This document shows positions 1 through 64,000 of a DNA stretch of 64,000 nucleotides, piece after piece. Below the pieces are notes generated by a model, which had not been told where the DNA came from, ran no database searches, and saw only the letters and a list, made by a program, of their open reading frames with translations. A program made the position numbers and the translations under genes. Positions within the stretch are counted from its first letter, which is position 1, and every line of letters starts with the position of its first letter. The stretch is taken from NCBI GenBank assembly GCA_002010215.1, contig MTMY01000047.1, forward strand, positions 1 to 64,000. Reading direction: 5' to 3'. This DNA is from Archaeoglobus sp. JdFR-37 (GTDB lineage: Archaea; Halobacteriota; Archaeoglobi; Archaeoglobales; Archaeoglobaceae).

Positions 1-108
1 GAAGTTTCATCGCCGGTGAAGGTGAAGTACAGGCTTACAGAGAAAGGAAGGGATCTTGCCAGGGTTGTGGAGGAGGTAAGAACGTGGGGTGAGAGATGGA
101 GAGAGTGA
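1..108 (+). CDS. HxlR-type winged-helix regulator, C-terminal fragment
   Basis: An open frame enters at the window edge and stops at TGA 106-108, giving 35 residues. It contains VKYRLTEKGRDLARVV and later WGERW, which match the end of the recognition wing and the last helix of HxlR/MarR-like winged-helix regulators (the 'Y.LTe.G..L...l..l..Wg..w' pattern). Everything upstream, including the DNA-binding helix, is outside the window, so target and effector cannot be judged. It converges with the small minus-strand genes that follow. Confidence 0.7.
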   Translation, partial: EVSSPVKVKYRLTEKGRDLARVVEEVRTWGERWRE

Positions 109-124
109 GATGAGAAGTGAGATG

Positions 125-406
125 TTAAATTATTGCGTATTTGTACATTTTCATTTTTGTAATGCTACCATCACTTGTAAACTCTGATTTGGACAGGACT
201 ACGTATTTACCGGTAATTTCCTGAATTATTGAAGCTACAGCTATTGCATAAGGACAAAAAGCCTTTTCAGGTTTGAGGATATCATGAATTCCAGATTTTG
301 CTAATTTACATTTGCCCACTTTTAGTTCAAAAACATCGTCACCAATTTTTGTAAAATCTACATCCTCTATGCGACCTCTAACTATAAAAATGTTTAATAG
401 TTTCAT
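125..406 (-). CDS. Hypothetical protein, 93 aa, one conserved-looking CPY motif
   Basis: I do not recognise this protein. It is a small soluble protein with no signal peptide or membrane segment. The second half, around AFCPYAIAVASIIQEITG and a following 'SEFTSDGS' segment, resembles the C-terminal part of compact alpha/beta sensor-like domains in which a Cys-Pro pair precedes a helix; this is only an impression. The ATG at 404-406 lies 4 nt after the stop of the 59-residue gene at 411-590, so the two are almost certainly cotranscribed. The sequence is more AT-rich than the ribosomal genes of the window, in keeping with an accessory location. Confidence 0.6.
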   Translation of the reverse strand: MKLLNIFIVRGRIEDVDFTKIGDDVFELKVGKCKLAKSGIHDILKPEKAFCPYAIAVASIIQEITGKYVVLSKSEFTSDGSITKMKMYKYAII

Positions 407-410
407 GACA

Positions 411-590
411 TTACTTTCGAGATTTATCTACTGAATATCCAAATTTACCTAAAAACTGTGGGATTTGTTTGGCTGCAAGAATTAACGCACTTCTATTTGG
501 AGCATTAATGGAACTTCCTAAGGCATAAAGTCTCGAATGTAGGAAAAATATCGCTTCACTCTCTAATGAATTTACACTTTCCGCATCCAT
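411..590 (-). CDS. Hypothetical protein, 59 aa, first gene of a two-gene unit
   Basis: The frame runs from ATG 588-590 to TAA 411-413 and encodes 59 residues beginning MDAESVNSLESEAIFFLHSR. It is too short for most ORF finders. Support comes from a good TATA box centred about 26 nt upstream of the ATG (leaderless start) and from the 4-nt gap to the next gene. The product is predicted to be mostly helical and basic toward its C-terminus; no family was recognised. It may form a small complex with the 93-residue neighbour, which is inference from operon structure only. Confidence 0.5.
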   Translation of the reverse strand: MDAESVNSLESEAIFFLHSRLYALGSSINAPNRSALILAAKQIPQFLGKFGYSVDKSRK

Positions 591-608
591 AATCAGTTGA
601 GCTATACA

Positions 609-622
609 TCTTATATAAAATA
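609..622 (-). promoter_or_regulatory. TATA box for the 590/406 two-gene unit
   Basis: On the minus strand the sequence reads TTTTATATAA at 611-620, centred near 616, which places transcription start at about 590, on the ATG itself. This fits a leaderless archaeal promoter. The rest of 623-775 is AT-rich and contains no gene or structure I can name. Confidence 0.5.
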
Positions 623-775
623 TTTATCTAGGGACTATTTTCTATCAAAATCGACAATATTTCAGATCAAACTTTTTAAGTTATTGAAACTACCGTCTCT
701 CTTTTCGCCTCAGTTCCGAAAAAGATTATAATACTCTGATCAGCTAATTTTCGCTACTCTAGCATCTCTCCGTCT

Positions 776-1234
776 TTATGGGTGCAGACTTTCGATCATT
801 TTTGTATGCTTCTTTTCCCATTCTAATAATTTTGAAATAACTTCCATCACCTTTTCCATTTTACTGCCCTTATCTTCTTCATTCAGAGTCTCCATTTCTC
901 TGAGAATGTCTTTATAAAGGTCTCTAGCCATCTCCTCCACTTTTCTCAAAACATAAAGTCTTTCGTGGCCGAATAGGTCTTCAATATCGTATTCTTTGAG
1001 ACTCCTCTGAGTTTGTGGATCCTCTCCAAGAAAAAGTAGGAGATCCTCAAGGATAAGTCTGTGTAATTCTGATTCTTTGTATATCTGGAAAATTACGCTT
1101 TTTTTCTTTTTATCTTCTTCTGCGAGGTACGTTCTGAACATTACGTTTGCCTCATTCGCCTCTACTTCGATAGCTCTCTTCAGGAGTTGAACTATGAGTT
1201 TGCTCTTCAACTCAGCATCGTTCATCAAACTCAC
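776..1234 (-). CDS. Ferritin-like four-helix protein (rubrerythrin-type fold), putative
   Basis: The 152-residue product is almost wholly helical and acidic. An early helix has EVEANEANVMF, a second has YKESELHRLILEDLL, and the last has LEWEKKHTKMIESL; the last shows the ExxH spacing typical of diiron ferritin-like helices, while the second has E at -2 and -4 from His rather than -3. The family assignment is therefore tentative: a ferritin-like or rubrerythrin-like carboxylate protein, possibly with an altered or absent metal site. The GTG start at 1234 is preceded by GAGGGGG at a workable distance. It is just upstream of a decayed ABC ATPase, which reads the same way but appears unrelated. 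Confidence 0.45.
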   Translation of the reverse strand: MSLMNDAELKSKLIVQLLKRAIEVEANEANVMFRTYLAEEDKKKKSVIFQIYKESELHRLILEDLLLFLGEDPQTQRSLKEYDIEDLFGHERLYVLRKVEEMARDLYKDILREMETLNEEDKGSKMEKVMEVISKLLEWEKKHTKMIESLHP

Positions 1235-1247
1235 GCTAGATACCCCC

Positions 1248-2308
1248 TCATAAATAAAAATATAAGAAATTAATTAAATTGAGTCTAAAATTTTTGCCAG
1301 TACTTCGGATATTTGGCTCATCAAGAAAACAGAGTGGTCTGTGAGAGTGTCTGAGCTTCATCCTCACTCTCGCTTTGAGAGGAAGAAGAATATCATGATG
1401 CTGCAGGCATCTGACAGTCTCACCAGACGGCAGGAGAATCGTGTAGAGGTGGTGCACTCCCTGAAACACTCTCTCCACAATCACTCCTTCTCCATCCTTA
1501 TTTTCTTCAATATCAATGAAATCTGGTCTAATCAGAACTTTAACAATATCTCCCTCTGAGAATGATCCTTCAGCCCCAAATTCACCCAGAATTGTGACAA
1601 TTACTCCGTTCTCAACTCTCCCTTCAATAAAGTCTGCAATGCCAACAAACTGTGCTACGAAAGTAGTTGCAGGCATGTGAAAAACCGCCTCAGGAGTGCC
1701 GACCTGCTTAAGCCTGCCCTCTCTCATAACACCTGTCCTGTCTGCCATGAATAAACCCCCCTCCTGATCATGGGTGACGAAGATTGCCGTGATTCCAGCT
1801 TCCGAAAGCATCTTTCTGATATCTGTCCTTATCTTCTTCCTGAGATCGACGTCGAGGTTTGAAAACGGCTCATCCAGAAGAATTACCTCCGGCTCAGAAG
1901 CAAGAGAACGGGCAATAGCAACCCTCTGCTGCTGCCCGCTTGAAAGCTCGTGTGGGTACCGTTCCTCCATTCCGGAAAGCCCAACAAGTTCCAAGGATTC
2001 TCTGATTCTCCTCCTCACTTCATTCTTTCCGAGGTTTCTCAGTCCAAACGCCACGTTTTCATAGACAGTCATGTGGGGAAAGAGTGCGTAATCCTGAAAG
2101 ACTATGTCAACCTTCCTCTTCTCAGGCGGTACCCAGATGCTTTTTCCTGCAACAGACATGGTACCTATCTCAACCTTCCCGCTATCTGGCTTTTCAAGCC
2201 CGGCAATCAGTTTTAGCGTTGTTGTCTTGCCACAGCTAGAGGGGCCGAGAAGACAGAATATCTCCCCTTCTCTTTCATCTCGACTATCTGCACTGCAGCA
2301 CTCCTCAC
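1248..2308 (-). pseudogene. ABC transporter ATPase (FbpC/PotA-like, TOBE domain), frameshifted
   Basis: An open frame of 303 residues (1248-2159) has the Q-loop (IVFQDYALFPHMTV), signature (LSSGQQQRVAIARSL), Walker B (VILLDEPFSNLD), H-loop (VTHDQ) and a C-terminal TOBE-like region. The Walker A (LLGPSSCGKTTTL) lies upstream of that ATG in the same frame, at about 2210-2255, but that frame has no start codon and meets TAA just above. An N-terminal beta strand with a GTG at 2306-2308 (VRSAAVQIVEMKEKG) is in another frame. So the gene carries a frameshift near 2265-2275 and the N-terminal domain is also shorter than usual. No permease or binding protein is adjacent. It looks like a relic of an iron- or anion-type importer. 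Confidence 0.7.
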
Positions 2309-2443
2309 CTTAACACCCCCTTTGAAATTTAGGGAAACCTAATAATTTAAAAATTTTTCGGACAACCTAATAAAGATAACAGCTCTTTATTGATTATTTA
2401 ATAAATATTAAAAATATTAACGAAATAATTAATAAATAAAAAA
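2309..2443. other. AT-rich intergenic region
   Basis: This 135-bp stretch between the decayed ABC gene and the copper operon is strongly AT-rich (for example repeated TTAATAAATA-like runs near 2390-2430). It probably holds the 3' end signals of the operon transcribed from the right; T-rich runs on the minus strand would serve as an archaeal terminator. No gene was found. Confidence 0.35.
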
Positions 2444-2914
2444 CTAAATAACAACGATCCTTCCAACCATCTGATTCTTGTGGTATTTGCACACAAGGTC
2501 GTAGCTTCCAGCCTCATTGAACTTGACAAGTATTGATTTACCTGGACCTAGTGGCTCATCGACCAGCGGCTCATCGTGGCCAGATTCGAAAATTGTAACG
2601 GTATGTGTGCCCTCTTCGTTCCTAAACTCAATAATCTGTCCTTCTTTCACCTCAATGTTTGCTGGAGAAAACTCAAAGTTCTTGAGAGTTACTGTAACAG
2701 CTGGCTCACCTTCATCAACAACCACAGCCTCTTCATGAGCCTCAGCCCCTTCTTCATGGTCTTCTTCAGCTTTTTCAGGTGTGCTTACCGGTGTGCTGGC
2801 CGGAGTACTTACTGGTGTACTAATTTCCTTAACCTCTGGTTTGGACTGCTGAGCACATCCTGCTACAAGAACTGCCAGAACCAGCAGTGCTACCAGAATG
2901 TATACTTTCCTCAT
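2444..2914 (-). CDS. Blue-copper (plastocyanin-like) lipoprotein
   Basis: The 156-residue product has a basic N-terminus, a hydrophobic segment and a lipobox-like VAGC, so it is probably a membrane-tethered extracytoplasmic lipoprotein. A Thr/Pro/Ser linker (about residues 30-50) and an acidic His/Glu stretch precede a cupredoxin domain (about 75-156). The copper ligands appear to be His in THTVT, then Cys and His in DLVCKYHKNQM with Met. The ATG at 2914 is preferred over GTG 2923 because AAAGGAGG is well placed before it. It is the last gene of the copper/Fe-S operon and is a likely soluble-side electron carrier for the CuA proteins upstream. Confidence 0.8.
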   Translation of the reverse strand: MRKVYILVALLVLAVLVAGCAQQSKPEVKEISTPVSTPASTPVSTPEKAEEDHEEGAEAHEEAVVVDEGEPAVTVTLKNFEFSPANIEVKEGQIIEFRNEEGTHTVTIFESGHDEPLVDEPLGPGKSILVKFNEAGSYDLVCKYHKNQMVGRIVVI

Positions 2915-2944
2915 ATCTACCACCTCCTTTTATTTATCTCTTAT

Positions 2945-3412
2945 TCATCTCACCTCAAAAAACACCGAATCACCCAATACGGGCTGAGAAGGACCTTCAC
3001 CCACCATAGGGATGACGGTGTATCTGCCTTCGGGAGCGTCCTTACCTACATAAACTTCAAATGTTGCCTTCTGATTTTCTCCAATCACCCCTTCTTTAAC
3101 CGCGTAGATCTCCCCTTTAGGTGTGTAAATGACAATTTTTGCATAGAATCCAGAGTAGTCCATTTTCATTCCGGGAGCAAGGGCGTACACGGTTATCGAT
3201 AGCTTGGATGGCTTAGTGATGACGTTCTGGCTAACCAGTGCTGTAGGCTCCAACATATCTACCATCATCTGGCGCATTTCCTTCATGCGTTCTGTATTCT
3301 CATTTATTGGTTCATTTGTTATAGCCGTGTATCCCGATGTAATAGCCCAACTCGCTAGTATTAACACAAAAAACAAAATAGGGGGGAATTTTAAGACTTT
3401 ACCGAATCCCAT
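2945..3412 (-). CDS. Membrane-anchored Ig-like extracytoplasmic protein
   Basis: One N-terminal membrane helix (about residues 8-28) is followed by a roughly 120-residue beta-rich domain, with phrases such as KLSITVYALAPGM and GRYTVIPMVGEGPS resembling FixH/YtkA- or CopC-like Ig folds. No clear metal ligands beyond several Met residues (RMKEMRQMMVDM near 42-53), which could bind Cu(I) but need not. It is the fourth gene of the operon, 2 nt from the CuA cupredoxin gene. Role unknown; an assembly or scaffold factor for the copper proteins is plausible from context. Confidence 0.55.
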   Translation of the reverse strand: MGFGKVLKFPPILFFVLILASWAITSGYTAITNEPINENTERMKEMRQMMVDMLEPTALVSQNVITKPSKLSITVYALAPGMKMDYSGFYAKIVIYTPKGEIYAVKEGVIGENQKATFEVYVGKDAPEGRYTVIPMVGEGPSQPVLGDSVFFEVR

Positions 3413-3414
3413 TT

Positions 3415-3822
3415 TTATTCACCCTCCACAATTATAACCCCTTTCATGAAATTATGCATGGGGCTGCACATTATCGTACACTTGAATACGTAAACACCTT
3501 CCTTATCCGCAACAAATTCAAAAGCCTTCTTTTCTCCAGGCTTTATTTCCCCAAGATCCACCCCTAGACTTTTTATTGTGAAGCCGTGGGTTACATCCAT
3601 CCCTTCTACAACAATCCTGACCTTTTCTCCTTTTTTCACCTTTATTACGCTGGGTTCAAAACCTCCTGCTTCTTTTACTTGTGCTCTGATAACAATGGTT
3701 TTGGGTTCTTTCTTCTCAGGATTAAGCACATCATCCCACATCGGAAGGAAAATGGCTGTTACTGATAGAACCACCAGCATTAAAGCCAAACCCTCAAACA
3801 ATACAATACCCTTCCTAGACAT
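3415..3822 (-). CDS. Membrane-anchored CuA-type cupredoxin
   Basis: The 135-residue protein has one N-terminal membrane helix (about 8-27) and a cupredoxin domain. The full CuA binuclear copper set is visible: His79 in VTHGF, then Cys115-x3-Cys119-x3-His123-x2-Met126 (CTIMCSPMHNFM), the pattern of cytochrome oxidase subunit II and NosZ. It ends only 9 nt before the CuA-polyferredoxin fusion gene starts reading toward it, so the operon encodes two CuA domains. There is no heme-copper oxidase subunit I in the window, so this is not simply an oxidase subunit. It probably accepts or passes electrons on the outer membrane face. Confidence 0.85.
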   Translation of the reverse strand: MSRKGIVLFEGLALMLVVLSVTAIFLPMWDDVLNPEKKEPKTIVIRAQVKEAGGFEPSVIKVKKGEKVRIVVEGMDVTHGFTIKSLGVDLGEIKPGEKKAFEFVADKEGVYVFKCTIMCSPMHNFMKGVIIVEGE

Positions 3823-3831
3823 TTTTTCACC

Positions 3832-5856
3832 TCATCCTGCAACTATCCAAACGAATACCAGTCCAGCCATTGTATGGAGAATACCCATGACCAAAGTCGC
3901 TCTAAAGGCTTTAGCATGGTCGTTGAGGAGTTCCCTGGCTATATTATATGTGGTATTTATAGCTAGGGCCAATCCTATCAGCAACAGTGGTGCCTGAAGG
4001 TACGGCAATACTTCCGGACTGATTGGGTTCCACTCAAATTTCGTGCCAAATATGTTCCAGCCCCACCCTAGAGGATCAGAAAACGCAGTTATTGGGTAAG
4101 CCCAGTTCACCAGAATGAGTGAGAATGCAAAAGCGAGCCACAGGAACAATCCGTAGGGGACCAGTGCGTAACTGAAGGAAAGGAATAGTTGCCTCGTTGA
4201 TATGCCATTTTCACCTGCTAATTTCTTGGCAAGCCATGAGAATCCGTAAAATACTGCCGGATAACCCACAAGTGCAACCCCTGCTACTATTAATGCCCAT
4301 TTGAACCAGTTGTTTAGACCTTCCAGTGATGGTGTTAACAGACCAATTGTCGCCAGGTTGGCACCGTATATTATCCCCATGTTTCCCCAATCCTTAATCC
4401 AGAAGTAAGGGCCGAAGAAAACTAATTCGTAGAACACTGCCAATGTAAATCTTATGAAACCCATCCATGCTTCATCAAACTTATTCTTTGCTTTCGCAGC
4501 AATCTTGGCCAAATCTTGGCCAATCATTCTTAATTTAAGAGTCATGTTGTCGAGAGGGCAGGATCTAAGACATTCGTAGCACTGCCCACAGTAGGTATTC
4601 TCGTTGTGTCCACCAGGATATATCTTCCAAGGACACCCGTAACCGGTTGGGCTACCTCTTATGCACTCTTTTGGTCGATGTTTGTCACATACAGACTTGT
4701 CTCTACTTCTTACAGCAAAAATTGAAGCATTAGAGTGGTAACCTATGTATCCATTAGCCGGGCATATGCTTCTGCAGAAGTTTCTCTGGGGGTCAAATAT
4801 GATATGGGTAAACAAAGGTATGGCTATCAGCAATGCAAACAACAAACCAGTCACTACCGGTCTTGTAACAAGCCATGGCACGATAAGGGATATGCCAAGG
4901 AAGCTCAAGGCAGATACCCACATGTTATTAAGGCTTTTAGGCCACTTTTTACCCAAAGATGTCCACTTTCTTGGATTGTGAACACTGTATATTCTTCTTC
5001 TAGCAATCCACTCTCCGAATGCTGGAAGAGGACAGATAGTACACCAAGTTCTACTTCCAAATAAGATTAGAAACTCAACTGCCGCAAACCAGAGTATCCA
5101 CACGACGGCTATGGAGAAATTCTTGTTGCCTGTCGGGTTTCCAAAAAATCCGGCAGCTAATACTACCATGAAGATTAGGAGATTGGGTAAAATGAGGGTA
5201 AAGTGTGCTCCCCTCCACTGTAGGAACCTCTTGAGAATTGGTCCTATGACTCTTACCTTCAGCAGATCTAGATCTTTATCTAGGGAGACTCCAAGCATTC
5301 TGTTTTCTGGTGCTCGTGAAGTGTATAGGAGTGTTAAACCTGCAATAGTAAATGTTGAAGCCATTAGTATGTAAAAGAAGATGTTGGGTTTGACAATAAT
5401 ATCAGAGACCATAAATGGGTGTAGGGGGCCGCATGTTACAGAACATCGAAGCTTGATTTTTCCCGGTTTGTTGAAGGTTATCGGGCCGACTTCAACAATT
5501 TTTCCTGGTTCAATAACTATTCTATTGTCCCCAACTGCAGTAGGAGTGTATCCATCGATATAAAAGCCATGTGTGACATCTCCACTTATGACTCTAAATA
5601 CAATCCTGTCTCCCTCTTCGACTTCTAGAACACTTGGTTCTGATCCTTCAGGATATACTATTATTTTTGAACCGTCTTGAATTGCTTTTATTGCAAACCC
5701 AAACTGATATGCTTTGACAAATACTATCTTTGCATCCCCGTGGTCGTGAGGGTCGTTGAGCCACTCTTTTTCGCTAACAACATGGGCATTAACTGGGATG
5801 CCTAGAAGAAAGGCCAGTAAAATTGCTGAAATTATTACTAATATCTTACTACTCAT
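3832..5856 (-). CDS. CuA cupredoxin fused to a NapH/NosR-like polyferredoxin membrane protein
   Basis: The 674-residue product has a signal/anchor (5-24), a cupredoxin domain (about 40-155) with His96, Cys138, Cys142, His146 and Met149 in CuA spacing, then about ten membrane segments. Between these lie NapH/NosR-type cysteine motifs WCTICP (272, 275) and FCRSICP (361, 365), followed by a cytoplasmic Cys-rich part (390, 398, 408) and a classical CxxCxxCxxxCP (423-433). Bacterial NosR carries an extracytoplasmic flavin domain at the corresponding end; here a CuA domain replaces it. The inferred role is moving electrons between the quinone pool or cytoplasmic donors and an external copper centre. 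The first 8 nt overlap the upstream gene, so they are translationally coupled. Confidence 0.8.
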   Translation of the reverse strand: MSSKILVIISAILLAFLLGIPVNAHVVSEKEWLNDPHDHGDAKIVFVKAYQFGFAIKAIQDGSKIIVYPEGSEPSVLEVEEGDRIVFRVISGDVTHGFYIDGYTPTAVGDNRIVIEPGKIVEVGPITFNKPGKIKLRCSVTCGPLHPFMVSDIIVKPNIFFYILMASTFTIAGLTLLYTSRAPENRMLGVSLDKDLDLLKVRVIGPILKRFLQWRGAHFTLILPNLLIFMVVLAAGFFGNPTGNKNFSIAVVWILWFAAVEFLILFGSRTWCTICPLPAFGEWIARRRIYSVHNPRKWTSLGKKWPKSLNNMWVSALSFLGISLIVPWLVTRPVVTGLLFALLIAIPLFTHIIFDPQRNFCRSICPANGYIGYHSNASIFAVRSRDKSVCDKHRPKECIRGSPTGYGCPWKIYPGGHNENTYCGQCYECLRSCPLDNMTLKLRMIGQDLAKIAAKAKNKFDEAWMGFIRFTLAVFYELVFFGPYFWIKDWGNMGIIYGANLATIGLLTPSLEGLNNWFKWALIVAGVALVGYPAVFYGFSWLAKKLAGENGISTRQLFLSFSYALVPYGLFLWLAFAFSLILVNWAYPITAFSDPLGWGWNIFGTKFEWNPISPEVLPYLQAPLLLIGLALAINTTYNIARELLNDHAKAFRATLVMGILHTMAGLVFVWIVAG

Positions 5857-6274
5857 TTGATCCCTCCTTTAAAGTTTTATATTTCTTCCAAATTGTATCA
5901 GAGATTCTACTAAGGAGTTCAGAATAGGTTGGGTCAAGACCATCTGGATCTTTATCATCATTCCTCATTTCATCCAATTCGTCCCAGATAAACGAGGCTA
6001 GATTTTTACCTACCTCATACAGCTCGTTAGCCTCATCCACCTCTGAGGTATGCCTTCTGCCGGTAAGAGAAAGAACAGAATACAGAAGGATTGAACCACA
6101 ATAGGCTGCCTCACTTCTTTTATCAAGCCCTTCTTTTCTGGCTTTATAGATGTATTCTAGGACGTCAAGAGCGGGTTTAATGGCATCATCTCTGGAAAGA
6201 TCGTTTTTTCTGCTCCAGTACCATTTGTAAATGGCACTAGTTAGCTTCTGGATAGCTTCACTTTCCCCACCCAT
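5849..6274 (-). CDS. Helical soluble protein, first gene of the copper/Fe-S operon
   Basis: The 141-residue product has no membrane segment or signal peptide and is predicted to be all helical, with conserved-looking Trp/Tyr (YKWYWSRKN near residue 16) and an acidic C-terminus. I do not recognise the family. It overlaps the CuA-polyferredoxin gene by 8 nt, so a cytoplasmic accessory or Fe-S/maturation chaperone for that protein is a reasonable but unproven guess. Its promoter carries a TATA-like TTTAAATG near 6330-6337 and the palindromic operator at 6348-6368 lies just upstream of that. Confidence 0.55.
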   Translation of the reverse strand: MGGESEAIQKLTSAIYKWYWSRKNDLSRDDAIKPALDVLEYIYKARKEGLDKRSEAAYCGSILLYSVLSLTGRRHTSEVDEANELYEVGKNLASFIWDELDEMRNDDKDPDGLDPTYSELLSRISDTIWKKYKTLKEGSNE

Positions 6275-6347
6275 TTGTTTAACCCCCTAATCCGCCAATC
6301 CAGTCTCAGGGTATCCTTGCTTGACACAACATTTAAACAGGTACAAT

Positions 6348-6368
6348 GATTCTCATTTTGTGAGAACA
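6348..6368. promoter_or_regulatory. Operator copy 1: palindrome upstream of the copper/Fe-S operon
   Basis: GATTCTCAT-TTT-GTGAGAACA is an imperfect 9-3-9 inverted repeat with the core TTCTCA/TGAGAA. It sits about 12-15 bp upstream of the predicted TATA/BRE of the gene starting at 6274. The same core, with the same 3-nt spacer, recurs at 6936-6956 next to the regulator gene. Position upstream of TATA fits an activator, or a repressor that blocks TFB. Confidence 0.6.
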
Positions 6369-6369
6369 A

Positions 6370-6894
6370 CTATCTCTTGCGATAGAATGTGTACATAATA
6401 AAAAAGATGGCTGCTAACATCAGTGCTAAAGCAATTAATCCATAATCCGATTTTGTTTTATTAGATGGGAAGAAATTTGGCTTCACATCGATGTAAAATC
6501 TATCCCCATATTGCTTTCCCTCATACTGAAACGTGTATAAAATAAAATATCTTCCTTCTTTGTCAAAGGTGTAGTTCAGTTCATAATGTCCCTTATGAGG
6601 GTTTTTTTGTAGTAAAAAGGTAGCGTAACTGCTATCTCTAGAAATTACAAGCGTAAGGTTGTTAACATCAATTGCCTCGAAGCTACTAGCATTCTGAAAA
6701 TGGAATACAATATTTACCACTTCTTCTGAAAGAGGAGAGTCTGGTTTTATTTCAGTAGTTATTAATACTCCATTTATTTTATCTGAATAATAAGTTGCTG
6801 CTAAAAGATTCATGTATATGCTTAATACAGAAATGTTTAATAATAATAGTAATAAAATAAAGGAAGTAATAGGAAGCCTTCTTGTAATTCTCAT
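6370..6894 (-). CDS. Bitopic membrane protein with extracytoplasmic Ig-like domain
   Basis: The 174-residue product has an N-terminal hydrophobic segment (about 9-32), an extracytoplasmic beta domain (about 40-140; NIVFHFQNASSF and RYFILYTFQYEGKQYG suggest a YtkA/Ig-like fold) and a C-terminal membrane helix followed by a basic tail (YRKR). No metal ligands are obvious. The ATG at 6892-6894 is about 26 nt from the TATA-like TTAAATATAA on the minus strand (6915-6924), so a leaderless start is likely. It is divergent from the winged-helix regulator and shares the palindrome with it, so it probably belongs to the same regulon as the copper operon. Confidence 0.6.
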   Translation of the reverse strand: MRITRRLPITSFILLLLLLNISVLSIYMNLLAATYYSDKINGVLITTEIKPDSPLSEEVVNIVFHFQNASSFEAIDVNNLTLVISRDSSYATFLLQKNPHKGHYELNYTFDKEGRYFILYTFQYEGKQYGDRFYIDVKPNFFPSNKTKSDYGLIALALMLAAIFFIMYTFYRKR

Positions 6895-6935
6895 ATTATG
6901 TTAATGACTTTTTGTTATATTTAACATATGGTGAC

Positions 6936-6956
6936 AATTCTCATAGTATGAGAATT
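6936..6956. promoter_or_regulatory. Operator copy 2: perfect palindrome between divergent promoters
   Basis: AATTCTCAT-AGT-ATGAGAATT is a perfect 9-3-9 inverted repeat. It lies midway between the minus-strand TATA (6915-6924) and a plus-strand TATA-like TTTAATAAAA (6967-6976), about 10-12 bp from each. This placement suits control of both the membrane protein at 6370-6894 and the regulator at 7003-7350, and matches operator copy 1. Confidence 0.65.
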
Positions 6957-7002
6957 AAACGACACATTTAATAAAAAATGGGGGGAAGAAGGTAAATCAT
7001 CC

Positions 7003-7350
7003 ATGAATGATAGAAAAAAGAGATATCTTAAGTACCTGTGTAACGAGCACTCAAATAAGATTTTGGTATCGCTGATGGAGAAAGAATTATCTGCAAATGA
7101 GATAAGCAAAGAGTGTAACATTCCCCTCCAGACAGTTTACAGAATCCTGAAGCAGCTGGAGAACGATGGGCTCATCAGAGTGAGCAGAATGAAGCTTGAT
7201 GAACAGGGCCATCACTTCAAAATATTTAAGGCTAATGTAATTCGAATTCTAGTAATGGTGGATGGGAATGGGGTTGAAATTAGGCTGTTTGAAGAAGATA
7301 AGGCAGAACGTCTCGCATCATTATGGAAGAGTCTTAAGGAGGTGAAATGA
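7003..7350 (+). CDS. Winged-helix transcriptional regulator of the copper redox locus
   Basis: The 115-residue protein begins with a basic helix, then a helix-turn-helix (LSANEISKECNIPLQTVYRI, about residues 29-48) and a wing ending in GLIRVSRMKLDEQGHHFKIF. This is the ArsR/TrmB-like winged-helix fold common in archaea. No metal-binding Cys cluster is seen except one Cys in the helix; the DEQGHH stretch could bind metal. The gene overlaps none but abuts the next one (stop TGA 7348-7350, GTG 7351). Its autoregulation through the 6936-6956 palindrome and control of the operon at 6274 are inferred from site sharing. Confidence 0.75.
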   Translation: MNDRKKRYLKYLCNEHSNKILVSLMEKELSANEISKECNIPLQTVYRILKQLENDGLIRVSRMKLDEQGHHFKIFKANVIRILVMVDGNGVEIRLFEEDKAERLASLWKSLKEVK

Positions 7351-7632
7351 GTGACCCATACAATTCTGCATGTAGTGGTTTTTACGTTTAAGATAATTGG
7401 TTTTGTTATAAGTATGTATATAGCATTATTAAGTTATCGCTCTTATATTAAGAAAGCAGATAGGTCCATGCTGTTTCTCGGTGCTGGATTTGCGGTAGTT
7501 TCTTTTGCCATTATAATCGAAGGAATAATTTACGAAGTGTTACTGTTAAGTTTAGAAATTGCTCACACACTCCAGAATGTTCTCTTCACAATAGGGATGA
7601 TACTAATATATTTATCACTAAGAGAAAATTGA
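7351..7632 (+). CDS. Small three-helix membrane protein (DUF7521-like) partner of the regulator
   Basis: Starting with GTG immediately after the regulator's stop codon, this 93-residue product has three predicted membrane segments (about 5-27, 38-58, 68-88) separated by a short basic loop (YRSYIKKADRS). Small membrane proteins of this layout are often encoded directly after winged-helix regulators in haloarchaea and related groups (DUF7521), and I assign it there tentatively. It could sense or sequester the regulator at the membrane, but nothing in the sequence proves this. Confidence 0.55.
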   Translation: MTHTILHVVVFTFKIIGFVISMYIALLSYRSYIKKADRSMLFLGAGFAVVSFAIIIEGIIYEVLLLSLEIAHTLQNVLFTIGMILIYLSLREN

Positions 7633-7736
7633 CAATTCTCAATCTTCCCATTTTGTCTGCTAGATGCAAGGAAAGAGGATAATGTGTAAAATTAAAGGAT
7701 AAAATTAAAGGAATTAAATAACCATAAATAACTAAG

Positions 7737-7762
7737 TTAGAGAATATATATCTCTTCTCTAA
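7737..7762. terminator. Hairpin between convergent genes, possible bidirectional terminator
   Basis: TTAGAGAA (7737-7744) and TTCTCTAA (7755-7762) form an 8-bp stem with a 10-nt loop, followed by GGTTTTATTTC. It lies between the converging ends of the genes at 7632 and 7778. The rest of 7633-7777 is AT-rich with a short direct repeat of AAAATTAAAGGA near 7687-7712 and no gene. Confidence 0.45.
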
Positions 7763-7777
7763 GGTTTTATTTCAAAA

Positions 7778-9916
7778 TTAGTGTAGAATTCTCATAGCAT
7801 TAAATACAGCTATCAGAGTAACACCGATGTCTGCAAATACTGCCTCCCACATGGTTGCCACCCCAAGAGACCCCAGAATGATGAAGAAACCCTTAACGGT
7901 CAGAGCAAACCCTATGTTCTGCCAGACTATATGCTGGGTTCGCCTTGCTATTCTGATGGATTTTGGTACTTTTGATGGCATATCGTCCATTATAACAACA
8001 TCTGCCACCTCTATTGCAGCTTCACTTCCAAGCCCACCCATGGCTATTCCAACGTCTGCTCTCGCAATAACGGGGGCATCATTTATTCCATCTCCAGCAA
8101 AGGCAACTCTACCGTTTCTACCTTTAAGCCCCTCTACAACCCTCACTTTATCTTCAGGCAGGAGTTCAGCATAGTATTCATCCACTTCAAGCTTATCTGC
8201 CACCTTCTCTGCAATCTCCCTGCTATCTCCTGTAACCATGACAACCCTACAGCCAAGCCTTTTCAGCTCATCCACTGCTTTCCTCGCATCCTCTTTCAGC
8301 TGATCCGCCACAATAATGTAGCCTGCATAAATTCCATTTACTGCAACATGAACAATAGTCCCTTCAACATCACATGAATCGTGCTCTATGTCCATTTCAT
8401 GCATCAGGGCATCGTTACCCACAATTATTGAATAGCCATTGATCTCTGCTCTTACGCCTCTGCCAGATATCTCTTCGTAGCTTTTGACCGAGTAATTTGG
8501 GTAACTTTTAACTGAACTGTCAACCTCTCCAGAATCACCTTCTCTCCAACTTATCTCGTCCTTCTCGTAAGCCTCCACTATTGATCTGGCGATGGGATGG
8601 TTGGAGTGCATTTCCGCAAGAGCGGCGTATCTAAGCACATCCTCCTGGCTAAATCCGTTCTTCGCCACTACCTCTGCAACCCTGAAATTTCCCTTGGTAA
8701 GCGTCCCTGTCTTATCGAAGGCGACGATTCCAGCTGAACTGAGAACGTCGATGAAATTCGCTCCTTTTACAAGTATCCCTTCCCTTGCTGCCTTCCCAAT
8801 TGATGCAAAGTAGCTCAGGGGAACTGAGAGGACGAGAGCACAGGGGCAAGAGATAACAAGCAGAACTAAAGCTCGATAAATCCAGGGTGTAAAAGGTTCA
8901 CCAAGCATTACAGGTGGGATTAACGCAACAGAAGAAGCAAGAGCTATGACCGCGGGGGTATAATAGCGGGCGAAGCGGGTTATGAACTTCTCCGCCATCG
9001 CTTTTCTGCTGCCTGCTTCTTCCACAAGCTGGAGGATTCTTGAGACTGTTGAGTCGCTGAATGGCTTTGTCACTCTCACCGTGATCAGACCACCCATGTT
9101 CACCATGCCTGAAAGAACTTCATCTCCTTCAGCAACACTTCTCGGTTCTGATTCTCCTGTTAAAGCGGATGTATCGACCGCTGAGGAGCCTTCAATGACC
9201 ATTCCGTCAAGAGGTATTTTCTCTCCTGGCCTTACAACAATGATGTCTCCAACCTTCACTTCTTCCGGCTTGACTTTGATGATGTCTCCATCAACCCTGA
9301 GATTTGCGTAGGTGGGCTTTATTTCCAGCAATGCCTTTATCGACCTACGGGATTTCCCTACTGCCAAATCCTGGAAGAACTCCCCAATTCTGAAGAAGAG
9401 CATCACACCGACAGCCTCAGGCATCTCATGAATTGCAATGGCTCCAATCGTCGCAATACTCATCAGGAAGTTCTCGTCAAATATGGCTCCTTTTGTGATG
9501 TTTCTGCCAGCTTTCCAGAGTATTCTCCAACCGGCAATCAGATAAGCTGAAAAGAACAGGCTATATTCGGCTAAGGGTAGAGAGTGAAGAGTCTCACCTA
9601 AGAATATTCCAGTTAAAAATAAGGCTGAAGATGCAATAATTGAGATCAGATCTTTTTTAGGGTCCTCTCCATCTTCTCTACCTTTATCGACATGAAAACC
9701 ACCAAAGTCATCGTGCTCAACCTCCACCTCTGGCTCAACTTTTTTGATGGTTTCCACAACTTTATCAATATCTTCAGCATCCACAACAAGCTCAGAGGTG
9801 GAGAAGTTTACAGCAGCAAATTTTACTCCTTCCTGTTTTTTCAACTCTTCCTCAATCTTGACCGCACAGGTTGCACAATCAAGACCCTTCAGCTTGTACC
9901 TCTTTATTCCCTTCAC
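7778..9916 (-). CDS. cadA: P1B-type heavy-metal-transporting ATPase (Zn/Cd/Pb class)
   Basis: The 712-residue protein has an N-terminal heavy-metal-associated domain with GLDCATC (about residues 13-17), membrane helices, an actuator loop (TGES), the CPC motif (SCPCALVLS) in the sixth helix, the phosphorylation site DKTGTLTKG, the nucleotide site SNHPIA and the hinge GDGINDAP. The last helices contain ADIGVTLIAVFNAMR, the DxG signature of P1B-2 pumps for Zn, Cd and Pb. It should export divalent soft metals from the cytoplasm using ATP. The ArsR-type sensor gene ends 6 nt upstream, so they form an operon. Confidence 0.9.
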   Translation of the reverse strand: MKGIKRYKLKGLDCATCAVKIEEELKKQEGVKFAAVNFSTSELVVDAEDIDKVVETIKKVEPEVEVEHDDFGGFHVDKGREDGEDPKKDLISIIASSALFLTGIFLGETLHSLPLAEYSLFFSAYLIAGWRILWKAGRNITKGAIFDENFLMSIATIGAIAIHEMPEAVGVMLFFRIGEFFQDLAVGKSRRSIKALLEIKPTYANLRVDGDIIKVKPEEVKVGDIIVVRPGEKIPLDGMVIEGSSAVDTSALTGESEPRSVAEGDEVLSGMVNMGGLITVRVTKPFSDSTVSRILQLVEEAGSRKAMAEKFITRFARYYTPAVIALASSVALIPPVMLGEPFTPWIYRALVLLVISCPCALVLSVPLSYFASIGKAAREGILVKGANFIDVLSSAGIVAFDKTGTLTKGNFRVAEVVAKNGFSQEDVLRYAALAEMHSNHPIARSIVEAYEKDEISWREGDSGEVDSSVKSYPNYSVKSYEEISGRGVRAEINGYSIIVGNDALMHEMDIEHDSCDVEGTIVHVAVNGIYAGYIIVADQLKEDARKAVDELKRLGCRVVMVTGDSREIAEKVADKLEVDEYYAELLPEDKVRVVEGLKGRNGRVAFAGDGINDAPVIARADVGIAMGGLGSEAAIEVADVVIMDDMPSKVPKSIRIARRTQHIVWQNIGFALTVKGFFIILGSLGVATMWEAVFADIGVTLIAVFNAMRILH

Positions 9917-9922
9917 TTACTC

Positions 9923-10306
9923 TCACCTGGTTTCACGTTCCTCTCCAATATGCTCCAGAGCTATGTCAAGAATAGCAGCCACATGTTCATCGTCGAGACT
10001 GTAATAAACATTTCTGCCCTTCCTCCTGTATTTCACCAGCTTTTTGTCCCTCAAAACTCTGAGCTGATGAGATACTGCTGAGACGGATAAGCCTGTAATT
10101 GTGGAAATATCGCAGGTGCAGAGTTCATGCCTGGACAAAGCGAGAAGTATCTTGATGCGAGAAGAATCGCCGAATGCCTCTAGAAATTCCGCCAGTTCCA
10201 CTATACGCTCATCTGATGGCAGGCTTGAGGTTACTGTCTCTAGATATTCCCCTGTGCTTCCTCCTTTGCACACTGGTACTCTCTCACTTTTCTCACTTTT
10301 TTCCAT
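9923..10306 (-). CDS. ArsR/SmtB-family metal-sensing repressor
   Basis: The 127-residue winged-helix protein contains ELCTCD in the alpha-3 helix (the soft-metal site of ArsR/CadC), a Cys near the N-terminus (VPVCKGG) and DEHVAAILDIALEHIGEE near the end, which fits the alpha-5 zinc motif DxHx10HxxE. It therefore seems to carry both soft-metal and Zn sites and should release DNA when metal is high. I place the start at ATG 10306: the TATA sequence at about 10328-10338 lies 26 nt upstream, giving a leaderless mRNA. A TTG at 10324 is in frame but would sit inside the operator. Confidence 0.85.
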   Translation of the reverse strand: MEKSEKSERVPVCKGGSTGEYLETVTSSLPSDERIVELAEFLEAFGDSSRIKILLALSRHELCTCDISTITGLSVSAVSHQLRVLRDKKLVKYRRKGRNVYYSLDDEHVAAILDIALEHIGEERETR

Positions 10307-10328
10307 ATTTGAACAATTGCTCAAATAT
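10305..10328. promoter_or_regulatory. ArsR/SmtB operator overlapping the start site of the metal-efflux operon
   Basis: ATATTTGAACAATTGCTCAAATAT is a 24-bp near-perfect inverted repeat with the 12-2-12 form known for ArsR/SmtB operators (TGAACA...TGCTCA core). It covers the predicted transcription start and start codon of the repressor, with a TATA box (TATACTATA-like on the minus strand) immediately upstream. Repression of both repressor and pump through this site is the expected arrangement. Confidence 0.8.
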
Positions 10329-10397
10329 AGTATATAATGGTTTCGGGAGTGAAGTCGTCAATTTGATGAAGCTCGGGGGTGGCAGAGGAGCAGGGTG

Positions 10398-11435
<1,038 letters not shown>

Positions 11436-11468
11436 TCAAGTCATTTTTGGATTCTAATCGCTCTTGAA

Positions 11469-11633
11469 TTATCTCTTGAATTCTGTATATCCGCACTTGC
11501 CGCAGCTTCTTCTATCCTTGTGCTCAGCCAAGAAGACACCTTCGCCACATCTTGGACAGAACTTCTTTTTCCTCACAACGGTGTCTCCCTTTATCTCGTA
11601 GAATGAAGAGACCTTAACCTCCGACTTGCCCAT
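11469..11633 (-). CDS. rps27ae: 30S ribosomal protein S27ae
   Basis: This 54-residue gene is shorter than usual cut-offs. It begins [14 protein letters not shown] and carries the zinc ribbon FCPRCGEG ... [10 protein letters not shown] (CxxC, CxxC) of S27ae. It lies directly after S24e (the two neighbouring codons abut at 11633/11634) in the order conserved across euryarchaea. The gap to kae1 is 48 nt. Function is a structural zinc-binding protein of the small ribosomal subunit; the archaeal form lacks the ubiquitin fusion seen in eukaryotes. Confidence 0.95.
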
Positions 11634-11963
11634 TTACGCTCCCCCCTCACTTTCTTGCCCTTCAGATTCAGCGGATTCAGTAGATTCGAAATTCCTTTTG
11701 ATGATATAGTCTTCTTCTACTGCCCTCAGGTCTTCAGGAGTCTCGTAGATCCTTGCATAACAGTATGCTTCGCTCTTCCCGAATTCGGGCTTGATCCACT
11801 CTATAACAATTCTGTCCGCATCCACTGCAAAAAGACCTGAAAGCTTCTGCCTCACAGCCTGTCTTGAAGGAGTTACTCCTTCCTCTTCATATTTCAACCT
11901 GAAATAGACCTCTTTTCTTTTCAGCAACGGGTTATCCTTCTCTTTCTCAACGAGGATCTCCAT
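11634..11963 (-). CDS. rps24e: 30S ribosomal protein S24e
   Basis: The 109-residue protein matches archaeal S24e from its first strand (NPLLKRKEVYFRLKYE) through VTPSRQAVRQKLSGLFAVD and the conserved GKSEAYCYARIYET. The last 20 residues form a Ser/Glu-rich tail, a common variable extension. It follows the dephospho-CoA kinase gene by 4 nt and abuts S27ae, so it is translated from a polycistronic mRNA. Confidence 0.95.
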   Translation of the reverse strand: MEILVEKEKDNPLLKRKEVYFRLKYEEEGVTPSRQAVRQKLSGLFAVDADRIVIEWIKPEFGKSEAYCYARIYETPEDLRAVEEDYIIKRNFESTESAESEGQESEGGA

Positions 11964-11967
11964 TCAA

Positions 11968-12549
11968 TCACCTCCCAGCATGGGTTCTGATTATGTTTAT
12001 AATTTCTTCCCCTCTCTCTCCTTTTTCCATCTTCTGCAAAACATCCAGTATTAGAAGCTTTTTGTCACGGGTGATTTCGAGGGCGATTACACCCCTGCCC
12101 GGCATCCCGTAAAGTATTACAGAATTTTCGGGCAGGATTGCGATGAGAGGCATGGTTGCAAGGTCTTCCTCTCCTCTCACAAAAATCTTTACTCTCTCCC
12201 CTCTTTCAGCAGTACTAACAGCTTCAACCAGCCCCTCAACCAGTTCCAGGCTTATGACAGCTTGGGGATTGGACACTTCAATTTCAGCATAATTTTCTGT
12301 TAGTGAATTTATCTTTTCCAGAAACTCTTGGTCGACTTCTTCTCTTTTGGTTTTCGCGTCGAAGATTACGATGTCTGGTTCAATGCTTGCCTTCAACGCA
12401 AAATAGCTCACAACATCTCCGACACATGCTATCAGCCTGGCCTCCTTCACTTCCTCAATCTGTTTGTAAAGTTCCTCCCCGCTCCCCTCGTAAAGCTTTC
12501 CATGGGGTTTTCCAAAATATTCTCTAAGCGATTCAGGAAGCTTTATCAA
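11968..12549 (-). CDS. GTP-dependent dephospho-CoA kinase (DUF359)
   Basis: The 193-residue protein belongs to the archaeal DUF359 family, shown in Thermococcus to be a GTP-dependent dephospho-CoA kinase completing coenzyme A synthesis. Features seen are LIACVGDVVSYFALK (glycine/aspartate start of the fold), PDIVIFDAKTKREE and the conserved EDLATMPLIAILPENSVILY. It is placed between Spt4 and S24e, its usual neighbours in euryarchaea, with 1-nt and 4-nt gaps. Confidence 0.9.
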   Translation of the reverse strand: MIKLPESLREYFGKPHGKLYEGSGEELYKQIEEVKEARLIACVGDVVSYFALKASIEPDIVIFDAKTKREEVDQEFLEKINSLTENYAEIEVSNPQAVISLELVEGLVEAVSTAERGERVKIFVRGEEDLATMPLIAILPENSVILYGMPGRGVIALEITRDKKLLILDVLQKMEKGERGEEIINIIRTHAGR

Positions 12550-12550
12550 A

Positions 12551-12739
12551 TCAGCCCACCCTCAGTGCGTATTTGCCGGGATACTTCACTCCAAGCTTTT
12601 GAGCTATCTGGCTTTTCTCGGGATCAACAATGACGATGTATCCGTACCACTCCTTGGTAAGCTCGCTGCTTCCGCAAACCCGGCAAATGGTTGCATCCAT
12701 ATTTATATACTTGCACTTTCTGCATGCCAGCTCAGTCAT
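12551..12739 (-). CDS. spt4: Transcription elongation factor Spt4 (RpoE'')
   Basis: The 62-residue zinc-ribbon protein has CRKCKYI and CRVCGSSELTKEW as the two CxxC pairs, and ends with the 'GKYALRVG' beta strand typical of archaeal Spt4. It partners Spt5 to increase RNA polymerase processivity. Its start overlaps the stop of rpoE' by 4 nt, showing translational coupling. Confidence 0.95.
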   Translation of the reverse strand: MTELACRKCKYINMDATICRVCGSSELTKEWYGYIVIVDPEKSQIAQKLGVKYPGKYALRVG

Positions 12740-13305
12740 TGAGTGGCCTCCTCCTTGACCTTCTTAATCTCCTCCTCAAGCCACTTGATTGCACCAAGCC
12801 AGGGCTGGCGCATAGTCAGACCAATCTTGCTTCTCTCAGGCTCTCTCTCCTTTAGACTTAAAGCCACAATTCTGGCCCTGACAGCATCTCCCTCTTCAAG
12901 CACCTTCTTCGTCTCTTTGCCCACCAACCTCTTGCCCTTCTCGTCATAGACCATGTAATCATCTGTAATCTGGCTCATGTGGAGAAGCGCGTCCAGCGGG
13001 CCAATGGAAACAAAAGCTCCGAATTCTACGATTTCCACAACTTCACCTTCAATAACCTCTTGAAGAAGGGGCTTGAAGGTTATTGCAGAAAAAACCACAT
13101 CAAAGTAAATGGCTCCATCACCCTCGATTATCCTGCCCTCACCAATCTCGTCTATACTCTCAATTCCCACTATCATTCCATACTCTCTGTCCAGTTTTCC
13201 TTCAAACTGCTCCCAGAGCAGATCATTTATCACTTCATTCAGGTCTTCTCCCAGCCTCGTAGGAGGTACCCTCACCGTATCTCGTACCCTCATCCTCGCA
13301 TACAT
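12736..13305 (-). CDS. rpo7: RNA polymerase subunit Rpo7 (RpoE')
   Basis: The 189-residue product begins MYARMRVRDTVRVPPTRLG and has an N-terminal tip domain and an S1-type OB domain (EGEVVEIVEFGAFVSIGP). It forms the polymerase stalk with Rpo4 and contacts nascent RNA. ATG 13303-13305 is chosen over GTG 13314 because GGTGAT lies just upstream with proper spacing; the longer forms would begin within that ribosome site. It is first in an operon with spt4, DPCK, S24e, S27ae and kae1. Confidence 0.93.
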   Translation of the reverse strand: MYARMRVRDTVRVPPTRLGEDLNEVINDLLWEQFEGKLDREYGMIVGIESIDEIGEGRIIEGDGAIYFDVVFSAITFKPLLQEVIEGEVVEIVEFGAFVSIGPLDALLHMSQITDDYMVYDEKGKRLVGKETKKVLEEGDAVRARIVALSLKEREPERSKIGLTMRQPWLGAIKWLEEEIKKVKEEATQ

Positions 13306-13416
13306 GAGCATCACCAGAAGAATGCATGAGGAGACGGAGAGCTGGCAATATAAATTTAACCTTCATTTAACCATTCCGGTACGAAATTTTATATTGACAC
13401 CTATCCAACATCTATC

Positions 13417-14205
13417 ATGGAAGACTATTTCATTTCTGACGGGTTGAGGCTGAGATATCTGGATGTGGGAGACGAATCAAAGGGTGACCCCGTCATACTG
13501 GTTCACGGGCTTGGAGAGAGGATTGAGGGTTGGAAGTTTCAGATTGAGGAATTCTCAAAACATTTCAGGGTTCTAGCTCTGGATTTGCGTGGATTTGGTG
13601 AATCGGAAATTCCGGCAGAATTCATCGGAGCTGAGGACTTTGCCAGAGATATTTTCAACCTGATGGAACATGCGGAGATAAAGCAAGCTCATCTCCTTGG
13701 CCTTTCCATGGGCGGTATTGCATGTCTCGCATTCTATAAGCTTTATCCTGAGAAAGTCAAATCCTTCATTCTCGCCGATACAACCGCTTACTTTCCTGAA
13801 GAGTTTCAGGGGGCTCTTGCAGAAAGGCTCAGGTTGATGGATGAGATGGGGATGGAGGGGATAGCAGCAGCAATAGCAGAACTTTCGATTCACAAAGACG
13901 ATCCTGAGCTCAAAAAGCTTGTTAGAGACATTATCGCCCAGAATGATCTGAACTTTTACAGAAAAGTTACAGTGGAGCTTGCCAAAGCCGATTACAGGGA
14001 TTTGCTTCCAAGAATAAACGTTCCAACCCTTGTGATTGTTGGGGAATTCGATGTCACAACACCTCCTGAACTATCCAGATACCTGGCCGAAAAGATTCCT
14101 GGAGCAGAGCTGAAAATAGTAGCCAATTCCGCCCATCTGGCAAAACTGGAAAATCCGGAGGAATTTAACACCCACATACTTGATTTCTTGAAGAGGGTGG
14201 CGTGA
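13417..14205 (+). CDS. Alpha/beta hydrolase (esterase/enol-lactonase-like)
   Basis: The 262-residue protein has the oxyanion motif VHGLGERIEGW, nucleophile elbow GLSMGG (Ser about 95), acid Asp in VGEFDVTTP and His in NSAHLAKLENPEEF. This is the classic catalytic triad of the PcaD/MhpC-like family; substrate is not predictable. A TATA-like ATTTTATATTG (13386-13396) 26-30 nt upstream suggests a leaderless start at ATG 13417. It is divergent from rpo7 and stands alone. Confidence 0.8.
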   Translation: MEDYFISDGLRLRYLDVGDESKGDPVILVHGLGERIEGWKFQIEEFSKHFRVLALDLRGFGESEIPAEFIGAEDFARDIFNLMEHAEIKQAHLLGLSMGGIACLAFYKLYPEKVKSFILADTTAYFPEEFQGALAERLRLMDEMGMEGIAAAIAELSIHKDDPELKKLVRDIIAQNDLNFYRKVTVELAKADYRDLLPRINVPTLVIVGEFDVTTPPELSRYLAEKIPGAELKIVANSAHLAKLENPEEFNTHILDFLKRVA

Positions 14206-14320
14206 GTTGTGCTGAGTTTGGAAGTGTGCCTGAAACTGTATCTGGTTCTCCGATTCTAAGACTGTATGAATAATCCCGTACTAAAATCCTTAAGCAGAAC
14301 TCAAATCCCAAGCAAACCCT

Positions 14321-14326
14321 TATAAT
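14321..14326 (+). promoter_or_regulatory. TATA box of rfcL
   Basis: TATAAT at 14321-14326 is centred 26 nt before ATG 14350, predicting a leaderless rfcL mRNA. This supports the longer N-terminus that includes both copies of the duplicated EKYRP segment. Confidence 0.55.
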
Positions 14327-14349
14327 CTCCTATTCAGATTTTTAGTTGG

Positions 14350-15876
14350 ATGGAGCCAGTTGAGTCAGTGGAGAAATACAGACCGCTGTGGGTGGAAAAA
14401 TACAGACCGCAGACGCTGAAGGATGTTGTTGCAGATAAGACCATCATCGAAAAGGTGACTGCTTGGGCCAAGAAATGGCAGAGTGGTGGAATCCAGAAAC
14501 CTCTCCTCTTTGGTGGCCCGCCGGGGATTGGGAAGACAAGCTTGGCTTTAGCTCTAGCAAACACCTTTGGTTGGGAAGCTGTGGAGCTCAACGCCAGTGA
14601 TCAGCGGAACTGGCAGATAATAAACAGAATAGTTGGAGAAGGAGCCTTTAATCAGACTATAAGCGATGAGGGTGAATTTCTGTCAACTGAAGCCGGGAAG
14701 TTGAAGCTGATAATTCTAGATGAGGTGGATAACATCCACAAAAAGGAGGATGCCGGAGGTGAAGGGGCTCTTATCCGACTGCTCAAAAAAAGGCCAAGAC
14801 AGCCCATCATTCTGATAGCAAACGACCCCTATGCTCTTTCTCCAGAGCTCAGAAATTTGTGCGACATGGTGAACTTCAAGAGACTGGATATAAGAAGGAT
14901 TGTTAAGGTTTTGGAGAAAATATGTTCTGCTGAGGGAGTAAAGGCCGATAAGAAGGTGCTGGAGGCAATTGTCAGAAATGCTGGCGGAGATTTAAGAGCA
15001 GCAATAAACGATTTGCAGGCCATAGCTGAGGGAAGAGAAGAGATAAAGATAGATGATGTGGTGATTGCAAAAAGAACCCAGGAGAGTGATGTTTTCAAGG
15101 TTATGCAGAAAATTTTCAAGACCTATTCTACGGCAGTTCACAATGAAGCCATGCTTTTGGACGAATCGCCAGACGACCTGATAATGTGGGTTGATGAGAA
15201 CCTTCCCAGAGAATACATAGGGGAAGATCTGCTAATGGGCTACAAAGTCCTCTCCAGGGCAGATATATTTCTTGGCAGGGTTAGAAGGAGGCAGTTCTAC
15301 AGGATGTGGAAGTATGCAAGCTATCTGATGACTGTAGGTGTTCAGCAGAGTAAGCGGGAAATCAGGAAGGGTTTTACGCGATACCAGCGCCCGTCTACTT
15401 GGCAGATGCTGTTCAGGACTAGATCTATGAGGGAGAGACTGAAAAGCATCCTTACTAAAATCTCCCGTTACTCGCACCTTTCTACCAAGAAAGCATATTC
15501 TGAGATGTATTTCCTTTTGAGAAAACTTATTTCTGAAGCTGAAATACCTGTTGCCGCATCTATTTCAGCTTTTTACGATTTTTCTGAAGAAGATCTTGTT
15601 TTTATGACCGGTGATGAAAAGAGGGCAAAGGAGATAGCAGAATACATTGCGAAGTATGGTCTACACAGGGTGGAGGATGAGAGCTTCTTGTCAACTTTCG
15701 ATAGGAAGGTCGAAGCTGTGGAGGGTGTGGAGGAGGAACTCGAGAGATTTGAAAAGAAAGAAGATGATGAAGAGATGGAAGAAGCTGTTGAACTCAAACA
15801 GGAAGACTCAAAAACCAGAAAAAGAGCCAAAAAAGGCAAGACGAAAGATGCCACTCTGGATACATTCTTCAGTTGA
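14350..15876 (+). CDS. rfcL: Replication factor C large subunit
   Basis: The 508-residue AAA+ clamp-loader subunit has Walker A GGPPGIGKTSLA (about residues 57-68), Walker B LIILDEVDN and the 'NASDQRN' motif; the C-terminus is lysine/glutamate rich and ends in ATLDTFFS, a PCNA-interacting (PIP) box. It loads PCNA with RfcS. The N-terminus is odd: VEKYRPLW-VEKYRPQT is a 24-nt tandem duplication (14368-14386 repeated at 14392-14410, one mismatch). RfcL orthologs normally have a single WVEKYRP at the very start. No rfcS gene is adjacent. Confidence 0.95.
   Translation: MEPVESVEKYRPLWVEKYRPQTLKDVVADKTIIEKVTAWAKKWQSGGIQKPLLFGGPPGIGKTSLALALANTFGWEAVELNASDQRNWQIINRIVGEGAFNQTISDEGEFLSTEAGKLKLIILDEVDNIHKKEDAGGEGALIRLLKKRPRQPIILIANDPYALSPELRNLCDMVNFKRLDIRRIVKVLEKICSAEGVKADKKVLEAIVRNAGGDLRAAINDLQAIAEGREEIKIDDVVIAKRTQESDVFKVMQKIFKTYSTAVHNEAMLLDESPDDLIMWVDENLPREYIGEDLLMGYKVLSRADIFLGRVRRRQFYRMWKYASYLMTVGVQQSKREIRKGFTRYQRPSTWQMLFRTRSMRERLKSILTKISRYSHLSTKKAYSEMYFLLRKLISEAEIPVAASISAFYDFSEEDLVFMTGDEKRAKEIAEYIAKYGLHRVEDESFLSTFDRKVEAVEGVEEELERFEKKEDDEEMEEAVELKQEDSKTRKRAKKGKTKDATLDTFFS
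14368..14410 (+). repeat. Tandem duplication at the 5' end of rfcL
   Basis: GTGGAGAAATACAGACCGC (14368-14386) recurs as GTGGAAAAATACAGACCGC (14392-14410), a 24-nt unit with one mismatch over the 19 nt compared. It adds exactly eight codons, so the frame is kept. Confidence 0.85.
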
Positions 15877-15927
15877 CTGTATTAATGCAGAGTTTGGTGA
15901 ACTGGGAGGGGATCGTGAGGGATTGAA

Positions 15928-17259
15928 TTGAGCGTGGCTGAGATGGATAAAGCAGACAAGGTGGATGAGAGGGAAAAAAGGGTGGGAATCCAAACTTTCA
16001 TAACTTCTACCCCCGGAATCAATGGTACAATAAAGATAGATCCCTCAGATTTTCACGTGGAGGAAGTAACAAAGCTTAACTTTGCAGATAATGGAAGGTA
16101 TGTCGTTATCAGGGTCAGAAAATACAATTGGGATACTCTCAATTTTGTTAGAGTTCTTTCTAACGCCCTCGGCATAAGCCAGAAGAGGATTGGATATGCT
16201 GGCACCAAGGATAAGAAGGCTGAAACTGTTCAGTATTTCACAATTTACGGTGGTAAAGACCTTCGGAACGTCAAAGCCATTGAAGAGAGGTTAAATAATA
16301 TCAAAATCAAGGATAGCGAAATCGAGGTTCTGGGAGAAAGCAACTCCCACCTTCAGCTTGGTCACCTCATCGGAAACAATTTCAGAATTAAAGTGAGAGG
16401 AATTGGTGATGGAGACAGCATCTCAGCCACCACTGAGGAGCTCACAGAAAAGGGGATTCCGAACTTTTTTGGACTCCAGAGGTTTGGAACCATCAGGTAC
16501 ATTACCCACCAGGTGGGAAAGCTGATACTGTTGGGCGATTTTAAAGAAGCGTTATGGACATACGTTGCCAAGCCTTTTGAGGGTGAGAGAGAGGAGGTTA
16601 GGCAAGTAAGGGGGGAGCTCTGGGAGAGCAGGGATGTAAAGCTTGGTTTGAGAGAACTCCCGAAATATCTGAGGTATGAACGCCTGATGCTTCAGAAGCT
16701 GAGGGAGGGAAAGAGTGAGGAGGAAGCATTGCTGAGCTTGCCAAAGAATCTCAAGATGATGTTCATACATGCCTATCAATCTTACCTTTTTAACAAACTT
16801 CTCAGTCTTCGCATCCAGGAATTTGGAACCCTCAGACACGTTGAAAAAGGGGATTTTGTCGATTTCTTCATGAGGGCTCAAGGATATCTTGTAAACAGGG
16901 AGGATTATACGGAGGTTACCGGGCTCAACTTGAAGAGGATAAGGTTTCTGGTTTCTGAAAGGAGGGCATTTCTCTGTCTTCCATTGCCGGGATACGAAAC
17001 AGAACTGTCTGGATGGTCAGGTGAGAAACTCAAAGAAATTCTTGAAGAAGAGCAGGTTGAGCTTGGGAATTTTAAGAACAAATATGATGAGTTCTCCTCC
17101 AGAGGAAGTTATAGGTGTGCAGAAATACCCTTTGACTTTAGTGTGTTCTCCTTTATACTTAACGAGCTTAACAATCACGCGGAATTCAGCTTTTTCCTGC
17201 CAAAGGGCTGTTACGCCACAGTCTTTCTGAGAGAATATGTGAAGGAGCCACTGGTCTAG
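15928..17259 (+). CDS. truD: tRNA pseudouridine(13) synthase TruD
   Basis: The 443-residue product has the TruD catalytic motif RIGYAGTKDKKA (Asp nucleophile), the conserved FHVEEV, NNFRIKVRG and 'FFGLQRFGT' motifs and the inserted TRUD domain. It converts U13 of tRNA to pseudouridine. The frame opens at TTG 15928; ATG 15943 (MDKADKVDER) is an equally good or better start since the conserved part begins near VGIQTFITSTPGI. It follows rfcL by about 50 nt. Confidence 0.92.
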   Translation: MSVAEMDKADKVDEREKRVGIQTFITSTPGINGTIKIDPSDFHVEEVTKLNFADNGRYVVIRVRKYNWDTLNFVRVLSNALGISQKRIGYAGTKDKKAETVQYFTIYGGKDLRNVKAIEERLNNIKIKDSEIEVLGESNSHLQLGHLIGNNFRIKVRGIGDGDSISATTEELTEKGIPNFFGLQRFGTIRYITHQVGKLILLGDFKEALWTYVAKPFEGEREEVRQVRGELWESRDVKLGLRELPKYLRYERLMLQKLREGKSEEEALLSLPKNLKMMFIHAYQSYLFNKLLSLRIQEFGTLRHVEKGDFVDFFMRAQGYLVNREDYTEVTGLNLKRIRFLVSERRAFLCLPLPGYETELSGWSGEKLKEILEEEQVELGNFKNKYDEFSSRGSYRCAEIPFDFSVFSFILNELNNHAEFSFFLPKGCYATVFLREYVKEPLV

Positions 17260-17301
17260 CTTTGGCGGCAGGGTTATATTCTGAACATACTGACTTTATT
17301 C

Positions 17302-17357
17302 GGGCGATGATGAAAGGACCCCGCTGAATTGTGATGAGGGTTTTGAGTTCTGAGCCC
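17302..17357 (+). ncRNA. C/D box sRNA (2'-O-methylation guide)
   Basis: All canonical elements of an archaeal C/D box sRNA occur in order in the gap between truD and ccmE: stem GGGC (17302-17305), C box ATGATGA (17307-17313), guide of 10 nt, D' box CTGA (17324-17327), 3-nt spacer, C' box GTGATGA (17331-17337), guide of 12 nt (GGGTTTTGAGTT, 17338-17349), D box CTGA (17350-17353) and closing stem GCCC (17354-17357). Length is 56 nt, typical for the class. The RNA should bind L7Ae, Nop5 and fibrillarin. The D guide complement begins AACTCAAA, which matches the universal 16S rRNA AAACTCAAAGGAATTG segment over 8 nt, so that is a possible target. Confidence 0.8.
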
Positions 17358-17372
17358 TATTTACAAAAATTA

Positions 17373-17380
17373 TTATATAT
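17373..17380 (+). promoter_or_regulatory. TATA box of the ccmE-ccmF operon
   Basis: ATTATATAT-like sequence at 17372-17380 is centred 26 nt upstream of ATG 17402, predicting a leaderless mRNA. It lies just downstream of the sRNA gene, so the two are likely transcribed separately. Confidence 0.55.
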
Positions 17381-17401
17381 CACGCCACTCTAGCATTACT
17401 T

Positions 17402-17782
17402 ATGAATGAGAAGCAAAGGCTAATGCTTGGCATAGCCGTTATAGGCTTCGTTATACTTGTTTTGGCATCATTTATGGGTAACCTCACACCTTACAAGAGC
17501 GTATCAGAGGTTGTTGCGGCAGGAAAAATGGAAAACGTTCAGGTTAATGGAACAATCGTTCCTGGTTCAACGGTTTATTATTCTGAAAACAACACCCGAA
17601 TTTTTGAGCTAACAGACGGAAAGGCCAAGATGAAGGTTGTTTTTACTGGAGCACTGACGAACTATCAGGAGGGGATTCCGGCAGTTGTCAGGGGTAGCTA
17701 CAAGAATGGAGCATTCTACGCCGAGGAAGTGCTGTTGAAGTGTCCCAGCAAGTATCAGACCATTGAGGAAGAGGGAGAGTAA
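17402..17782 (+). CDS. ccmE: CcmE-type heme chaperone with CxxxY heme-binding motif
   Basis: The 126-residue protein has one N-terminal membrane helix (about 7-27) and an OB-fold domain. The motif LLKCPSKY places Cys114 and Tyr118 where classical CcmE has HxxxY; the CxxxY form is known from archaea and some deltaproteobacteria. It should bind heme covalently at Cys114 on the outer face and pass it to the lyase CcmF, whose gene starts immediately after the stop codon. Genes for CcmA, B and C are not in the window. Confidence 0.88.
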   Translation: MNEKQRLMLGIAVIGFVILVLASFMGNLTPYKSVSEVVAAGKMENVQVNGTIVPGSTVYYSENNTRIFELTDGKAKMKVVFTGALTNYQEGIPAVVRGSYKNGAFYAEEVLLKCPSKYQTIEEEGE

Positions 17783-19744
17783 TTGGACCCGGGATATTTT
17801 CTTCTGATCCTGTCTTTACTAAGTTCAGCTTATGCAACATATGCCTTTTATTCGGGAGTGAAGAGTAGAAGAAAGCATTTGCTTGCAAGAGCTGAAAGCA
17901 CCGTTTACATTTATACTGCCCTTCTGACTCTTGCATACATTCTTCTAACATATTATTTCCTTGCCAGAGATTTTGGTCTACTCTACGTTTACAGCTATTC
18001 TGACAGGCATCTCTCAACCCTCTACACTATAAGTGCTGTGTGGGCTGGAAGAGAGGGGTCATTACTTTTGTGGGCACTGTATCTGGCAGTAATTAATTCT
18101 GCTATACTCAGGTTTGAGAAAAAGGATGCTGTAACGGCTTTTAGCCTCTCAATATCCTCTTTTGTAGTTTTATTCTTCAACATTCTTCTTCTGACACTGT
18201 CAAACCCCTTTAAACGCCTTGAATTTACACCACCTGATGGGATCGGCTTGAACCCACTACTCAGAACTCCTGAAATGGCACTCCACCCGCCGACCATCTT
18301 TTTGGGCTATGCGGCGACAACCATACCCTTCGCTTTGGTAATCTCGGCCGTGTACTTCAAAGAAGGTTGGTTGAAGAGAGCAAGGTTCTGGATTCTCTTT
18401 TCATGGCTTTTTCTGAGCATCGGCATCTTTCTTGGAGCTTGGTGGGCTTACAAAACGCTGGGATGGGGAGGTTACTGGGCCTGGGACCCGGTTGAGAATG
18501 CCTCGCTGCTGCCCTGGCTCACAGTTTCTGCATTGATCCATGGCATAATGGTGGAGGAAAGGCGAAAAGGACTGGGAGCGTGGAATTACTTTTTGGCCAT
18601 CATTTCATTTGGTCTCGTAATACTTGCAACTTTCATAACTAGAAGTGGAATCATAAGTAGCGTTCACGCCTTTGGGGAGAATCCAGAGGGATGGATGTAC
18701 TTGCTCCTCATCGTTCTTTCAACGGCAGTAGGTTTAGTTCTCTATAATTCCAGAAAAGAGCTGTTTCGCGACTCTCTCGATCTCTCGTTTAATAGGGAGA
18801 CAACAATCTTTGCCAACATCATGCTTCTGCTTCTATCAACCTTCACAATACTGCTGGGAACTCTTGCACCCTTACTTGGAGAGGACGTTCAAATCACTAG
18901 ACAGTATTATGACAGGATAGAGATACCGCTTGGAACAGCCTTGGTGATTCTGTTGGGCATCTGCGCTGCCATAAACTGGAGATCAGACAGAGATACTTTC
19001 TTAAAATCCAGTAGAGTTGCAGTTGCTGGTGGAGTCATCGCATTCATAGCGGTCTTTGCAACTACTAAGTTAATTGTAGCATCGCTGGGGGCAGCAATCT
19101 TTGCTTTCTCACTTCTTACACACATTCAGAACTTGAAAATTTCAGATACGCGAAATCCAAGGAAGTTTGGAGGATATATTACTCACATTGGGATAATCAT
19201 TCTTTTCCTTGGGGTGATGGGTTCTTGGATTTATGAGGAGAGTTACAAAAATGTGGCATTGGAACTTAACCAGCCAAAAAATGTTGGGGGATATACTCTG
19301 CTGTATAGAGACAACCAGATGGTGGATGAGCACGACAAGCTGGTTGTTACTGCTGTTGTGGAAGTTTACCGTGGAGATGAGCTGGTGGGAGTATGTAAGC
19401 CCCACTTGAAAGTGTATAAGCTCAACAGGCAGGACAGGGTTGTGAGTTCTGTAGAAATTCTCTCAAAGCCAACCCATGACATCTATATTGCCGCATCTGG
19501 GTTTTCGGAAGACCTCAAGAAAGTTTTTATAGAGCTTTATGTGGTTCCACTCATCAGTTTTGTCTGGGTAGGTTCTGTTGTTATGATGGCTGGCGGGACA
19601 TACGCTGTTTTCAGTAAGATGAGCATTACTGGGATAAATATTGCTGGAGAGGATAGAGAGGGGAGAGAGATTGGTATCGATGTAAGCAAAGATGGAAAGA
19701 CTAGTGGAAGAAAAAGCCGGAAAAAGAAGGGCAAAAAGAAATAA
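17783..19744 (+). CDS. ccmF: Cytochrome c heme lyase subunit CcmF
   Basis: The 653-residue multi-pass protein has the WWD heme-handling motif WGGYWAWDPVENASLLPW (about 228-245), an RTPEMALHPP segment with a putative heme-ligand His (about 168) and a second His in LIHGIM. It ligates heme to apocytochrome c with CcmE. Near the end one long outer domain precedes a last membrane helix and a strongly basic tail (RKSRKKKGKKK). The start is TTG 17783, directly after the ccmE stop, with GGAAGAGGGAGAG upstream. It indicates that the host makes c-type cytochromes. Confidence 0.92.
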   Translation: MDPGYFLLILSLLSSAYATYAFYSGVKSRRKHLLARAESTVYIYTALLTLAYILLTYYFLARDFGLLYVYSYSDRHLSTLYTISAVWAGREGSLLLWALYLAVINSAILRFEKKDAVTAFSLSISSFVVLFFNILLLTLSNPFKRLEFTPPDGIGLNPLLRTPEMALHPPTIFLGYAATTIPFALVISAVYFKEGWLKRARFWILFSWLFLSIGIFLGAWWAYKTLGWGGYWAWDPVENASLLPWLTVSALIHGIMVEERRKGLGAWNYFLAIISFGLVILATFITRSGIISSVHAFGENPEGWMYLLLIVLSTAVGLVLYNSRKELFRDSLDLSFNRETTIFANIMLLLLSTFTILLGTLAPLLGEDVQITRQYYDRIEIPLGTALVILLGICAAINWRSDRDTFLKSSRVAVAGGVIAFIAVFATTKLIVASLGAAIFAFSLLTHIQNLKISDTRNPRKFGGYITHIGIIILFLGVMGSWIYEESYKNVALELNQPKNVGGYTLLYRDNQMVDEHDKLVVTAVVEVYRGDELVGVCKPHLKVYKLNRQDRVVSSVEILSKPTHDIYIAASGFSEDLKKVFIELYVVPLISFVWVGSVVMMAGGTYAVFSKMSITGINIAGEDREGREIGIDVSKDGKTSGRKSRKKKGKKK

Positions 19745-19837
19745 CTAAACTCCAAAAATCATCCTCAAAGAGCCTTTAAGGCGATAAAAACTTTAAAGCG
19801 GTAAAAACGTAAAAAGAAAAATGGAAACCTCACCTAT

Positions 19838-20629
19838 TTAGAGGCTCACTTCCTCGATTATTTTGTTCATCTCCTCTGCCTTCTCTTTTAGAATGTCTAG
19901 GGCTTTTCTCATGACCGTTCTCATGGGCATCTGCCCAATGCCTTCTACCATAAAAAGGAACTTTCCCGTCTCTTCATCAATTTTTATAGCATCCAGTGGG
20001 CACTCTTTTACACACTCATAGCAGAGCGAGCACTCAATTACTTTTGCAGGAATAGCTTTTCCATTTTCCATCTCAAAAACATTTCTGGGGCAGACTTCAA
20101 TACACTTCTCGCATCCGTCGCAATCCTCAACTACTATTTCTGGGACGATTCTGTAAGCACACACTGAGACCGGCTGAAACTTCGAATGCTCCCTTCCGGT
20201 TCCCAGCCTAGCTATTGCTTCGATCATAAGCTGCTGCCCCTCGTAAAGCTGGACTACTGGGATGTTATTGTAGACAGGGGTTGTTTCAGGGTCATCGGAA
20301 ACGAAGTCTCCCGAATATACCATTTTAGGCCCTTCAACGTTTAATCTCAGACTTACTTGGCAGCTCGGGCACCCCTCGCCCCCGCATACACATTTATCCT
20401 GCATGTTGAACCTTTCAAGATCAGTCTTGAGGGGCACAAGTCCGATTCTGTGGGCAATAATCTCATCGTAAAGCAGAGATGTGTTCATGTATATGTCTAC
20501 ATAGTCCACTGCCATTGTTGGAACCAGACTTTTCATTGCTCTCCGCCATGAGTTGGCAAAGGCCGGGTTCGCCTCGGTGAGGATGAACCTGACTTTGAGG
20601 TCGTCCTCGTCGATAAACTCAACTTTCAT
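19838..20629 (-). CDS. rpo3: RNA polymerase subunit Rpo3 (RpoD) with ferredoxin domain
   Basis: The 263-residue product is the archaeal alpha-like subunit, with NSWRRAMKSLVP and HRIGLVPLKTD motifs. A ferredoxin-like insertion at about residues 165-215 has CDGCEKCIEVCP and CSLCYECVKECP, eight cysteines sufficient for two 4Fe-4S clusters, as found in euryarchaea of this group. The ATG at 20629 follows GGTG with good spacing and is preferred to GTG 20638. It is the last gene of the S13-S4-S11-Rpo3 operon. Confidence 0.95.
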   Translation of the reverse strand: MKVEFIDEDDLKVRFILTEANPAFANSWRRAMKSLVPTMAVDYVDIYMNTSLLYDEIIAHRIGLVPLKTDLERFNMQDKCVCGGEGCPSCQVSLRLNVEGPKMVYSGDFVSDDPETTPVYNNIPVVQLYEGQQLMIEAIARLGTGREHSKFQPVSVCAYRIVPEIVVEDCDGCEKCIEVCPRNVFEMENGKAIPAKVIECSLCYECVKECPLDAIKIDEETGKFLFMVEGIGQMPMRTVMRKALDILKEKAEEMNKIIEEVSL

Positions 20630-20652
20630 CTCAAACACCGCTAAAAAAGGGA

Positions 20653-21051
20653 TTAAACCCTTCTACCCCTCTTCCCACCTGGTGGGCGGGTACCATCATG
20701 GGGTATAGGTGTTACGTCTTCGATCCTCCCAATTTTCAGGCCAGCTCTGGCAAGAGCCCTGATGGCTGCCTGAGCTCCGGGGCCAGGAGTGGTATGTTTG
20801 TTGCCTCCGGGAGCTCTGACTTTTATATGCACACCCTCAATTCCCTTGTCCTTAGCCTTCTCAGCAGCTCTCAGGGCAGCCTGCATGGCTGTGTAGGGGT
20901 TACCCTCATCCCTGTCCGCCTTAACGATCATTCCGCCGCTTACTCTTGCTATCGTCTCGCTGCCGGTAATATCGGTAATCGTAATTATAGTATTGTTATA
21001 TGAAGAAAATATATGGGCTATTCCCCAGATACCCTTCTTCTTTTCAGCCAT
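20653..21051 (-). CDS. rps11: 30S ribosomal protein S11
   Basis: The 132-residue product contains the universal S11 stretches [18 protein letters not shown] and [18 protein letters not shown] at its C-terminus. It belongs to the small-subunit platform. The gene lies 1 nt after rps4 and 23 nt before rpo3. Confidence 0.98.
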
Positions 21052-21052
21052 A

Positions 21053-21580
21053 CTACTCAGCCTCCATCAAACCCTTTGATGCGAAGGATGAGGTTCTGTA
21101 ATATCCGATCTTGCTCTCCTCATCCTTCTCGACAATGTAACTGGGTGCGGTTATTCTCCTTCCATCCACGGCGATGTGACCATGTACTATCATCTGTCTG
21201 GCCTGCTTTATCGTCCTCGCCAGACCCTGCCTGTACACCAGCGTCTGCAATCGCCTCTCAAGGAAGTCCTCCACGCTTAGGTTCAGGATGTCGTCAAGTG
21301 TGGCATTTTCTTCTAGCACGCCCATTCTGTTAAGTCTCCTAATGACCTGCTGTGCCTTTGCTTTCGCATATTCTCCTTCTTTGCCCGGCAGATCTATTTT
21401 GGCCAGCAAGTCTCTGGCAACTCCCCTATACTTCCTGAGGATATTCTGAAATCTCCAGAGTTCTCTTTTATTTCTCAACCCGTACTTTACAACAATCTGG
21501 ATTTCCTTCTCCAGTCTCAGCTTATCCCAAGGACGGGTTGGTGTGACGTATTTCTTTCTGTGTCTCTTTGGATCACCCAT
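21053..21580 (-). CDS. rps4: 30S ribosomal protein S4
   Basis: The 175-residue archaeal S4 has the S4 RNA-binding domain ([20 protein letters not shown] then [12 protein letters not shown]). It is a primary 16S rRNA-binding protein. The gene sits between rps13 and rps11 in the conserved archaeal order. Confidence 0.98.
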
Positions 21581-21605
21581 AAATAATCACCCTAACATTT
21601 CTACA

Positions 21606-22049
21606 TTATTTCTTCCTTCTGATAACTCCAACTGTAACTCCTTTTCTCCCAGTGGAGCGTGTGCGCTGACCTCTCACTTTCTTGCCTTTAGCATGCCTTA
21701 TACCTCTATAGGCTTTCATTCTTATCAATGTTTCCACATCAACCATTCTTGCAAAGTCAACGTCTTTGCTCAGCAAATGGAGATTCTGTCCGGTATGGGG
21801 GTCTTTTCTCCTGTTCAACATCCATGGTGGAAGCGTCTCGATTTCCTCCTCCACGAACTTCTTTATCTTTTCAATCGTCTCATTGTCCAGCTCTCCAAGT
21901 TTCGCTCGTCCATCAATGCCTAACTGGTTTACCACAGCCCTCGCCATTCTTGTTCCTATACCCTTGATTCCTGTTAGCGCAAACATTACACTCTTCTTTC
22001 CATCAAGATCAGTATCCGCTATACGAACTATGTGTCTGAACTCTGCCAT
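21606..22049 (-). CDS. rps13: 30S ribosomal protein S13
   Basis: The 147-residue product has the archaeal S13 pattern: HIVRIADTDLDGKKSVM, GIKGIGTRMARAV and the basic C-terminal GQRTRSTGRKG. It is the first gene of the S13-S4-S11-Rpo3 operon. The divergent gene at 22110 shares the promoter region. Confidence 0.98.
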   Translation of the reverse strand: MAEFRHIVRIADTDLDGKKSVMFALTGIKGIGTRMARAVVNQLGIDGRAKLGELDNETIEKIKKFVEEEIETLPPWMLNRRKDPHTGQNLHLLSKDVDFARMVDVETLIRMKAYRGIRHAKGKKVRGQRTRSTGRKGVTVGVIRRKK

Positions 22050-22109
22050 GGCAATCGCCTAAGCACAGCCATAGGAAAAGGATATTTAAAGATTATGTCT
22101 ATGGAAGGT

Positions 22110-22625
22110 ATGCTCTTCTGCGGCATAGACGTGGGAAAGCGTTGTGCTGCTGCCGTGCTCGGAGAAAATCTGGTTTATGTTGGGGAGCTTGAGGAGGCTA
22201 TGAAATTCAGCTTCAAGGTAGCCGGAATTGACGCTCCACTCACCTCTGCCACAAAGTTGAGAGATTGCGATAAAGAGCTTCTGAAAATGGGAATAAAACT
22301 CTTCCCACCAGGATGGAGGGGAATGCAGATAATTGCTAAGGAGGGTATGAAGATTGCTGAAAATCTCCGCAGAATTGGGGTTGAGGTTTATGAGGTCTAT
22401 CCTTATGCAACTAGAAAAATACTATCTATTGCCCCAAATGCCAAAAAAAGTACAGCAGAGGGAAGAAGAGAAATCACAGAGGCTATAAAAAAATTCATCG
22501 ATTTGTCAGAGGATTTAAACCATCATGAGCTTGATGCAGTGATAGCAGCATTAACGGTTAAACTACTCAAAGAGGGGAAAGCGAGAACTGTTGGGAAAGA
22601 ATGTTCAATTGTTGTCCCCATCTAA
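22110..22625 (+). CDS. DUF429-type predicted RNase H-fold protein
   Basis: The 171-residue product opens with FCGIDVGKRCAAAVL, the first strand of an RNase H-like fold, followed by VAGIDAPLT and a late 'HELDAVIAALT' acidic motif; together these match DUF429 proteins, a family of predicted nucleases of unknown substrate. In-frame ATGs exist at 22095, 22101 and 22110. A TATA-like GATATTTAAA (22081-22090) is 25 nt from 22110, so that start is chosen. It is divergent from rps13 and overlaps the end of the next minus-strand gene by about 20 nt. Confidence 0.7.
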   Translation: MLFCGIDVGKRCAAAVLGENLVYVGELEEAMKFSFKVAGIDAPLTSATKLRDCDKELLKMGIKLFPPGWRGMQIIAKEGMKIAENLRRIGVEVYEVYPYATRKILSIAPNAKKSTAEGRREITEAIKKFIDLSEDLNHHELDAVIAALTVKLLKEGKARTVGKECSIVVPI

Positions 22626-22874
22626 CCTTTCCAGTTCTTCAACATTCATCTTGGGTTTTCTCTTCCAGATTGCGTAATCTTTAGCCGCAACAATAACTGG
22701 GCAGTAAGGGGGACACGCTCCGTTTAAAAGTACTCTATTTGAAAAGCAAACATCTAGGTTTGTACATGAGATCATCCTAACAGATCTCTGGTTGACATTT
22801 ACAATAACTTTGGCAACCATTCTCTTGGAAGAAACCATAAGGTTAACGGCGTTATCGAGGCCATCAATATCCAT
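22605..22874 (-). CDS. Hypothetical cysteine-containing protein, 89 aa
   Basis: I do not recognise the family. The product begins MDIDGLDNAVNLMV and contains four cysteines in the middle (SCTNLDVCFSN and GACPPYCPVIV), enough for a metal or Fe-S site, followed by a basic AIWKRKPKM. A TATA-like sequence (22905-22914, minus strand) supports ATG 22874; earlier in-frame ATGs at 22928 would lie upstream of that box. Archaeal small redox or DNA-associated proteins have such layouts, but no function is claimed. Confidence 0.5.
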   Translation of the reverse strand: MDIDGLDNAVNLMVSSKRMVAKVIVNVNQRSVRMISCTNLDVCFSNRVLLNGACPPYCPVIVAAKDYAIWKRKPKMNVEELERLDGDNN

Positions 22875-23004
22875 ATTTAACCCCCGATAATAATTACTAT
22901 TATCACCATATTTAAATTTTACCATCATGATGAAATATAGTAACGGATGAAACTATTGTTTGAGGACGGATTAAAAATTAGGTTAAGATAGAAATTACAG
23001 AAGT

Positions 23005-23694
23005 TTAATCAGAAATCTCAAAAACCTCTCCGGGTTTAAGAACAGCTACTTTCGTAGGTAGAGTCTCCTCCACTGCCTTCTTGAATTCTTCAGGATTCTG
23101 CTCTATGACGGGGAAAGTATTGTAGTGCATTGGTATAGCATATTTCGGCTTTACGAGTTCAACGGCTTTAACAGCTCCTTTTATGCCCATTGTGTACCAG
23201 TCTCCGATAGGTACCAGCATCACATCGGGCTTATGCAACTCTCCTATGAGCTGCATATCCAGAAAGACATCGGTGTCGCCGCAGTGGTAAACCTTTACTC
23301 CATCAAGCTCCACAATAACTCCAGTTGCAGTACCTGAGCTGATTATTTCATCATCTTCCTCCACATCTGCTGAATGCAAAGCATGAACCATTGTTACGCC
23401 AACTCCGGAAACTCTTGCTGTACCGCCCATGTTCATTCCCACAGTTTCCACACCTTTTCTGGCAATTATTCTGGAAAGCTCATGGATGCAGACTATAGGT
23501 GCATCATTGTTTCTGGCAATCTCAACTGCATCGCCAAGATGATCTCCATGGCCATGGGTAACAACAACCACATCTGCCTTGACATCTGCAGGTTTCAAAG
23601 GTGATAACGGATTGCCTGTCAGAAATGGGTCGATAACCACCGTTTTGCTTCCCTCAAGAATAAATGCTGCGTGTCCCAACCATCTGATTTTCAA
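23005..23694 (-). CDS. UPF0173 metal-dependent hydrolase (metallo-beta-lactamase fold)
   Basis: The 229-residue protein has the metal-binding HGHGDHLGD motif, a further His in VYHCGDTDVF and MHYNTFP near the end, which is the UPF0173 set. The enzyme is a cytosolic hydrolase of unknown natural substrate, close to UlaG and N-acyl-PE hydrolase-like proteins. It stands alone on the minus strand; its promoter shares an AT-rich region with the divergent 37-residue zinc ribbon. Confidence 0.9.
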   Translation of the reverse strand: MKIRWLGHAAFILEGSKTVVIDPFLTGNPLSPLKPADVKADVVVVTHGHGDHLGDAVEIARNNDAPIVCIHELSRIIARKGVETVGMNMGGTARVSGVGVTMVHALHSADVEEDDEIISSGTATGVIVELDGVKVYHCGDTDVFLDMQLIGELHKPDVMLVPIGDWYTMGIKGAVKAVELVKPKYAIPMHYNTFPVIEQNPEEFKKAVEETLPTKVAVLKPGEVFEISD

Positions 23695-23762
23695 AATATC
23701 ACCTCCCCCTCAATTTACATGCTTTCGAAAATTAAATATTTTTTTACCAATGCCTCACTTTT

Positions 23763-23876
23763 ATGGCAGAGAAAAAAGCAGTGTGCGGAGTATGTGGCCA
23801 CGAATGGGATGTGTGGGAAGTTAGCCAGTCAAAACTTTGCTGTCCAAAATGCGGGGCGGAACTTAAGGGAGACTGA
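23763..23876 (+). CDS. 37-residue zinc-ribbon protein
   Basis: ATG 23763 to TGA 23874-23876 encodes MAEKKAVCGVCGHEWDVW and a second Cys pair (CCPKCGAEL). The CxxC...CPxC arrangement, 19 residues apart, is a rubredoxin-like or zinc-ribbon knuckle. A TATA-like AAATTAAATATTT (23730-23742) lies about 26 nt upstream, supporting a leaderless transcript. Small archaeal zinc ribbons of this type are of unknown function. It is absent from gene lists with a 60-codon cut-off. Confidence 0.7.
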   Translation: MAEKKAVCGVCGHEWDVWEVSQSKLCCPKCGAELKGD

Positions 23877-23888
23877 TGGACCTCAAAG

Positions 23889-25154
23889 CTAATGAAAGAT
23901 GTGCTTTTTTTCCACATTCATCCTGACCAAAGGCTTGGAAAGGTGTCTTCTGGCTGAAGGAGGAACCTCATAGAACCCCTCTTCCAACTCCCTTTCAACC
24001 TTTCTTTTTACCTTGCTGTAGGTCTTTGTTTTGCATTTTCTACATCTGAAACCCTGACCTTTCCCAGCAGACTCCATTCTTTTGCCGCAAACACTGCATG
24101 TAGGGTTTTCCTCAACATAGACTTCTCCAAGCCTCACCACGTTGATTTTTTCAAGGTTCAGGGTTTCATTCTTCATTGAACCAAACACCTCAACTTCGTC
24201 ACCAATCTCCAGCATTCTGATAATTCTCCTGAATTGCTTCGTAGGCTCGAAAGCAGCACAAGTAACATCGCCAAAAATGGTTTCGATGACGAAGAACACA
24301 TGTCCACCCTCAATATCGTAAGGCCTTTCGACTACTTTCCCTCGAAGTTTATAAGACTGGTGGTCTTTCAGTTCTGAAACCTCTTCTTGGGGGATTATAT
24401 GCATATCTGTTCCTTGGTTTGTTATGAAAATCATGTCGTCAGCTTTCTCCTCTGTGACGATGAGGGATGTAGCTTTTCTGATGGCTTCAATGCTGTCTCC
24501 TCGAATACCGTAAAGGACAGGATCAGGTGAATTTGGAACGGCAACGACAACATCGTTCACCCTATCAACAGTGTCCCAGGTAAGCGGATAAGTTTCATCA
24601 TCTGCCCTGAAAAAGCTGTCTCTGTCGTACTCTCTTTTCTTCCCAAATCTCTCTGGCTTTCTGTAAACCAGAAGTTCGAAGGTGTAGTCATGGAGTTCCA
24701 GCCCTACGGCTGCGAGACTCCCGATAAGCCCCCTACCAGATTTATACTTGAGGTGAGGTAACAGATACTTGCCAATTATGAAGAAGGCCTCATCCACTGT
24801 TATCACGTTTCTGACTGCCTTCATGGCGAAGACCGAGAGGGTATCGAGAACTTCATCTCTCTCAGCATCAACAAAAACCGCTCCGGGATCAGCTTCATCC
24901 ATCTCTGCCAGCTCAAGGATTTTCTCATTTACAACATCAATAACTCTTCTTGGATTTTCAGTTTCAATCATAAATGATACTGCTCCATTACCCCTGGTTT
25001 TGTAGGGGATGGTGGGGTTTAGCCTGATAAGCCTTGGAAAGCCGATAAGCCTGTCGCCAAGCTCCTCGAGCTCCCTTATTATCTGGAGGGCCAAGTAGGT
25101 TGTGCACATACCTTTTGCCGAATCCGTGTCGTCAATTCCAACCCAGAGCCTCAC
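23889..25154 (-). CDS. tiaS: tRNA(Ile2) 2-agmatinylcytidine synthetase TiaS
   Basis: The 421-residue product starts MRLWVGIDDTDSAKGMCTTY, the signature of TiaS. It has an OB-fold (around KDHQSYKLRGKVV) and a C-terminal zinc ribbon (CSVCGKRM ... CRKCKTKTYSKVKR). It attaches agmatine to C34 of tRNA-Ile(CAU) so that AUA is read, an archaea-specific reaction. The start is at the GTG/ATG of 25154, next to the divergent Cas4-like gene. Confidence 0.95.
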   Translation of the reverse strand: MRLWVGIDDTDSAKGMCTTYLALQIIRELEELGDRLIGFPRLIRLNPTIPYKTRGNGAVSFMIETENPRRVIDVVNEKILELAEMDEADPGAVFVDAERDEVLDTLSVFAMKAVRNVITVDEAFFIIGKYLLPHLKYKSGRGLIGSLAAVGLELHDYTFELLVYRKPERFGKKREYDRDSFFRADDETYPLTWDTVDRVNDVVVAVPNSPDPVLYGIRGDSIEAIRKATSLIVTEEKADDMIFITNQGTDMHIIPQEEVSELKDHQSYKLRGKVVERPYDIEGGHVFFVIETIFGDVTCAAFEPTKQFRRIIRMLEIGDEVEVFGSMKNETLNLEKINVVRLGEVYVEENPTCSVCGKRMESAGKGQGFRCRKCKTKTYSKVKRKVERELEEGFYEVPPSARRHLSKPLVRMNVEKKHIFH

Positions 25155-25289
25155 TTTCAGTCACTTGGCATATTGGTTATTTAAAATTCAGCCTTGCACT
25201 CATTTACATTCAGCACCATTTTGCTACACTTCTCTCATTACTTTCACTCCAGTCGCAACTCCCTTAAAATTTGGGAGCTAATTGGTGGT

Positions 25290-25817
25290 ATGAAATTTTA
25301 TGCAAGTTCAGTTTTTGAGTGTATGAGGAAGGTCTATTATCAAATTAAGTTTCCCAAGCTGGTGTACTTTCCACAAGAGCTAAGAGAGAGGGGTTTGAAA
25401 GCTGAACTCAGAGCAAAAGAGGAACTCAAACATCTGAAGCTGACAAGGGGACGGAAAATAAAAATCAGATTCCAGGAGTTCTCGATAATCTGTCTGCCTG
25501 ATTACATTGACTGGCGTAAAAGACTTGTAGTAGAGGTAAAGTCTGTTCAGAATGTGAGAAACCTAGCAAAGACTTGGATAGGGCAGATAAATCTCTACAT
25601 GCTTGCGTTATCCTATGAAAAAGGTATTTTGGTTCAGGTGGACGATTCTGGAATTCTAGACATTTCAGAGTTCTATTTCGATGAAAATATGGCACAAGAA
25701 TGCATAGCCTATTTTGAGAGGCTCAATGAATTCATTAAGAATGATAAGCTGCCTGAACTGCCGGATGTACCTTGCAGTGGATACTGCAGTTTTTCAAAAA
25801 TCTGCGGAAATCCATAA
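25290..25817 (+). CDS. Solitary Cas4-like (PD-(D/E)XK, Fe-S) nuclease
   Basis: The 175-residue product begins MKFYASSVFECMRKVYYQ (first Cys plus helix), has an Asp in CLPDYIDW, the VVEVKSV E-x-K triad, the GQINLYMLAL QxxxY motif and a terminal Cys trio SGYCSFSKICG. This is the RecB-like nuclease plus 4Fe-4S layout of Cas4. There is no CRISPR array or other cas gene in the window, so it is a solitary Cas4-like protein, possibly a DNA-repair exonuclease. ATG 25290 follows GGTGGT and is chosen over an upstream in-frame ATG at 25194. Its 3' end is 40 nt before the acs gene. Confidence 0.75.
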   Translation: MKFYASSVFECMRKVYYQIKFPKLVYFPQELRERGLKAELRAKEELKHLKLTRGRKIKIRFQEFSIICLPDYIDWRKRLVVEVKSVQNVRNLAKTWIGQINLYMLALSYEKGILVQVDDSGILDISEFYFDENMAQECIAYFERLNEFIKNDKLPELPDVPCSGYCSFSKICGNP

Positions 25818-25857
25818 GTTTTTAATGTTTAAAAACAAACAATGCCTTGTGGTTTCC

Positions 25858-27780
25858 ATGAGGGTGATTTACCCGCCAGAGGACTTTGTAAAAAAAGCCA
25901 ACGTGAGAGACCCGGCAATTTATTCCAGAACTGCTGAAGACTGGAAGGGGTTCTGGGAAGACTTTGCCAGAGAACTCCACTGGTATGAGCCATGGGATGT
26001 GTTTCTTGACGAATCAAAAGCTCCTTACTACCGATTCTTCGTAAACGGAAAGATAAATGTTGCATACAACTGCATTGATAGGCATCTTGAGGGGAAGAGA
26101 ACGAAAGCTGCGGTGATATGGGAGGGTGAAGATGGAGCTCAGAGAGTTTTGACGTATCAGGACCTCTACAGAGAAGTATGCCGTTTATCAAATGCTCTAA
26201 AGGAGCTTGGGGTTGAGAAGGGTGACAGAGTGGCAATTTTCATGCCAAATGTTCCAGAAACGATCATAGCCATGCTTGCATGTGCTAGAATAGGAGCAGT
26301 CCACGTGGTTGTTTTTGAGGGTTTCAGTGCCAGAGCCCTTGCTTTCAGGTTGAAAGACTCTCATGCCAATTTTATAATCACGTGTGACGGTTATTACAGG
26401 CGAGGCGAGATCCACAGGCTGAAAGATAAGGTTGATGAGGCCTTAAAGGGTTATCAGGGTGTCAAGAGAGTGATAGTGGTTAAGAGGCTCGGAATCGAAA
26501 TAAGCATGCTTCCCGACAGGGACTTCTGGTGGGATAATGTTGTAAAGGGGCAGAAGGCTAGATGCGAGCCTGAGATAATGGATGCCAATGACCCGCTCTT
26601 CATAATGTACACCAGCGGAGCCATAGCAGAGCCGAAAGGCGTTGTGCATTCCACTGGCGGTTTTCTGGTGCATGTATATGCCACAACAAAGATGGTTCTG
26701 GATTTGAAAGATAACGATGTTTTCTGGTGCACGGCAGAACCCGGATGGATAACTGGCCATAGCTATGTTGTTTACGGCCCTCTTTCCAATGGCGGAACGG
26801 TTTTAATCTATGAAGGCGCTCCAGACTACCCGCACCCCTGCAGAGTGTATGAGATAATAGAGAAGTATGGGGTGAGTGTTTTCTATACTGTCCCGACTCT
26901 TATAAGAATGCTCTCAGCATGCAAGGATGAGGAGATTGAGAAATATGATCTGTCTTCTCTACGCCTCCTCGGAAGCGTTGGTGAGCCTATAGAGCCAGAC
27001 ACTTGGCTGTGGTTCTATAGAAAGGTGGGGAAGGAGAGGTGCCCCATCGTTGACACATGGTGGCAGACCGAGACTGGTGGGCATGTCATATCTCCGCTCC
27101 CCGCTCTTACCCCAATGAAGCCCGGCTCCGTTACAAAACCCCTTCCCGGTTTTCTGGTGGACATAGTTGATGATGGGGGCAAGCCCACAAAACCCTTCCA
27201 AATAGGCAATCTGGTTATAAAAAGACCTTTTCCCGGAATTTTCCTGAACCTCCACGCTGACCCAAGGCACTACGTCAAGCTCTACTGGAGCAGATACGGT
27301 AAGAAGGTTTACTACACAGGTGATGCTGCTTATAGGGATGACGACGGCTACATCTGGGTTATTGGAAGGGTTGACGATGTCCTGAACATAAGCGGGCATA
27401 GAGTTTCGACAGTTGAAGTGGAGCACGTCATCATGGAGCTTGATGAGGTTAAGGAATGTGCAGTCATCGGAATTCCTGATAGAGTTAGGGGATTTGCCAT
27501 CGGAGTCTTTGCCATCATAAGGGGGGAGAACTACGAAGAGGTGGCTAAGACCATACAGGAGAAAGTGAAGGAGTCAATAGGATCATTTGCAAAGCCATCT
27601 CTCATCGTCTTCACACCTGATCTACCAAGAACTGAAGGGAGAAAGGTTGTAAAGAGGGCTTTGAGCGAGTTCATGAACGGCAGGGATGTGGAGATTTCCA
27701 CACTAACAAATCCCGAAATACTCAGAAAAATAAAGGAAACAATAAAGCGTGACTCCAGAGGAGTCTACGTGGTTAAATAA
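25858..27780 (+). CDS. acs: Acetyl-CoA synthetase, AMP-forming (acyl-AMP ligase family)
   Basis: The 640-residue product has the Acs layout: PPEDFVKKANVRDP, the AMP-binding core, DTWWQTETGGHVISP (A5), YYTGDAAYRDDDGY (A7) and PRTEGRKVVKRAL with the catalytic Lys (A10). It forms acyl-CoA from an acid, ATP and CoA. The P-loop-like A3 motif is unusual: TSGAIAEPKG instead of the normal TSG(T/S)TGxPKG, so two conserved Thr/Gly positions are replaced. The start ATG 25858 has a TATA-like TTTAAAAAC 26 nt upstream. Archaeoglobales carry several paralogs; which acid this one uses is not clear. Confidence 0.88.
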   Translation: MRVIYPPEDFVKKANVRDPAIYSRTAEDWKGFWEDFARELHWYEPWDVFLDESKAPYYRFFVNGKINVAYNCIDRHLEGKRTKAAVIWEGEDGAQRVLTYQDLYREVCRLSNALKELGVEKGDRVAIFMPNVPETIIAMLACARIGAVHVVVFEGFSARALAFRLKDSHANFIITCDGYYRRGEIHRLKDKVDEALKGYQGVKRVIVVKRLGIEISMLPDRDFWWDNVVKGQKARCEPEIMDANDPLFIMYTSGAIAEPKGVVHSTGGFLVHVYATTKMVLDLKDNDVFWCTAEPGWITGHSYVVYGPLSNGGTVLIYEGAPDYPHPCRVYEIIEKYGVSVFYTVPTLIRMLSACKDEEIEKYDLSSLRLLGSVGEPIEPDTWLWFYRKVGKERCPIVDTWWQTETGGHVISPLPALTPMKPGSVTKPLPGFLVDIVDDGGKPTKPFQIGNLVIKRPFPGIFLNLHADPRHYVKLYWSRYGKKVYYTGDAAYRDDDGYIWVIGRVDDVLNISGHRVSTVEVEHVIMELDEVKECAVIGIPDRVRGFAIGVFAIIRGENYEEVAKTIQEKVKESIGSFAKPSLIVFTPDLPRTEGRKVVKRALSEFMNGRDVEISTLTNPEILRKIKETIKRDSRGVYVVK

Positions 27781-27818
27781 ATGAAAGGACAAGGGATAAA
27801 CTTCTAGTTAAAGGTAAA

Positions 27819-28394
27819 ATGACTTGGAGACTCTTTGAGAAGCTGGCAGAACGCTATGATGGATGGTATGATAGAAATCAAGAAAAATATGCAGTGGAAG
27901 TAGAGTGTTTAAGAGGAATTTTCAGAAATAAGGGTATTTCGCTGGAAGTGGGAGTTGGTACCGGCAGGTTTGCAGAATTCTGTCACGTGGGCATTGATGC
28001 TTCGCTGGCTGCTCTCAAAATTGCCAGAAAGAGAGTTCAGGTTGTGGTAAGGGGCGATGCTTGCAATCTGCCATTTAAAGAGCAGAGTTTTGATTCAGTG
28101 CTTTTTATATTCACCCTCTGTTTCCTAGAATCCCCGGAAAAAGCCCTGAAAGAGGCATGGAGGGTGTTGAAGAAAGATGGAGCGGTTTATGTGCTTGCAA
28201 TCCCTCTTGATTCCCCTCTTGGTCAGAAATATTCGAAGACGGACAGTCTGTTTTACAGAGCTGCCAGATTCTTTACATTTGAAGAGCTAAAGTCAATGCT
28301 TGAGCGAAACGGATTCCGGATTGATGAAGTAAAGTGTGGTTTTATAGAGCTATCGGACAGAGACCTGATATGCATTTCGGCCTCAAAGGATTGA
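27819..28394 (+). CDS. Class I SAM-dependent methyltransferase
   Basis: The 191-residue product has LEVGVGTGRFAEF (motif I), a following acidic residue (GIDASLAALKIA), RGDACNLPFKEQSFDSV (motif II/III) and LFIFTLCFLESPEKAL (post III). It is a small type-11 methyltransferase of unknown substrate (small molecule or lipid likely). It follows acs by 38 nt and may be cotranscribed. Confidence 0.85.
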   Translation: MTWRLFEKLAERYDGWYDRNQEKYAVEVECLRGIFRNKGISLEVGVGTGRFAEFCHVGIDASLAALKIARKRVQVVVRGDACNLPFKEQSFDSVLFIFTLCFLESPEKALKEAWRVLKKDGAVYVLAIPLDSPLGQKYSKTDSLFYRAARFFTFEELKSMLERNGFRIDEVKCGFIELSDRDLICISASKD

Positions 28395-28420
28395 GCTTAA
28401 ACTCTTAAACTCCTAACACC

Positions 28421-29395
28421 CTAAACTCCAACCTTCAGCAAATTTCTGATGCTGTAAAGGACATCGGTTTCCTCAACACCTTCCATGCTTTCTACCCTCT
28501 TCTGGATCTGCTCAATTGGCTCTTTTGATGTGGCATGCACCATGAAGTACAGGGGATAATTCCAGTTTTCGGGAACCTGTCTCTCAACGAGGTGCGTTAT
28601 CTCTGGAACATCCTTCAACAGTTTGAAGGCCAGCTCTTCAGGCTCGGTAGTTTTAACAACCACCATCCCGTTCTCTTTAAAGCCAGCCCTTTCACCGCTG
28701 AGCACTGCATTAAACCCTCTGGCCACACCTTTCCGTATCATTTCTTCCACTAATTCAACGATTTCAGACTCAGACATCTCAAATTCCTTGGAAAGAGATG
28801 AGAAGGGTTTTTCGGAAACAGGGAAGTTGCTTTCCAGTTTTCTCAGCAGCTCCGCATTCACGCCGAGCTCGTCCACCTTTGGAATGCTTTCTGGTTCCAG
28901 CCCTTTCTCGCTCCAAGACACACCTTTGTAGAGGTGGTATTTGACGTCCATCTTATAGACCCTCTTGCTGGGTAAAACAACGTAATCTTTAACGCCACAG
29001 CTTCTCATCAGTTCATCAATCTTTGAAACCAACGCATCATCGTCTGGAGCCTTGATGGTGTACCAGACAGTGTAGCGTGGATGACTCCTCCAGAAGTTGT
29101 GTTTAACCCTCAAACCGTTAATTTTTCTTGCTACCTCTTCAATGCGGTCTTCTTCTACAGCAGCACCTACAAGAGCTGCCCTGCTAATTTCTCTGAATGC
29201 TTTGTAATTCAGGTGAACGCCAATCCTGAGGATTATCCCTTGATTCAGCATCTCTATCGTGCTGGAGATGACGTCTTGAACACTCCTTCCCAGCCTCTCG
29301 GCAACTTCCACAAAAGGATCCTCGTTAAGAGGGAACGAGTATTGTAGCTCCATCAAAAGTTCTTTGTCAATCACGCCATCCATCATACCATCCAT
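28421..29395 (-). CDS. ahbAB: Siroheme decarboxylase, AhbA-AhbB tandem fusion
   Basis: The 324-residue protein contains two successive Lrp/AsnC-type units, each opening with a winged-helix (SFPLNEDPFVEVAERLG near 20; FPVSEKPFSSLSKEFEM near 195) followed by a RAM-like domain. This double unit matches AhbA and AhbB, which decarboxylate siroheme to didecarboxysiroheme in the alternative heme pathway; in many organisms they are two chains. Each half keeps a His-rich loop (KHNFWRSHPRYTVWY in the first, RQVPENWNYPLYFMVHAT in the second). SD GAGGTGAT precedes ATG 29395. It lies 9 nt from precorrin-2 dehydrogenase. Confidence 0.85.
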   Translation of the reverse strand: MDGMMDGVIDKELLMELQYSFPLNEDPFVEVAERLGRSVQDVISSTIEMLNQGIILRIGVHLNYKAFREISRAALVGAAVEEDRIEEVARKINGLRVKHNFWRSHPRYTVWYTIKAPDDDALVSKIDELMRSCGVKDYVVLPSKRVYKMDVKYHLYKGVSWSEKGLEPESIPKVDELGVNAELLRKLESNFPVSEKPFSSLSKEFEMSESEIVELVEEMIRKGVARGFNAVLSGERAGFKENGMVVVKTTEPEELAFKLLKDVPEITHLVERQVPENWNYPLYFMVHATSKEPIEQIQKRVESMEGVEETDVLYSIRNLLKVGV

Positions 29396-29404
29396 TACAT
29401 CACC

Positions 29405-30106
29405 TCAAAACTGAATTTTAACGAGACTTTCGTCTATCTCCCTTTCTCCACTCACGTATTCTTCTACGAGCTTCTCTGCTAGTTTTCGAGCCTCATTCAC
29501 CTTGCCTTTATTTACCAGATTCCTGAATTCTTCATCCGCACTTATAACAAAATAGAGCTTCATTCTGAGCTGAACGGGGACATCCTTGCTTTTCATGTAC
29601 TTTTTGAGATAATGCATAGCCTCAAGTAGATACAATGATTCGCTATCTTCCTTCAGCGTCTCCATAAATAGGTCTCTTACTCGCCTTGCAACGACACCAC
29701 TCTTCCCCTCTGTCGTTACGGCAAATCTTATGCCATTTACCTCTCCCTCAAAGGGCACAACAACCTCTGTCCTCTCAGCATCATTTGCTAGGTTAACGAG
29801 GGCTTTGTACTTCCTTGCCAGCTTGATTACAGTATCGTTTATCTTCAAATCCCCTATTGCCACCGTTACAAGATCACACCATGATATGAGATTCTCAAGA
29901 AGATTTCTGTTGAAGGCATCACCTTTAATTAATTCCACATTCTCGTCTTTAGACAGCTTAATAAGCTCCTTTGAGAACTCAAGACTCAAGACTCTGATTT
30001 CAGCTCCAGCTTCACGGAACTTTTTGGCTCTGGCAGTACCAACTCCACCACCGCCGATTATGAGAACCTTTTTTCCACTGAATTCGATGTATAGAGGTAT
30101 TCTCAT
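29405..30106 (-). CDS. Precorrin-2 dehydrogenase/sirohydrochlorin ferrochelatase (Met8/CysG-N type)
   Basis: The 233-residue product has an N-terminal Rossmann motif VLIIGGGGVGTARAKKF, then DLVTVAIGDLKIN and a FAVTTEGKSGVVARRVRD segment typical of Met8/CysG N-terminal domains. It oxidises precorrin-2 with NAD+ and may insert iron, giving siroheme. It is in an operon with the siroheme decarboxylase fusion, so the pair makes didecarboxysiroheme for heme, consistent with CcmE/CcmF at 17.4 kb. Confidence 0.85.
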   Translation of the reverse strand: MRIPLYIEFSGKKVLIIGGGGVGTARAKKFREAGAEIRVLSLEFSKELIKLSKDENVELIKGDAFNRNLLENLISWCDLVTVAIGDLKINDTVIKLARKYKALVNLANDAERTEVVVPFEGEVNGIRFAVTTEGKSGVVARRVRDLFMETLKEDSESLYLLEAMHYLKKYMKSKDVPVQLRMKLYFVISADEEFRNLVNKGKVNEARKLAEKLVEEYVSGEREIDESLVKIQF

Positions 30107-30127
30107 TAGATCACCTAAATGAGGAAG

Positions 30128-30194
30128 AAGAGGATGGATAAAAATTTTAGCCCTGAAGGCAGTCTGAAGGTTAGCCCTGAAATTTAGTCCTGAA
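30128..30194. repeat. Three short direct repeats at the end of the aldolase gene
   Basis: TTAGCCCTGAA occurs twice and TTAGTCCTGAA once within 30148-30193; the last copy contains the stop codon of the ADH synthase gene. The copies look like slippage duplications of the gene end. No coding role. Confidence 0.45.
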
Positions 30195-30981
30195 GAAATT
30201 CAAAAGCCTGTTCAGCTGTAGCATTCTCGTGTACTATCATGGAAATTGCCTTTGTCATCCTGACAGGATCTGGAGCCTGAAAGATATTTCTTCCTATAGC
30301 TACACCCTTGGCTCCAGCTTCCATGGCCATCTCCACTGTCTTCAAAATCTCCATCTCGCCCTTCATCTTTGGTCCGCCGGCGATGACAACAGGCACCGGG
30401 CAACCTTCCGTCACCCTTTTGAAGCTCTCAACACTGCCTGTGAAATTTGTTTTGACTATGTCTGCACCAAGCTCTGCTCCAACTCTTGCTGCTAAAGCTA
30501 CAGCTTTTTCATCGAACTGGTTTATCCCGTTACCTCTGGGATACATCATGGCAAGAAGGGGCATCCCCCACTCCATGCAGACCTTGCTCACCTTACCAAG
30601 CTTTTCCAGCTGCCTTGCCTCGGTATCGCTCCCGATATTTATGTGGATGCTGACTGCATCAGCTCCGAGCTTTATGGCTTCTTCAACATCGCACACCAGC
30701 ACCTTCTCGTTTGGGTCGGGGGCAAGTGATGTTGAGCCGCTAAGGTGTACGATGAGTCCAACATCCTTACCATATCCTCTGTGGCCGAAGGGAACGATTC
30801 CCTTATGCACAACAACCGCATTTGCTCCACCTTCTGCAACTGCGTTGATAGTCTTTGGCAAATCAACAATCCCTTCGATTGGCCCCATGCTAAGGCCGTG
30901 ATCCATGGGGACAATTACTGTATTCCCGCTTTCTCTGTTGACAATCCTTTCAATTCGTATCCTTTTTCCAACTACACCCAT
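30184..30981 (-). CDS. aroA': 2-amino-3,7-dideoxy-D-threo-hept-6-ulosonate synthase (archaeal shikimate entry)
   Basis: The 265-residue class I aldolase has [33 protein letters not shown] with the Schiff-base Lys, and [11 protein letters not shown]. These match the archaeal enzyme that joins 6-deoxy-5-ketofructose phosphate and aspartate semialdehyde in aromatic amino acid synthesis; fructose-bisphosphate aldolase is the close alternative. ATG 30981 follows GGTGATGAC and is preferred to an upstream in-frame start at 31089. The 31089-31349 region to its right holds no gene, only promoters. Confidence 0.85.
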
Positions 30982-31349
30982 GTCATCACCTTGCAAGTGT
31001 GTCACAAAGTAGCAATATAAAAAGATTTTGGTCGACATCTTGCTATGGGTTACATAAATCATTTCCTTTGCTGGATCGAATTCTGACATGGATTTCCTAA
31101 GCAGGAAAAAATTTAGGGAAAAACAGTTGATGTCTTGGCATGGAAGTCAGGCTAACGCAAGATAGCAGCTCAATGCAATACGAAACAAATTCTTATCATT
31201 TTCCAGTTATTGCTTTTTCAGGACAAAGTAATATATTGATTCGAGATACCATATAGGTGTTGAAGCATCGAAAAGTTTAAAAATACCTCCCTCTTATCCT
31301 CAATCAGCCTTACTTTGGCTTTTCTAAAAATAATGAGAAGTGAAGAGGC

Positions 31350-31988
31350 ATGATGCAGGAGAAGATATATAAAGGAACCACAACGGTGGGTTTGATCTGT
31401 AAGGACGGAGTAGTGCTGGCTACGGAAAAGAGAGCTACGATGGGTAGCTTTATAGCCAGCAGAAGGGCAAAGAAGATTTTTCAGATAGCTGACAGGGTAG
31501 CCATGACAACAGCCGGGAGCGTTGGCGATGCCCAGTTCTTGGCTAGGTTGATAGCAGTGGAGGCAAGTCTGTATGAGATAAGAAAAGAGGAGAAACCAAC
31601 AATAAAGGCAATAGCCACCATGGTGTCAAACCTCCTTAATTCAGTCAGGTACTTTCCTTACTTTGTCCAGCTACTCATTGGAGGAGTTGACAGCAGAGGA
31701 CCCAGTGTTTATTCTCTTGACCTGATCGGAGGAGCAATAGAGGAGCACGAAGTTGTTGCGACTGGTAGCGGCTCTCCAACAGCTTACGGAGTGCTAGAGG
31801 ACAGGTACTCTCCGGATCTAACTACTGATGAAGGAATCAAGCTGGCTGTCAGAGCTGTGTATTCTGCCATGCGGAGAGATTCTGCATCAGGTGACGGAAT
31901 AGATGTGGTTAAGATAACTGAAAAAGAGTATGTTCAGCTCACTCCCGAAGAGATCGAGGAGATCATATCTCAATTTTCCAGAAAGTAA
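31350..31988 (+). CDS. psmB: Proteasome subunit beta
   Basis: The 212-residue product has a nine-residue propeptide MMQEKIYKG followed by [11 protein letters not shown]; Thr10 becomes the N-terminal catalytic threonine. The conserved Lys in TEKRATMG and [11 protein letters not shown] region complete the Ntn-hydrolase active site. It forms the 20S core with an alpha subunit encoded elsewhere. It precedes fttA by 50 nt. Confidence 0.97.
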
Positions 31989-32038
31989 AATCCCAATTTC
32001 ATTTAATTTAGAAAAAGATAGATACAAAGGTAGATATA

Positions 32039-33943
32039 ATGTCTATTGATAAATTACTCAGAGAGCTTAGGGAAAAAATAGAGCAGGCAGTGCCCAAGAA
32101 CATCAAGATCAAGAACATCGAGTTCGAAGGGCCTATGCTCATAATCTATGTGCAAAATCCGCAGGAGTTAGCAGAGAGTGGCGATGTGGTGAAAAAACTT
32201 GCTAAAGATCTCAGGAAGAGAATAATAATACGTCCGGACCCCAAGAGTCTGAAGCCTCCGCAGGAGGCCATGGAAATTATAAAGAAGATTGTGCCTGAAG
32301 ATGCCCAGATTACCAATTTCTTCTTCGATGAAGAGAATGGCGAGGTAATAATCGAGGCAGAAAAACCAGGGATAGTCATTGGAAAGCAAGGTGTAACCCT
32401 TAGAGAGATAATGAAGGCTGTTGGATGGAGCCCCAGAGTAGTCAGAACTCCATCAATCCGATCCAAGACCATAGAGAACATCAGGCAGTTTCTTCTTGCG
32501 TCAAGAGATGAACGTAAGGAGATAATGAAGAGGATAGGTGTTAGAATTCATCGAGGTATTATTCATGAGGATAAATGGGTCAGAGTAACTTTCCTTGGCG
32601 GATCGAGAGAAGTAGGGAGGAGTTGCTATCTCCTGCAGACTCCTGAGAGTAGAATACTCATCGATTGCGGAGTAAATGTGAGTAACATAAGTCAGCCACC
32701 CTATTTGTATATTCCTGAGGTGCAACCCTTAGACTCAATTGATGCTGTTGTCATCACCCATGCTCACCTTGATCACTGTGGACTTGTTCCGCTCCTCTAC
32801 AAATATGGCTATAAGGGTCCAATTTACCTAACACCGCCCACAAGGGACTTGATGGTCCTCCTTCAGCTTGACTTTATTGAAGTTGCAGGAAGAGAAGGCA
32901 GTGTGCCCTACGAATCAGCTACAATCCGTGAGGCTCTCAGACATACAATAACTCTTGACTATGGGGTTGTAACTGACATAGCTCCCGATATACGGCTTAC
33001 ATTCTACAATGCTGGTCACATTCTGGGTTCAGCCATCGCCCACTTCCACATCGGTGAGGGGCTTTACAATATAGCCTTTACCGGCGACTTCAAGTTTGAG
33101 AAGACTCGCCTCTTTGACAGAGCTGAAACAAGATTCCCCAGACTTGAAGCCCTGATAATGGAGGCCACCTATGGCGGGAGTGAGGACTTCCAGCCTTCAA
33201 GGAAAGAGGCAGAGGAGAAACTCATACAGGTTATAACCGATACCATAAACAGGGGAGGTAAGGTTCTAATTCCCACCTTTGCAGTGGGAAGAAGTCAGGA
33301 AGTCATGATCGTGCTGGAAGAGGCTATTAGGAGTGAAAAGCTTCCTGAGGTTCCGGTTTATCTTGACGGCATGATTTATGAAGCAACAGCCATTCACACA
33401 GCCTATCCTGAGTATTTGAATGCGAGTCTCAGAGATCTAATTTTCCATCATGGAATCAACCCCTTCATAAGCGATAGCTTCGTCAGGGTCGACTCGCCCT
33501 CAAAGAGGAGCGAGGTAATTGAAGACACCAGCCCGTCTATAATTCTGGCAACATCAGGTATGCTCAACGGCGGGCCGGTTATGGAATACTTCAGGACTCT
33601 CGCCCCCGATGAGAGGAATACAATCGTTTTCGTTGGCTATCAGGCTGAAGGAACGCTGGGCAGAAGGATTCAGAAGGGCTGGAAAGAGGTACCATTCCCG
33701 GTAAACGGGAAGAGGGAGGTCATCACGGTCAACATGAGCGTCGAGACGGTTGACGGCTTTTCAGGCCACTCTGACAGAAGACAGCTCATGAATTATGTTA
33801 GATCTCTCACCTCAAAGCCGGATAAGGTTATAACCATCCACGGTGACGAGAACAAGTGCATTGAGCTCGCCAGCGGGATATACAAGACCTACCGCATAGA
33901 AACGCGAGCCCCCATGAATCTGGAGACGGTGAGATTTGTATGA
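32039..33943 (+). CDS. fttA: FttA/aCPSF1 transcription termination ribonuclease
   Basis: The 634-residue protein carries two N-terminal KH-type domains (about 1-145, with GIVIGKQGVTLREI), a metallo-beta-lactamase domain with THAHLDHCGLVP and a beta-CASP domain (ATSGMLNGGPVMEYF, then SGHSDRRQL near the end). It is the archaeal CPSF73-like factor that cleaves nascent RNA and terminates transcription. Gene pair psmB-fttA and the 4-nt overlap with mobB suggest one transcription unit. Confidence 0.97.
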   Translation: MSIDKLLRELREKIEQAVPKNIKIKNIEFEGPMLIIYVQNPQELAESGDVVKKLAKDLRKRIIIRPDPKSLKPPQEAMEIIKKIVPEDAQITNFFFDEENGEVIIEAEKPGIVIGKQGVTLREIMKAVGWSPRVVRTPSIRSKTIENIRQFLLASRDERKEIMKRIGVRIHRGIIHEDKWVRVTFLGGSREVGRSCYLLQTPESRILIDCGVNVSNISQPPYLYIPEVQPLDSIDAVVITHAHLDHCGLVPLLYKYGYKGPIYLTPPTRDLMVLLQLDFIEVAGREGSVPYESATIREALRHTITLDYGVVTDIAPDIRLTFYNAGHILGSAIAHFHIGEGLYNIAFTGDFKFEKTRLFDRAETRFPRLEALIMEATYGGSEDFQPSRKEAEEKLIQVITDTINRGGKVLIPTFAVGRSQEVMIVLEEAIRSEKLPEVPVYLDGMIYEATAIHTAYPEYLNASLRDLIFHHGINPFISDSFVRVDSPSKRSEVIEDTSPSIILATSGMLNGGPVMEYFRTLAPDERNTIVFVGYQAEGTLGRRIQKGWKEVPFPVNGKREVITVNMSVETVDGFSGHSDRRQLMNYVRSLTSKPDKVITIHGDENKCIELASGIYKTYRIETRAPMNLETVRFV

Positions 33944-34416
33944 TTCTGAGTATCGTGGGCACTTCAGACAGCGGGAAAACAACGCTGATAACGAGGATTG
34001 TCCCGATACTGAAAAAGAAGGGCTTGAAAGTAGTAGTGGTGAAACACCACGCCCATGGGGATTTCGAGATAGATAAGGAGGGAAAGGATTCATGGAAGAT
34101 TTACAACAGCGGGGCGGACATACTCATCTCCTCTCCAGTAAAAATGGCATTTATCAGGCGTGCAGAGAATGACAATCTGGACTGGATTTACGAGAGATAT
34201 CTTAAAGATGATTACGATATAGTTCTGACGGAGGGCTTCAGCAGAGCCGGAAAGGACAGGATAGTTGTGGTGGATAAGGCAGAGAAGGTGGAACATTTCA
34301 AGCACGGCAGAATTCTGGCAGTTGTATGTGACGAGCCTATAGATGGTTACCCAACTTTCAGGCGTGATGATGTCGAGGAGATAGCCGAGTTTATATACAG
34401 GCTTGTCAGGGAATAA
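33940..34416 (+). CDS. mobB: MobB-like molybdopterin-guanine dinucleotide biosynthesis GTPase
   Basis: The 158-residue P-loop protein starts with ILSIVGTSDSGKTTLI (Walker A) and has VVKHHAHGDFEIDKEGKDS and DIVLTEGFSRAGKDRI, both typical of MobB. It assists insertion of the nucleotide tail of molybdenum or tungsten cofactor. It overlaps the end of fttA by 4 nt. This implies molybdo- or tungsto-enzymes in the host. Confidence 0.88.
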   Translation: MILSIVGTSDSGKTTLITRIVPILKKKGLKVVVVKHHAHGDFEIDKEGKDSWKIYNSGADILISSPVKMAFIRRAENDNLDWIYERYLKDDYDIVLTEGFSRAGKDRIVVVDKAEKVEHFKHGRILAVVCDEPIDGYPTFRRDDVEEIAEFIYRLVRE

Positions 34417-34463
34417 AATATATATTTCCGCATCTATCAGTTCTATCGGCTTATCAACCCCAA

Positions 34464-34537
34464 GCCGCCGTAGCTCAGCTGGTCGGAGCGGGTGACTCGT
34501 AATCACCAGGTCGCGGGTTCGAATCCCGCCGGCGGCT
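34464..34537 (+). tRNA. tRNA-Thr(CGT)
   Basis: The 74-nt gene folds as a cloverleaf: acceptor GCCGCCG/CGGCGGC with discriminator T, D arm with AGCTCAGCTGGTCGGAGC, anticodon stem GGTGA/TCACC around CTCGTAA (anticodon CGT), and T arm GCGGG-TTCGAAT-CCCGC. CCA is not encoded. It has no intron. T-rich sequence follows and probably terminates transcription. The next gene is an unusual nuclease on the opposite strand. Confidence 0.97.
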
Positions 34538-34645
34538 TGTATTATCTTATTTTAGGGATTGGAGAGGTATTTTTTGTGTTTTATTTATAATTTTCAGCCT
34601 CTATTGATTAAGAAGAACTTGAGACAACTACAACCATATTATTAG

Positions 34646-36145
34646 TCATCGGAGCTCCAAAAACTTAATCAACTCTTCTTTTAGTTCAGTTCTCTTCTGC
34701 TGAACTTCTGATTCCTCCTCAAGCAATTTGACAAACTCCTTCACGAGCCCGTCCAGAACTCTCCCCCAGATCTTGAAATAATCGTGCTTCAGGTGAATTG
34801 TAGTAACGCCAGTGGTGCTTTTCTTTCCCATCTTGACCAAATCAGGCTCCAGGACATGCAGAATATCATAAATGAGGGTTTGAAGCAGTATCTCATCCAT
34901 CTTGATAAAGCAAGCATCAGCGGTCCTTGCAGCAAACTCTCCAAACTTCTCCCTTAACTTCTGTTTAGCAAGCTCTGTCAGAGTCTCTATTCTGTTCTCA
35001 GCTTCATCAAAGAGCCTGTCTACATCTTCTTCTCTGATAATTTTCTCAGACTCAAACAGCGAACCAAGTAAGTCATGAGTCAGTATTGGATTCTGCCTGT
35101 ACATCTGCACAAGGTATACCAACGTTTGAGCTGGGAAGAAAGAGAGCTTGATTCCACCAGTCATGTGCCTGAACTGCAGAGCGTATTTTTCAATCTCATC
35201 GGGAAAGTCTGGGCCGACAACGACCATGTAGCGGACATAATCTCTGTAAACTCCCAACAGCTTCTCCTTAACCAAATCGATGCAGTAGGTTTTGAGCCTG
35301 ATCAAGTAATCAGGATTCCTGACTATGTAATCGTAGACTCCGCTTGCAGCAGTTTTACACTCCACAACCGTGATGTATGGTGGGGTTGCATGCGTCCCGA
35401 TTACCAAGAGATCCCACCCAGCCCCTGAAGTTCTGGTAATGGTATCAAACTCCAGTAGCTGGAAAGCCTGCTCCGTGAGGTCTTCAAAAACTTTCTCAGG
35501 TGGACTGTTGTATTTTTCTCTGGCAACTCTCGTATTCTGCCTCGAAATCTCAATGTAATCCTCAACAATCCGCTTCAAAGATCCTTCTATGTCCCTCCCG
35601 ACTGGTGTTAAAACTCCTTCTTCTTTCTTCCGCTCTTCTACGAGGTTCAGCAGAACATCCAGAACTTTACCTGTAATATGATTCAGACCCTCTGGATCCA
35701 CCAATCCTTGATAGACAACCTCGGCCAGAACAGCTGGATAGTGTTTGCAGAAGGGATAGCGCCCCTTCTTAACTTGGTAAACGTAATCAGCACATTTCTC
35801 ATCGCAAGAGTATGAGAAGTCATCCTTGCCAAGGTTAGAAATCTTAACTCTGTAGCCTGAAACATCCGCTATTATCATGTCCTCGCTGAAGTGCTCGATG
35901 CTGACTTTTTTCAGCAGAAAATGATCTCTTGCATCGTTAACCTTGGCTATCAGCTTATGTTCGATAAAAGAGCTTACGAGGTCTTCGAGCTCCTCTAAAC
36001 TCAAATCGCAAGTTTTTGCAATGTATTCGGCCAATTTGGCCTGACTTAGCCCAGAATAACCCTTAATTCCATGATTTTTACAGATTTCAATCAAATCATT
36101 TTTCGTCAGCTTTTTGAGAAGTGCAACTTTTTTCTTGATGGACAC
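34646..36145 (-). CDS. SAP/Rho-N-like, SWIM zinc finger and PD-(D/E)XK nuclease protein
   Basis: The 499-residue product is not a family I can name. Residues about 10-55 resemble a SAP/Rho-N DNA-binding unit (LTKNDLIEICKNHGI). Residues 114-135 form a SWIM-like zinc finger: Cys114, Cys118, Cys133 and His135 (CDEKC ... FCKH). Residues about 218-310 form a Mrr/RecB-type PD-(D/E)XK fold with FEDLTEQAFQLLEF, GAGWDLLVIG (Asp245) and VVECKTAAS (Glu262, Lys264). A long helical C-terminus follows. It should cut or process DNA; defence, repair and mobile-element roles are all possible. It is a single gene next to tRNA-Thr, starting with GTG at 36145. Confidence 0.7.
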   Translation of the reverse strand: MSIKKKVALLKKLTKNDLIEICKNHGIKGYSGLSQAKLAEYIAKTCDLSLEELEDLVSSFIEHKLIAKVNDARDHFLLKKVSIEHFSEDMIIADVSGYRVKISNLGKDDFSYSCDEKCADYVYQVKKGRYPFCKHYPAVLAEVVYQGLVDPEGLNHITGKVLDVLLNLVEERKKEEGVLTPVGRDIEGSLKRIVEDYIEISRQNTRVAREKYNSPPEKVFEDLTEQAFQLLEFDTITRTSGAGWDLLVIGTHATPPYITVVECKTAASGVYDYIVRNPDYLIRLKTYCIDLVKEKLLGVYRDYVRYMVVVGPDFPDEIEKYALQFRHMTGGIKLSFFPAQTLVYLVQMYRQNPILTHDLLGSLFESEKIIREEDVDRLFDEAENRIETLTELAKQKLREKFGEFAARTADACFIKMDEILLQTLIYDILHVLEPDLVKMGKKSTTGVTTIHLKHDYFKIWGRVLDGLVKEFVKLLEEESEVQQKRTELKEELIKFLELR

Positions 36146-36499
36146 AGAAAAATTGTTAAATTCAAAAAATAAAACTTTAACGATTCACAACACTACAATC
36201 TTATCCCCCACGGCTTTACGAATGTCTTACCATTGTCAGGAGGATAAAAGCTCTTGAGGTTGAATTTTATCTTGACAAGAAAATCAAGAGCCAAAAAACA
36301 TTTAGTTTTTGCGAGCTGATTGTTACAAAATAATTTATGAAATCCACTTTGACATCCAATAAATTTGGATTCTGAGAATAGATAGGATGTGGGGGGAGAG
36401 CCTATAAGAGAATTTGAGATTATCAGAACTTCTCTCCAATCTTCATCGCAAGTCCCCCACCCATTTCTTTTGCCAAAAACCCATCAATTGTTCAGACCT
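36146..36499. other. Noncoding region upstream of the nuclease and the regulator
   Basis: This 354-bp gap has no convincing gene. It contains an inverted repeat GCTCTTGA/TCAAGAGC (about 36251-36258 and 36284-36291). A minus-strand frame from about 36320 to TAG near 36196 reads ALDFLVKIKFNLKSFYPP and so on; it is a possible coding remnant but has no start and no recognised homology. Promoters for the genes on both sides must lie here. Confidence 0.4.
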
Positions 36500-36796
36500 A
36501 TGGAATCTTATAAAGTCAATCCGCAACATCCAACCACCCTTAAAGCTTTATTATCTGAAGTCAAAAACAACCCTATGAAAGGAATTTCACACCCTACAAA
36601 AATTAAGGTGCTGGAAACCCTCAAGGCCAATGAAGTTAGCATGGAGAAACTCTCAAAGCTAACCAGAATCCCAGCTGTGATGCTCAAGGGAGTGGTGGCT
36701 GAACTCAAAGCGGATGGCTATATCGAGGAGAAAGAAGGAGTGCTGAAAATTACGGATAGTGGAATTGAGGCAATTAACAGCCTTAAAGAATTCTGA
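36500..36796 (+). CDS. Winged-helix DNA-binding protein
   Basis: The 98-residue product has a helix-turn-helix: ISHPTKIKVLETLKANEVSM, followed by LSKLTRIPAVMLKGVVAELK and a wing DGYIEEKEGVLKITDSG. It is a compact archaeal winged-helix regulator. ATG 36500 is used; ATG 36575 (MKGISHPT) is a good alternative because TTTATTAT lies about 27-30 nt before it. It is 11 nt upstream of a radical SAM gene and may control it. Confidence 0.7.
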   Translation: MESYKVNPQHPTTLKALLSEVKNNPMKGISHPTKIKVLETLKANEVSMEKLSKLTRIPAVMLKGVVAELKADGYIEEKEGVLKITDSGIEAINSLKEF

Positions 36797-36807
36797 CAAT
36801 TCTGAGC

Positions 36808-37953
36808 ATGCTGAAGGAGTACGAAATCTCTGGTGAGAAAGTCTTCCTCATAAGGAATTTTGTTGAGGTCAGAATTCCCAAAGGCCATTATGAAAAGCTC
36901 ATTAGAAGGCATCCTAAGGAATACATTATCTCTCTGGCCGAACCTCGAAGAGTTCTGAGCCATGTCACCAAAAGGAATCTTGTTTTTGTAACAAAAGAAA
37001 GTGGAATTCCTCTTCTTGGTCATGCAGCCTTCGGACTTATTGACAGAGGAACGAACCTGATTCAGGTCAGGCCAGTTACTGGCTGCAACCTCAACTGCAT
37101 TTTCTGTAGTGTTGATGAGGGCAGAGAATCCAAGACGAGAGTAACCGATTATGTGGTAGAGCCGGATTACCTCGCTGCAGAGCTTGCTGAGCTTGCAGCA
37201 TTCAAAGGAAAAGGTGTTGAGGCACACATTGATGGGCAGGGGGAACCCTTAATTTATCCCTACATGGAAGAGCTGCTTTCTGCTATTTCTGAAATAAAGG
37301 AGATAGATGTTGTTTCAATCCAGACAAATGGTGTTGTGCTGAATGAGGAAAAAATTGAGATGCTGGAGAAGTATGTTACGAGAATAAACCTTTCGATAAG
37401 CACTCTCAATGCAGAAAAGGCTGAAAAGCTCTACGGGGTAAGATACCCTCTGGAGAAAGTTATGGAGAATGCCAGAATGATCGCCGAAAGCAAAATGGAC
37501 CTTCTGATTGCTCCGGTATGGGTTCCGGGTTTCAATGATGAGGAGATGGAGAGAATAATCCAGTTTGCTCTGGATATTGGTGCTGGGAAGAGACATCCGC
37601 CCCTTGGCATCCAGAAATACATTCCATACAAGACTGGGAGGAAGCTGAAGAAGGTGATATCCTTCCGGGATTTTTATGCGACTCTCAAAAAGTGGGAAGA
37701 AGAGTATGGTGTAAAGCTCGTCCTGAACCCAAAGGACTTTGGAATGGGGAAGAGGGAGCGTTATCCAAGTCCCATAAGGAAGGGTGAAGTTTACCGCAGT
37801 AGAATTCTGGCAGAGGGCAGAATGAGGGGTGAGATGATCGCTGCTGTTAAGGGAAGGGCTGTGACTGTTTTGACGAACAAAGGCATTGGAGAGGGTGTTA
37901 AATTCAGGATAATCCGGGATAAGGATGGTATTTACCTGGCTGAAGAGTTATAA
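36808..37953 (+). CDS. Radical SAM protein with C-terminal TRAM domain
   Basis: The 381-residue product has the radical SAM motif CNLNCIFC (about residues 95-102), an Asp/Gln-Gly-Glu region HIDGQGEPLIYP, and a C-terminal beta domain MRGEMIAAVKGRAVTVL resembling TRAM. The family is archaeal and its substrate is unknown to me; a tRNA or protein modification is plausible given the RNA-binding TRAM domain. Rossmann-like TIM-barrel hallmarks SISTLNAEKAEKLYG fit. It is preceded by a winged-helix gene. Confidence 0.8.
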   Translation: MLKEYEISGEKVFLIRNFVEVRIPKGHYEKLIRRHPKEYIISLAEPRRVLSHVTKRNLVFVTKESGIPLLGHAAFGLIDRGTNLIQVRPVTGCNLNCIFCSVDEGRESKTRVTDYVVEPDYLAAELAELAAFKGKGVEAHIDGQGEPLIYPYMEELLSAISEIKEIDVVSIQTNGVVLNEEKIEMLEKYVTRINLSISTLNAEKAEKLYGVRYPLEKVMENARMIAESKMDLLIAPVWVPGFNDEEMERIIQFALDIGAGKRHPPLGIQKYIPYKTGRKLKKVISFRDFYATLKKWEEEYGVKLVLNPKDFGMGKRERYPSPIRKGEVYRSRILAEGRMRGEMIAAVKGRAVTVLTNKGIGEGVKFRIIRDKDGIYLAEEL

Positions 37954-38000
37954 GGCGTAATGGGTGTAAAAGCGCGTAAAGGTACGGAGAGGTGTAAGGC

Positions 38001-38603
38001 TTGGAGGGCAAAGAAAGCAGAACATCAAAGCTGAAACACCTTGAATTTAAGGAGAAATTCCGAAGACGATTGGTGAAAGGAGAGAAGAAAGCCACAGTAC
38101 GGCTTTATACTTCACTTGAAGAAGGAGACAGAGTTTTGATTCATTGCGGGGGCGAGATACTGGGAGAAGGCATAATCGAGGAGGTTAAGCAGAAAACTCT
38201 GGATGAGCTGACAGAAGAGGATGCGAAGGCCGATGGCTTCAAATCCCTGGAAGAATTGCTTGGAGAAATTAGGCGTCTTTATGGAGATGTGGATAGGGTT
38301 CTCATTATACGCTTTTCCATGAAACCCTTCAGTCATGGAAAAAATCCTCATAACTTCTATTATGGTCAGGTAGACTTGAGAGAGATTGCAAAGCTTGGCC
38401 TCAAAAACCTTCAGCTTGAAGAGAAAGATAGGCAAATTCTTCAGCTCTTTCTGGAGACTGGCAGCATCATCAAAGCTGCAAAAAGACTGGGTGGGCTGAG
38501 AAAAAGGGGAATGATAAGGGAAGTGCTCAGGAAATGCTACAGAGAGCTGGTGATGAAGGGGATGGTGGATGACAAGCAGTTCAAAGAAAATGAAGAAAAA
38601 TGA
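38001..38603 (+). CDS. ASCH-domain protein with C-terminal helical/HTH region
   Basis: The 200-residue product has an ASCH fold in its first 115 residues (LEFKEKFRRRLVKGEKKATVR, then GDRVLIHCGGEILGEG and DELTEEDAKADGF). The rest, LGLKNLQLEEKDRQILQLFL and IIKAAKRLGGLRKRGMIREV, looks like a winged-helix or FIS-type helix-turn-helix. ASCH domains bind RNA or modified nucleosides. TTG 38001 is the open start; no better ATG is near. It lies between the radical SAM and adenylate kinase genes. Fusion of ASCH with HTH is uncommon. Confidence 0.7.
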   Translation: MEGKESRTSKLKHLEFKEKFRRRLVKGEKKATVRLYTSLEEGDRVLIHCGGEILGEGIIEEVKQKTLDELTEEDAKADGFKSLEELLGEIRRLYGDVDRVLIIRFSMKPFSHGKNPHNFYYGQVDLREIAKLGLKNLQLEEKDRQILQLFLETGSIIKAAKRLGGLRKRGMIREVLRKCYRELVMKGMVDDKQFKENEEK

Positions 38604-38637
38604 AAAAGTTTAAGACTGTTCATCTCTCACGCATAGC

Positions 38638-39291
38638 ATGAACCTGATTCTTCTCGGTGCTCCGGGAGCCGGAAAAGGGACGCAGGCCAAAAAAATCGTT
38701 GAGAAGTACGGAATTCCTCAGATTTCCACTGGAGACATGCTCAGGGAGGCTGTTGCTAAGGGTACTGAGCTTGGGAGGAAGGCGAAGGAATATATGGACA
38801 AGGGCGAACTCGTGCCGGATGAAGTGGTTATTGGGATAGTTAAGGAGAGGCTCAGCCAACCTGATTGTGAAAAGGGCTTCATTCTGGATGGTTTTCCAAG
38901 AACTCTTAAACAGGCAGAGGCTCTTGATATCATGCTTGAAGATCTGGGAAAGAAAATAGATGCCGTAATAAATGTTGATGTTCCTGAAGAGGAAATAATC
39001 AAGAGGATAGTTTATCGTAGAACCTGCAGAAACTGCGGGGCTGTCTACAACCTCATCTACAACCCACCGAAAGAGGATATGAAGTGTGACAAGTGCGGAG
39101 GAGAACTCTATCAGAGGGATGATGACAAGGAAGAGACGGTAAAAGCTAGGCTAAAGGTTTACAGAGAGCAGACAGAACCCCTGATTAACTATTATACCCA
39201 GAAAGGAATTTTATACAATGTTGATGGTACCAAAAACATTGATGAAGTATTCTCTGAGGTGGAGAAAATACTTTCAGCCATCACAGGCTGA
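38638..39291 (+). CDS. adk: Adenylate kinase (zinc-lid type)
   Basis: The 217-residue product has [15 protein letters not shown] (P-loop), [11 protein letters not shown] and a lid with two CxxC pairs (CRNCGAVYN ... [11 protein letters not shown]) able to bind zinc. It interconverts AMP, ADP and ATP. This is the bacterial-type enzyme seen in several archaea; the archaeal-specific Adk is shorter. Its 3' end overlaps a convergent hydrolase by 11 nt. Confidence 0.95.
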
Positions 39292-40000
39292 TAACTTCCT
39301 GTGAAACACCTTTTTTCTCCTTTTTCATCCACTCGATAATTTTCTCAACTACAACTCTTTCCTGCCTGAGGAAATGGCTTCCATTTCTCACCTCAAGAAA
39401 TGTCTTTGGCTCGCTGGCTTTTTCGAAGAGCATTATCCCGTTCTCAAAGGGTACCACGTCATCTGATGTGCCGTGAACTATCAGAATTGGACATCTAACT
39501 TCCGAAATTCGCCTGATGGGTTCAAATTCTTTCATTTCATGCCTGAGCATTTTTTCAAAGCTTTCGAAATCGCTTAAACCCCTTAGAATCTCCTTGCTTT
39601 TTGCGTTCTCATAGATATTTTTGGCGTTTCTTATAGTATCAGCACAGCAAGGGGATGATGCTATCACCAAAGACTCAACGTTTTCTACCTCTGCTGCAAC
39701 GTTTGCAGCCACAACACCGCCCATGCTAAAGCCCACCAGATTAACGCTATTGAACTCACTGCATATGTTTTTGAGGTCCTCCACCCAGTTTTTTATAGAA
39801 AATTCACCATCGCTGAATCCAGTCCCAGAAAAATCGAATATCAGAGAATTTATCCCATTTAAAGCAAAAAATAGAGCCAGATCATTATAGCCTTTTTCAA
39901 CAACACTTCCTCTCTCAAAAGGCAAGCCATGACATAGTATAGTTATGTTCTCTATATGGAGTCTTGCGTAGTTTCTTCCTATTTTTGTGTCGAAGTGCAT
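39281..40000 (-). CDS. Alpha/beta hydrolase (lysophospholipase/acyl-hydrolase-like)
   Basis: The 239-residue protein has an N-terminal [10 protein letters not shown] oxyanion region, a [13 protein letters not shown] segment, elbow GFSMGG, acid Asp in GTSDDVVPF and His in [12 protein letters not shown]. This is a typical serine hydrolase with Ser about 97 in the elbow. Substrate not predictable. It lies 16 nt upstream of nothing on its strand; the regulator at 40017-40385 precedes it and may regulate it. Confidence 0.8.
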
Positions 40001-40016
40001 GTTTATTTATCTGAGT

Positions 40017-40385
40017 TTATTTCAGACCAACGAGCTCCTCCAGCTCCACAAGATCCTTTTCGACCCTTTTTATCTCATCTCTCTTCTTGGCGACGAGCTC
40101 CGCCACTATCTCCTTCAAATCCAGAGTAAGTTTGTAACTCTTGAGAGGTCTCCCTTTCCCCTTCTTCTTGAGTTCCCTCTCTTTTACCCATCCCCATTCT
40201 TTCAACTCTTTCATTGCTAGGCTAACTTCTGGTTGCCTGAGATTAGCAGCTCTTTCAATATCTCTTGAAATAGCTTCACCTGCTTTAGCGAGAAAAACTA
40301 CTACTTTTGCTATATTTCTGTTAAGCCCAGTTTCAGCAAGAAGATCAACCACTCTCTCCTCTCTATCGGTAAGCTCCTCAACCAT
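40017..40385 (-). CDS. Winged-helix transcriptional regulator
   Basis: The 122-residue product has an N-terminal MVEELTDREERVVDLLAETG, helix-turn-helix (AKAGEAISRDIERAANLRQP) and wing, then a coiled helix EIKRVEKDLVELEELVGLK. It resembles TrmB/MarR-like archaeal regulators. ATG 40385 is chosen from the SD-like GGGGTGTC; a longer in-frame start at 40442 is less supported. Effector is unknown; the downstream hydrolase may be a target. Confidence 0.75.
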   Translation of the reverse strand: MVEELTDREERVVDLLAETGLNRNIAKVVVFLAKAGEAISRDIERAANLRQPEVSLAMKELKEWGWVKERELKKKGKGRPLKSYKLTLDLKEIVAELVAKKRDEIKRVEKDLVELEELVGLK

Positions 40386-40442
40386 ATAATGACACCCCTG
40401 CAGATAGAAGTTATACAAAAAACTATATAAATATTTTTCCAT

Positions 40443-40664
40443 TTACCTTTTAGTCTAATAGAAATGCCCTGAAATAAAACAAATATAAATGGCTTTAAAT
40501 AGCTTACTCGGTAATGTTAACTCCTACAACTGTTATTTAAGTATCACATCCATTAATTATCCGGAAGTTAATTTCGGAATTTATGGAATCTGTCGGGGAT
40601 TTTGGAGTATGACCACCTATTACATTTCCAAAGTTTTTTAATCTAATCAAAGCAAGAAATTCCA
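40443..40664. promoter_or_regulatory. Intergenic region with divergent promoters
   Basis: The gap is AT-rich. A TATA-like TTTTTTAATC (40635-40643) is 26 nt upstream of ATG 40665 of the UMP kinase. Toward the left, TTTATATAG-like sequence near 40420-40430 (minus strand) could drive the regulator. No gene or ncRNA motif was found. Confidence 0.45.
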
Positions 40665-41330
40665 ATGAGGATTGTGTTATCTTTAGGTGGGTCTATGCTT
40701 ATACGAAATGCCTCTGGTGAGAGCCTGAGAAAGTATGCAGAGATTCTCAAAATGCTATCGGAGCAGCATGAACTCTTTGTCGTAACAGGTGGTGGAAGAA
40801 CTGCCAGAGAATATATTGGAATTGCCAGAGAGCTTGGAGCAGATGAAACTTTCTGTGATTATATTGGAATAGCCATCACCCGTATAAACGCCATGCTCCT
40901 AGCTGCAGCTCTGCGAAATGCTCCTAGAACGATACCCCAGGATTTTAGAGAAGCTCTGGAGCTATCGAGGAATTACAAGGTTGTAGTGATGGGAGGAACG
41001 TTTCCGGGACACACCACTGATGCAACTGCAGCACTGCTTGCAGAGTTTGTGTCAGCTGACATGCTTTTGATTGCCACTTCAGTGGATGGTGTATATTCAG
41101 ATGACCCTCAGAAGGATCATAAGGCGGTTAAATACGAGAGACTCAAACCATCCGAACTCGTCCAGATAGTTTCGAAAATAGTTTCGAAGGCTGGTAGCAG
41201 TAGTGTAGTAGATTTGCTTGCTGCGAAAATAATTGAGAGGAGTGGCATAAGAACCATTGTTTTCTACGGCACCCCTGAAAATATAGAGAAGGCCGTCAGG
41301 TTTGAAACGGGAACAGTGATCGAAAAATAA
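40665..41330 (+). CDS. pyrH: UMP kinase (archaeal PyrH)
   Basis: The 221-residue amino acid kinase-fold protein begins MRIVLSLGGSMLIRN, contains FVVTGGGRTAREYI and VMGGTFPGHTTDATAALLAE and TSVDGVYSDDPQKD. These are UMP kinase hallmarks; it phosphorylates UMP to UDP. The TATA box 26 nt upstream predicts a leaderless mRNA. Confidence 0.93.
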   Translation: MRIVLSLGGSMLIRNASGESLRKYAEILKMLSEQHELFVVTGGGRTAREYIGIARELGADETFCDYIGIAITRINAMLLAAALRNAPRTIPQDFREALELSRNYKVVVMGGTFPGHTTDATAALLAEFVSADMLLIATSVDGVYSDDPQKDHKAVKYERLKPSELVQIVSKIVSKAGSSSVVDLLAAKIIERSGIRTIVFYGTPENIEKAVRFETGTVIEK

Positions 41331-41334
41331 AGGC

Positions 41335-41907
41335 TCAACCCGCTCTCTGCCAGAAATAGACCATCCTGTGTATTGTTGTGATAACTCCAAGAGCAAAGAG
41401 AATTGCAAGGGTTTCGAAAATCAACCCAGTGAGCAGACCAACCATGATGAGGAAGAGTCTGGTGTCTCTGCTTCCAATGCCTACCTTAACGCTGACACCC
41501 TCAGCTTCTGCCATGGCCCTAGTTATGCTGACTCCAAAAGAAGCAGTTAGTGCAAGCATTCCTATGAGCCAGAGGTCAGGATTTACTGAAACTAGGCCTA
41601 TTATCAGGGCAGCGTCAACGAATCTATCCAGAACCCTGTCTAGATATGCCCCTCTTCTCGTAGTTTTCCCCGTTAGCCTTGCTAGGTCACCATCAGTGCA
41701 GTCCAAAATTTGTGAAATAAAGATGGTGGCAACTGCCTCGTAAAACCTGCCATAAAAGATTAAAAAGGCAGGAATTATGCCGATGATACTTGCAAAGATG
41801 GTTAAATGGTTTGGATTCAGGTCGAATCTTGATAAGAATCGTGCAAGAGGCTTTGAGAACCGTCTGTAAACTTTTTCCGTCAGCAAATACTCTAAATTGC
41901 CTCCCAT
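41335..41907 (-). CDS. CDP-alcohol phosphatidyltransferase (archaetidylinositol phosphate or di-inositol phosphate synthase)
   Basis: The 190-residue membrane protein has the CDP-alcohol motif DGDLARLTGKTTRRGAYLDR (followed by VLD), i.e. DGxxAR(x)8G(x)3D(x)3D. Several membrane helices surround it. In Archaeoglobales such an enzyme either makes archaetidylinositol phosphate or, next to an inositol-1-phosphate cytidylyltransferase, di-myo-inositol-phosphate, a thermoprotective solute. It is divergent from a cytidylyltransferase gene at 41963, favouring the inositol branch. Confidence 0.85.
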   Translation of the reverse strand: MGGNLEYLLTEKVYRRFSKPLARFLSRFDLNPNHLTIFASIIGIIPAFLIFYGRFYEAVATIFISQILDCTDGDLARLTGKTTRRGAYLDRVLDRFVDAALIIGLVSVNPDLWLIGMLALTASFGVSITRAMAEAEGVSVKVGIGSRDTRLFLIMVGLLTGLIFETLAILFALGVITTIHRMVYFWQRAG

Positions 41908-41962
41908 TAATCACCTCACCTCGCAATAAACTTTTTAAAAAAGTGGTTCTATAAGCTTTTCC

Positions 41963-42706
41963 ATGAAAGCTGTGATACTAGCGGCCGGAGCTGGCACCAG
42001 ACTGGGTAAGTATACTGAAGAGCTGCCGAAAACATTGGTGGATGTTGGAGGCTTCCCAATCCTTGCCCATACCCTGAACAGCATCATAGAATGCGGAATT
42101 ACGGACATTATGATTGTGACTGGTTACGAAGCTGGAAAGGTTGAGAAATTCGTGGAGGGTATGGATATTGACGCTGAGTACGATGTTGAGTACATCTACA
42201 ACAAGAAATATGGCGAGACCAACAACATATACAGCATATATCTGACGAGAGATATACTGGAAGGTGAATCATTCGTTCTTATCAACTCTGATGTATTATT
42301 TCATCCCGATATCCTGAAAGGGTTGGTCAACTCACCTAAAAGAGGTGTGATACTTTCTGTTGACTTCACCGTTGAGATTGCTGAAGAGGAAATGAAGGTG
42401 AAGGTAGAAGGGGATAGAATAGTTGCCATTTCAAAAGAGATACCGCCAGAGGAGGCGGATGGGGAGTACATCGGGATAACCAGAATAGATGCTATCGGTA
42501 GCACAGAATTCTTCGATGCAGTAAGCAAAACACTGAGGGACGAGGGATACAATGTGTTCTATGAAGCGGCATTTCAGAGGATGATTGTGGAAGGCGAATA
42601 TGTCACCTTTGAAGACACTGGAGGATTGCCGTGGATAGAAATCGATACACCTGAAGACCTCCATATAGCGAGAAAAGTCGTTGCCCCCAAAATATTGGGG
42701 GGATAA
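41963..42706 (+). CDS. Nucleotidyltransferase, inositol-1-phosphate cytidylyltransferase-like
   Basis: The 247-residue protein begins ILAAGAGTRLGKYTEELPK, the NTP-transferase signature, and has YGETNNIYSIYL, VLINSDVLFHPDIL and WIEIDTPEDL. The YGETNNIYS motif is shared by LicC-like choline and inositol phosphate cytidylyltransferases. In A. fulgidus-type organisms the inositol-phosphate cytidylyltransferase can be fused with the synthase; here the two are separate divergent genes, which I flag as an arrangement worth noting. Confidence 0.8.
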   Translation: MKAVILAAGAGTRLGKYTEELPKTLVDVGGFPILAHTLNSIIECGITDIMIVTGYEAGKVEKFVEGMDIDAEYDVEYIYNKKYGETNNIYSIYLTRDILEGESFVLINSDVLFHPDILKGLVNSPKRGVILSVDFTVEIAEEEMKVKVEGDRIVAISKEIPPEEADGEYIGITRIDAIGSTEFFDAVSKTLRDEGYNVFYEAAFQRMIVEGEYVTFEDTGGLPWIEIDTPEDLHIARKVVAPKILGG

Positions 42707-42725
42707 AGGGGATAGGTAAATAGCA

Positions 42726-43631
42726 TTACATGTGGGAGTATCCTCTAAACTCTACCTCCTTTAAACCATTTTCTGTCTCCAGATATACTCCTTCTCCTTT
42801 TATAACCTCTCCAATCACAAATCCGTGACTACAGTCGTCGGAAGTATAAACAAGCTCATAATCTCCTCCAGCGTACAGATAGAGCTCAAGGGCTTTTTCA
42901 TAATCTACAAAGTCGGTGAGATGCTGGAGGTTCAACAACTCCTCGTAAATGATAATCCCCACACTGCTTTTCTTTGCAATGAGATTCAGGCTGATGGCTA
43001 GACTATCGCTTATATCAGTCATGGCTGATGCGTGCTGGGCCAGCTCTACCCCTTCTCCCACTCTAGGTTCCGGTGTGAAAAGAGACTCAGGATATGCAAG
43101 TTCTCCACGCTCAGCACCTGAAAAGAGCTGTTCCAGACTCAATTGGGCTTTTCCGAGCTCTCCAGTAAGACATACTTTCTCCCCCGGCAGAGCACCTTTC
43201 TGGGTTACAAATCTCTTTGCAACCCCTACAGCGAAGCCAGCAATGCTGAGCTCATCTCCAAAATCTGTGTCCCCCCCGACCACTGCGACTCTGTATTTAT
43301 CCGCCAGTTTTTTCATACCTTCCAGTATCTTTTTGTAAAATTCATCGTCAATTCCATCTCTGATGGTTATTGTGTAGAGGAAATAGCGTGGTTCAGCTCC
43401 GCTACCGGCTAGATCGCTGAGGTTTACAGCCAGACTCAGGTGACCAATCTCTTCAGGTTTTATACTAGGGGGAAAATCCGCCTTTTCATGGAGGTTGTCA
43501 GCTGTTAATACTACATTCTCACTCCCGAGTCTCACAACAGCGCAATCGTCGTCTCCAGCACCAACAAGCACATCGTTCCACTCCACTCTGAATATCTGTG
43601 AAGCAATATCGATGAGTCTGAACTCTCTCAT
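42726..43631 (-). CDS. thiL: Thiamine-monophosphate kinase
   Basis: The 301-residue product has GAGDDDCAVV near the N-terminus, a NLSDLAGSGAEPRYF motif, VVGGDTDFGDELS and YAGGDYELVYT, all ThiL signatures. It phosphorylates thiamine monophosphate with ATP to the diphosphate. It is a single gene with its 3' end 20 nt from the convergent nucleotidyltransferase gene. Confidence 0.95.
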   Translation of the reverse strand: MREFRLIDIASQIFRVEWNDVLVGAGDDDCAVVRLGSENVVLTADNLHEKADFPPSIKPEEIGHLSLAVNLSDLAGSGAEPRYFLYTITIRDGIDDEFYKKILEGMKKLADKYRVAVVGGDTDFGDELSIAGFAVGVAKRFVTQKGALPGEKVCLTGELGKAQLSLEQLFSGAERGELAYPESLFTPEPRVGEGVELAQHASAMTDISDSLAISLNLIAKKSSVGIIIYEELLNLQHLTDFVDYEKALELYLYAGGDYELVYTSDDCSHGFVIGEVIKGEGVYLETENGLKEVEFRGYSHM

Positions 43632-43736
43632 TGGAAAAAGTAGGGGAGGGTAATTGATATGCTTTTGCCAATGTTGTCTAATGTTACTTAATAAGTCTTT
43701 AAGTCTTAAAGCGATGGAGTTGAAGCGGGGTCAGTC

Positions 43737-44135
43737 TTAATGAGCCTCTGCAGGTATATGAGCTGCCCTCTCCTTCAGGGAGTCCACCATCTCGCTTAGT
43801 TTTTCATACCATGCTTCAAGCTCTTTTATAAGCTTAATTCTCAATTCTTCCAGCGGGACAGGATAGTATATGTACCTGTACCCACCATTCTTCAGAATGC
43901 GGTACTTTCTCTCAACTAGACTTTTCTCCATGAGTGTTTGCAGAGTTCGGTAAACTCCGCTTTTATCTCTGCCTATGTATTCAGAAAGTCTACCAACATC
44001 AATCCCCGGATGTTTTTGGAGGGCAAGATAAACATCGATTTCTGAGGCCGTGAGCTTCAAGACGCACTTCAATATGTGCTGAAAGGTTAAATCCAGCTCA
44101 AAACCATCTTCTGGCTTATCCATTTTTGACACCAT
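43737..44135 (-). CDS. TrmB-like winged-helix regulator
   Basis: The 132-residue protein has LTASEIDVYLALQKHPGID and a recognition helix LSEYIGRDKSGVYRTLQ with wing LVERKYRILKNGGYRYIYY, then a helical tail EELRIKLIKELEAWYEKLSE. This TrmB-type wHTH lacks a sugar-binding domain. Several starts are possible: ATG 44135 or ATG 44123. An 8-bp inverted repeat upstream (44164-44198) may be its operator. It is transcribed away from nep1, so its targets are unknown. Confidence 0.75.
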   Translation of the reverse strand: MVSKMDKPEDGFELDLTFQHILKCVLKLTASEIDVYLALQKHPGIDVGRLSEYIGRDKSGVYRTLQTLMEKSLVERKYRILKNGGYRYIYYPVPLEELRIKLIKELEAWYEKLSEMVDSLKERAAHIPAEAH

Positions 44136-44163
44136 ACACCATTCTTGATAACATAATATGTTT

Positions 44164-44198
44164 TTCGAATACTTAACTTTTACTGAACCATATTCGAA
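44164..44198. promoter_or_regulatory. Inverted repeat upstream of the TrmB-like regulator, putative operator
   Basis: TTCGAATA (44164-44171) and TATTCGAA (44191-44198) are a perfect 8-bp inverted repeat with a 19-nt spacer. They lie 30-60 bp upstream of the regulator's start, upstream of a TATA-like CATATTATG (44148-44156, minus strand). Centre-to-centre distance is 27 bp (about 2.5 turns). Autoregulation is a reasonable hypothesis. Confidence 0.5.
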
Positions 44199-44249
44199 CT
44201 TAAAGTGTCAATTTCAGGACAGTATTGGATGGAATGGATTTCTGACAGG

Positions 44250-44912
44250 TTAAATTTGAGGGGAGAACATTCTTTCGTACTCACAAAGTACCTTTCCGGT
44301 GACATACAGACTGGTGAGGGGTTCACGAGATATAGAAACGAATTCGGCGTCGAATTCTTTCAAAATATGGAGGGTTTCCTTCTCAAAATTGCCATGAGGG
44401 TAGGCACCTATGCACACCACAATGTCCTTTTTGAGGGATTCATCCAGTTTTGGATCACCCTTTTCATCCATAACTACTATCTGACAATTTAGACTGGTTA
44501 GAAGGTCTGAAAGAGTGATGTCTGTAATCTCAATAAGCTTCTTTCCTCCCGAACTGATGCATCTATTCTCAAACAAATCTTCCATCAACCCTATAAAACG
44601 GTTGTAGTTTCTTGGCAACCTCGTCTCCCTGTTGATCCAGATAATTTTTCCATGAAATGTGTGGACATGGATGCTCAGCTCTTTTATGGGAGAGTCAAGG
44701 GCTAAAAGAAGGCATGTATGGATTATGTCAGGTCTGCCTCTCTTTTCTGCTTTGTACAGCCTCCTCATAGCGGCATGATGCCTAGAGTCATCTAGGATAA
44801 TTCCAGAGGGGTTCTTTTTCCGTCTTCTGGCATCCGAAATAACTGCAGAATGCCGAAATATTTCGGGCGGGATGAGCTCAAGAGAGGATTCGAGGAAAAT
44901 GAGATGGAGCAT
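44250..44912 (-). CDS. nep1: Ribosomal RNA pseudouridine N1-methyltransferase Nep1 (Emg1)
   Basis: The 220-residue SPOUT-class protein has an ILDDSRHHAAMRRL motif, a GRPDIIHTCLLLALDSP motif and LPRNYNRFIGLMEDLF, matching Nep1. It methylates a pseudouridine in helix 35 of 16S rRNA and helps assemble the small subunit. It follows the gene at 44928 by 15 nt and may be cotranscribed. Confidence 0.93.
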   Translation of the reverse strand: MLHLIFLESSLELIPPEIFRHSAVISDARRRKKNPSGIILDDSRHHAAMRRLYKAEKRGRPDIIHTCLLLALDSPIKELSIHVHTFHGKIIWINRETRLPRNYNRFIGLMEDLFENRCISSGGKKLIEITDITLSDLLTSLNCQIVVMDEKGDPKLDESLKKDIVVCIGAYPHGNFEKETLHILKEFDAEFVSISREPLTSLYVTGKVLCEYERMFSPQI

Positions 44913-44927
44913 ATTTAGAAGGCATGT

Positions 44928-45242
44928 TTATGCATGCTGTTCTACCTCCAGCACATCGAACTCGATATAGCCCAAATCCATTATCTTGTGCTTCCTTATC
45001 ACGTCCATGGGAATTTCCCAGTGGTGGGGGTGATGAGCATCGCTTTCAAATTCAACAACTCTCCCGGCTTCATCAACAACCCTCATTTTGGGGTCATAAA
45101 CTCTGAGCAACCTGACCTTTATTTTCTCCCCGCCCTTTATTTCGAGCCCCTCCAGAACTTCCTCTGGTGGAATTATGAAGCAGATATCTCCTTCATACCT
45201 TATTCTTTCAAGCACTCTAGTGGATGCACCCATTGCACTCAT
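44928..45242 (-). CDS. Hypothetical protein, 104 aa, adjacent to nep1
   Basis: I do not recognise this family. It is soluble and basic/beta-rich with GDICFIIPPEEVLEGLEI, a segment that looks like an OB or AbrB-like fold, and a His-rich segment DAHHPHHWEIPMDV near residue 70 that could bind metal. ATG 45242 is the likely start; ATG 45233 (MGAST) is also possible. Coupling to nep1 (15-nt gap) suggests a ribosome-related or RNA-related role, by context only. Confidence 0.5.
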   Translation of the reverse strand: MSAMGASTRVLERIRYEGDICFIIPPEEVLEGLEIKGGEKIKVRLLRVYDPKMRVVDEAGRVVEFESDAHHPHHWEIPMDVIRKHKIMDLGYIEFDVLEVEQHA

Positions 45243-45330
45243 GAAAATTTCTCAACGCGGCAAGTTTTAACTCTTTTCTTTTGGGGGCAATTTCATGAAC
45301 CGGTAGGATTATTTTACCGTAAATCGGATT

Positions 45331-45531
45331 ATGAATATGGAAAGCCATGTGAAGTGGGGCTTGGGATTCATATTTCTCGGAATTGCCATAACCTTTGTGT
45401 CATTAGGCCTACACCTCTTCATCGCTACACCTTTTCTCACCATTATATACTCGGTTTCTCTGATTTTAATCGGTATTGCCCTTATTATGTTTGGAAAAAG
45501 GGAGCGTAAAATTGAGGAGGTGGTAAAGTGA
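45331..45531 (+). CDS. Small membrane protein, 66 aa, two transmembrane helices
   Basis: After a short hydrophilic start (MNMESHVK) the product has two hydrophobic segments (about 9-31 and 34-54) separated by a short loop, and a basic tail FGKRERKIEEVVK. It overlaps the start of the YbjQ-type gene by 4 nt, so the two are coupled. No function recognised. Confidence 0.6.
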   Translation: MNMESHVKWGLGFIFLGIAITFVSLGLHLFIATPFLTIIYSVSLILIGIALIMFGKRERKIEEVVK

Positions 45532-45875
45532 GTGGGGTAAATAGAATGAATGGAATGATTGTGACGAACACCGAAGCTGTTCCAGAATATGATGTGGAAG
45601 ATATTCTGGGCATTGTTTTTGGCAACACTGTCAGAGCCAGGCACATCGGAAAGGATATACTTGCCGGACTGAAAAACGTTGTTGGTGGGGAAATAGAGGA
45701 GTATACAGAGATGCTGGCAGATGCCAGAAAAGAGGCGTTGAACAGGATGATTAACGAGGCGAAAAAGCTTGGTGCTGATGCCGTGGTGAATGTGAGATTT
45801 ACGACCTCTCAAACAATGGCCGGTGCGGCGGAATTACTGGCTTATGGCACTGCAGTGAAGCTTAGAAAGGTCTGA
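45528..45875 (+). CDS. YbjQ-family (UPF0145, DUF74) protein
   Basis: The 115-residue product has IVTNTEAVPEYDVEDILGIV, GGEIEEYTEMLADARKEA and GADAVVNVRFTTS, the YbjQ pattern. Family members form pentamers; some bind heavy metals through His, but none is prominent here. The start is GTG 45528 overlapping the stop of the membrane protein, preceded by GGAGGTGG-like sequence. Confidence 0.85.
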   Translation: MSGVNRMNGMIVTNTEAVPEYDVEDILGIVFGNTVRARHIGKDILAGLKNVVGGEIEEYTEMLADARKEALNRMINEAKKLGADAVVNVRFTTSQTMAGAAELLAYGTAVKLRKV

Positions 45876-46080
45876 AGTTTAGATCAGTGTCTTTTTTACT
45901 CTTCATCTCCTTTAATCTACTTCCCTTTATCCCCTTTTACCTAGGTTATTTAATCAAGATTTCAATCAAGAGCTAATGAACGAAGTTGCTTCAGGATGCC
46001 ATATTGCTACTGTAGCTACATTGCTACTATAACATCTCCTCGATGCTAAACTTTTTTATTCTCTCTATCATCCATCACTC
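45876..46080. other. Intergenic region with a short repeat
   Basis: T-rich runs directly after the YbjQ-type gene (45893-45935) probably serve as a terminator. Around 46003-46033 the sequence has a short direct repeat ATTGCTACT...ATTGCTACT with CTAC-rich filler. The TATA-like CTTTTTTATTC (46049-46059) lies about 26 nt before the GTG of cobS. Confidence 0.4.
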
Positions 46081-46812
46081 GTGAAATCACTCAGGGCTGC
46101 TATGTCTTTCTTCTCCACTCTGCCTGCTGGAGAAGGTTATGAAGAATATGACGCATTGAGAAGGAATTTGCATGTCATTCCTGTAGCTGGAACGATAATT
46201 GGGATTCTGATTGCTTCAATCACCGTTTCCATATCACTTTTCGCTCCCAAACTGACTTTTCTTGGCGTTATAGTTTATCTGGCCTTTGAGGGGATAAACC
46301 ATGTTGATGGGCTGGCGGATGTTGGGGATGCTATTTTTGCTCCCAGACATAGGAGAAAGGAGGTTCTGAAAGATGTTCGGGTTGGTGCCGGTGGAGTTGT
46401 GTTTGTTGTGTTGTATCTCTTTCTGCTCTTCGAATCTTTCAGAACTTTCAAGAGCTCAACAGATCTGCTGAGTGCAATTATCCTTTCTCAGACCTCTGCC
46501 AAGTTCAGCATGCTGCTTCTTATCACAACGTCAAAGCCACTCTGGGAGGGTATGGCCTCCAACATAATGGAATTCGCAAACACATCACACCTCATCAGGG
46601 GTTTTCTGTTCCTTGTTGCTGTCTATGCATCTTTTGCCGTTCTGAGTGGGGATATAGTCGTCATCTTTGTTCACTTTGTCGTCTCCCTCTTCGCAACACT
46701 ATTTATAAGAAACGCTGCCCACCATCTTTTTGGAGGTGTCAGCGGAGATGTTTTTGGTGCTTCCAACTGTATTGTGTTCGCATTGGGTATGCTTGTCTTT
46801 GTAGCGGGGTGA
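46081..46812 (+). CDS. cobS: Adenosylcobinamide-GDP ribazoletransferase CobS
   Basis: The 243-residue membrane protein has a FEGINHVDGLADVGDAIFAP motif (Asp-rich, metal binding), AGGVVFVVLYLF and ISGDVFGASN near the end. It joins adenosylcobinamide-GDP with alpha-ribazole to give cobalamin. Start is GTG 46081, leaderless by TATA position. cobY follows, so cobalamin assembly genes are grouped. Confidence 0.93.
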   Translation: MKSLRAAMSFFSTLPAGEGYEEYDALRRNLHVIPVAGTIIGILIASITVSISLFAPKLTFLGVIVYLAFEGINHVDGLADVGDAIFAPRHRRKEVLKDVRVGAGGVVFVVLYLFLLFESFRTFKSSTDLLSAIILSQTSAKFSMLLLITTSKPLWEGMASNIMEFANTSHLIRGFLFLVAVYASFAVLSGDIVVIFVHFVVSLFATLFIRNAAHHLFGGVSGDVFGASNCIVFALGMLVFVAG

Positions 46813-46843
46813 TTCGTGCTCAGTAGGCGGTTGGGTGATTATA

Positions 46844-47386
46844 ATGGGAAATTCATTGAAGGCTCTGCTCATGTGCGGTGGCAGGGGGAAGAGACTTGGA
46901 ATGGGCGAAAAACCTCTTGTGAAGATAAAGGGTAAGCCTCTTATTGATTATGCTCTTGATACCTTGTCTGTCTGTGAAGAGGTAATATGTGTTGCATCAC
47001 CTTTGACACCTGAAACCGCAGCTTACCTCTCTTCTCAGGGTCTTGAAGTATTCATGGCTCCCGGAGATGGGTTCATAGAAGACATGCGTTTGGCCATCGA
47101 GACATTATCCATTACGGAACCTGTAGTAGTCATGTCCTCTGATGTAGTGTTGCTAGAAAGTATTTTAGAGGACGTTATTTCCTTCTACTATTCCTGTGAA
47201 AGTGAAGCTGTAGCTCTTTATTCAAACGGGGAATCTGGGGAGAAACCTGTCGGGATAAACATACTGGATGGATTTTTCATCGACAGGGAACAATCCCAAT
47301 CAATCTTTTATATCTCGGAGAATGAGTATGTGAATGTTAATACTCCCGATGATTTGAAAAGGGCAGAGATGATGCTGGATGGATGA
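46844..47386 (+). CDS. cobY: Adenosylcobinamide-phosphate guanylyltransferase CobY
   Basis: The 180-residue NTP-transferase begins [20 protein letters not shown], with the CobY (not CobU) motif [10 protein letters not shown] and [16 protein letters not shown]. It guanylates adenosylcobinamide phosphate, the step before CobS. ATG 46844 is preferred over GTG 46835 because GGGTGAT sits just upstream. It overlaps pcm by 8 nt. Confidence 0.9.
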
Positions 47387-48035
47387 GGAGAAAATCTATG
47401 AGGAAAAGCGGAGGAGAATGGTTGAAAGGCTTGTTGCAGAGCTAAATCTAAGTCAGAAGGTTGCTAAGGCAATGCTCAAGGTTCCACGACACCTTTTCGT
47501 CCCCTTCCCATACAGGAAGGAGGCATACATTGATACTCCTTTGCCTATTGGCTCTGGCCAAACCATCAGCGCCCCCCACATGGTGGCCATAATGTGTGAG
47601 CTACTCAAGCTGGAAAAGGGTATGAAGGTTTTGGAGGTGGGGACTGGCAGAGGTTACCATGCTGCGGTGGTTGCGGAGATTGTTGGGGAGATGGGAATGG
47701 TAGTTTCAGTTGAGAGGGTTCCAGAGCTGGCAGAGGAAGCAAGAAAAATTCTGGAAGAACTGGGCTACAGAAACGTGATGGTGGTTGTTGGGGATGGCAG
47801 CGAGGGTTATGAGCCCGAAGCGCCTTACGACAGGATTTATGTTACTGCTGCCGCCCCCGATATTCCGAAACCCCTGATAGAGCAGCTCAAGATAGGGGGT
47901 AGAATTGTGATACCAGTAGGCTATGATATGCAGTACCTCTACGTTGTGGAGAAGCAGGAAGATGGAATAAGAAAGGATATATGGGGAGCTGTAAGATTCG
48001 TACCTTTAGTTGGAAAATACGGGTTTCAGGATTGA
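47379..48035 (+). CDS. pcm: Protein-L-isoaspartate O-methyltransferase
   Basis: The 218-residue protein has [34 protein letters not shown] and [19 protein letters not shown], all Pcm motifs. It methylates isoaspartate residues to start protein repair, useful at high temperature. The gene overlaps the end of cobY and so is in the same operon although unrelated in function. Confidence 0.95.
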
Positions 48036-48087
48036 TGCAAGGTTGACGGTTCGGGATTTGGTTGCGAATCCGGGGGTCAGGTAATAG

Positions 48088-48588
48088 CTATCCTCTGATC
48101 TCCAGCTTTTCCGGGTTGTGGATGATGGTGAGACAGAGGGCAATTAATCTGTCGAAATGTGGTAGCTCTTCATCGCATTGGAAACAACCCTCTTTTCCGT
48201 CAATAAATAGCTTTAATGTCTCTATCTCGATTCTGTAAGTCTTGCCTCTTGATTTTAATGTGATATAGCCATTCTCCGGCCTTGGTAGCAACCCAAGATC
48301 AACTAATTCTCTGAAAAGCAGCTCTGCTTTACCCTCTGGTGAGGCAAAATAGAGGGACAGAATCTCTTCTTCGGTTACACCTATCTGATTTAGCCACTCA
48401 TCACCTTTTATTCTGCAATCCCTGAACAGAATATCCAATTTAGTCAGCTTGTCCCGACTAAGCAACCTGTATAAGGGTATTATTCTTTTGTAGCCATCAG
48501 TTTCCTGAAGGCAAATGTATACTTCTTCCGTAGGGTACCCTCGAAGGTTTACACATCTAATTTCCATGGTCTCCATGGTCGTATCCAT
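48088..48588 (-). CDS. Hypothetical protein, 166 aa, in operon with a ubiquitin-like protein
   Basis: I do not recognise this family. The frame opens at ATG 48588; ATG 48573 (METMEIRC) is an alternative start. The protein has no membrane segment, has scattered Cys (two as CFQCDEELPHFDR near residue 135) and a helical/beta mix with DGYKRIIPLYRLLSRDKL. The operon position directly after a MoaD/ThiS-like gene, 9 nt apart, suggests it may be its partner (an E1-like target or conjugation substrate), but it lacks the E1 ATP-binding motif. Confidence 0.5.
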   Translation of the reverse strand: MDTTMETMEIRCVNLRGYPTEEVYICLQETDGYKRIIPLYRLLSRDKLTKLDILFRDCRIKGDEWLNQIGVTEEEILSLYFASPEGKAELLFRELVDLGLLPRPENGYITLKSRGKTYRIEIETLKLFIDGKEGCFQCDEELPHFDRLIALCLTIIHNPEKLEIRG

Positions 48589-48597
48589 GGGAACCCT

Positions 48598-48801
48598 TCA
48601 GCCACCTTTTATGGCCGGGATCAGGAGAACCTTGTCCGAATCCTTAACCTTGCTCACGTCATCGAGTCTTATGCTTCTTCCTTCCTCTGTAACTGCGATT
48701 CCTCCTTTCGTCAGGTGTCTCAGGATTTCCTCAACAGCGGTTGCGTGAGGCACCTCCACCTCGGTATGTCCTCCACTGCCCAGCCTCTTAAGGAGGACCA
48801 T
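48598..48801 (-). CDS. Ubiquitin-like small modifier (SAMP/MoaD/ThiS type)
   Basis: The 67-residue product has the beta-grasp pattern VLLKRLGSGGHTEVEVPHAT, ILRHLTKGGIAVTEEG, and ends LIPAIKGG. The terminal diglycine is the hallmark of SAMP, MoaD and ThiS proteins, which are adenylated by an E1-like enzyme. It can act in sulfur carrier chemistry or protein conjugation. The JAMM isopeptidase gene is 80 nt upstream on the same strand, so the two may form a modification/demodification pair. Confidence 0.85.
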   Translation of the reverse strand: MVLLKRLGSGGHTEVEVPHATAVEEILRHLTKGGIAVTEEGRSIRLDDVSKVKDSDKVLLIPAIKGG

Positions 48802-48881
48802 ATAGAGTAGTTGGAAGAACAGGATAAAAAATTAACGGTAAATCGTGATAATTTTGGATGAAAAATATTCATTGGGTGATA

Positions 48882-49292
48882 TTAAAGAAGTTCCACTTCT
48901 AGCTCTTCTATGCCGTTTCTGTAGATGAATGCTTTTATTCCATCAATTCCCACAATCACCCAAGGCATCCCTGTCTGTTTCAAGCCTTCCAAATCGAAGG
49001 CTGAAGGCCTTGCGTTGCCGGTTGGATGGGTGTGGAAGACAGCAACAACATCCATACCTTTCTTTTCAGCATCCATCCAGGCTTTATACAGGCCTTCAGG
49101 ACTCATCTCAAAAAGAAAGGGACTCTCTGCGATATTTTCAATTTCAACAACCTCTTTAACGGTTATAACGTCATCTACTCTGGTTCCAATCAAGACTCCA
49201 CATCTCTCGTGAGTATGTAGCATCGAGATTTCTTCTTTCTCGTCTCGTATGGGTACGAATCCCCTCAGACTGGCGGGAATCCTGATTTTCAT
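48882..49292 (-). CDS. JAMM/MPN+ metalloprotease (desampylase-like)
   Basis: The 136-residue protein is a compact JAMM domain with Glu29 (HERCGVLIG), His87 and His89 (FHTHPTGNARPS), Ser97 and Asp100, the full zinc-ligand set. It resembles archaeal JAMM proteins that cleave SAMP conjugates. It is upstream of a SAMP-like gene on the same strand. A role in removing the ubiquitin-like modifier or processing its C-terminus is the obvious hypothesis. Confidence 0.88.
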   Translation of the reverse strand: MKIRIPASLRGFVPIRDEKEEISMLHTHERCGVLIGTRVDDVITVKEVVEIENIAESPFLFEMSPEGLYKAWMDAEKKGMDVVAVFHTHPTGNARPSAFDLEGLKQTGMPWVIVGIDGIKAFIYRNGIEELEVELL

Positions 49293-49475
49293 TGAACCAC
49301 CCTTAGATTTCTCTTAGGATTTGCATCCATAATTTAACTTTGGGTTTCAAATTTTTTTAACCTACCTGTTTAAGTACACATTTGGTGTTCATTTGAGATA
49401 CAAAAAATTTCATATTTTGGTTCCCTAATATAACTCCCACCGATAATCTTATTTTCCCGCTGCTTAATCAGCTTC

Positions 49476-50252
49476 ATGCTCACTTTCATCGGAATGGGCC
49501 TGTATGACGAAAAGGACATCTCTATTAAGGGATACGAGAAGGTAAAGGAGGCTGATGAGGTTTACATTGAATTTTACACCTCCAAACTGGTTGGAACTAC
49601 GAGAGAGAGACTTGAGGAGTTTTTCGGAAGAGAAATTGTGGAGCTGAGAAGAGAGGACCTTGAGGACAGAAGCAGGGAGCTGGTGGAAAAAGCTAGACAT
49701 AAAGATATTGTGCTCTTGATTCCGGGGGATGTTGCAGTTGCAACCACCCATTCCTCCATAATGCTGGAGGCAAGGCAGAAGGGTGTGGATATACAGCTCA
49801 TACATGGTGCTAGCATAGTTTCTGCTGTATGCGGGCTTACAGGACTTCACAACTATAGATTCGGGAAATCTGCTACTGTTGCATATCCCTATGGTAAAAC
49901 AGTCTCTAGGACTCCCATTAGAGTCATACTTGATAACTGGAGTATCAACGCCCACACGCTGCTTTACCTTGACCTGCACCCTGAGCCAATGACCATTGCA
50001 AAGGCTGTGGAAATCCTGAAAAAAGCCGATGATGATAAAATGCTGAAAGATGCGTATGCTGTGGGCCTTGCCAGAGCTGGCAGCGAGAAACCTGTAGTCA
50101 GATGTGACAGGCTTTATGAGTTGCCTGAACATGATTTTGGTGACCCCCTCTACATAATGGTAGTGCTGGCTAAAAAGCTCCATATAACTGAGTATGAATT
50201 TCTCTCAGCCTTTGCTAATGCTCCTCATGAACTCTCACTTTCGGTGGAGTAG
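49476..50252 (+). CDS. dphB: Diphthine synthase DphB (Dph5)
   Basis: The 258-residue SAM-dependent methyltransferase has MLTFIGMGLYDEKDISIKG, LLIPGDVAVATTHS and HGASIVSAVCGLTGLHNYRFG, all diphthine synthase motifs. It methylates the diphthamide precursor on elongation factor 2. A TATA-like AATCTTATTTT 26 nt upstream of the ATG predicts a leaderless mRNA. Dph2 is at 56451-57455. Confidence 0.95.
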   Translation: MLTFIGMGLYDEKDISIKGYEKVKEADEVYIEFYTSKLVGTTRERLEEFFGREIVELRREDLEDRSRELVEKARHKDIVLLIPGDVAVATTHSSIMLEARQKGVDIQLIHGASIVSAVCGLTGLHNYRFGKSATVAYPYGKTVSRTPIRVILDNWSINAHTLLYLDLHPEPMTIAKAVEILKKADDDKMLKDAYAVGLARAGSEKPVVRCDRLYELPEHDFGDPLYIMVVLAKKLHITEYEFLSAFANAPHELSLSVE

Positions 50253-50266
50253 AAACTGTTTTTAAC

Positions 50267-51817
50267 ATGGCACGAGAGGGATTCAAAATGAAAGGCGTCG
50301 TGGGAAGAATCTATGGTGAGGCATCGTCAACTGAGTTCACTTTTTTCATTTTTAATCCTCGGGAAGTGAAGAGAACAGATTACGTGAAGGTATGGAACGA
50401 CATCGATGGCTGGGTTGTTGCCCAGGTGGTGGATGTAAAGGCAACTTCTGAAAGCGTGGCAGAGGGAAGGAATGTTGAGAAAGAGGTTTACATAGGGAAA
50501 GCAGTTGTCATAGGGAAGAGAGATGAAAATGGGGTTTTGAGAACTCCCAAGACTCCGTTTGTTCCAGGTGAAAATGTTTTCAAGGCTGAAGAGGAGCTGA
50601 TAATCGACGTGCTGGGTCTAGAAAGGGAGGGAGTATATATCGGGCTGCTGGAGGACCATGACATCAAGGTCAGGCTGGATACGAACTCTCTGGTCCAGAA
50701 ACACTGCTGTATTCTGGCTAAGACTGGAAGTGGAAAGAGCTACACCGCAGGCGTCATCATGGAGGAGCTGATGGAAAAGGATGTCCCACTTCTGATTATA
50801 GACCCACATGGTGAGTACGCCACCATGAAGGAACCCAACCGAAATAGAGATGAGCTGGAGAAGATGGAACTGTTCGGAATAAAACCGAAAGGTTATGGCG
50901 ATAAAATCAGGATTTACGTTCCACCAAACTCTCCTTTCACAGACAGAGCAGACGGCGTGTTGAAGCTCGATGGTAAAAACCTATCTGCTGAGGAGATATT
51001 TGAGCTGACGGGTCTGAACAACTCATCTGCCCAAGCACTTCTATATCAGGCCATCAAGAATCTGAAGGGCACGGATTACACAATCGAGGATATAATCTCT
51101 GAAGTGGAGGGGATAAAGCACAACGCCAAATGGACACTACTGGGGGCTTTGGAGAAGATCGTTGAAAGCGGACTTTTTGACAGCGATGCCACACCTCTGG
51201 ACATTCTCCTCAGAAGAGGTAGAGCTGTTGTTCTTGACATGCGAGGAGTGCCACCTGAGCATCAGCAACTCATCGTTTCAAGAATCTGCGGAAGGCTTTT
51301 TGAGATGAGAAAGCGAAATGAAGTGCCAGCAGGCATGATTGTCATTGAGGAGGCCCACAATTTCATTCCAGAAAGGGGGTTTGGAAAGGCAATATCCACA
51401 CCAGTTCTCAGGACAATAGCCAGCGAAGGCAGAAAATTCGGGCTTGGCCTGATGGTGATAAGCCAGAGGCCTGCTAGGGTGGATAAGAACGTGATAAGTC
51501 AGTGCAACACTCAGATTATTATGAGGGTTACAAATCCCAACGATATAAATGCTGTGAAAAAGGGTGTAGAGGGGCTCACTTCTGAAATGGTAGATGAGAT
51601 AAAAAGACTCCCACCTGGAACTGCGATGGTTGTATCTCCTGAGCTGGAAAAGCCGATAATTGTCAGAGTTAGAGTGAGGAAGAGTATGCACAGCCAAGCG
51701 GTTGGAGTTGTTGAAAAGACTTCCAAGCTGGGGAAACTGGAGAAGCGAAAGGGAAAATCTGAGAGAGGGGAAAAGGGGGATAGTAGGAGTATATTCAGGA
51801 AGATGTTTGGCGGTTGA
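50267..51817 (+). CDS. herA: HerA-like bipolar DNA translocase (DUF87)
   Basis: The 516-residue FtsK/HerA-type ATPase has Walker A AKTGSGKSYTAGVIMEEL, Walker B MIVIEEAHNF, sensor 'VISQRPARVDKNVISQ' with the arginine finger region. The N-terminal HAS-barrel begins VVGRIYGEASSTEF; a basic tail KRKGKSERGEKGD ends the protein. HerA works with NurA nuclease in end resection, but no nurA gene is adjacent. It overlaps the following gene region slightly. ATG 50267 or 50288 are both possible. Confidence 0.9.
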   Translation: MAREGFKMKGVVGRIYGEASSTEFTFFIFNPREVKRTDYVKVWNDIDGWVVAQVVDVKATSESVAEGRNVEKEVYIGKAVVIGKRDENGVLRTPKTPFVPGENVFKAEEELIIDVLGLEREGVYIGLLEDHDIKVRLDTNSLVQKHCCILAKTGSGKSYTAGVIMEELMEKDVPLLIIDPHGEYATMKEPNRNRDELEKMELFGIKPKGYGDKIRIYVPPNSPFTDRADGVLKLDGKNLSAEEIFELTGLNNSSAQALLYQAIKNLKGTDYTIEDIISEVEGIKHNAKWTLLGALEKIVESGLFDSDATPLDILLRRGRAVVLDMRGVPPEHQQLIVSRICGRLFEMRKRNEVPAGMIVIEEAHNFIPERGFGKAISTPVLRTIASEGRKFGLGLMVISQRPARVDKNVISQCNTQIIMRVTNPNDINAVKKGVEGLTSEMVDEIKRLPPGTAMVVSPELEKPIIVRVRVRKSMHSQAVGVVEKTSKLGKLEKRKGKSERGEKGDSRSIFRKMFGG

Positions 51818-51843
51818 GCGGCGATAGTTCAACGGTGATACAT

Positions 51844-52185
51844 ATGCCCGACTATTTGGTTGTGCTGCAGGGTGCATGGGTTGTTAAAAAGGCTAGGAGC
51901 ATTGATGATGCAATGAACATAGCGGTTGCAGAGGCAGGAAAACGCCTCAATCCCGATCTGGACTTTGTAGAAATTGACGTTGGATCGGTTGAATGCCCGA
52001 AATGTGGTGAACCTTTTAAAAGTGCTTTTATGGTAGCTAAAATGGCTCTTGTAGGACTGATATTCGAAATGAAGGTTTTCAATGCGGATAGTGAAGAGCA
52101 TGCGGCCAGAATAGCCAAGTATGAGATAGGAAAACGGCTGCAGAGGATACCTCTAGAGGTAATTGATGTGGTGAAGCTTGGCTGA
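51844..52185 (+). CDS. UPF0212 (DUF555) protein
   Basis: The 113-residue product has VVLQGAWVVKKARSIDDAM, VECPKCGEPFKSAFMVAK and EHAARIAKYEIGKRLQ; the CxxC is the only metal-like pair. DUF555 proteins are archaeal and of unknown function. ATG 51844 is preceded by GGTGAT and preferred over the frame-open start at 51814. It directly follows herA, so a DNA-processing link is possible. Confidence 0.85.
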   Translation: MPDYLVVLQGAWVVKKARSIDDAMNIAVAEAGKRLNPDLDFVEIDVGSVECPKCGEPFKSAFMVAKMALVGLIFEMKVFNADSEEHAARIAKYEIGKRLQRIPLEVIDVVKLG

Positions 52186-52388
52186 TTTAAGAACTGAATA
52201 GGTGGGGCACCTGCCTAGTACTGTTAAACATGTTAAATACTGTTTAATGAAGTTCAGGGCTGTGTGGGCAGGCATAAAGGTTGGTGTTAGACCAATCTTT
52301 GAAATCTTGGATACTTTGTAGATACTCCGAATTAAGTTGAGCTTACTTTTTGACAATTTTTTTATCCTGAATTCCTGAATTCTTTACA
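52186..52388. other. Noncoding gap with short repeats
   Basis: The region has AGGTGGGGCACCT as a short inverted repeat (52199-52211) and TGTTAAA-type direct repeats at 52222-52246, plus CCTGAATTCCTGAATTC at 52367-52383. No gene, CRISPR repeat or ncRNA motif was found. These are ordinary low-complexity intergenic features; promoter elements for the broken Cas4-like gene probably lie near 52350-52370. Confidence 0.35.
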
Positions 52389-53039
52389 ATGCTCAGGGTC
52401 AGCGATCTAACGTCTTATCTCGTCTGCCCACGTCTCTGCTACTTCTGTCTGAGATTCGGTGAAGATATTGTTACAGAGAAGAGGGCTGCTAAGGAAATTT
52501 ATCTGGTTATAAGAAAGGGTTTCGGAATTGACTGGGCTGAAAGGAGATATATTGAGCCATATTGAGAGATTGAGATTTTTGAGAAAGCAAAATTTCAAGT
52601 TATCCCCAGAGCTTGAATCCATCAATTCCATTGAATGGGAGTTTCTCTGATGTCAGACAAGCTCAATCTTTCAGGGATTGTGGATGAGATCGTGGAAAAA
52701 GAAGGCAGGCTGAACTCACTGATAATCTCGCTGAAAGCTCTGGATAACGGCATCTGGTATGTGGACAGGATCAAGCTTGCGTCGCTGAAAATCATTGGGA
52801 GGGATGTAAGTTTCGACTTTGATGGGGGCTTTGTTTACTACTGTTACGATGGAAAGCTCTGTCATGTAGAAATCACTAGAAATGACATCTACAGCATTTT
52901 CAGGATTGTTGAAAAAGTTAGAAGGCTGGAAAAAGGATTTGTCCCCGAGAAAATTCATGGAAATTATTGCAGAGTATGCAGTTTCAGAGAGAGGTGTGAT
53001 ATGCAGCCATCTACCTTTGCAGCCCGCTTTCTTTTATAA
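52389..53039 (+). pseudogene. Cas4-like (RecB-type) nuclease, broken by two frameshifts
   Basis: From ATG 52389 the frame reads MLRVSDLTSYLVCPRLCYF, the Cas4-type N-terminus with its Cys, until TGA 52563. A second frame carries HIERLRFLRKQNFKLSPELE and SINSIEWEFL (52558 to about 52643). The third piece, in the first frame again, covers SDKLNLSGIVDEIVEKEG and, near the end, NYCRVCSFRERCDM, the Cas4-type C-terminal Cys cluster. Two frame changes (near 52550-52560 and 52640-52645) therefore interrupt one gene of about 215 codons. The conserved ExK strand (CHVEITRN) has lost its acidic/lysine pattern, as expected for decay. It overlaps the convergent archaemetzincin gene by 29 nt. Confidence 0.7.
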
Positions 53040-53526
53040 AATGTGCTACCTTGCTCTCACAAACCTTGCAGTATGTGGCAGGCTTAATGTCAGTCTCTTT
53101 AACGTTTGAAGAGAAACGCATTACGCAATTGTTGGTGCAGTGGGTCAGACCAAGGAGATGTCCAACTTCGTGGAAAACCTCTTTGAGAACTCTAGTATAC
53201 AGCCCATCCCCCACAAGTCTGAAGGTTGATATTAGAGCTGCTCTGCCATTGAGTTCAGCCAAACCAAAGATGTATGAGGAGTTTTTGTGATAGATGTCCT
53301 CGTGGAGTATGCCCAGTCCTTTGAAGTATCCTTTGTCCTGAACTATTTTTTTGACTTCTATCAGGAGGGGTTTGGCGTAGACCTGATTTCTGAGAGGGTT
53401 GTGGAAGCTTGAAGGCATTTCTGCTCTTATCACATCCACTCTGAACGTGAAAAAATCCTCCAGAATCCCTCTGGCAAATTCTGCCACTTTTACAGAATTA
53501 TTAAAAGAAATAACTGCAAACTTCAT
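53011..53526 (-). CDS. amzA: Archaemetzincin AmzA-type metalloprotease
   Basis: The 171-residue protein has HEVGHLLGLTHCTNNCVM, the extended zinc motif of archaemetzincins (HExxHxxGxxHC), followed by CKVCESKV; the extra cysteines bind a second zinc. It is a small cytosolic zinc peptidase with unknown substrate. It ends 2 nt upstream of the CetZ-like gene reading the same way and its tail overlaps the decayed Cas4-like gene. Confidence 0.9.
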   Translation of the reverse strand: MKFAVISFNNSVKVAEFARGILEDFFTFRVDVIRAEMPSSFHNPLRNQVYAKPLLIEVKKIVQDKGYFKGLGILHEDIYHKNSSYIFGLAELNGRAALISTFRLVGDGLYTRVLKEVFHEVGHLLGLTHCTNNCVMRFSSNVKETDIKPATYCKVCESKVAHFIKESGLQR

Positions 53527-53527
53527 C

Positions 53528-54697
53528 TCAGAACAAGGGCTCTATGTCTTCATCGAAGAGGGATATGGTTCTCTCTATCCTCTCCCTCTCCGCAACCTCA
53601 ACCTCATCCTTGGCTTCAGCAGCAAGCCTCTGCAATTCCCTGACTCTGGGAACATCGGTGACATTTGCCAGAACTACGAGAGCTGCTACATGCTTCGTCC
53701 TTCTGGTTGGGTAATCTCCAGCCCTCACTTCAACACCGGCAATCTGCTCTTCGAGCCAGAGCTTTGCTTTTTCTATCCCTTTCCTGTCTAGATGTTCAGG
53801 TGGGCCAGCTACAAGCACTAACGCCCTCTCAGCACTCTGGATGTTACATGGGATGGTTAGCCTTCCGAGGGCAGCCCTTCTCACCAGAGAAGCTATTTTC
53901 ATTGACCTGTCTTCTTCGCCTATGACTTCGTCTGATGATCTCTTCCTGAAAAGGCTGAAAAGTCCACCCCTCTTCTTCTCTTCAGCCACCGACGTTGCAT
54001 AGCCAATGGATGTGATGCCGCCACCTTTGAGAGTGTTAATAACTTCAGAGCTGTCCACAACCATCTCTGCAACCATACCTTCCTCCACCGGCTCACCAGC
54101 TCTGGCCAGAACCGTCAGACGCCGTACGATCTCTTCATTTATCCTAGCAAAGCTCTCTCTCAAACTTAATCCTTCAAACTTCCAGGCTCCATTATCCACG
54201 AGAATGAGATTGTCAACGTATTTCAGCATGGTTATCATGCTTCTCGCAGCGTTAAGGGAGTAGAGCTTCCCCTCTTCAGGTGCGGGCAGAACGCCTATTG
54301 CGTAAACGGGTTCTGAATACATCTCACTCAGATATTTTGCGAGAACGGGAGCACCACCACTTCCGGTACCACCACCCAAACCTGAGATTATCAGGAATGC
54401 ATCAATCTCATGAGTCCCCCTTTCGTCAATAGCGTTGAGAATTGTTTCTATCTCTTCCTGAGCCACTTTTGCACCGAGTTTGTTATCTGTGCCGACCCCA
54501 TGACCCTTTACTGTTGTCTGGCCGATGAGAATTCTGTCCTTCATCGGCACATTCTTTAAACCCATGAGGTCTGTTCTTGCAGTGTTAATGGCAAGTACTT
54601 TCATGTCTGTCCGATATCCTCGCATCTTCTCGTTTTCTATGAAGAGATCAAGGATTTTACCGCCAGCCTGACCGAATCCGATGATGAAGAACCTCAT
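53528..54697 (-). CDS. cetZ: CetZ-type tubulin/FtsZ-family GTPase
   Basis: The 389-residue product begins MRFFIIGFGQAGGKILDLF and has the GTP-binding GLGGGTGSGGAP (T4 loop), DNGAWK and the catalytic T7-like NAARSMI... region with DKGL-type loops less clear. It matches archaeal CetZ-like/FtsZ3-type proteins linked to cell shape. A linker FSLFRKRSSDEVIGEED (about 245-260) is charged. ATG 54697 follows AGGTGG and is preferred over 54721. It forms a two-gene unit with amzA. Confidence 0.88.
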   Translation of the reverse strand: MRFFIIGFGQAGGKILDLFIENEKMRGYRTDMKVLAINTARTDLMGLKNVPMKDRILIGQTTVKGHGVGTDNKLGAKVAQEEIETILNAIDERGTHEIDAFLIISGLGGGTGSGGAPVLAKYLSEMYSEPVYAIGVLPAPEEGKLYSLNAARSMITMLKYVDNLILVDNGAWKFEGLSLRESFARINEEIVRRLTVLARAGEPVEEGMVAEMVVDSSEVINTLKGGGITSIGYATSVAEEKKRGGLFSLFRKRSSDEVIGEEDRSMKIASLVRRAALGRLTIPCNIQSAERALVLVAGPPEHLDRKGIEKAKLWLEEQIAGVEVRAGDYPTRRTKHVAALVVLANVTDVPRVRELQRLAAEAKDEVEVAERERIERTISLFDEDIEPLF

Positions 54698-54796
54698 GAT
54701 TCCACCTTTCAAAATCCACAACTGGGCTTTTTAATTTAAGTCTTTCCATTGCACTTCTACCGCTTTTTTATGTAGGATAAAAGTGACGTGATAAGT

Positions 54797-54804
54797 TATA
54801 TATT
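54797..54804 (+). promoter_or_regulatory. TATA box of the rhodanese gene
   Basis: TTATATAT at 54797-54804 is centred 27 nt before ATG 54828, predicting a leaderless mRNA. The downstream decayed thioredoxin reductase gene has no promoter of its own and would depend on this one. Confidence 0.55.
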
Positions 54805-54827
54805 TTCCTTATCGCAAATTACGTTTC

Positions 54828-55190
54828 ATGGCCGACGCAATCACAAGAGAAGAGCTGAAAAAACTTCTGGGAAAAGAGGATGTTGTTATAGTGGATGTCA
54901 GACTGCCCGAGTATTATGCCAAGGAACACATTCCTGGGGCAATAAACATCCCTCTGGAGGAACTTGACAAGAATTTGGATAAACTGGACAAGGATAAACT
55001 GGTTGTTGTTTATTGTGCATCCTTTGACTGCCGCCTGAGCCCGGTTGCATACAGGAAGTTAAAGAGGTTGGGTTACCAGGTTGTGGACTATGAGGGTGGC
55101 ATGATGGACTGGAAGGAGAAATATCCTGTTGAGTCAGCAGAGTTTGCAGATGCTGCGGAGGCCGGAGAACTAGGTGGAAAAGATGAGTAA
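54828..55190 (+). CDS. Rhodanese-domain sulfurtransferase
   Basis: The 120-residue product is a single rhodanese domain: VIVDVRLPEYYAKEHIPGA, then VVVYCASFDCRLSPVAYRKL with the active-site Cys in the CASFDCR loop, and GYQVVDYEGGMMDWKEKY. It transfers sulfur or acts as a thiol carrier. The acidic C-terminal tail (SAEFADAAEAGELGGKDE) is unusual. It overlaps the first codons of a decayed thioredoxin reductase-rhodanese gene, whose function it may once have complemented. Confidence 0.9.
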   Translation: MADAITREELKKLLGKEDVVIVDVRLPEYYAKEHIPGAINIPLEELDKNLDKLDKDKLVVVYCASFDCRLSPVAYRKLKRLGYQVVDYEGGMMDWKEKYPVESAEFADAAEAGELGGKDE

Positions 55191-56500
55191 AGGTGACAAA
55201 ATTGGTGGAGTTAGCAAGACTAAAGTTGGTGAAAAGACTGAAATTTAAGATGTCATAATTGTTGGCGGAGGCGTTGCCGGCTTGTCTGCTGGGATGTATA
55301 CGGTGAGACTTGGCCTGAAATCAGCCGTCATTGGTAAAGATATTGGAGGAATGATAACTCTAACCCAGTATATCGAAAACTGGCCGGGTTTCAAGAGAAT
55401 TAACACTTTCGAGCTCACAGACATGCTGGAAGACCATGCTTCCAGTTATGGCGTCAAGATTATTGAGAAGGAGGTTACGAGCATATCAATCGAAAGAAAC
55501 AGGTTCAGGTGCGTCGTTGGAGATGATCGCTCTTCTCCTATGCTGTTATAATTGCAACAGGGACAGAGAGAAGAAAGCTAAAGGTGAAAGGATATGACAG
55601 ATTTGAGAACAGAAATATCCACTACTGCGCCTTCTGTGATGGACCTAACTATCAGGGCAAAAGAATGGCAGTTATCGGAGGAGGAAATGCTGCGGTTGTT
55701 GAGGCCATGGTTCTTGCCGGGTATGCGGAAAAGGTTTACATCATAAGCAGGTCAGAACTCCATGCTGAGCCTGCAAATCTCAAGAAGCTGAAAAATCTGG
55801 AAAATATCGAAGTTCTCAACGGATATAACGTTTTAGCCTTCGAAGGTGGGGACAGGCTAGAAAGGATAAAGCTAGACAAGGAGTATGATGGAGAGAATAC
55901 TCTTGAAGTCGATGGCGTATTCATTTCCCTCGGTGGTGTTCCCAATTCGAAGCTTGCAGTAAAATTAGGCGTCAAAATAAACGAAAAGGGAGAGATTGTG
56001 GTAAATGAGGCCATGAAAACCAACATCCCTGGAGTTTTTGCTTCTGGCGATGTTGTGGCCAACCCCTTCAAGCAGGCAATAATCTCATCGACCCAGGGGG
56101 TTATGGCAGCATATTCAGCATATCGCTTCATTACGGGCAAACCTGTCTATACTTGTAATCATAGAACCCTATGCAGAACCAATGGTTGCAGATGCTGAGG
56201 ATGTGAAGGAAGCACCGGAGAGAAAGGCTCTTATAATAGACGTCAGGGAAAGAGAGGAGTACGAAAAAGCCCACATCCCAACAGCAATTTTTGGGGAGAT
56301 AAAACGGCTTGAAGAGCTGGAGGACATTCTGAAGAATGTTGAGGAAATTTAATGTGTATTCAAAAGATTATAATTGTTCGGCCAGCACCTTAGCAGCAAA
56401 AAAGCTTGTTGAGATGGGTTTTTGCAACGTTTATGATTTCCAAGGCTCTTTCAAGGAGTGGATGGAGAAGGGCTACGAAATCGAAAAATCTCATCCATAG
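55183..56500 (+). pseudogene. Thioredoxin reductase-rhodanese fusion, inactivated by several lesions
   Basis: From ATG 55183 a frame ends at TAA 55246-55248, right before DVIIVGGGVAGLSAGMYTVR, so a Tyr codon has become a stop. The FAD domain continues to 55537, where a one-base loss (or two-base gain) moves the frame to YAVIIATGTERRKLK and the redox pair HYCAFCDG plus GKRMAVIGGGNAAVVEA. Near 56150 another shift leads to a C-terminal rhodanese (LIIDVREREEYEKAHIP), and near 56350 a fourth shift gives YNCSASTLAAKKLVEM and the end at TAG 56498-56500. Four lesions in one gene argue for a pseudogene. The 3' end overlaps dph2. Confidence 0.85.
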
Positions 56501-57455
56501 CGTAATCCTCAAAGCTCCTCTCTCCCAGAACAATCTGGAATTCCTGGGGTGTCAACACCGGGACATGGAAAGCTTCGGCATCATCGTAGCTGATGCGGGG
56601 GCAGGCAGTGTTCACAAGAAAGTCAGCTCTGAAATTGTAAATCTTCTCAGCAGAAATTTCATCAGTTAAAATTACAAAACAGCTCAGTCCCTTCTCTTTA
56701 GCCCTCCTCTTAAGCTCCAGAGCCAGCCTCTCTCTTTTCTGCCCAGGTTTTGTGCTTACAATGATTCCGCACTTTCTGCCATCCATTGCTTTTACTATTG
56801 CAGCCATTCTCTTTCTTATGAATCTCTCCACATTAACTTCCTCAAATTCATTGCTCAACGGAGAAAGGCGGTAAACCTTCTTTCCAGTATATATGGCAGC
56901 TCCAATAGGGTGAAACAATCCATCACCAACGAATAATACAGCATCAGCCTTCACATCCTGTAGGGCGGTATAATTGCAGCCCAGCACCTCCCCTGGATAC
57001 TTCAGCTCTTTTCCGGTTTTAAGCTCCACTTCATAGCCTTTCTTCTCCAGCACAGCTTTAACTTCTTGGAGCTTCCAGGCGTACTGGGCAGTTGCTATCA
57101 GAGCAATACTTTTCTCAGGAATTTTGACTTGGTAAAAGGGCTCAAGTGGATAGTCCACTTGGTAGGGTACATAGATCACCCTATCAATTCTCAGGATTGG
57201 GGTGTGGGCGAAGTGAAGCAGGTAATCGCAGTGGTCGAGGAGCTCCAAGTCCATATCGCAAGCTCCATAACTCCCCTTACCCGATACAATGACCTCGAAT
57301 CCCTCTTTCTCAAAAATTTCGGTTAGTTCGGCAGCATAGAACTTCAGGCCATCAGGAAGCTGAACCCCAACTTTTCTGGCATTAACTTTCCTGAGCTGGG
57401 AAAAAATGGATGAAAAATCGATTCTATCTAAAATCCTATCTGAGATGGTCGACAA
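56451..57455 (-). CDS. dph2: Diphthamide biosynthesis protein Dph2
   Basis: The 334-residue product has GSYGACDMDLELLDHCDY, VLGCNYTAL and VNTACPRISYDDAE, giving the three conserved cysteines that bind a 4Fe-4S cluster for noncanonical radical SAM chemistry. It transfers the 3-amino-3-carboxypropyl group to EF-2 His. DphB is at 49476. The start is at 57455, overlapping the end of the phosphoribosyltransferase gene by 20 nt, so both are cotranscribed. Confidence 0.93.
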   Translation of the reverse strand: MSTISDRILDRIDFSSIFSQLRKVNARKVGVQLPDGLKFYAAELTEIFEKEGFEVIVSGKGSYGACDMDLELLDHCDYLLHFAHTPILRIDRVIYVPYQVDYPLEPFYQVKIPEKSIALIATAQYAWKLQEVKAVLEKKGYEVELKTGKELKYPGEVLGCNYTALQDVKADAVLFVGDGLFHPIGAAIYTGKKVYRLSPLSNEFEEVNVERFIRKRMAAIVKAMDGRKCGIIVSTKPGQKRERLALELKRRAKEKGLSCFVILTDEISAEKIYNFRADFLVNTACPRISYDDAEAFHVPVLTPQEFQIVLGERSFEDYAMDEIFRFRSPSPSTP

Positions 57456-58002
57456 CTCTGACCCCTTCAGGACTCACGTCGATCTTCACCAGACTCTTAA
57501 CTTTCATACCCATTTTTCTGAGCTTTTCTGCCCCATCTCCCTTCTCTATTACTGCCACAAAATCTCTGACTTCAGCTCCTGCCTTTTCAAGGGCTTTCAG
57601 CGTTGCCATGGCTGTTCCACCTGTAGAAATCACGTCATCAACGAGAATGACTCTGTCACCCTTCTCGATCCCGTTGATGTAGAGCTTCCCTTTGGAATAG
57701 CCCGTTTCTTGATCCACAACTATCTCATTTGGCATGTTGTAGGCCCTTTTTCTCACAACCACTATAGGCAGGTTTACTGATAGGCTTAAACCCACTGCTA
57801 TGGGTATGCCCATGGCCTCCACTGTCACTATCTTGTCCACATCCAGATCTGCTATCCTTATTATTCCTGAAACGACTTCTCTGACGATATCTGGATCAAG
57901 CTCGGGCACACCATCGGTAAGGGGGTGAATAAAATAGGGGTAGTCCCCCTTCATTATAACTGGGGCGTTTTCCAGACTTTCTACCAGCTTTTTCAGTATC
58001 AT
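57436..58002 (-). CDS. hpt: Archaeal purine phosphoribosyltransferase (Hpt-like)
   Basis: The 188-residue type I PRTase has VTVEAMGIPIAVGLS, VVRKRAYNMPNE and the PRPP loop RVILVDDVISTGGTA. It matches the archaeal hypoxanthine/guanine phosphoribosyltransferase group, although adenine activity cannot be excluded from sequence. It salvages purine bases to nucleotides. It is followed by dph2 with a short overlap. Confidence 0.88.
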   Translation of the reverse strand: MILKKLVESLENAPVIMKGDYPYFIHPLTDGVPELDPDIVREVVSGIIRIADLDVDKIVTVEAMGIPIAVGLSLSVNLPIVVVRKRAYNMPNEIVVDQETGYSKGKLYINGIEKGDRVILVDDVISTGGTAMATLKALEKAGAEVRDFVAVIEKGDGAEKLRKMGMKVKSLVKIDVSPEGVRVVDHLR

Positions 58003-58036
58003 TCCCGTATCAACCTCTACTTCATCTCTTCCTGTA

Positions 58037-60277
58037 TCAATCTCTGAGCCTCTCCAGCATTATCCTTCTCTCAGTTCTCGCCACTGTCTCCTTTATCAGC
58101 TGAACAGCATCAGGATTAGCTGAAACACTGTCTATGCCCATCTCAACAAGCTTCTCCACGAACTTTGGATAGCTGCCTGCCTGACCGCATATAGATGTCT
58201 TAACTCCGTGCTCCTTGCAAATCTTTATGACCCTCTCAATGAGCTTGAAGACTGCTGGGTGCTCTTCGTCGTAGAGATATGCGACATTCTCATTGTTCCT
58301 GTCAACAGCCAGGGTGTATTGCGTTAGGTCATTGGTTCCGAAGGAGATGAAGGTTATGCCCTCTTTCACTATGTCCTCGATAACCAGTGCTGCTGCAGGT
58401 GTTTCCACCATCACACCGAAATCGATTTTTGAAAGTGACAAACCCTCCTCAAGGATGATTTCCTTGGCCCTTCTAACCTCATCTGGATGGGTTACCAGAG
58501 GCAGCATGATGCCAACGTTGGTATAGCCCTCTTCAACCAGCTTCTTTATTGCCCTTATCTCAGCTCTGAAGTGCTCGTGCTCTATCAGATCCCTCCGTAT
58601 CCCCCTGAAACCCAGCATGGGATTTGCTTCGATGGGCTCATCTTCTCCACCTTCCATGGCTCTGAACTCATCTGTTGGGGCATCCAGCGTTCGAATCCAC
58701 ACCATTTTGGGATAGAATGCTTGGACGACCTTCCTCATCTCTCTGTAGAGCATGTCGATGTATTTGTCCATCTCTCCGTCCTTTATGTACTTCATGGGGT
58801 GCTTTTCGAAGCCTAGGACCATGTGCTCAATCCTGAAAAGCCCAACACCATCAGCTCCGGTAGCAGCGGCTCTTGGAGCCGCATCGGGTATAGATATGTT
58901 AACCTTAACCTCTGTTGCCGTAATAATGGGTGCAGAAGCAACCGGAGTTACCTCTACCTTCTTTTCTTCCTTCACCTCACCCTTGTAGATCACTCCCTTT
59001 TCGCCGTCAACCGTAACAATCATCCCGTCCTTCAGAACCTTTGTGGCCTCCTTTGTTCCAACAACTGCCGGAACGCCGAGCTCTCTGCTCACAATGGCTG
59101 CATGGCAGGTCATGCCTCCTTCATCAGTCACTATTGCAGCGGCTCTTTTCATGGCTGGCACCATGTCAGGAGTGGTCATGGTTGTTACCAGTATGTCCCC
59201 CTCTTCAACCTTGTTAATCTCAGCCTCGCTCATTATCACTTTCACCTTACCAATGCCCACGCCTGGCGAGGCTGCCAGACCTTTGAGAATAATCTCACCA
59301 CCTTCCAAGGCAGCTTCTTCCTCTTTCTTCTCTCTGATGGTTGTAACAGCCCTAGACTGGAGAATGTAAATCTTTCCCTTCTCAATGGCCCACTCAACAT
59401 CTTGGGGATGCCCGTAATGCTCCTCAATAATCTCTCCAAAGTTGACGAGCTGTTCAATCTCTTCATCACTCAAAACCCTTTCAAAAGACTTCTCCCCCAG
59501 CTCAACTTCCACAGTCTTGCCATCTTTTCGAGTCAGCATCTTCTTTTTCTCACCAATCTTTAAATCCACTAGCTTTCTGTTTACCCTGTCATAGGTGTAT
59601 GTGTCAGGAGTTACCATACCGCTGACTATTGCCTCACCAAGCCCGAAAACCGCTTCGATTATGCAGAGCTTCTCCCCTGTTACTGGATGAGATGTGAACA
59701 TTACCCCACTCTTCTCACTATTCACCATTTTCTGTACCACAACAGCGATGCTGACGTCTTCATGCCTGAAGCCCTTCTGAACTCTGTAGTATATTGCTCT
59801 GGGTGTGTAAAGGCTGCTCCAGCACTTTTTCACGTTCTCAACTACGTCATCTTCTCCTTTAACATTCAAAAACGTCTCCTGTTGACCCGCAAAGCTCGCA
59901 TCTGGCAAATCCTCTGCTGTAGCAGAACTCCTTACAGCCACGAAAACCTCTTCGCCCTCTTCCTCGCACAGTTTTTTGTATGCCTTTCTAATTTCCTCCT
60001 CAATTTTTTCTGGCATCTCGCTGGATTCTATAAGTTCTCTAATCTTCTTAGATACTTCATTCAGTTTGTTTGTGTCCTCTACATCTATGCGGAGTAAGTC
60101 CATAATCTGGTATTTTATTCCAGTTGCCTCAAGAAATTCCATAAAAGTGCGGCTATCAACGATAAACCCATTTGGAACAGGAATTTCGTTCCTAATCAGC
60201 TCACCAAGGTTTGCCCCCTTCCCTCCTACGAGAGCTACATCATCCTTACCTACTTCGTTCAGCCACAATACGACCAT
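58037..60277 (-). CDS. ppsA: Phosphoenolpyruvate synthase
   Basis: The 746-residue protein has an ATP-grasp N-terminal domain (VGGKGANLGEL, RSSATAEDLPDASFAGQQET), the phosphohistidine domain with GGMTCHAAIVSRELGVPA, and a C-terminal PEP-binding TIM barrel (FGTNDLTQYTLAVDRNN, CGQAGSYP). It forms PEP from pyruvate and ATP for gluconeogenesis. ATG 60277 follows AGGTGG and is preferred over the in-frame 60421, which would lie in the serA promoter. Confidence 0.95.
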   Translation of the reverse strand: MVVLWLNEVGKDDVALVGGKGANLGELIRNEIPVPNGFIVDSRTFMEFLEATGIKYQIMDLLRIDVEDTNKLNEVSKKIRELIESSEMPEKIEEEIRKAYKKLCEEEGEEVFVAVRSSATAEDLPDASFAGQQETFLNVKGEDDVVENVKKCWSSLYTPRAIYYRVQKGFRHEDVSIAVVVQKMVNSEKSGVMFTSHPVTGEKLCIIEAVFGLGEAIVSGMVTPDTYTYDRVNRKLVDLKIGEKKKMLTRKDGKTVEVELGEKSFERVLSDEEIEQLVNFGEIIEEHYGHPQDVEWAIEKGKIYILQSRAVTTIREKKEEEAALEGGEIILKGLAASPGVGIGKVKVIMSEAEINKVEEGDILVTTMTTPDMVPAMKRAAAIVTDEGGMTCHAAIVSRELGVPAVVGTKEATKVLKDGMIVTVDGEKGVIYKGEVKEEKKVEVTPVASAPIITATEVKVNISIPDAAPRAAATGADGVGLFRIEHMVLGFEKHPMKYIKDGEMDKYIDMLYREMRKVVQAFYPKMVWIRTLDAPTDEFRAMEGGEDEPIEANPMLGFRGIRRDLIEHEHFRAEIRAIKKLVEEGYTNVGIMLPLVTHPDEVRRAKEIILEEGLSLSKIDFGVMVETPAAALVIEDIVKEGITFISFGTNDLTQYTLAVDRNNENVAYLYDEEHPAVFKLIERVIKICKEHGVKTSICGQAGSYPKFVEKLVEMGIDSVSANPDAVQLIKETVARTERRIMLERLRD

Positions 60278-60347
60278 AAGAACCACCTGATTGATGCGTA
60301 AAGTTTGAAACTTAAAAGATTTTTGTCGAAGTAGGTCGGGAAGCAAA

Positions 60348-60356
60348 AATTTATAA
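60348..60356 (+). promoter_or_regulatory. TATA box of serA
   Basis: AATTTATAATC-like sequence at 60346-60356 is centred about 28 nt before ATG 60381, predicting a leaderless serA mRNA. The opposite strand of the same gap serves ppsA. Confidence 0.5.
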
Positions 60357-60380
60357 TCCGCCATCTTCTCGCTCTTTCCA

Positions 60381-61964
60381 ATGAGAGTCCTCGTTGCCGA
60401 CTCTATCGCAAAGGAAGCCATTGGAATGATGGAAAGAGCAGGGCTTAAGGTAGATGTCAGGTCTGGAGTGACTACAGAGGACCTTCTTGAGATTATAGGA
60501 GATTACGATGCTCTGGTTGTCAGAAGCAAGCCGAAGGTTACAAGAGAAGTCATTGAGAGGGCAGAAAGGCTCAAGATAATTGGCAGAGCTGGTGTTGGTG
60601 TTGACAACATAGATGTGGAGGCTGCAACCCAGAAGGGTATAGTAGTTGTGAATGCTCCAGGAGGCAATACTGTATCAACTGCTGAGCACACTTTGGCAAT
60701 GATGCTTGCCGTTGCAAGAAAAATACCCCAGGCCGACAAAAGCGTCAAAGAAGGGAAGTGGGAGAGAAAGAAATACATGGGAATGGAGCTGAGGGGAAAG
60801 ACTCTTGGCATCGTTGGGCTTGGAAGGATAGGCTTCGAAGTTGCGAAGAGGGCAAAGGGCTTTGAGATGAACGTCATCGCCTTTGACCCCTACATATCAG
60901 AGGCGAGGGCAAGAGAGGCCGGAGTCAAGCTTGTCAGCCTTGAAGAACTCCTGAAAAATTCTGATTTTATCACGATACACGTTCCAAAAACTAAGGAAAC
61001 TGAGAATCTCATCTCTAGAAAAGAGTTTGAGATTATAAAAGATGGTGCTTATCTGATAAACTGTGCAAGAGGCGGAATAGTTGATGAAACTGCCCTTTAT
61101 GAGGCGCTTGTGAATGGGAAAATTAGTGGGGCAGCCTTGGATGTTTATGAAAAAGAACCCCCGTCCCCCGATACCCCCCTCCTGAAGCTTGAGAATGTGA
61201 TAACGACACCTCATATCGGTGCATCCACTAGAGAAGCTCAGATAAGCGTTGGATTAATCATAGCTGAGGATATAATTAACATGGCGAAAGGTCTACCAGT
61301 TAAGAATGCCGTCAATCTTCCGAGCCTTGAACCGGCTGAATTTGAGTTCATAATGCCTTATATAACTCTGGCTGAAAAGATTGGTAAAATTGCAGCAGCG
61401 AAGCTTGGTGGCATGTTCACCAAGGTCAGAATTACATACAGAGGAAGGATTGCAGATAAGAATACGGAGTATGTAACAAGAGCCCTCCTTAAGGGATTGC
61501 TGGAACACATTCTGGGTCAGAACATAAATCTGGTTTCGGCGATGCCCATAGCAAGAGAGAGAGGAATATTGGTGGAGGAGGCAAGGAGTGAAACTTCCGA
61601 GACATATGAAAGCATTCTTGAAGTTACTGTGGAGGGAGGGGACAGCATAACCATCGCTGGTACCTGCTTTGGTAAGGATGACTACCGCATAATAAGGATA
61701 GATAAGTACAAGGTGGATTTCGTGCCCAAAGGGCATTATGTTATATCTCTCCATGAAGACAAGCCCGGAGTTATAGGCAGGGTAGGGACACTCTTCGGCC
61801 AGTACAGCATAAACATTGCAGGGATGATAGTAGGAAGGTACGGGGACAAACCTGGAGGAGTTCAGCTGATGCTTCTGCTTGTGGATGATCCACCCACGGA
61901 AGAGGTGTTAGATAAGATGACGAAACTGGACGGCATAATCGATGCCGTCTATATATATCTCTAA
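60381..61964 (+). CDS. serA: D-3-phosphoglycerate dehydrogenase SerA
   Basis: The 527-residue product has IGRAGVGVDNIDVEAAT, the Rossmann motif TLGIVGLGRIGFEVAKRA, YLINCARGGIVDE, TTPHIGASTREAQ (catalytic His) and a C-terminal ACT domain (HEDKPGVIGRVGTLFGQYSI). The intervening ASB domain (about 320-440) is the extended SerA type. It oxidises 3-phosphoglycerate in serine biosynthesis; serine feedback through ACT is likely. It starts divergently from ppsA. Confidence 0.95.
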   Translation: MRVLVADSIAKEAIGMMERAGLKVDVRSGVTTEDLLEIIGDYDALVVRSKPKVTREVIERAERLKIIGRAGVGVDNIDVEAATQKGIVVVNAPGGNTVSTAEHTLAMMLAVARKIPQADKSVKEGKWERKKYMGMELRGKTLGIVGLGRIGFEVAKRAKGFEMNVIAFDPYISEARAREAGVKLVSLEELLKNSDFITIHVPKTKETENLISRKEFEIIKDGAYLINCARGGIVDETALYEALVNGKISGAALDVYEKEPPSPDTPLLKLENVITTPHIGASTREAQISVGLIIAEDIINMAKGLPVKNAVNLPSLEPAEFEFIMPYITLAEKIGKIAAAKLGGMFTKVRITYRGRIADKNTEYVTRALLKGLLEHILGQNINLVSAMPIARERGILVEEARSETSETYESILEVTVEGGDSITIAGTCFGKDDYRIIRIDKYKVDFVPKGHYVISLHEDKPGVIGRVGTLFGQYSINIAGMIVGRYGDKPGGVQLMLLLVDDPPTEEVLDKMTKLDGIIDAVYIYL

Positions 61965-61979
61965 ACTGCGGTTTTGAGC

Positions 61980-63134
61980 ATGGAACCTTTTTTATCCCTT
62001 CTAATTTCTGTTGTTGTAATCCTCGTCCTTATCCGGAAAATCAAAATTGGTTATTCCGTTCTCATCGGTACAGTTTTGCTCTCAGTCCTCACTCTCGGGA
62101 GTAAAGGGATTTACGAGATCTTCAAGTCGTTTCTAGACATTTCCAATGCAGAAATTGTTGCTATCGTCATCCTCGCATTCGCCCTAGCCCAATCAATGGA
62201 AAAGATGGGTATGCTGAAGGGGGTTTCATCTTCTCTATCTCCACTCTCTGGAGTGGAAGTAGCACTGATACCTCTTCTGATAGGTCTGCTTCCAATGCCT
62301 GGAGGTGCTCTAGTTTCAGCGGTGATGATTTCGAGCCTCGCATCCAGGTATCAAATCGACCCTGAAAGAATGACCTTCATAAACTACTGGTTCAGGCACA
62401 TCTGGGTGACTGTATGGCCATTGTATCCCAATGTCATAATTGCTTCAGCAGTAATGGATACTGACTTCCGCCATATTATTGGAGCGACTTATCCTATAGC
62501 GCTTGCTGCCATCATATCTGCTATCCCATTCTCGAGAGGATTGTTTAGAAAACCTAGTAAGCCAGATTTGCATGAGCTGGTGGTCTCTTTCTCACCCATA
62601 ATTCTTGTCGCAGCTCTTGCCCTGCTTTTCAAGATGAGCCTTCTGCTTTCGCTGCTTATAGCCATCCTGCTGCTTTTTGCAATAAAAAGGGAGTTTAAAG
62701 CCATACCTGAAGTCTTCAAACGCTCCGTTGATCTGGAAATCCTAGTTCTGGTTTTTGCTGTGTTGGCGTATAGAGATCTGATAATCATTTCAGGAGCTGC
62801 CGAGGATTTCCTGAATGCCGTGGTCTCTGCTGGCATCTCATCTTACGCTGCAGCCTTCTTGCTCTCTTTCTTTGTAGCTTTTTCTACAGGGATCGAGATG
62901 TCATATACTTCAATAGCTCTTCCACTTCTTACTCCTTTCACCGGAACTGGAGATATAAACCAGAATTTTGTTCTGCTAATTTTTGCTGCTGGTTTTGCAG
63001 GTGTGATGCTCTCCCCACTTCACCTCTGTATTGTGCTATCTGCAAAGCACTTCAATGCTAATCTTAGAAAGGTTTACCACTACCTAATCCCAGCTTCAAT
63101 CATCATGCTGCTGCTGGTTTTTGCTTTTCTCTGA
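61980..63134 (+). CDS. DUF401-family membrane transporter
   Basis: The 384-residue product is a multi-pass protein with about ten to twelve helices and the conserved LLPMPGGALVSAVMI loop near residue 110, and a second half YTSIALPLLTPFTGTG, a pseudosymmetric arrangement typical of the DUF401/ArsB-NhaD group. Substrate is unknown (an organic anion is possible). ATG 61980 is used; TTG 61974 is also in frame. It follows serA by 15 nt. Its end overlaps the RND gene by 32 nt. Confidence 0.8.
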   Translation: MEPFLSLLISVVVILVLIRKIKIGYSVLIGTVLLSVLTLGSKGIYEIFKSFLDISNAEIVAIVILAFALAQSMEKMGMLKGVSSSLSPLSGVEVALIPLLIGLLPMPGGALVSAVMISSLASRYQIDPERMTFINYWFRHIWVTVWPLYPNVIIASAVMDTDFRHIIGATYPIALAAIISAIPFSRGLFRKPSKPDLHELVVSFSPIILVAALALLFKMSLLLSLLIAILLLFAIKREFKAIPEVFKRSVDLEILVLVFAVLAYRDLIIISGAAEDFLNAVVSAGISSYAAAFLLSFFVAFSTGIEMSYTSIALPLLTPFTGTGDINQNFVLLIFAAGFAGVMLSPLHLCIVLSAKHFNANLRKVYHYLIPASIIMLLLVFAFL

Positions 63135-64000
63135 GGTTGTTGTTAAACCTTTCTGTAAACACTAGAAAAGCGGGAACGATAGTCAATGCAGCAATCAAGC
63201 TGAAAACTATTGCAAGAACGCTCACAACCCCAAAATTAGCCATGATGGGGAAAGGTGAGACCAGCATGGCTGCAAAGCCGCCTGCCATAGTAAGGCCAGA
63301 GGTGAGGATGGCCTTGCCTATGTTCTCCACCGTAACTTCAACAGCCTTTTCTGGCGATAACCCTTTTCTGCGCTCTTCAAGGTACCTCTCCATGACATGA
63401 ATGGAGAAATCTATGCCCAGACCAATTGTAAGAGAGTTTAGGGATGCAGATATGAGGGTCCTCTCTATTCCGAACAGATACATAACTCCGCCTGTGACGG
63501 CTATAACTGTTGTGATCGGCAGCAGTGGAACTACAGCTTTGGAAATACTTCGATAGACCACGAGAAGCAAGAGGAAAACCAGAATGAAGCTGGCAATTGT
63601 CATCCTGTTCTGCCCGTTCACTATCAGGTCTGCCACAAACATCTTTAAAACTACATCTCCTGTGAGATAGTACCCATATCCTGCTCCGTAGAAGTCAATT
63701 TCTTCTTTGACTCGATCGTAGAGCTCTCTGAATTCTAGCCAGTCCATGGGTGCAACGGTGAAATAGATTGCCATGGTGCTTCCCGCCACGTACCTTTTGA
63801 CGTTATCTTCAGGCACAAGTTCCATGAATTTATAGAATTCCTCCTCATTCTCTGGCTGTTTTCCGAATCTAAAAAAGAGAGTAGTCAGATCTGCATAATC
63901 AGTTATTCTAGGTTCTGAAGAGGTGACATATTTTGCAAGGTTATTTATTTCATTTACCGTATCAAAATTCACTCCATCCGTCTCAAAAACGGCTATGATT
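63103..64000 (-). CDS. RND-family (MMPL-type) exporter, C-terminal part
   Basis: An open frame enters from the right window edge; the GTG at 63972 is internal, since residues IIAVFETDG precede it in frame. The C-terminal half of an RND protein is visible: a soluble loop, then TM bundle with GLGIDFSIHVMERYLEER, IGKAILTSGLTMAGGFAAML and a GVVSVLAIVFSLIAALTIVP segment. Such proteins export lipids or hydrophobic compounds using proton motive force. The 5' end lies outside. Confidence 0.85.
   Translation of the reverse strand, partial: IIAVFETDGVNFDTVNEINNLAKYVTSSEPRITDYADLTTLFFRFGKQPENEEEFYKFMELVPEDNVKRYVAGSTMAIYFTVAPMDWLEFRELYDRVKEEIDFYGAGYGYYLTGDVVLKMFVADLIVNGQNRMTIASFILVFLLLLVVYRSISKAVVPLLPITTVIAVTGGVMYLFGIERTLISASLNSLTIGLGIDFSIHVMERYLEERRKGLSPEKAVEVTVENIGKAILTSGLTMAGGFAAMLVSPFPIMANFGVVSVLAIVFSLIAALTIVPAFLVFTERFNNNLREKQKPAAA

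Follow-up and report, generated by a model that had tools for sequence, protein, structure and literature searches.

A copper and iron-sulfur protein operon of Archaeoglobus sp. JdFR-37, located in a 64,000 nt stretch of contig MTMY01000047.1 (the window), is a fused and expanded version of a published CuA-NapH-CuA trio. The operon probably serves as a membrane electron-delivery module, an archaeal analogue of NosR/NapGH, for an exported reductase. In the preliminary description it was offered as an undescribed system, which does not hold, because the trio of two CuA proteins and a 9-TM NapH was already published in 2015 for A. fulgidus and for the nar operon of Methanoperedens (PMC4543118, PMC4683180).

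Gene organization

The seven genes and one regulator of the locus were all located at 2444-7632, in the positions first assigned to them (Table 1). HEL, the fusion gene, CuA2, IGL and BLUE are arranged head-to-tail on the minus strand between 2444 and 6274 with intergenic spacing of -8, 9, 2 and 21 nt, HEL overlapping the fusion gene by 8 nt; this spacing indicates that the five genes form one operon. The 6370-6894 gene is situated 95 nt upstream of HEL.

Table 1. Features of the CuA-polyferredoxin locus in the window.
Feature	Position	Strand	Basis
HEL, soluble protein of five helices, encoded first in the operon	5849..6274	-	model, adjacent orthologues
CuA cupredoxin-NapH/NosR-like polyferredoxin fusion, 10 TM	3832..5856	-	profile, sequence, fold, model
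CuA-coding part of the fusion, about residues 64-157	5384..5667	-	sequence, fold, ligands
Cytoplasmic Fe-S motif-coding part of the fusion	4528..5052	-	alignment, topology
CuA2, membrane-anchored CuA protein, motif CTIMCSPMHNFM	3415..3822	-	profiles, ligand alignment
IGL, membrane-anchored extracytoplasmic protein, KFPPIxFF anchor	2945..3412	-	sequence, comparison of loci
BLUE, blue-copper (plastocyanin/halocyanin-like) lipoprotein	2444..2923	-	Pfam Copper-bind, Cupredoxin_1
Membrane-anchored extracytoplasmic protein, weak YtkA-like, C-terminal TM	6370..6894	-	Pfam, TM segment
REG, TrmB/ArsR-like winged-helix regulator, transcribed away from the operon	7003..7350	+	Pfam, orthologue in L005
DUF7521 membrane protein, REG partner	7351..7632	+	Pfam, orthologue in L005
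Perfect 21-bp palindrome AATTCTCATAGTATGAGAATT, likely REG operator	6936..6956	.	between REG and 6370-6894
Second, likely operator copy TTCTCATTTTGTGAGAA, one mismatch	6350..6366	.	HEL promoter region
Putative REG DNA target sequence TTCTCATNNNATGAGAA

The CuA-polyferredoxin fusion protein

Residues about 65-157 of the fusion matched the CuA domain of Thermus ba3 by sequence (E 7e-10) as well as by profile and fold, and the ligands of this domain (CuA1) are H96, C138, C142, H146 and M149. The remainder gave a Pfam match to Fer4_5 (E 1e-5) and a weak similarity to NapH/MauN (TIGR02163, 26.4 bits against a cut-off of 213); in the fold and profile searches the polyferredoxin part had no match to a solved structure, all matches being confined to the CuA part. 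No FMN-binding or flavin domain was found in the Pfam search of the fusion and the CuA domain occupies that position, as had been proposed from the comparison with NosR.

The structure of the fusion is an AlphaFold model (pLDDT 78, pTM 0.82), in which a signal helix is followed by an outside CuA domain and 10 membrane helices, in agreement with the earlier count of about ten. Five helices after the Fe-S domain (460-481, 511-547, 554-584, 614-644 and 647-673) make up a C-terminal extension. The loop charge (KR) was 8, 8, 17, 2 and 2 inside versus 1, 1, 1, 1 and 0 outside, counting the outside loops after CuA; in the model all Fe-S cysteines lie on the positively charged, i.e. cytoplasmic, side and CuA lies outside. 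From this topology the suggested path from the cytoplasm or quinone to an external CuA site is plausible. Conserved haem ligands for a transmembrane electron route were not recognised in the fusion.

Four cysteine motifs had been claimed and all four are present: C272xxC275P; C361xxxC365P; C390..C398..C408P; and C423xxCxxCxxxC433, with C423/C426/C429/C433 as the cysteines of the last. In an alignment of the window protein and 14 relatives these cysteines show little or no variation, but the third motif has His (H393) where 3 of the 15 rows have Cys. His replaces Cys in 12 of the 15 rows, the window included, which suggests from the alignment that a His-ligated cluster may be formed there.

Other proteins of the operon

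HEL contains neither signal nor TM segment, and its model (pLDDT 87) is a five-helix bundle with no significant match in a fold search against the PDB. Its orthologues adjoin the module in eight related loci (L003, L004, L005, L006, L007, L008, L010 and L011), and HEL may act in the cytoplasm, on the side of the Fe-S clusters. CuA2 has a complete motif (CTIMCSPMHNFM), so that H...CxxxCxxxHxxM occurs in both CuA1 and CuA2, and its top families were the NosZ C-terminal domain, COX2 and nitrosocyanin. The blue-copper lipoprotein BLUE, with a GTG start and the lipobox LVAGC, has orthologues in L003, L004 and L005.

IGL (2945-3412) and the 6370-6894 protein were first called Ig-like membrane proteins; neither gave a significant Pfam match, so that this name is only a guess. 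The KFPPIxFF anchor of IGL is conserved, and in L007 and L008 the same anchor bears a third CuA-like domain, that of L008 without the final Met. Comparison with the related loci gave no orthologue of the 6370-6894 protein.

Regulator and likely operator

The 21-bp palindrome has an expected number of 0.01 (pattern at up to 3 mismatches). A REG orthologue of 66% identity stands beside the module in L005, where the REG-HEL intergenic region contains two copies of the operator motif; REG of L004 is partial. Among 142 loci, exact operator matches were limited to stretches of the window genome and of the L005 genome, L116 being regarded as a duplicate of the L005 contig. The palindromes at 6936-6956 and 6350-6366 are likely, on sequence grounds, to be REG operators. 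The proposed self-regulation of the locus is supported because the palindrome lies in each of the two promoters and is found again in another genome, that of L005.

Respiratory genes of the genome

Statements on the whole window genome, a MAG of 94.5% completeness, rest on family searches and sequence stretches. Elsewhere on the contig, beyond the window, we found NarG (1605 bits, cut-off 1084), NarH, NarJ, NarI and NarK, and a NorB/NorC pair with 86% and 82% identity to Ferroglobus; nar and nor lie 80-95 kb from the locus, which has no adjacent reductase. The search for a nitric oxide reductase or oxidase gene revealed NorB, about 80 kb away and with its own cytochrome c, but no other COX1-family gene in the genome, and no oxidase subunit I is encoded with the CuA genes in the window. 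On these family searches a heme-copper oxidase was rejected as acceptor. NosZ was not found in the genome, since PF18764 had no match and TIGR04246 was matched only by a C-terminal hit in CuA2; this is in line with the lack of NosZ noted earlier for the window, and the reading of the window as part of a NosZ locus was rejected on this search. The family search also found no cytochrome d1 protein in this genome.

The Ferroglobus genome was reported to contain Nar, NorBC and NosZ but neither NirS nor NirK, and a new nitrite reductase was suspected (PMC3236036).

Comparison with known systems

Hocking et al. (2015) described A. fulgidus AF0141-AF0144 as a NapH homologue of 9 TM with two flanking CuA genes, and named the set a 'nitrate reductase-like respiratory complex' (PMC4543118). 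The set was raised in growth on CO + sulfate, is conserved in A. sulfaticallidus and, next to nosZ, in F. placidus, and was proposed to interact with ferredoxin and menaquinone; nitrate respiration was then known in no Archaeoglobales species of the A. fulgidus kind (PMC4543118). Like the window, AF0141-0144 has a NapH with several [4Fe-4S] sites between two CuA (COX2-type) genes; unlike the window, CuA1 and NapH are separate genes, and HEL, IGL and blue-copper genes were not found alongside. In the Methanoperedens nar operon, Arshad et al. (2015) reported the order NarG-NarH-NarJ-Orf7-HCO II-NapH-HCO II and a NapH with five extra C-terminal helices (PMC4683180). Going by this published description, it resembles the window in having a C-terminally extended NapH between two CuA proteins, whereas its genes are split and linked to narGH and those of the window are fused and unlinked to nar. 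The window has the CuA-NapH-CuA layout, with CuA1 fused N-terminally and CuA2 following after 9 nt, and its NapH-like protein carries the five-TM C-terminal extension.

The fusion shares with NosR an extracytoplasmic redox domain and a membrane polyferredoxin with CxxxCP-type motifs; however, NosR has an FMN-binding domain in place of CuA, the fusion has extra C-terminal helices, and its genome contains no nosZ. With NapH/MauN it shares the membrane core with two CxxxCP-type and two ferredoxin-type motifs, but it falls below the family cut-off and has the CuA domain and the five-helix extension added; NapG, NapA and NapB were not found beside it. With the CuA domain of cytochrome c oxidase subunit II and NosZ the window shares the fold and, in both of its CuA proteins, the full CuA ligands, but the genes are outside any oxidase or NosZ operon.

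Gene neighbourhoods and CuA ligands of relatives

In Ferroglobus, split CuA and polyferredoxin genes are divergent from nosZ, and the genes behind nosZ, named by sight, are presumably nosL, nosD, nosF and nosY. In L010 and L073 genes for an exported Mo type II alpha subunit, a beta subunit and a TorD-like protein lie downstream of CuA2, either immediately or with one gene in between. At three other loci (L024, L025 and L136) the module adjoins genes for a Mo type II alpha subunit, a gamma subunit with haem b and a membrane protein; the Mo enzymes are ethylbenzene-dehydrogenase-like and the membrane protein looks like a cytochrome b with HEL at its C-terminus. In L011/L078 (Thermofilaceae) a CuA-cytochrome d1 protein, HEL, the fusion and CuA2 stand in an unbroken row, the nitrite reductase d1 domain being matched at E 4.5e-99. 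A second CuA-d1 protein was found in the genome G505, and a module beside it or a link to the module was sought there and not found. Cupredoxin-NirS fusions are known in Chloroflexi (PMC8756737).

The CuA1 and CuA2 motifs are both complete in nearly every copy surveyed, and the copper ligands, whose fate in relatives the preliminary description had made a check, were lost in one subclade only. This joint loss of both sites affects L024, L025 and L136, exactly the loci with the Mo-gamma-cytochrome-b-like set, and a haem route may have taken over from the copper route there. It can be seen as a natural experiment on the cooperation of the two CuA proteins.

Proposed function

If the operon is an electron-delivery module, the polyferredoxin would be reduced at its cytoplasmic Fe-S clusters by the quinone pool, by cytoplasmic ferredoxin or by both. 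From there the electrons would cross the membrane to the CuA domain of the same polypeptide, which faces outward, and would be handed on by CuA2 and the blue-copper lipoprotein to an exported terminal reductase. The donor, the direction of flow and the membrane-crossing route in this scheme are inferred. Electron delivery is supported by the topology of the model, by CuA ligands that are intact in both CuA proteins of almost every relative, by the same trio in the Methanoperedens nar operon and by the rise of AF0141-0144 on CO + sulfate, and the likeness to NosR/NapGH by the relatives which adjoin nosZ, Mo reductases or the CuA-cytochrome d1 nitrite reductase. The lack of a neighbouring reductase in the window, the distance of nar and nor, and the position of the nosZ-linked copy and one Mo-linked copy outside the 19-protein clade tell against it. 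Since NarGHJI, NarK and NorBC are present, nitrogen-oxide respiration is the likeliest role in the window organism. There is also a small chance that the NO-forming nitrite reductase missing from nitrate-respiring Archaeoglobaceae has the fused module as its dedicated donor or as one of its parts, because Ferroglobus and the window species have Nar and NorBC, no NirS or NirK is annotated in Ferroglobus, no cytochrome d1 protein was found in the window genome, and the Thermofilaceae module shares an operon with the CuA-cytochrome d1 nitrite reductase.

A. fulgidus possesses the module without NosZ or a heme-copper enzyme, thus nitrogen oxides are not the sole acceptors, and this species is the strongest argument for a wider acceptor range. 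Its retention of the module also favours an oxidative direction, or a ferredoxin/quinone balancing valve in sulfate reducers in which ferredoxin, menaquinone and extracytoplasmic copper carriers would exchange electrons with no dedicated reductase; the increase on CO + sulfate, where reduced ferredoxin is abundant, and the interaction proposed by Hocking et al. agree with it (PMC4543118). Three relatives lie beside the ethylbenzene-dehydrogenase-like Mo enzymes, which may be oxidative, but both CuA sites are lost in those loci, so they are no evidence for CuA acting oxidatively. CuA potentials are, moreover, far above those of sulfate or menaquinone, and we consider an oxidative direction or such a valve unlikely. 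Another reading is copper or metal homeostasis, in which the cupredoxins and the membrane reductase would keep extracytoplasmic copper reduced or move copper and would have no part in respiration: in several Archaeoglobaceae loci (window 7778-10324; L026, L027, L028, L135 and L137) an ArsR regulator, P-type metal ATPases or both are encoded a few kb at most from the module. However, the window ATPase has the motif CPC-x4-SxP, which we take as typical of Zn/Cd pumps and not of copper pumps, the loci in other phyla adjoin respiratory reductases instead of metal genes, and CuA is an electron-transfer site, all of which makes homeostasis improbable. It is very unlikely that the operon is a maturation or donor set for NosZ or a heme-copper oxidase whose partner was lost in an incomplete MAG (94.5% complete), even with related genes next to nosZ in Ferroglobus and CuA2 most similar to the NosZ C-terminal CuA, as among 16 genomes with the module NosZ was above the cut-off only in Ferroglobus, and seven, including the complete A. 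fulgidus genome, have no COX1-family protein.

Across archaea, then, one Fe-S polyferredoxin and CuA module is wired to NosZ, Mo enzymes and a CuA-type cytochrome d1 nitrite reductase, so that several steps of archaeal nitrogen-oxide respiration may be supplied by one electron-delivery device. With its regulator and predicted operator, the fused version offers a way to test a complex so far only annotated.

Distribution and phylogeny

Relatives with 55-73% identity were found in Hydrothermarchaeum, Archaeoglobi, Hecatella, Methanomassiliicoccales, Thermoplasmatota, Nitrososphaerales and Thermofilaceae MAGs, and one of 34% in a deltaproteobacterial MAG. The module is sparse, with 15 of 394 genomes in the phylum of the window and 14 of 398 in another phylum, counts that include some distant CuA-less polyferredoxins. 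L105 and L107 (taken for Sulfolobales) and the family f36 (L138-L141) are distant and CuA-less and were left out for function.

In the polyferredoxin-core tree 19 proteins formed one clade with support of 100/100. The window protein grouped with Hydrothermarchaeum (100/99) and not with its own family, and on this tree the operon probably moved between archaeal phyla. A. fulgidus AF0143 is in the same 19-row clade, and the nosZ-linked copy and one Mo-linked copy fall outside it. We take genomes G117 and G024 to be A. fulgidus and Ferroglobus placidus, both of the same family as the window genome; L135, which we take to be A. sulfaticallidus, carries a clean fused CuA-polyferredoxin gene.

Nitrogen-oxide genes and the CuA-cytochrome d1 protein

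In a Thermofilaceae MAG (locus L078, also L011), we found one protein that combines a CuA domain with a cytochrome d1 nitrite reductase domain; compared with cytochrome cd1, the CuA domain takes the position of haem c. Its gene is immediately followed by those of HEL (a soluble five-helix protein), the CuA-polyferredoxin fusion and the second CuA protein (CuA2). Neither NosZ nor a cytochrome d1 nitrite reductase was found in the window genome (G000), which shows the same nitrite reductase gap as reported for Ferroglobus (PMC3236036), despite its NarGHJI, NarK and NorBC genes.

Coordinates of the module and of other genes
Feature	Position	Location
CuA-cytochrome d1 gene, HEL, CuA-polyferredoxin fusion, CuA2	L078:1442-5905 (L011)	Thermofilaceae MAG
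NarGHJI, NarK, NorBC	L035:4534-15788, G000 contig C3	outside the window
P-type metal ATPase (CPCALVLSVP motif), ArsR regulator	window 7778-10324	adjoining the module

Variation and surroundings of the module

In three Archaeoglobaceae loci (L024, L025 and L136), the module has lost the integrity of its two CuA sites, which are both degenerate; it is these loci that contain an ethylbenzene-dehydrogenase-like Mo enzyme with a haem b gamma subunit, alongside a membrane protein bearing HEL at its C-terminus. In the third Fe-S motif of the window fusion, His replaces a cluster Cys (H393, window about 4678); this His is conserved in 12 of 15 relatives, with Cys in the remaining rows. ATPase/ArsR genes comparable to those of the window are close to the module in L026, L027 and L135; L137 carries an ArsR-like gene there.

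The module was present twice in tandem on a Methanomassiliicoccales contig (L007), CuA being fused in one copy and split in the other. In related polyferredoxins of L103 (1392-3311) and L104, whose genes adjoin CcdA- and Sco-like genes, an N-terminal non-CuA beta domain replaces CuA.

Possibly interrupted genes

The ABC transporter ATPase gene at window 1248-2159 may be broken or frameshifted upstream, because the N-terminal part of the frame is apparently missing; its product covers only positions 56-136 of a 137-position ABC profile. At window 55282-56198, one thioredoxin-reductase-like protein is apparently split between two reading frames.
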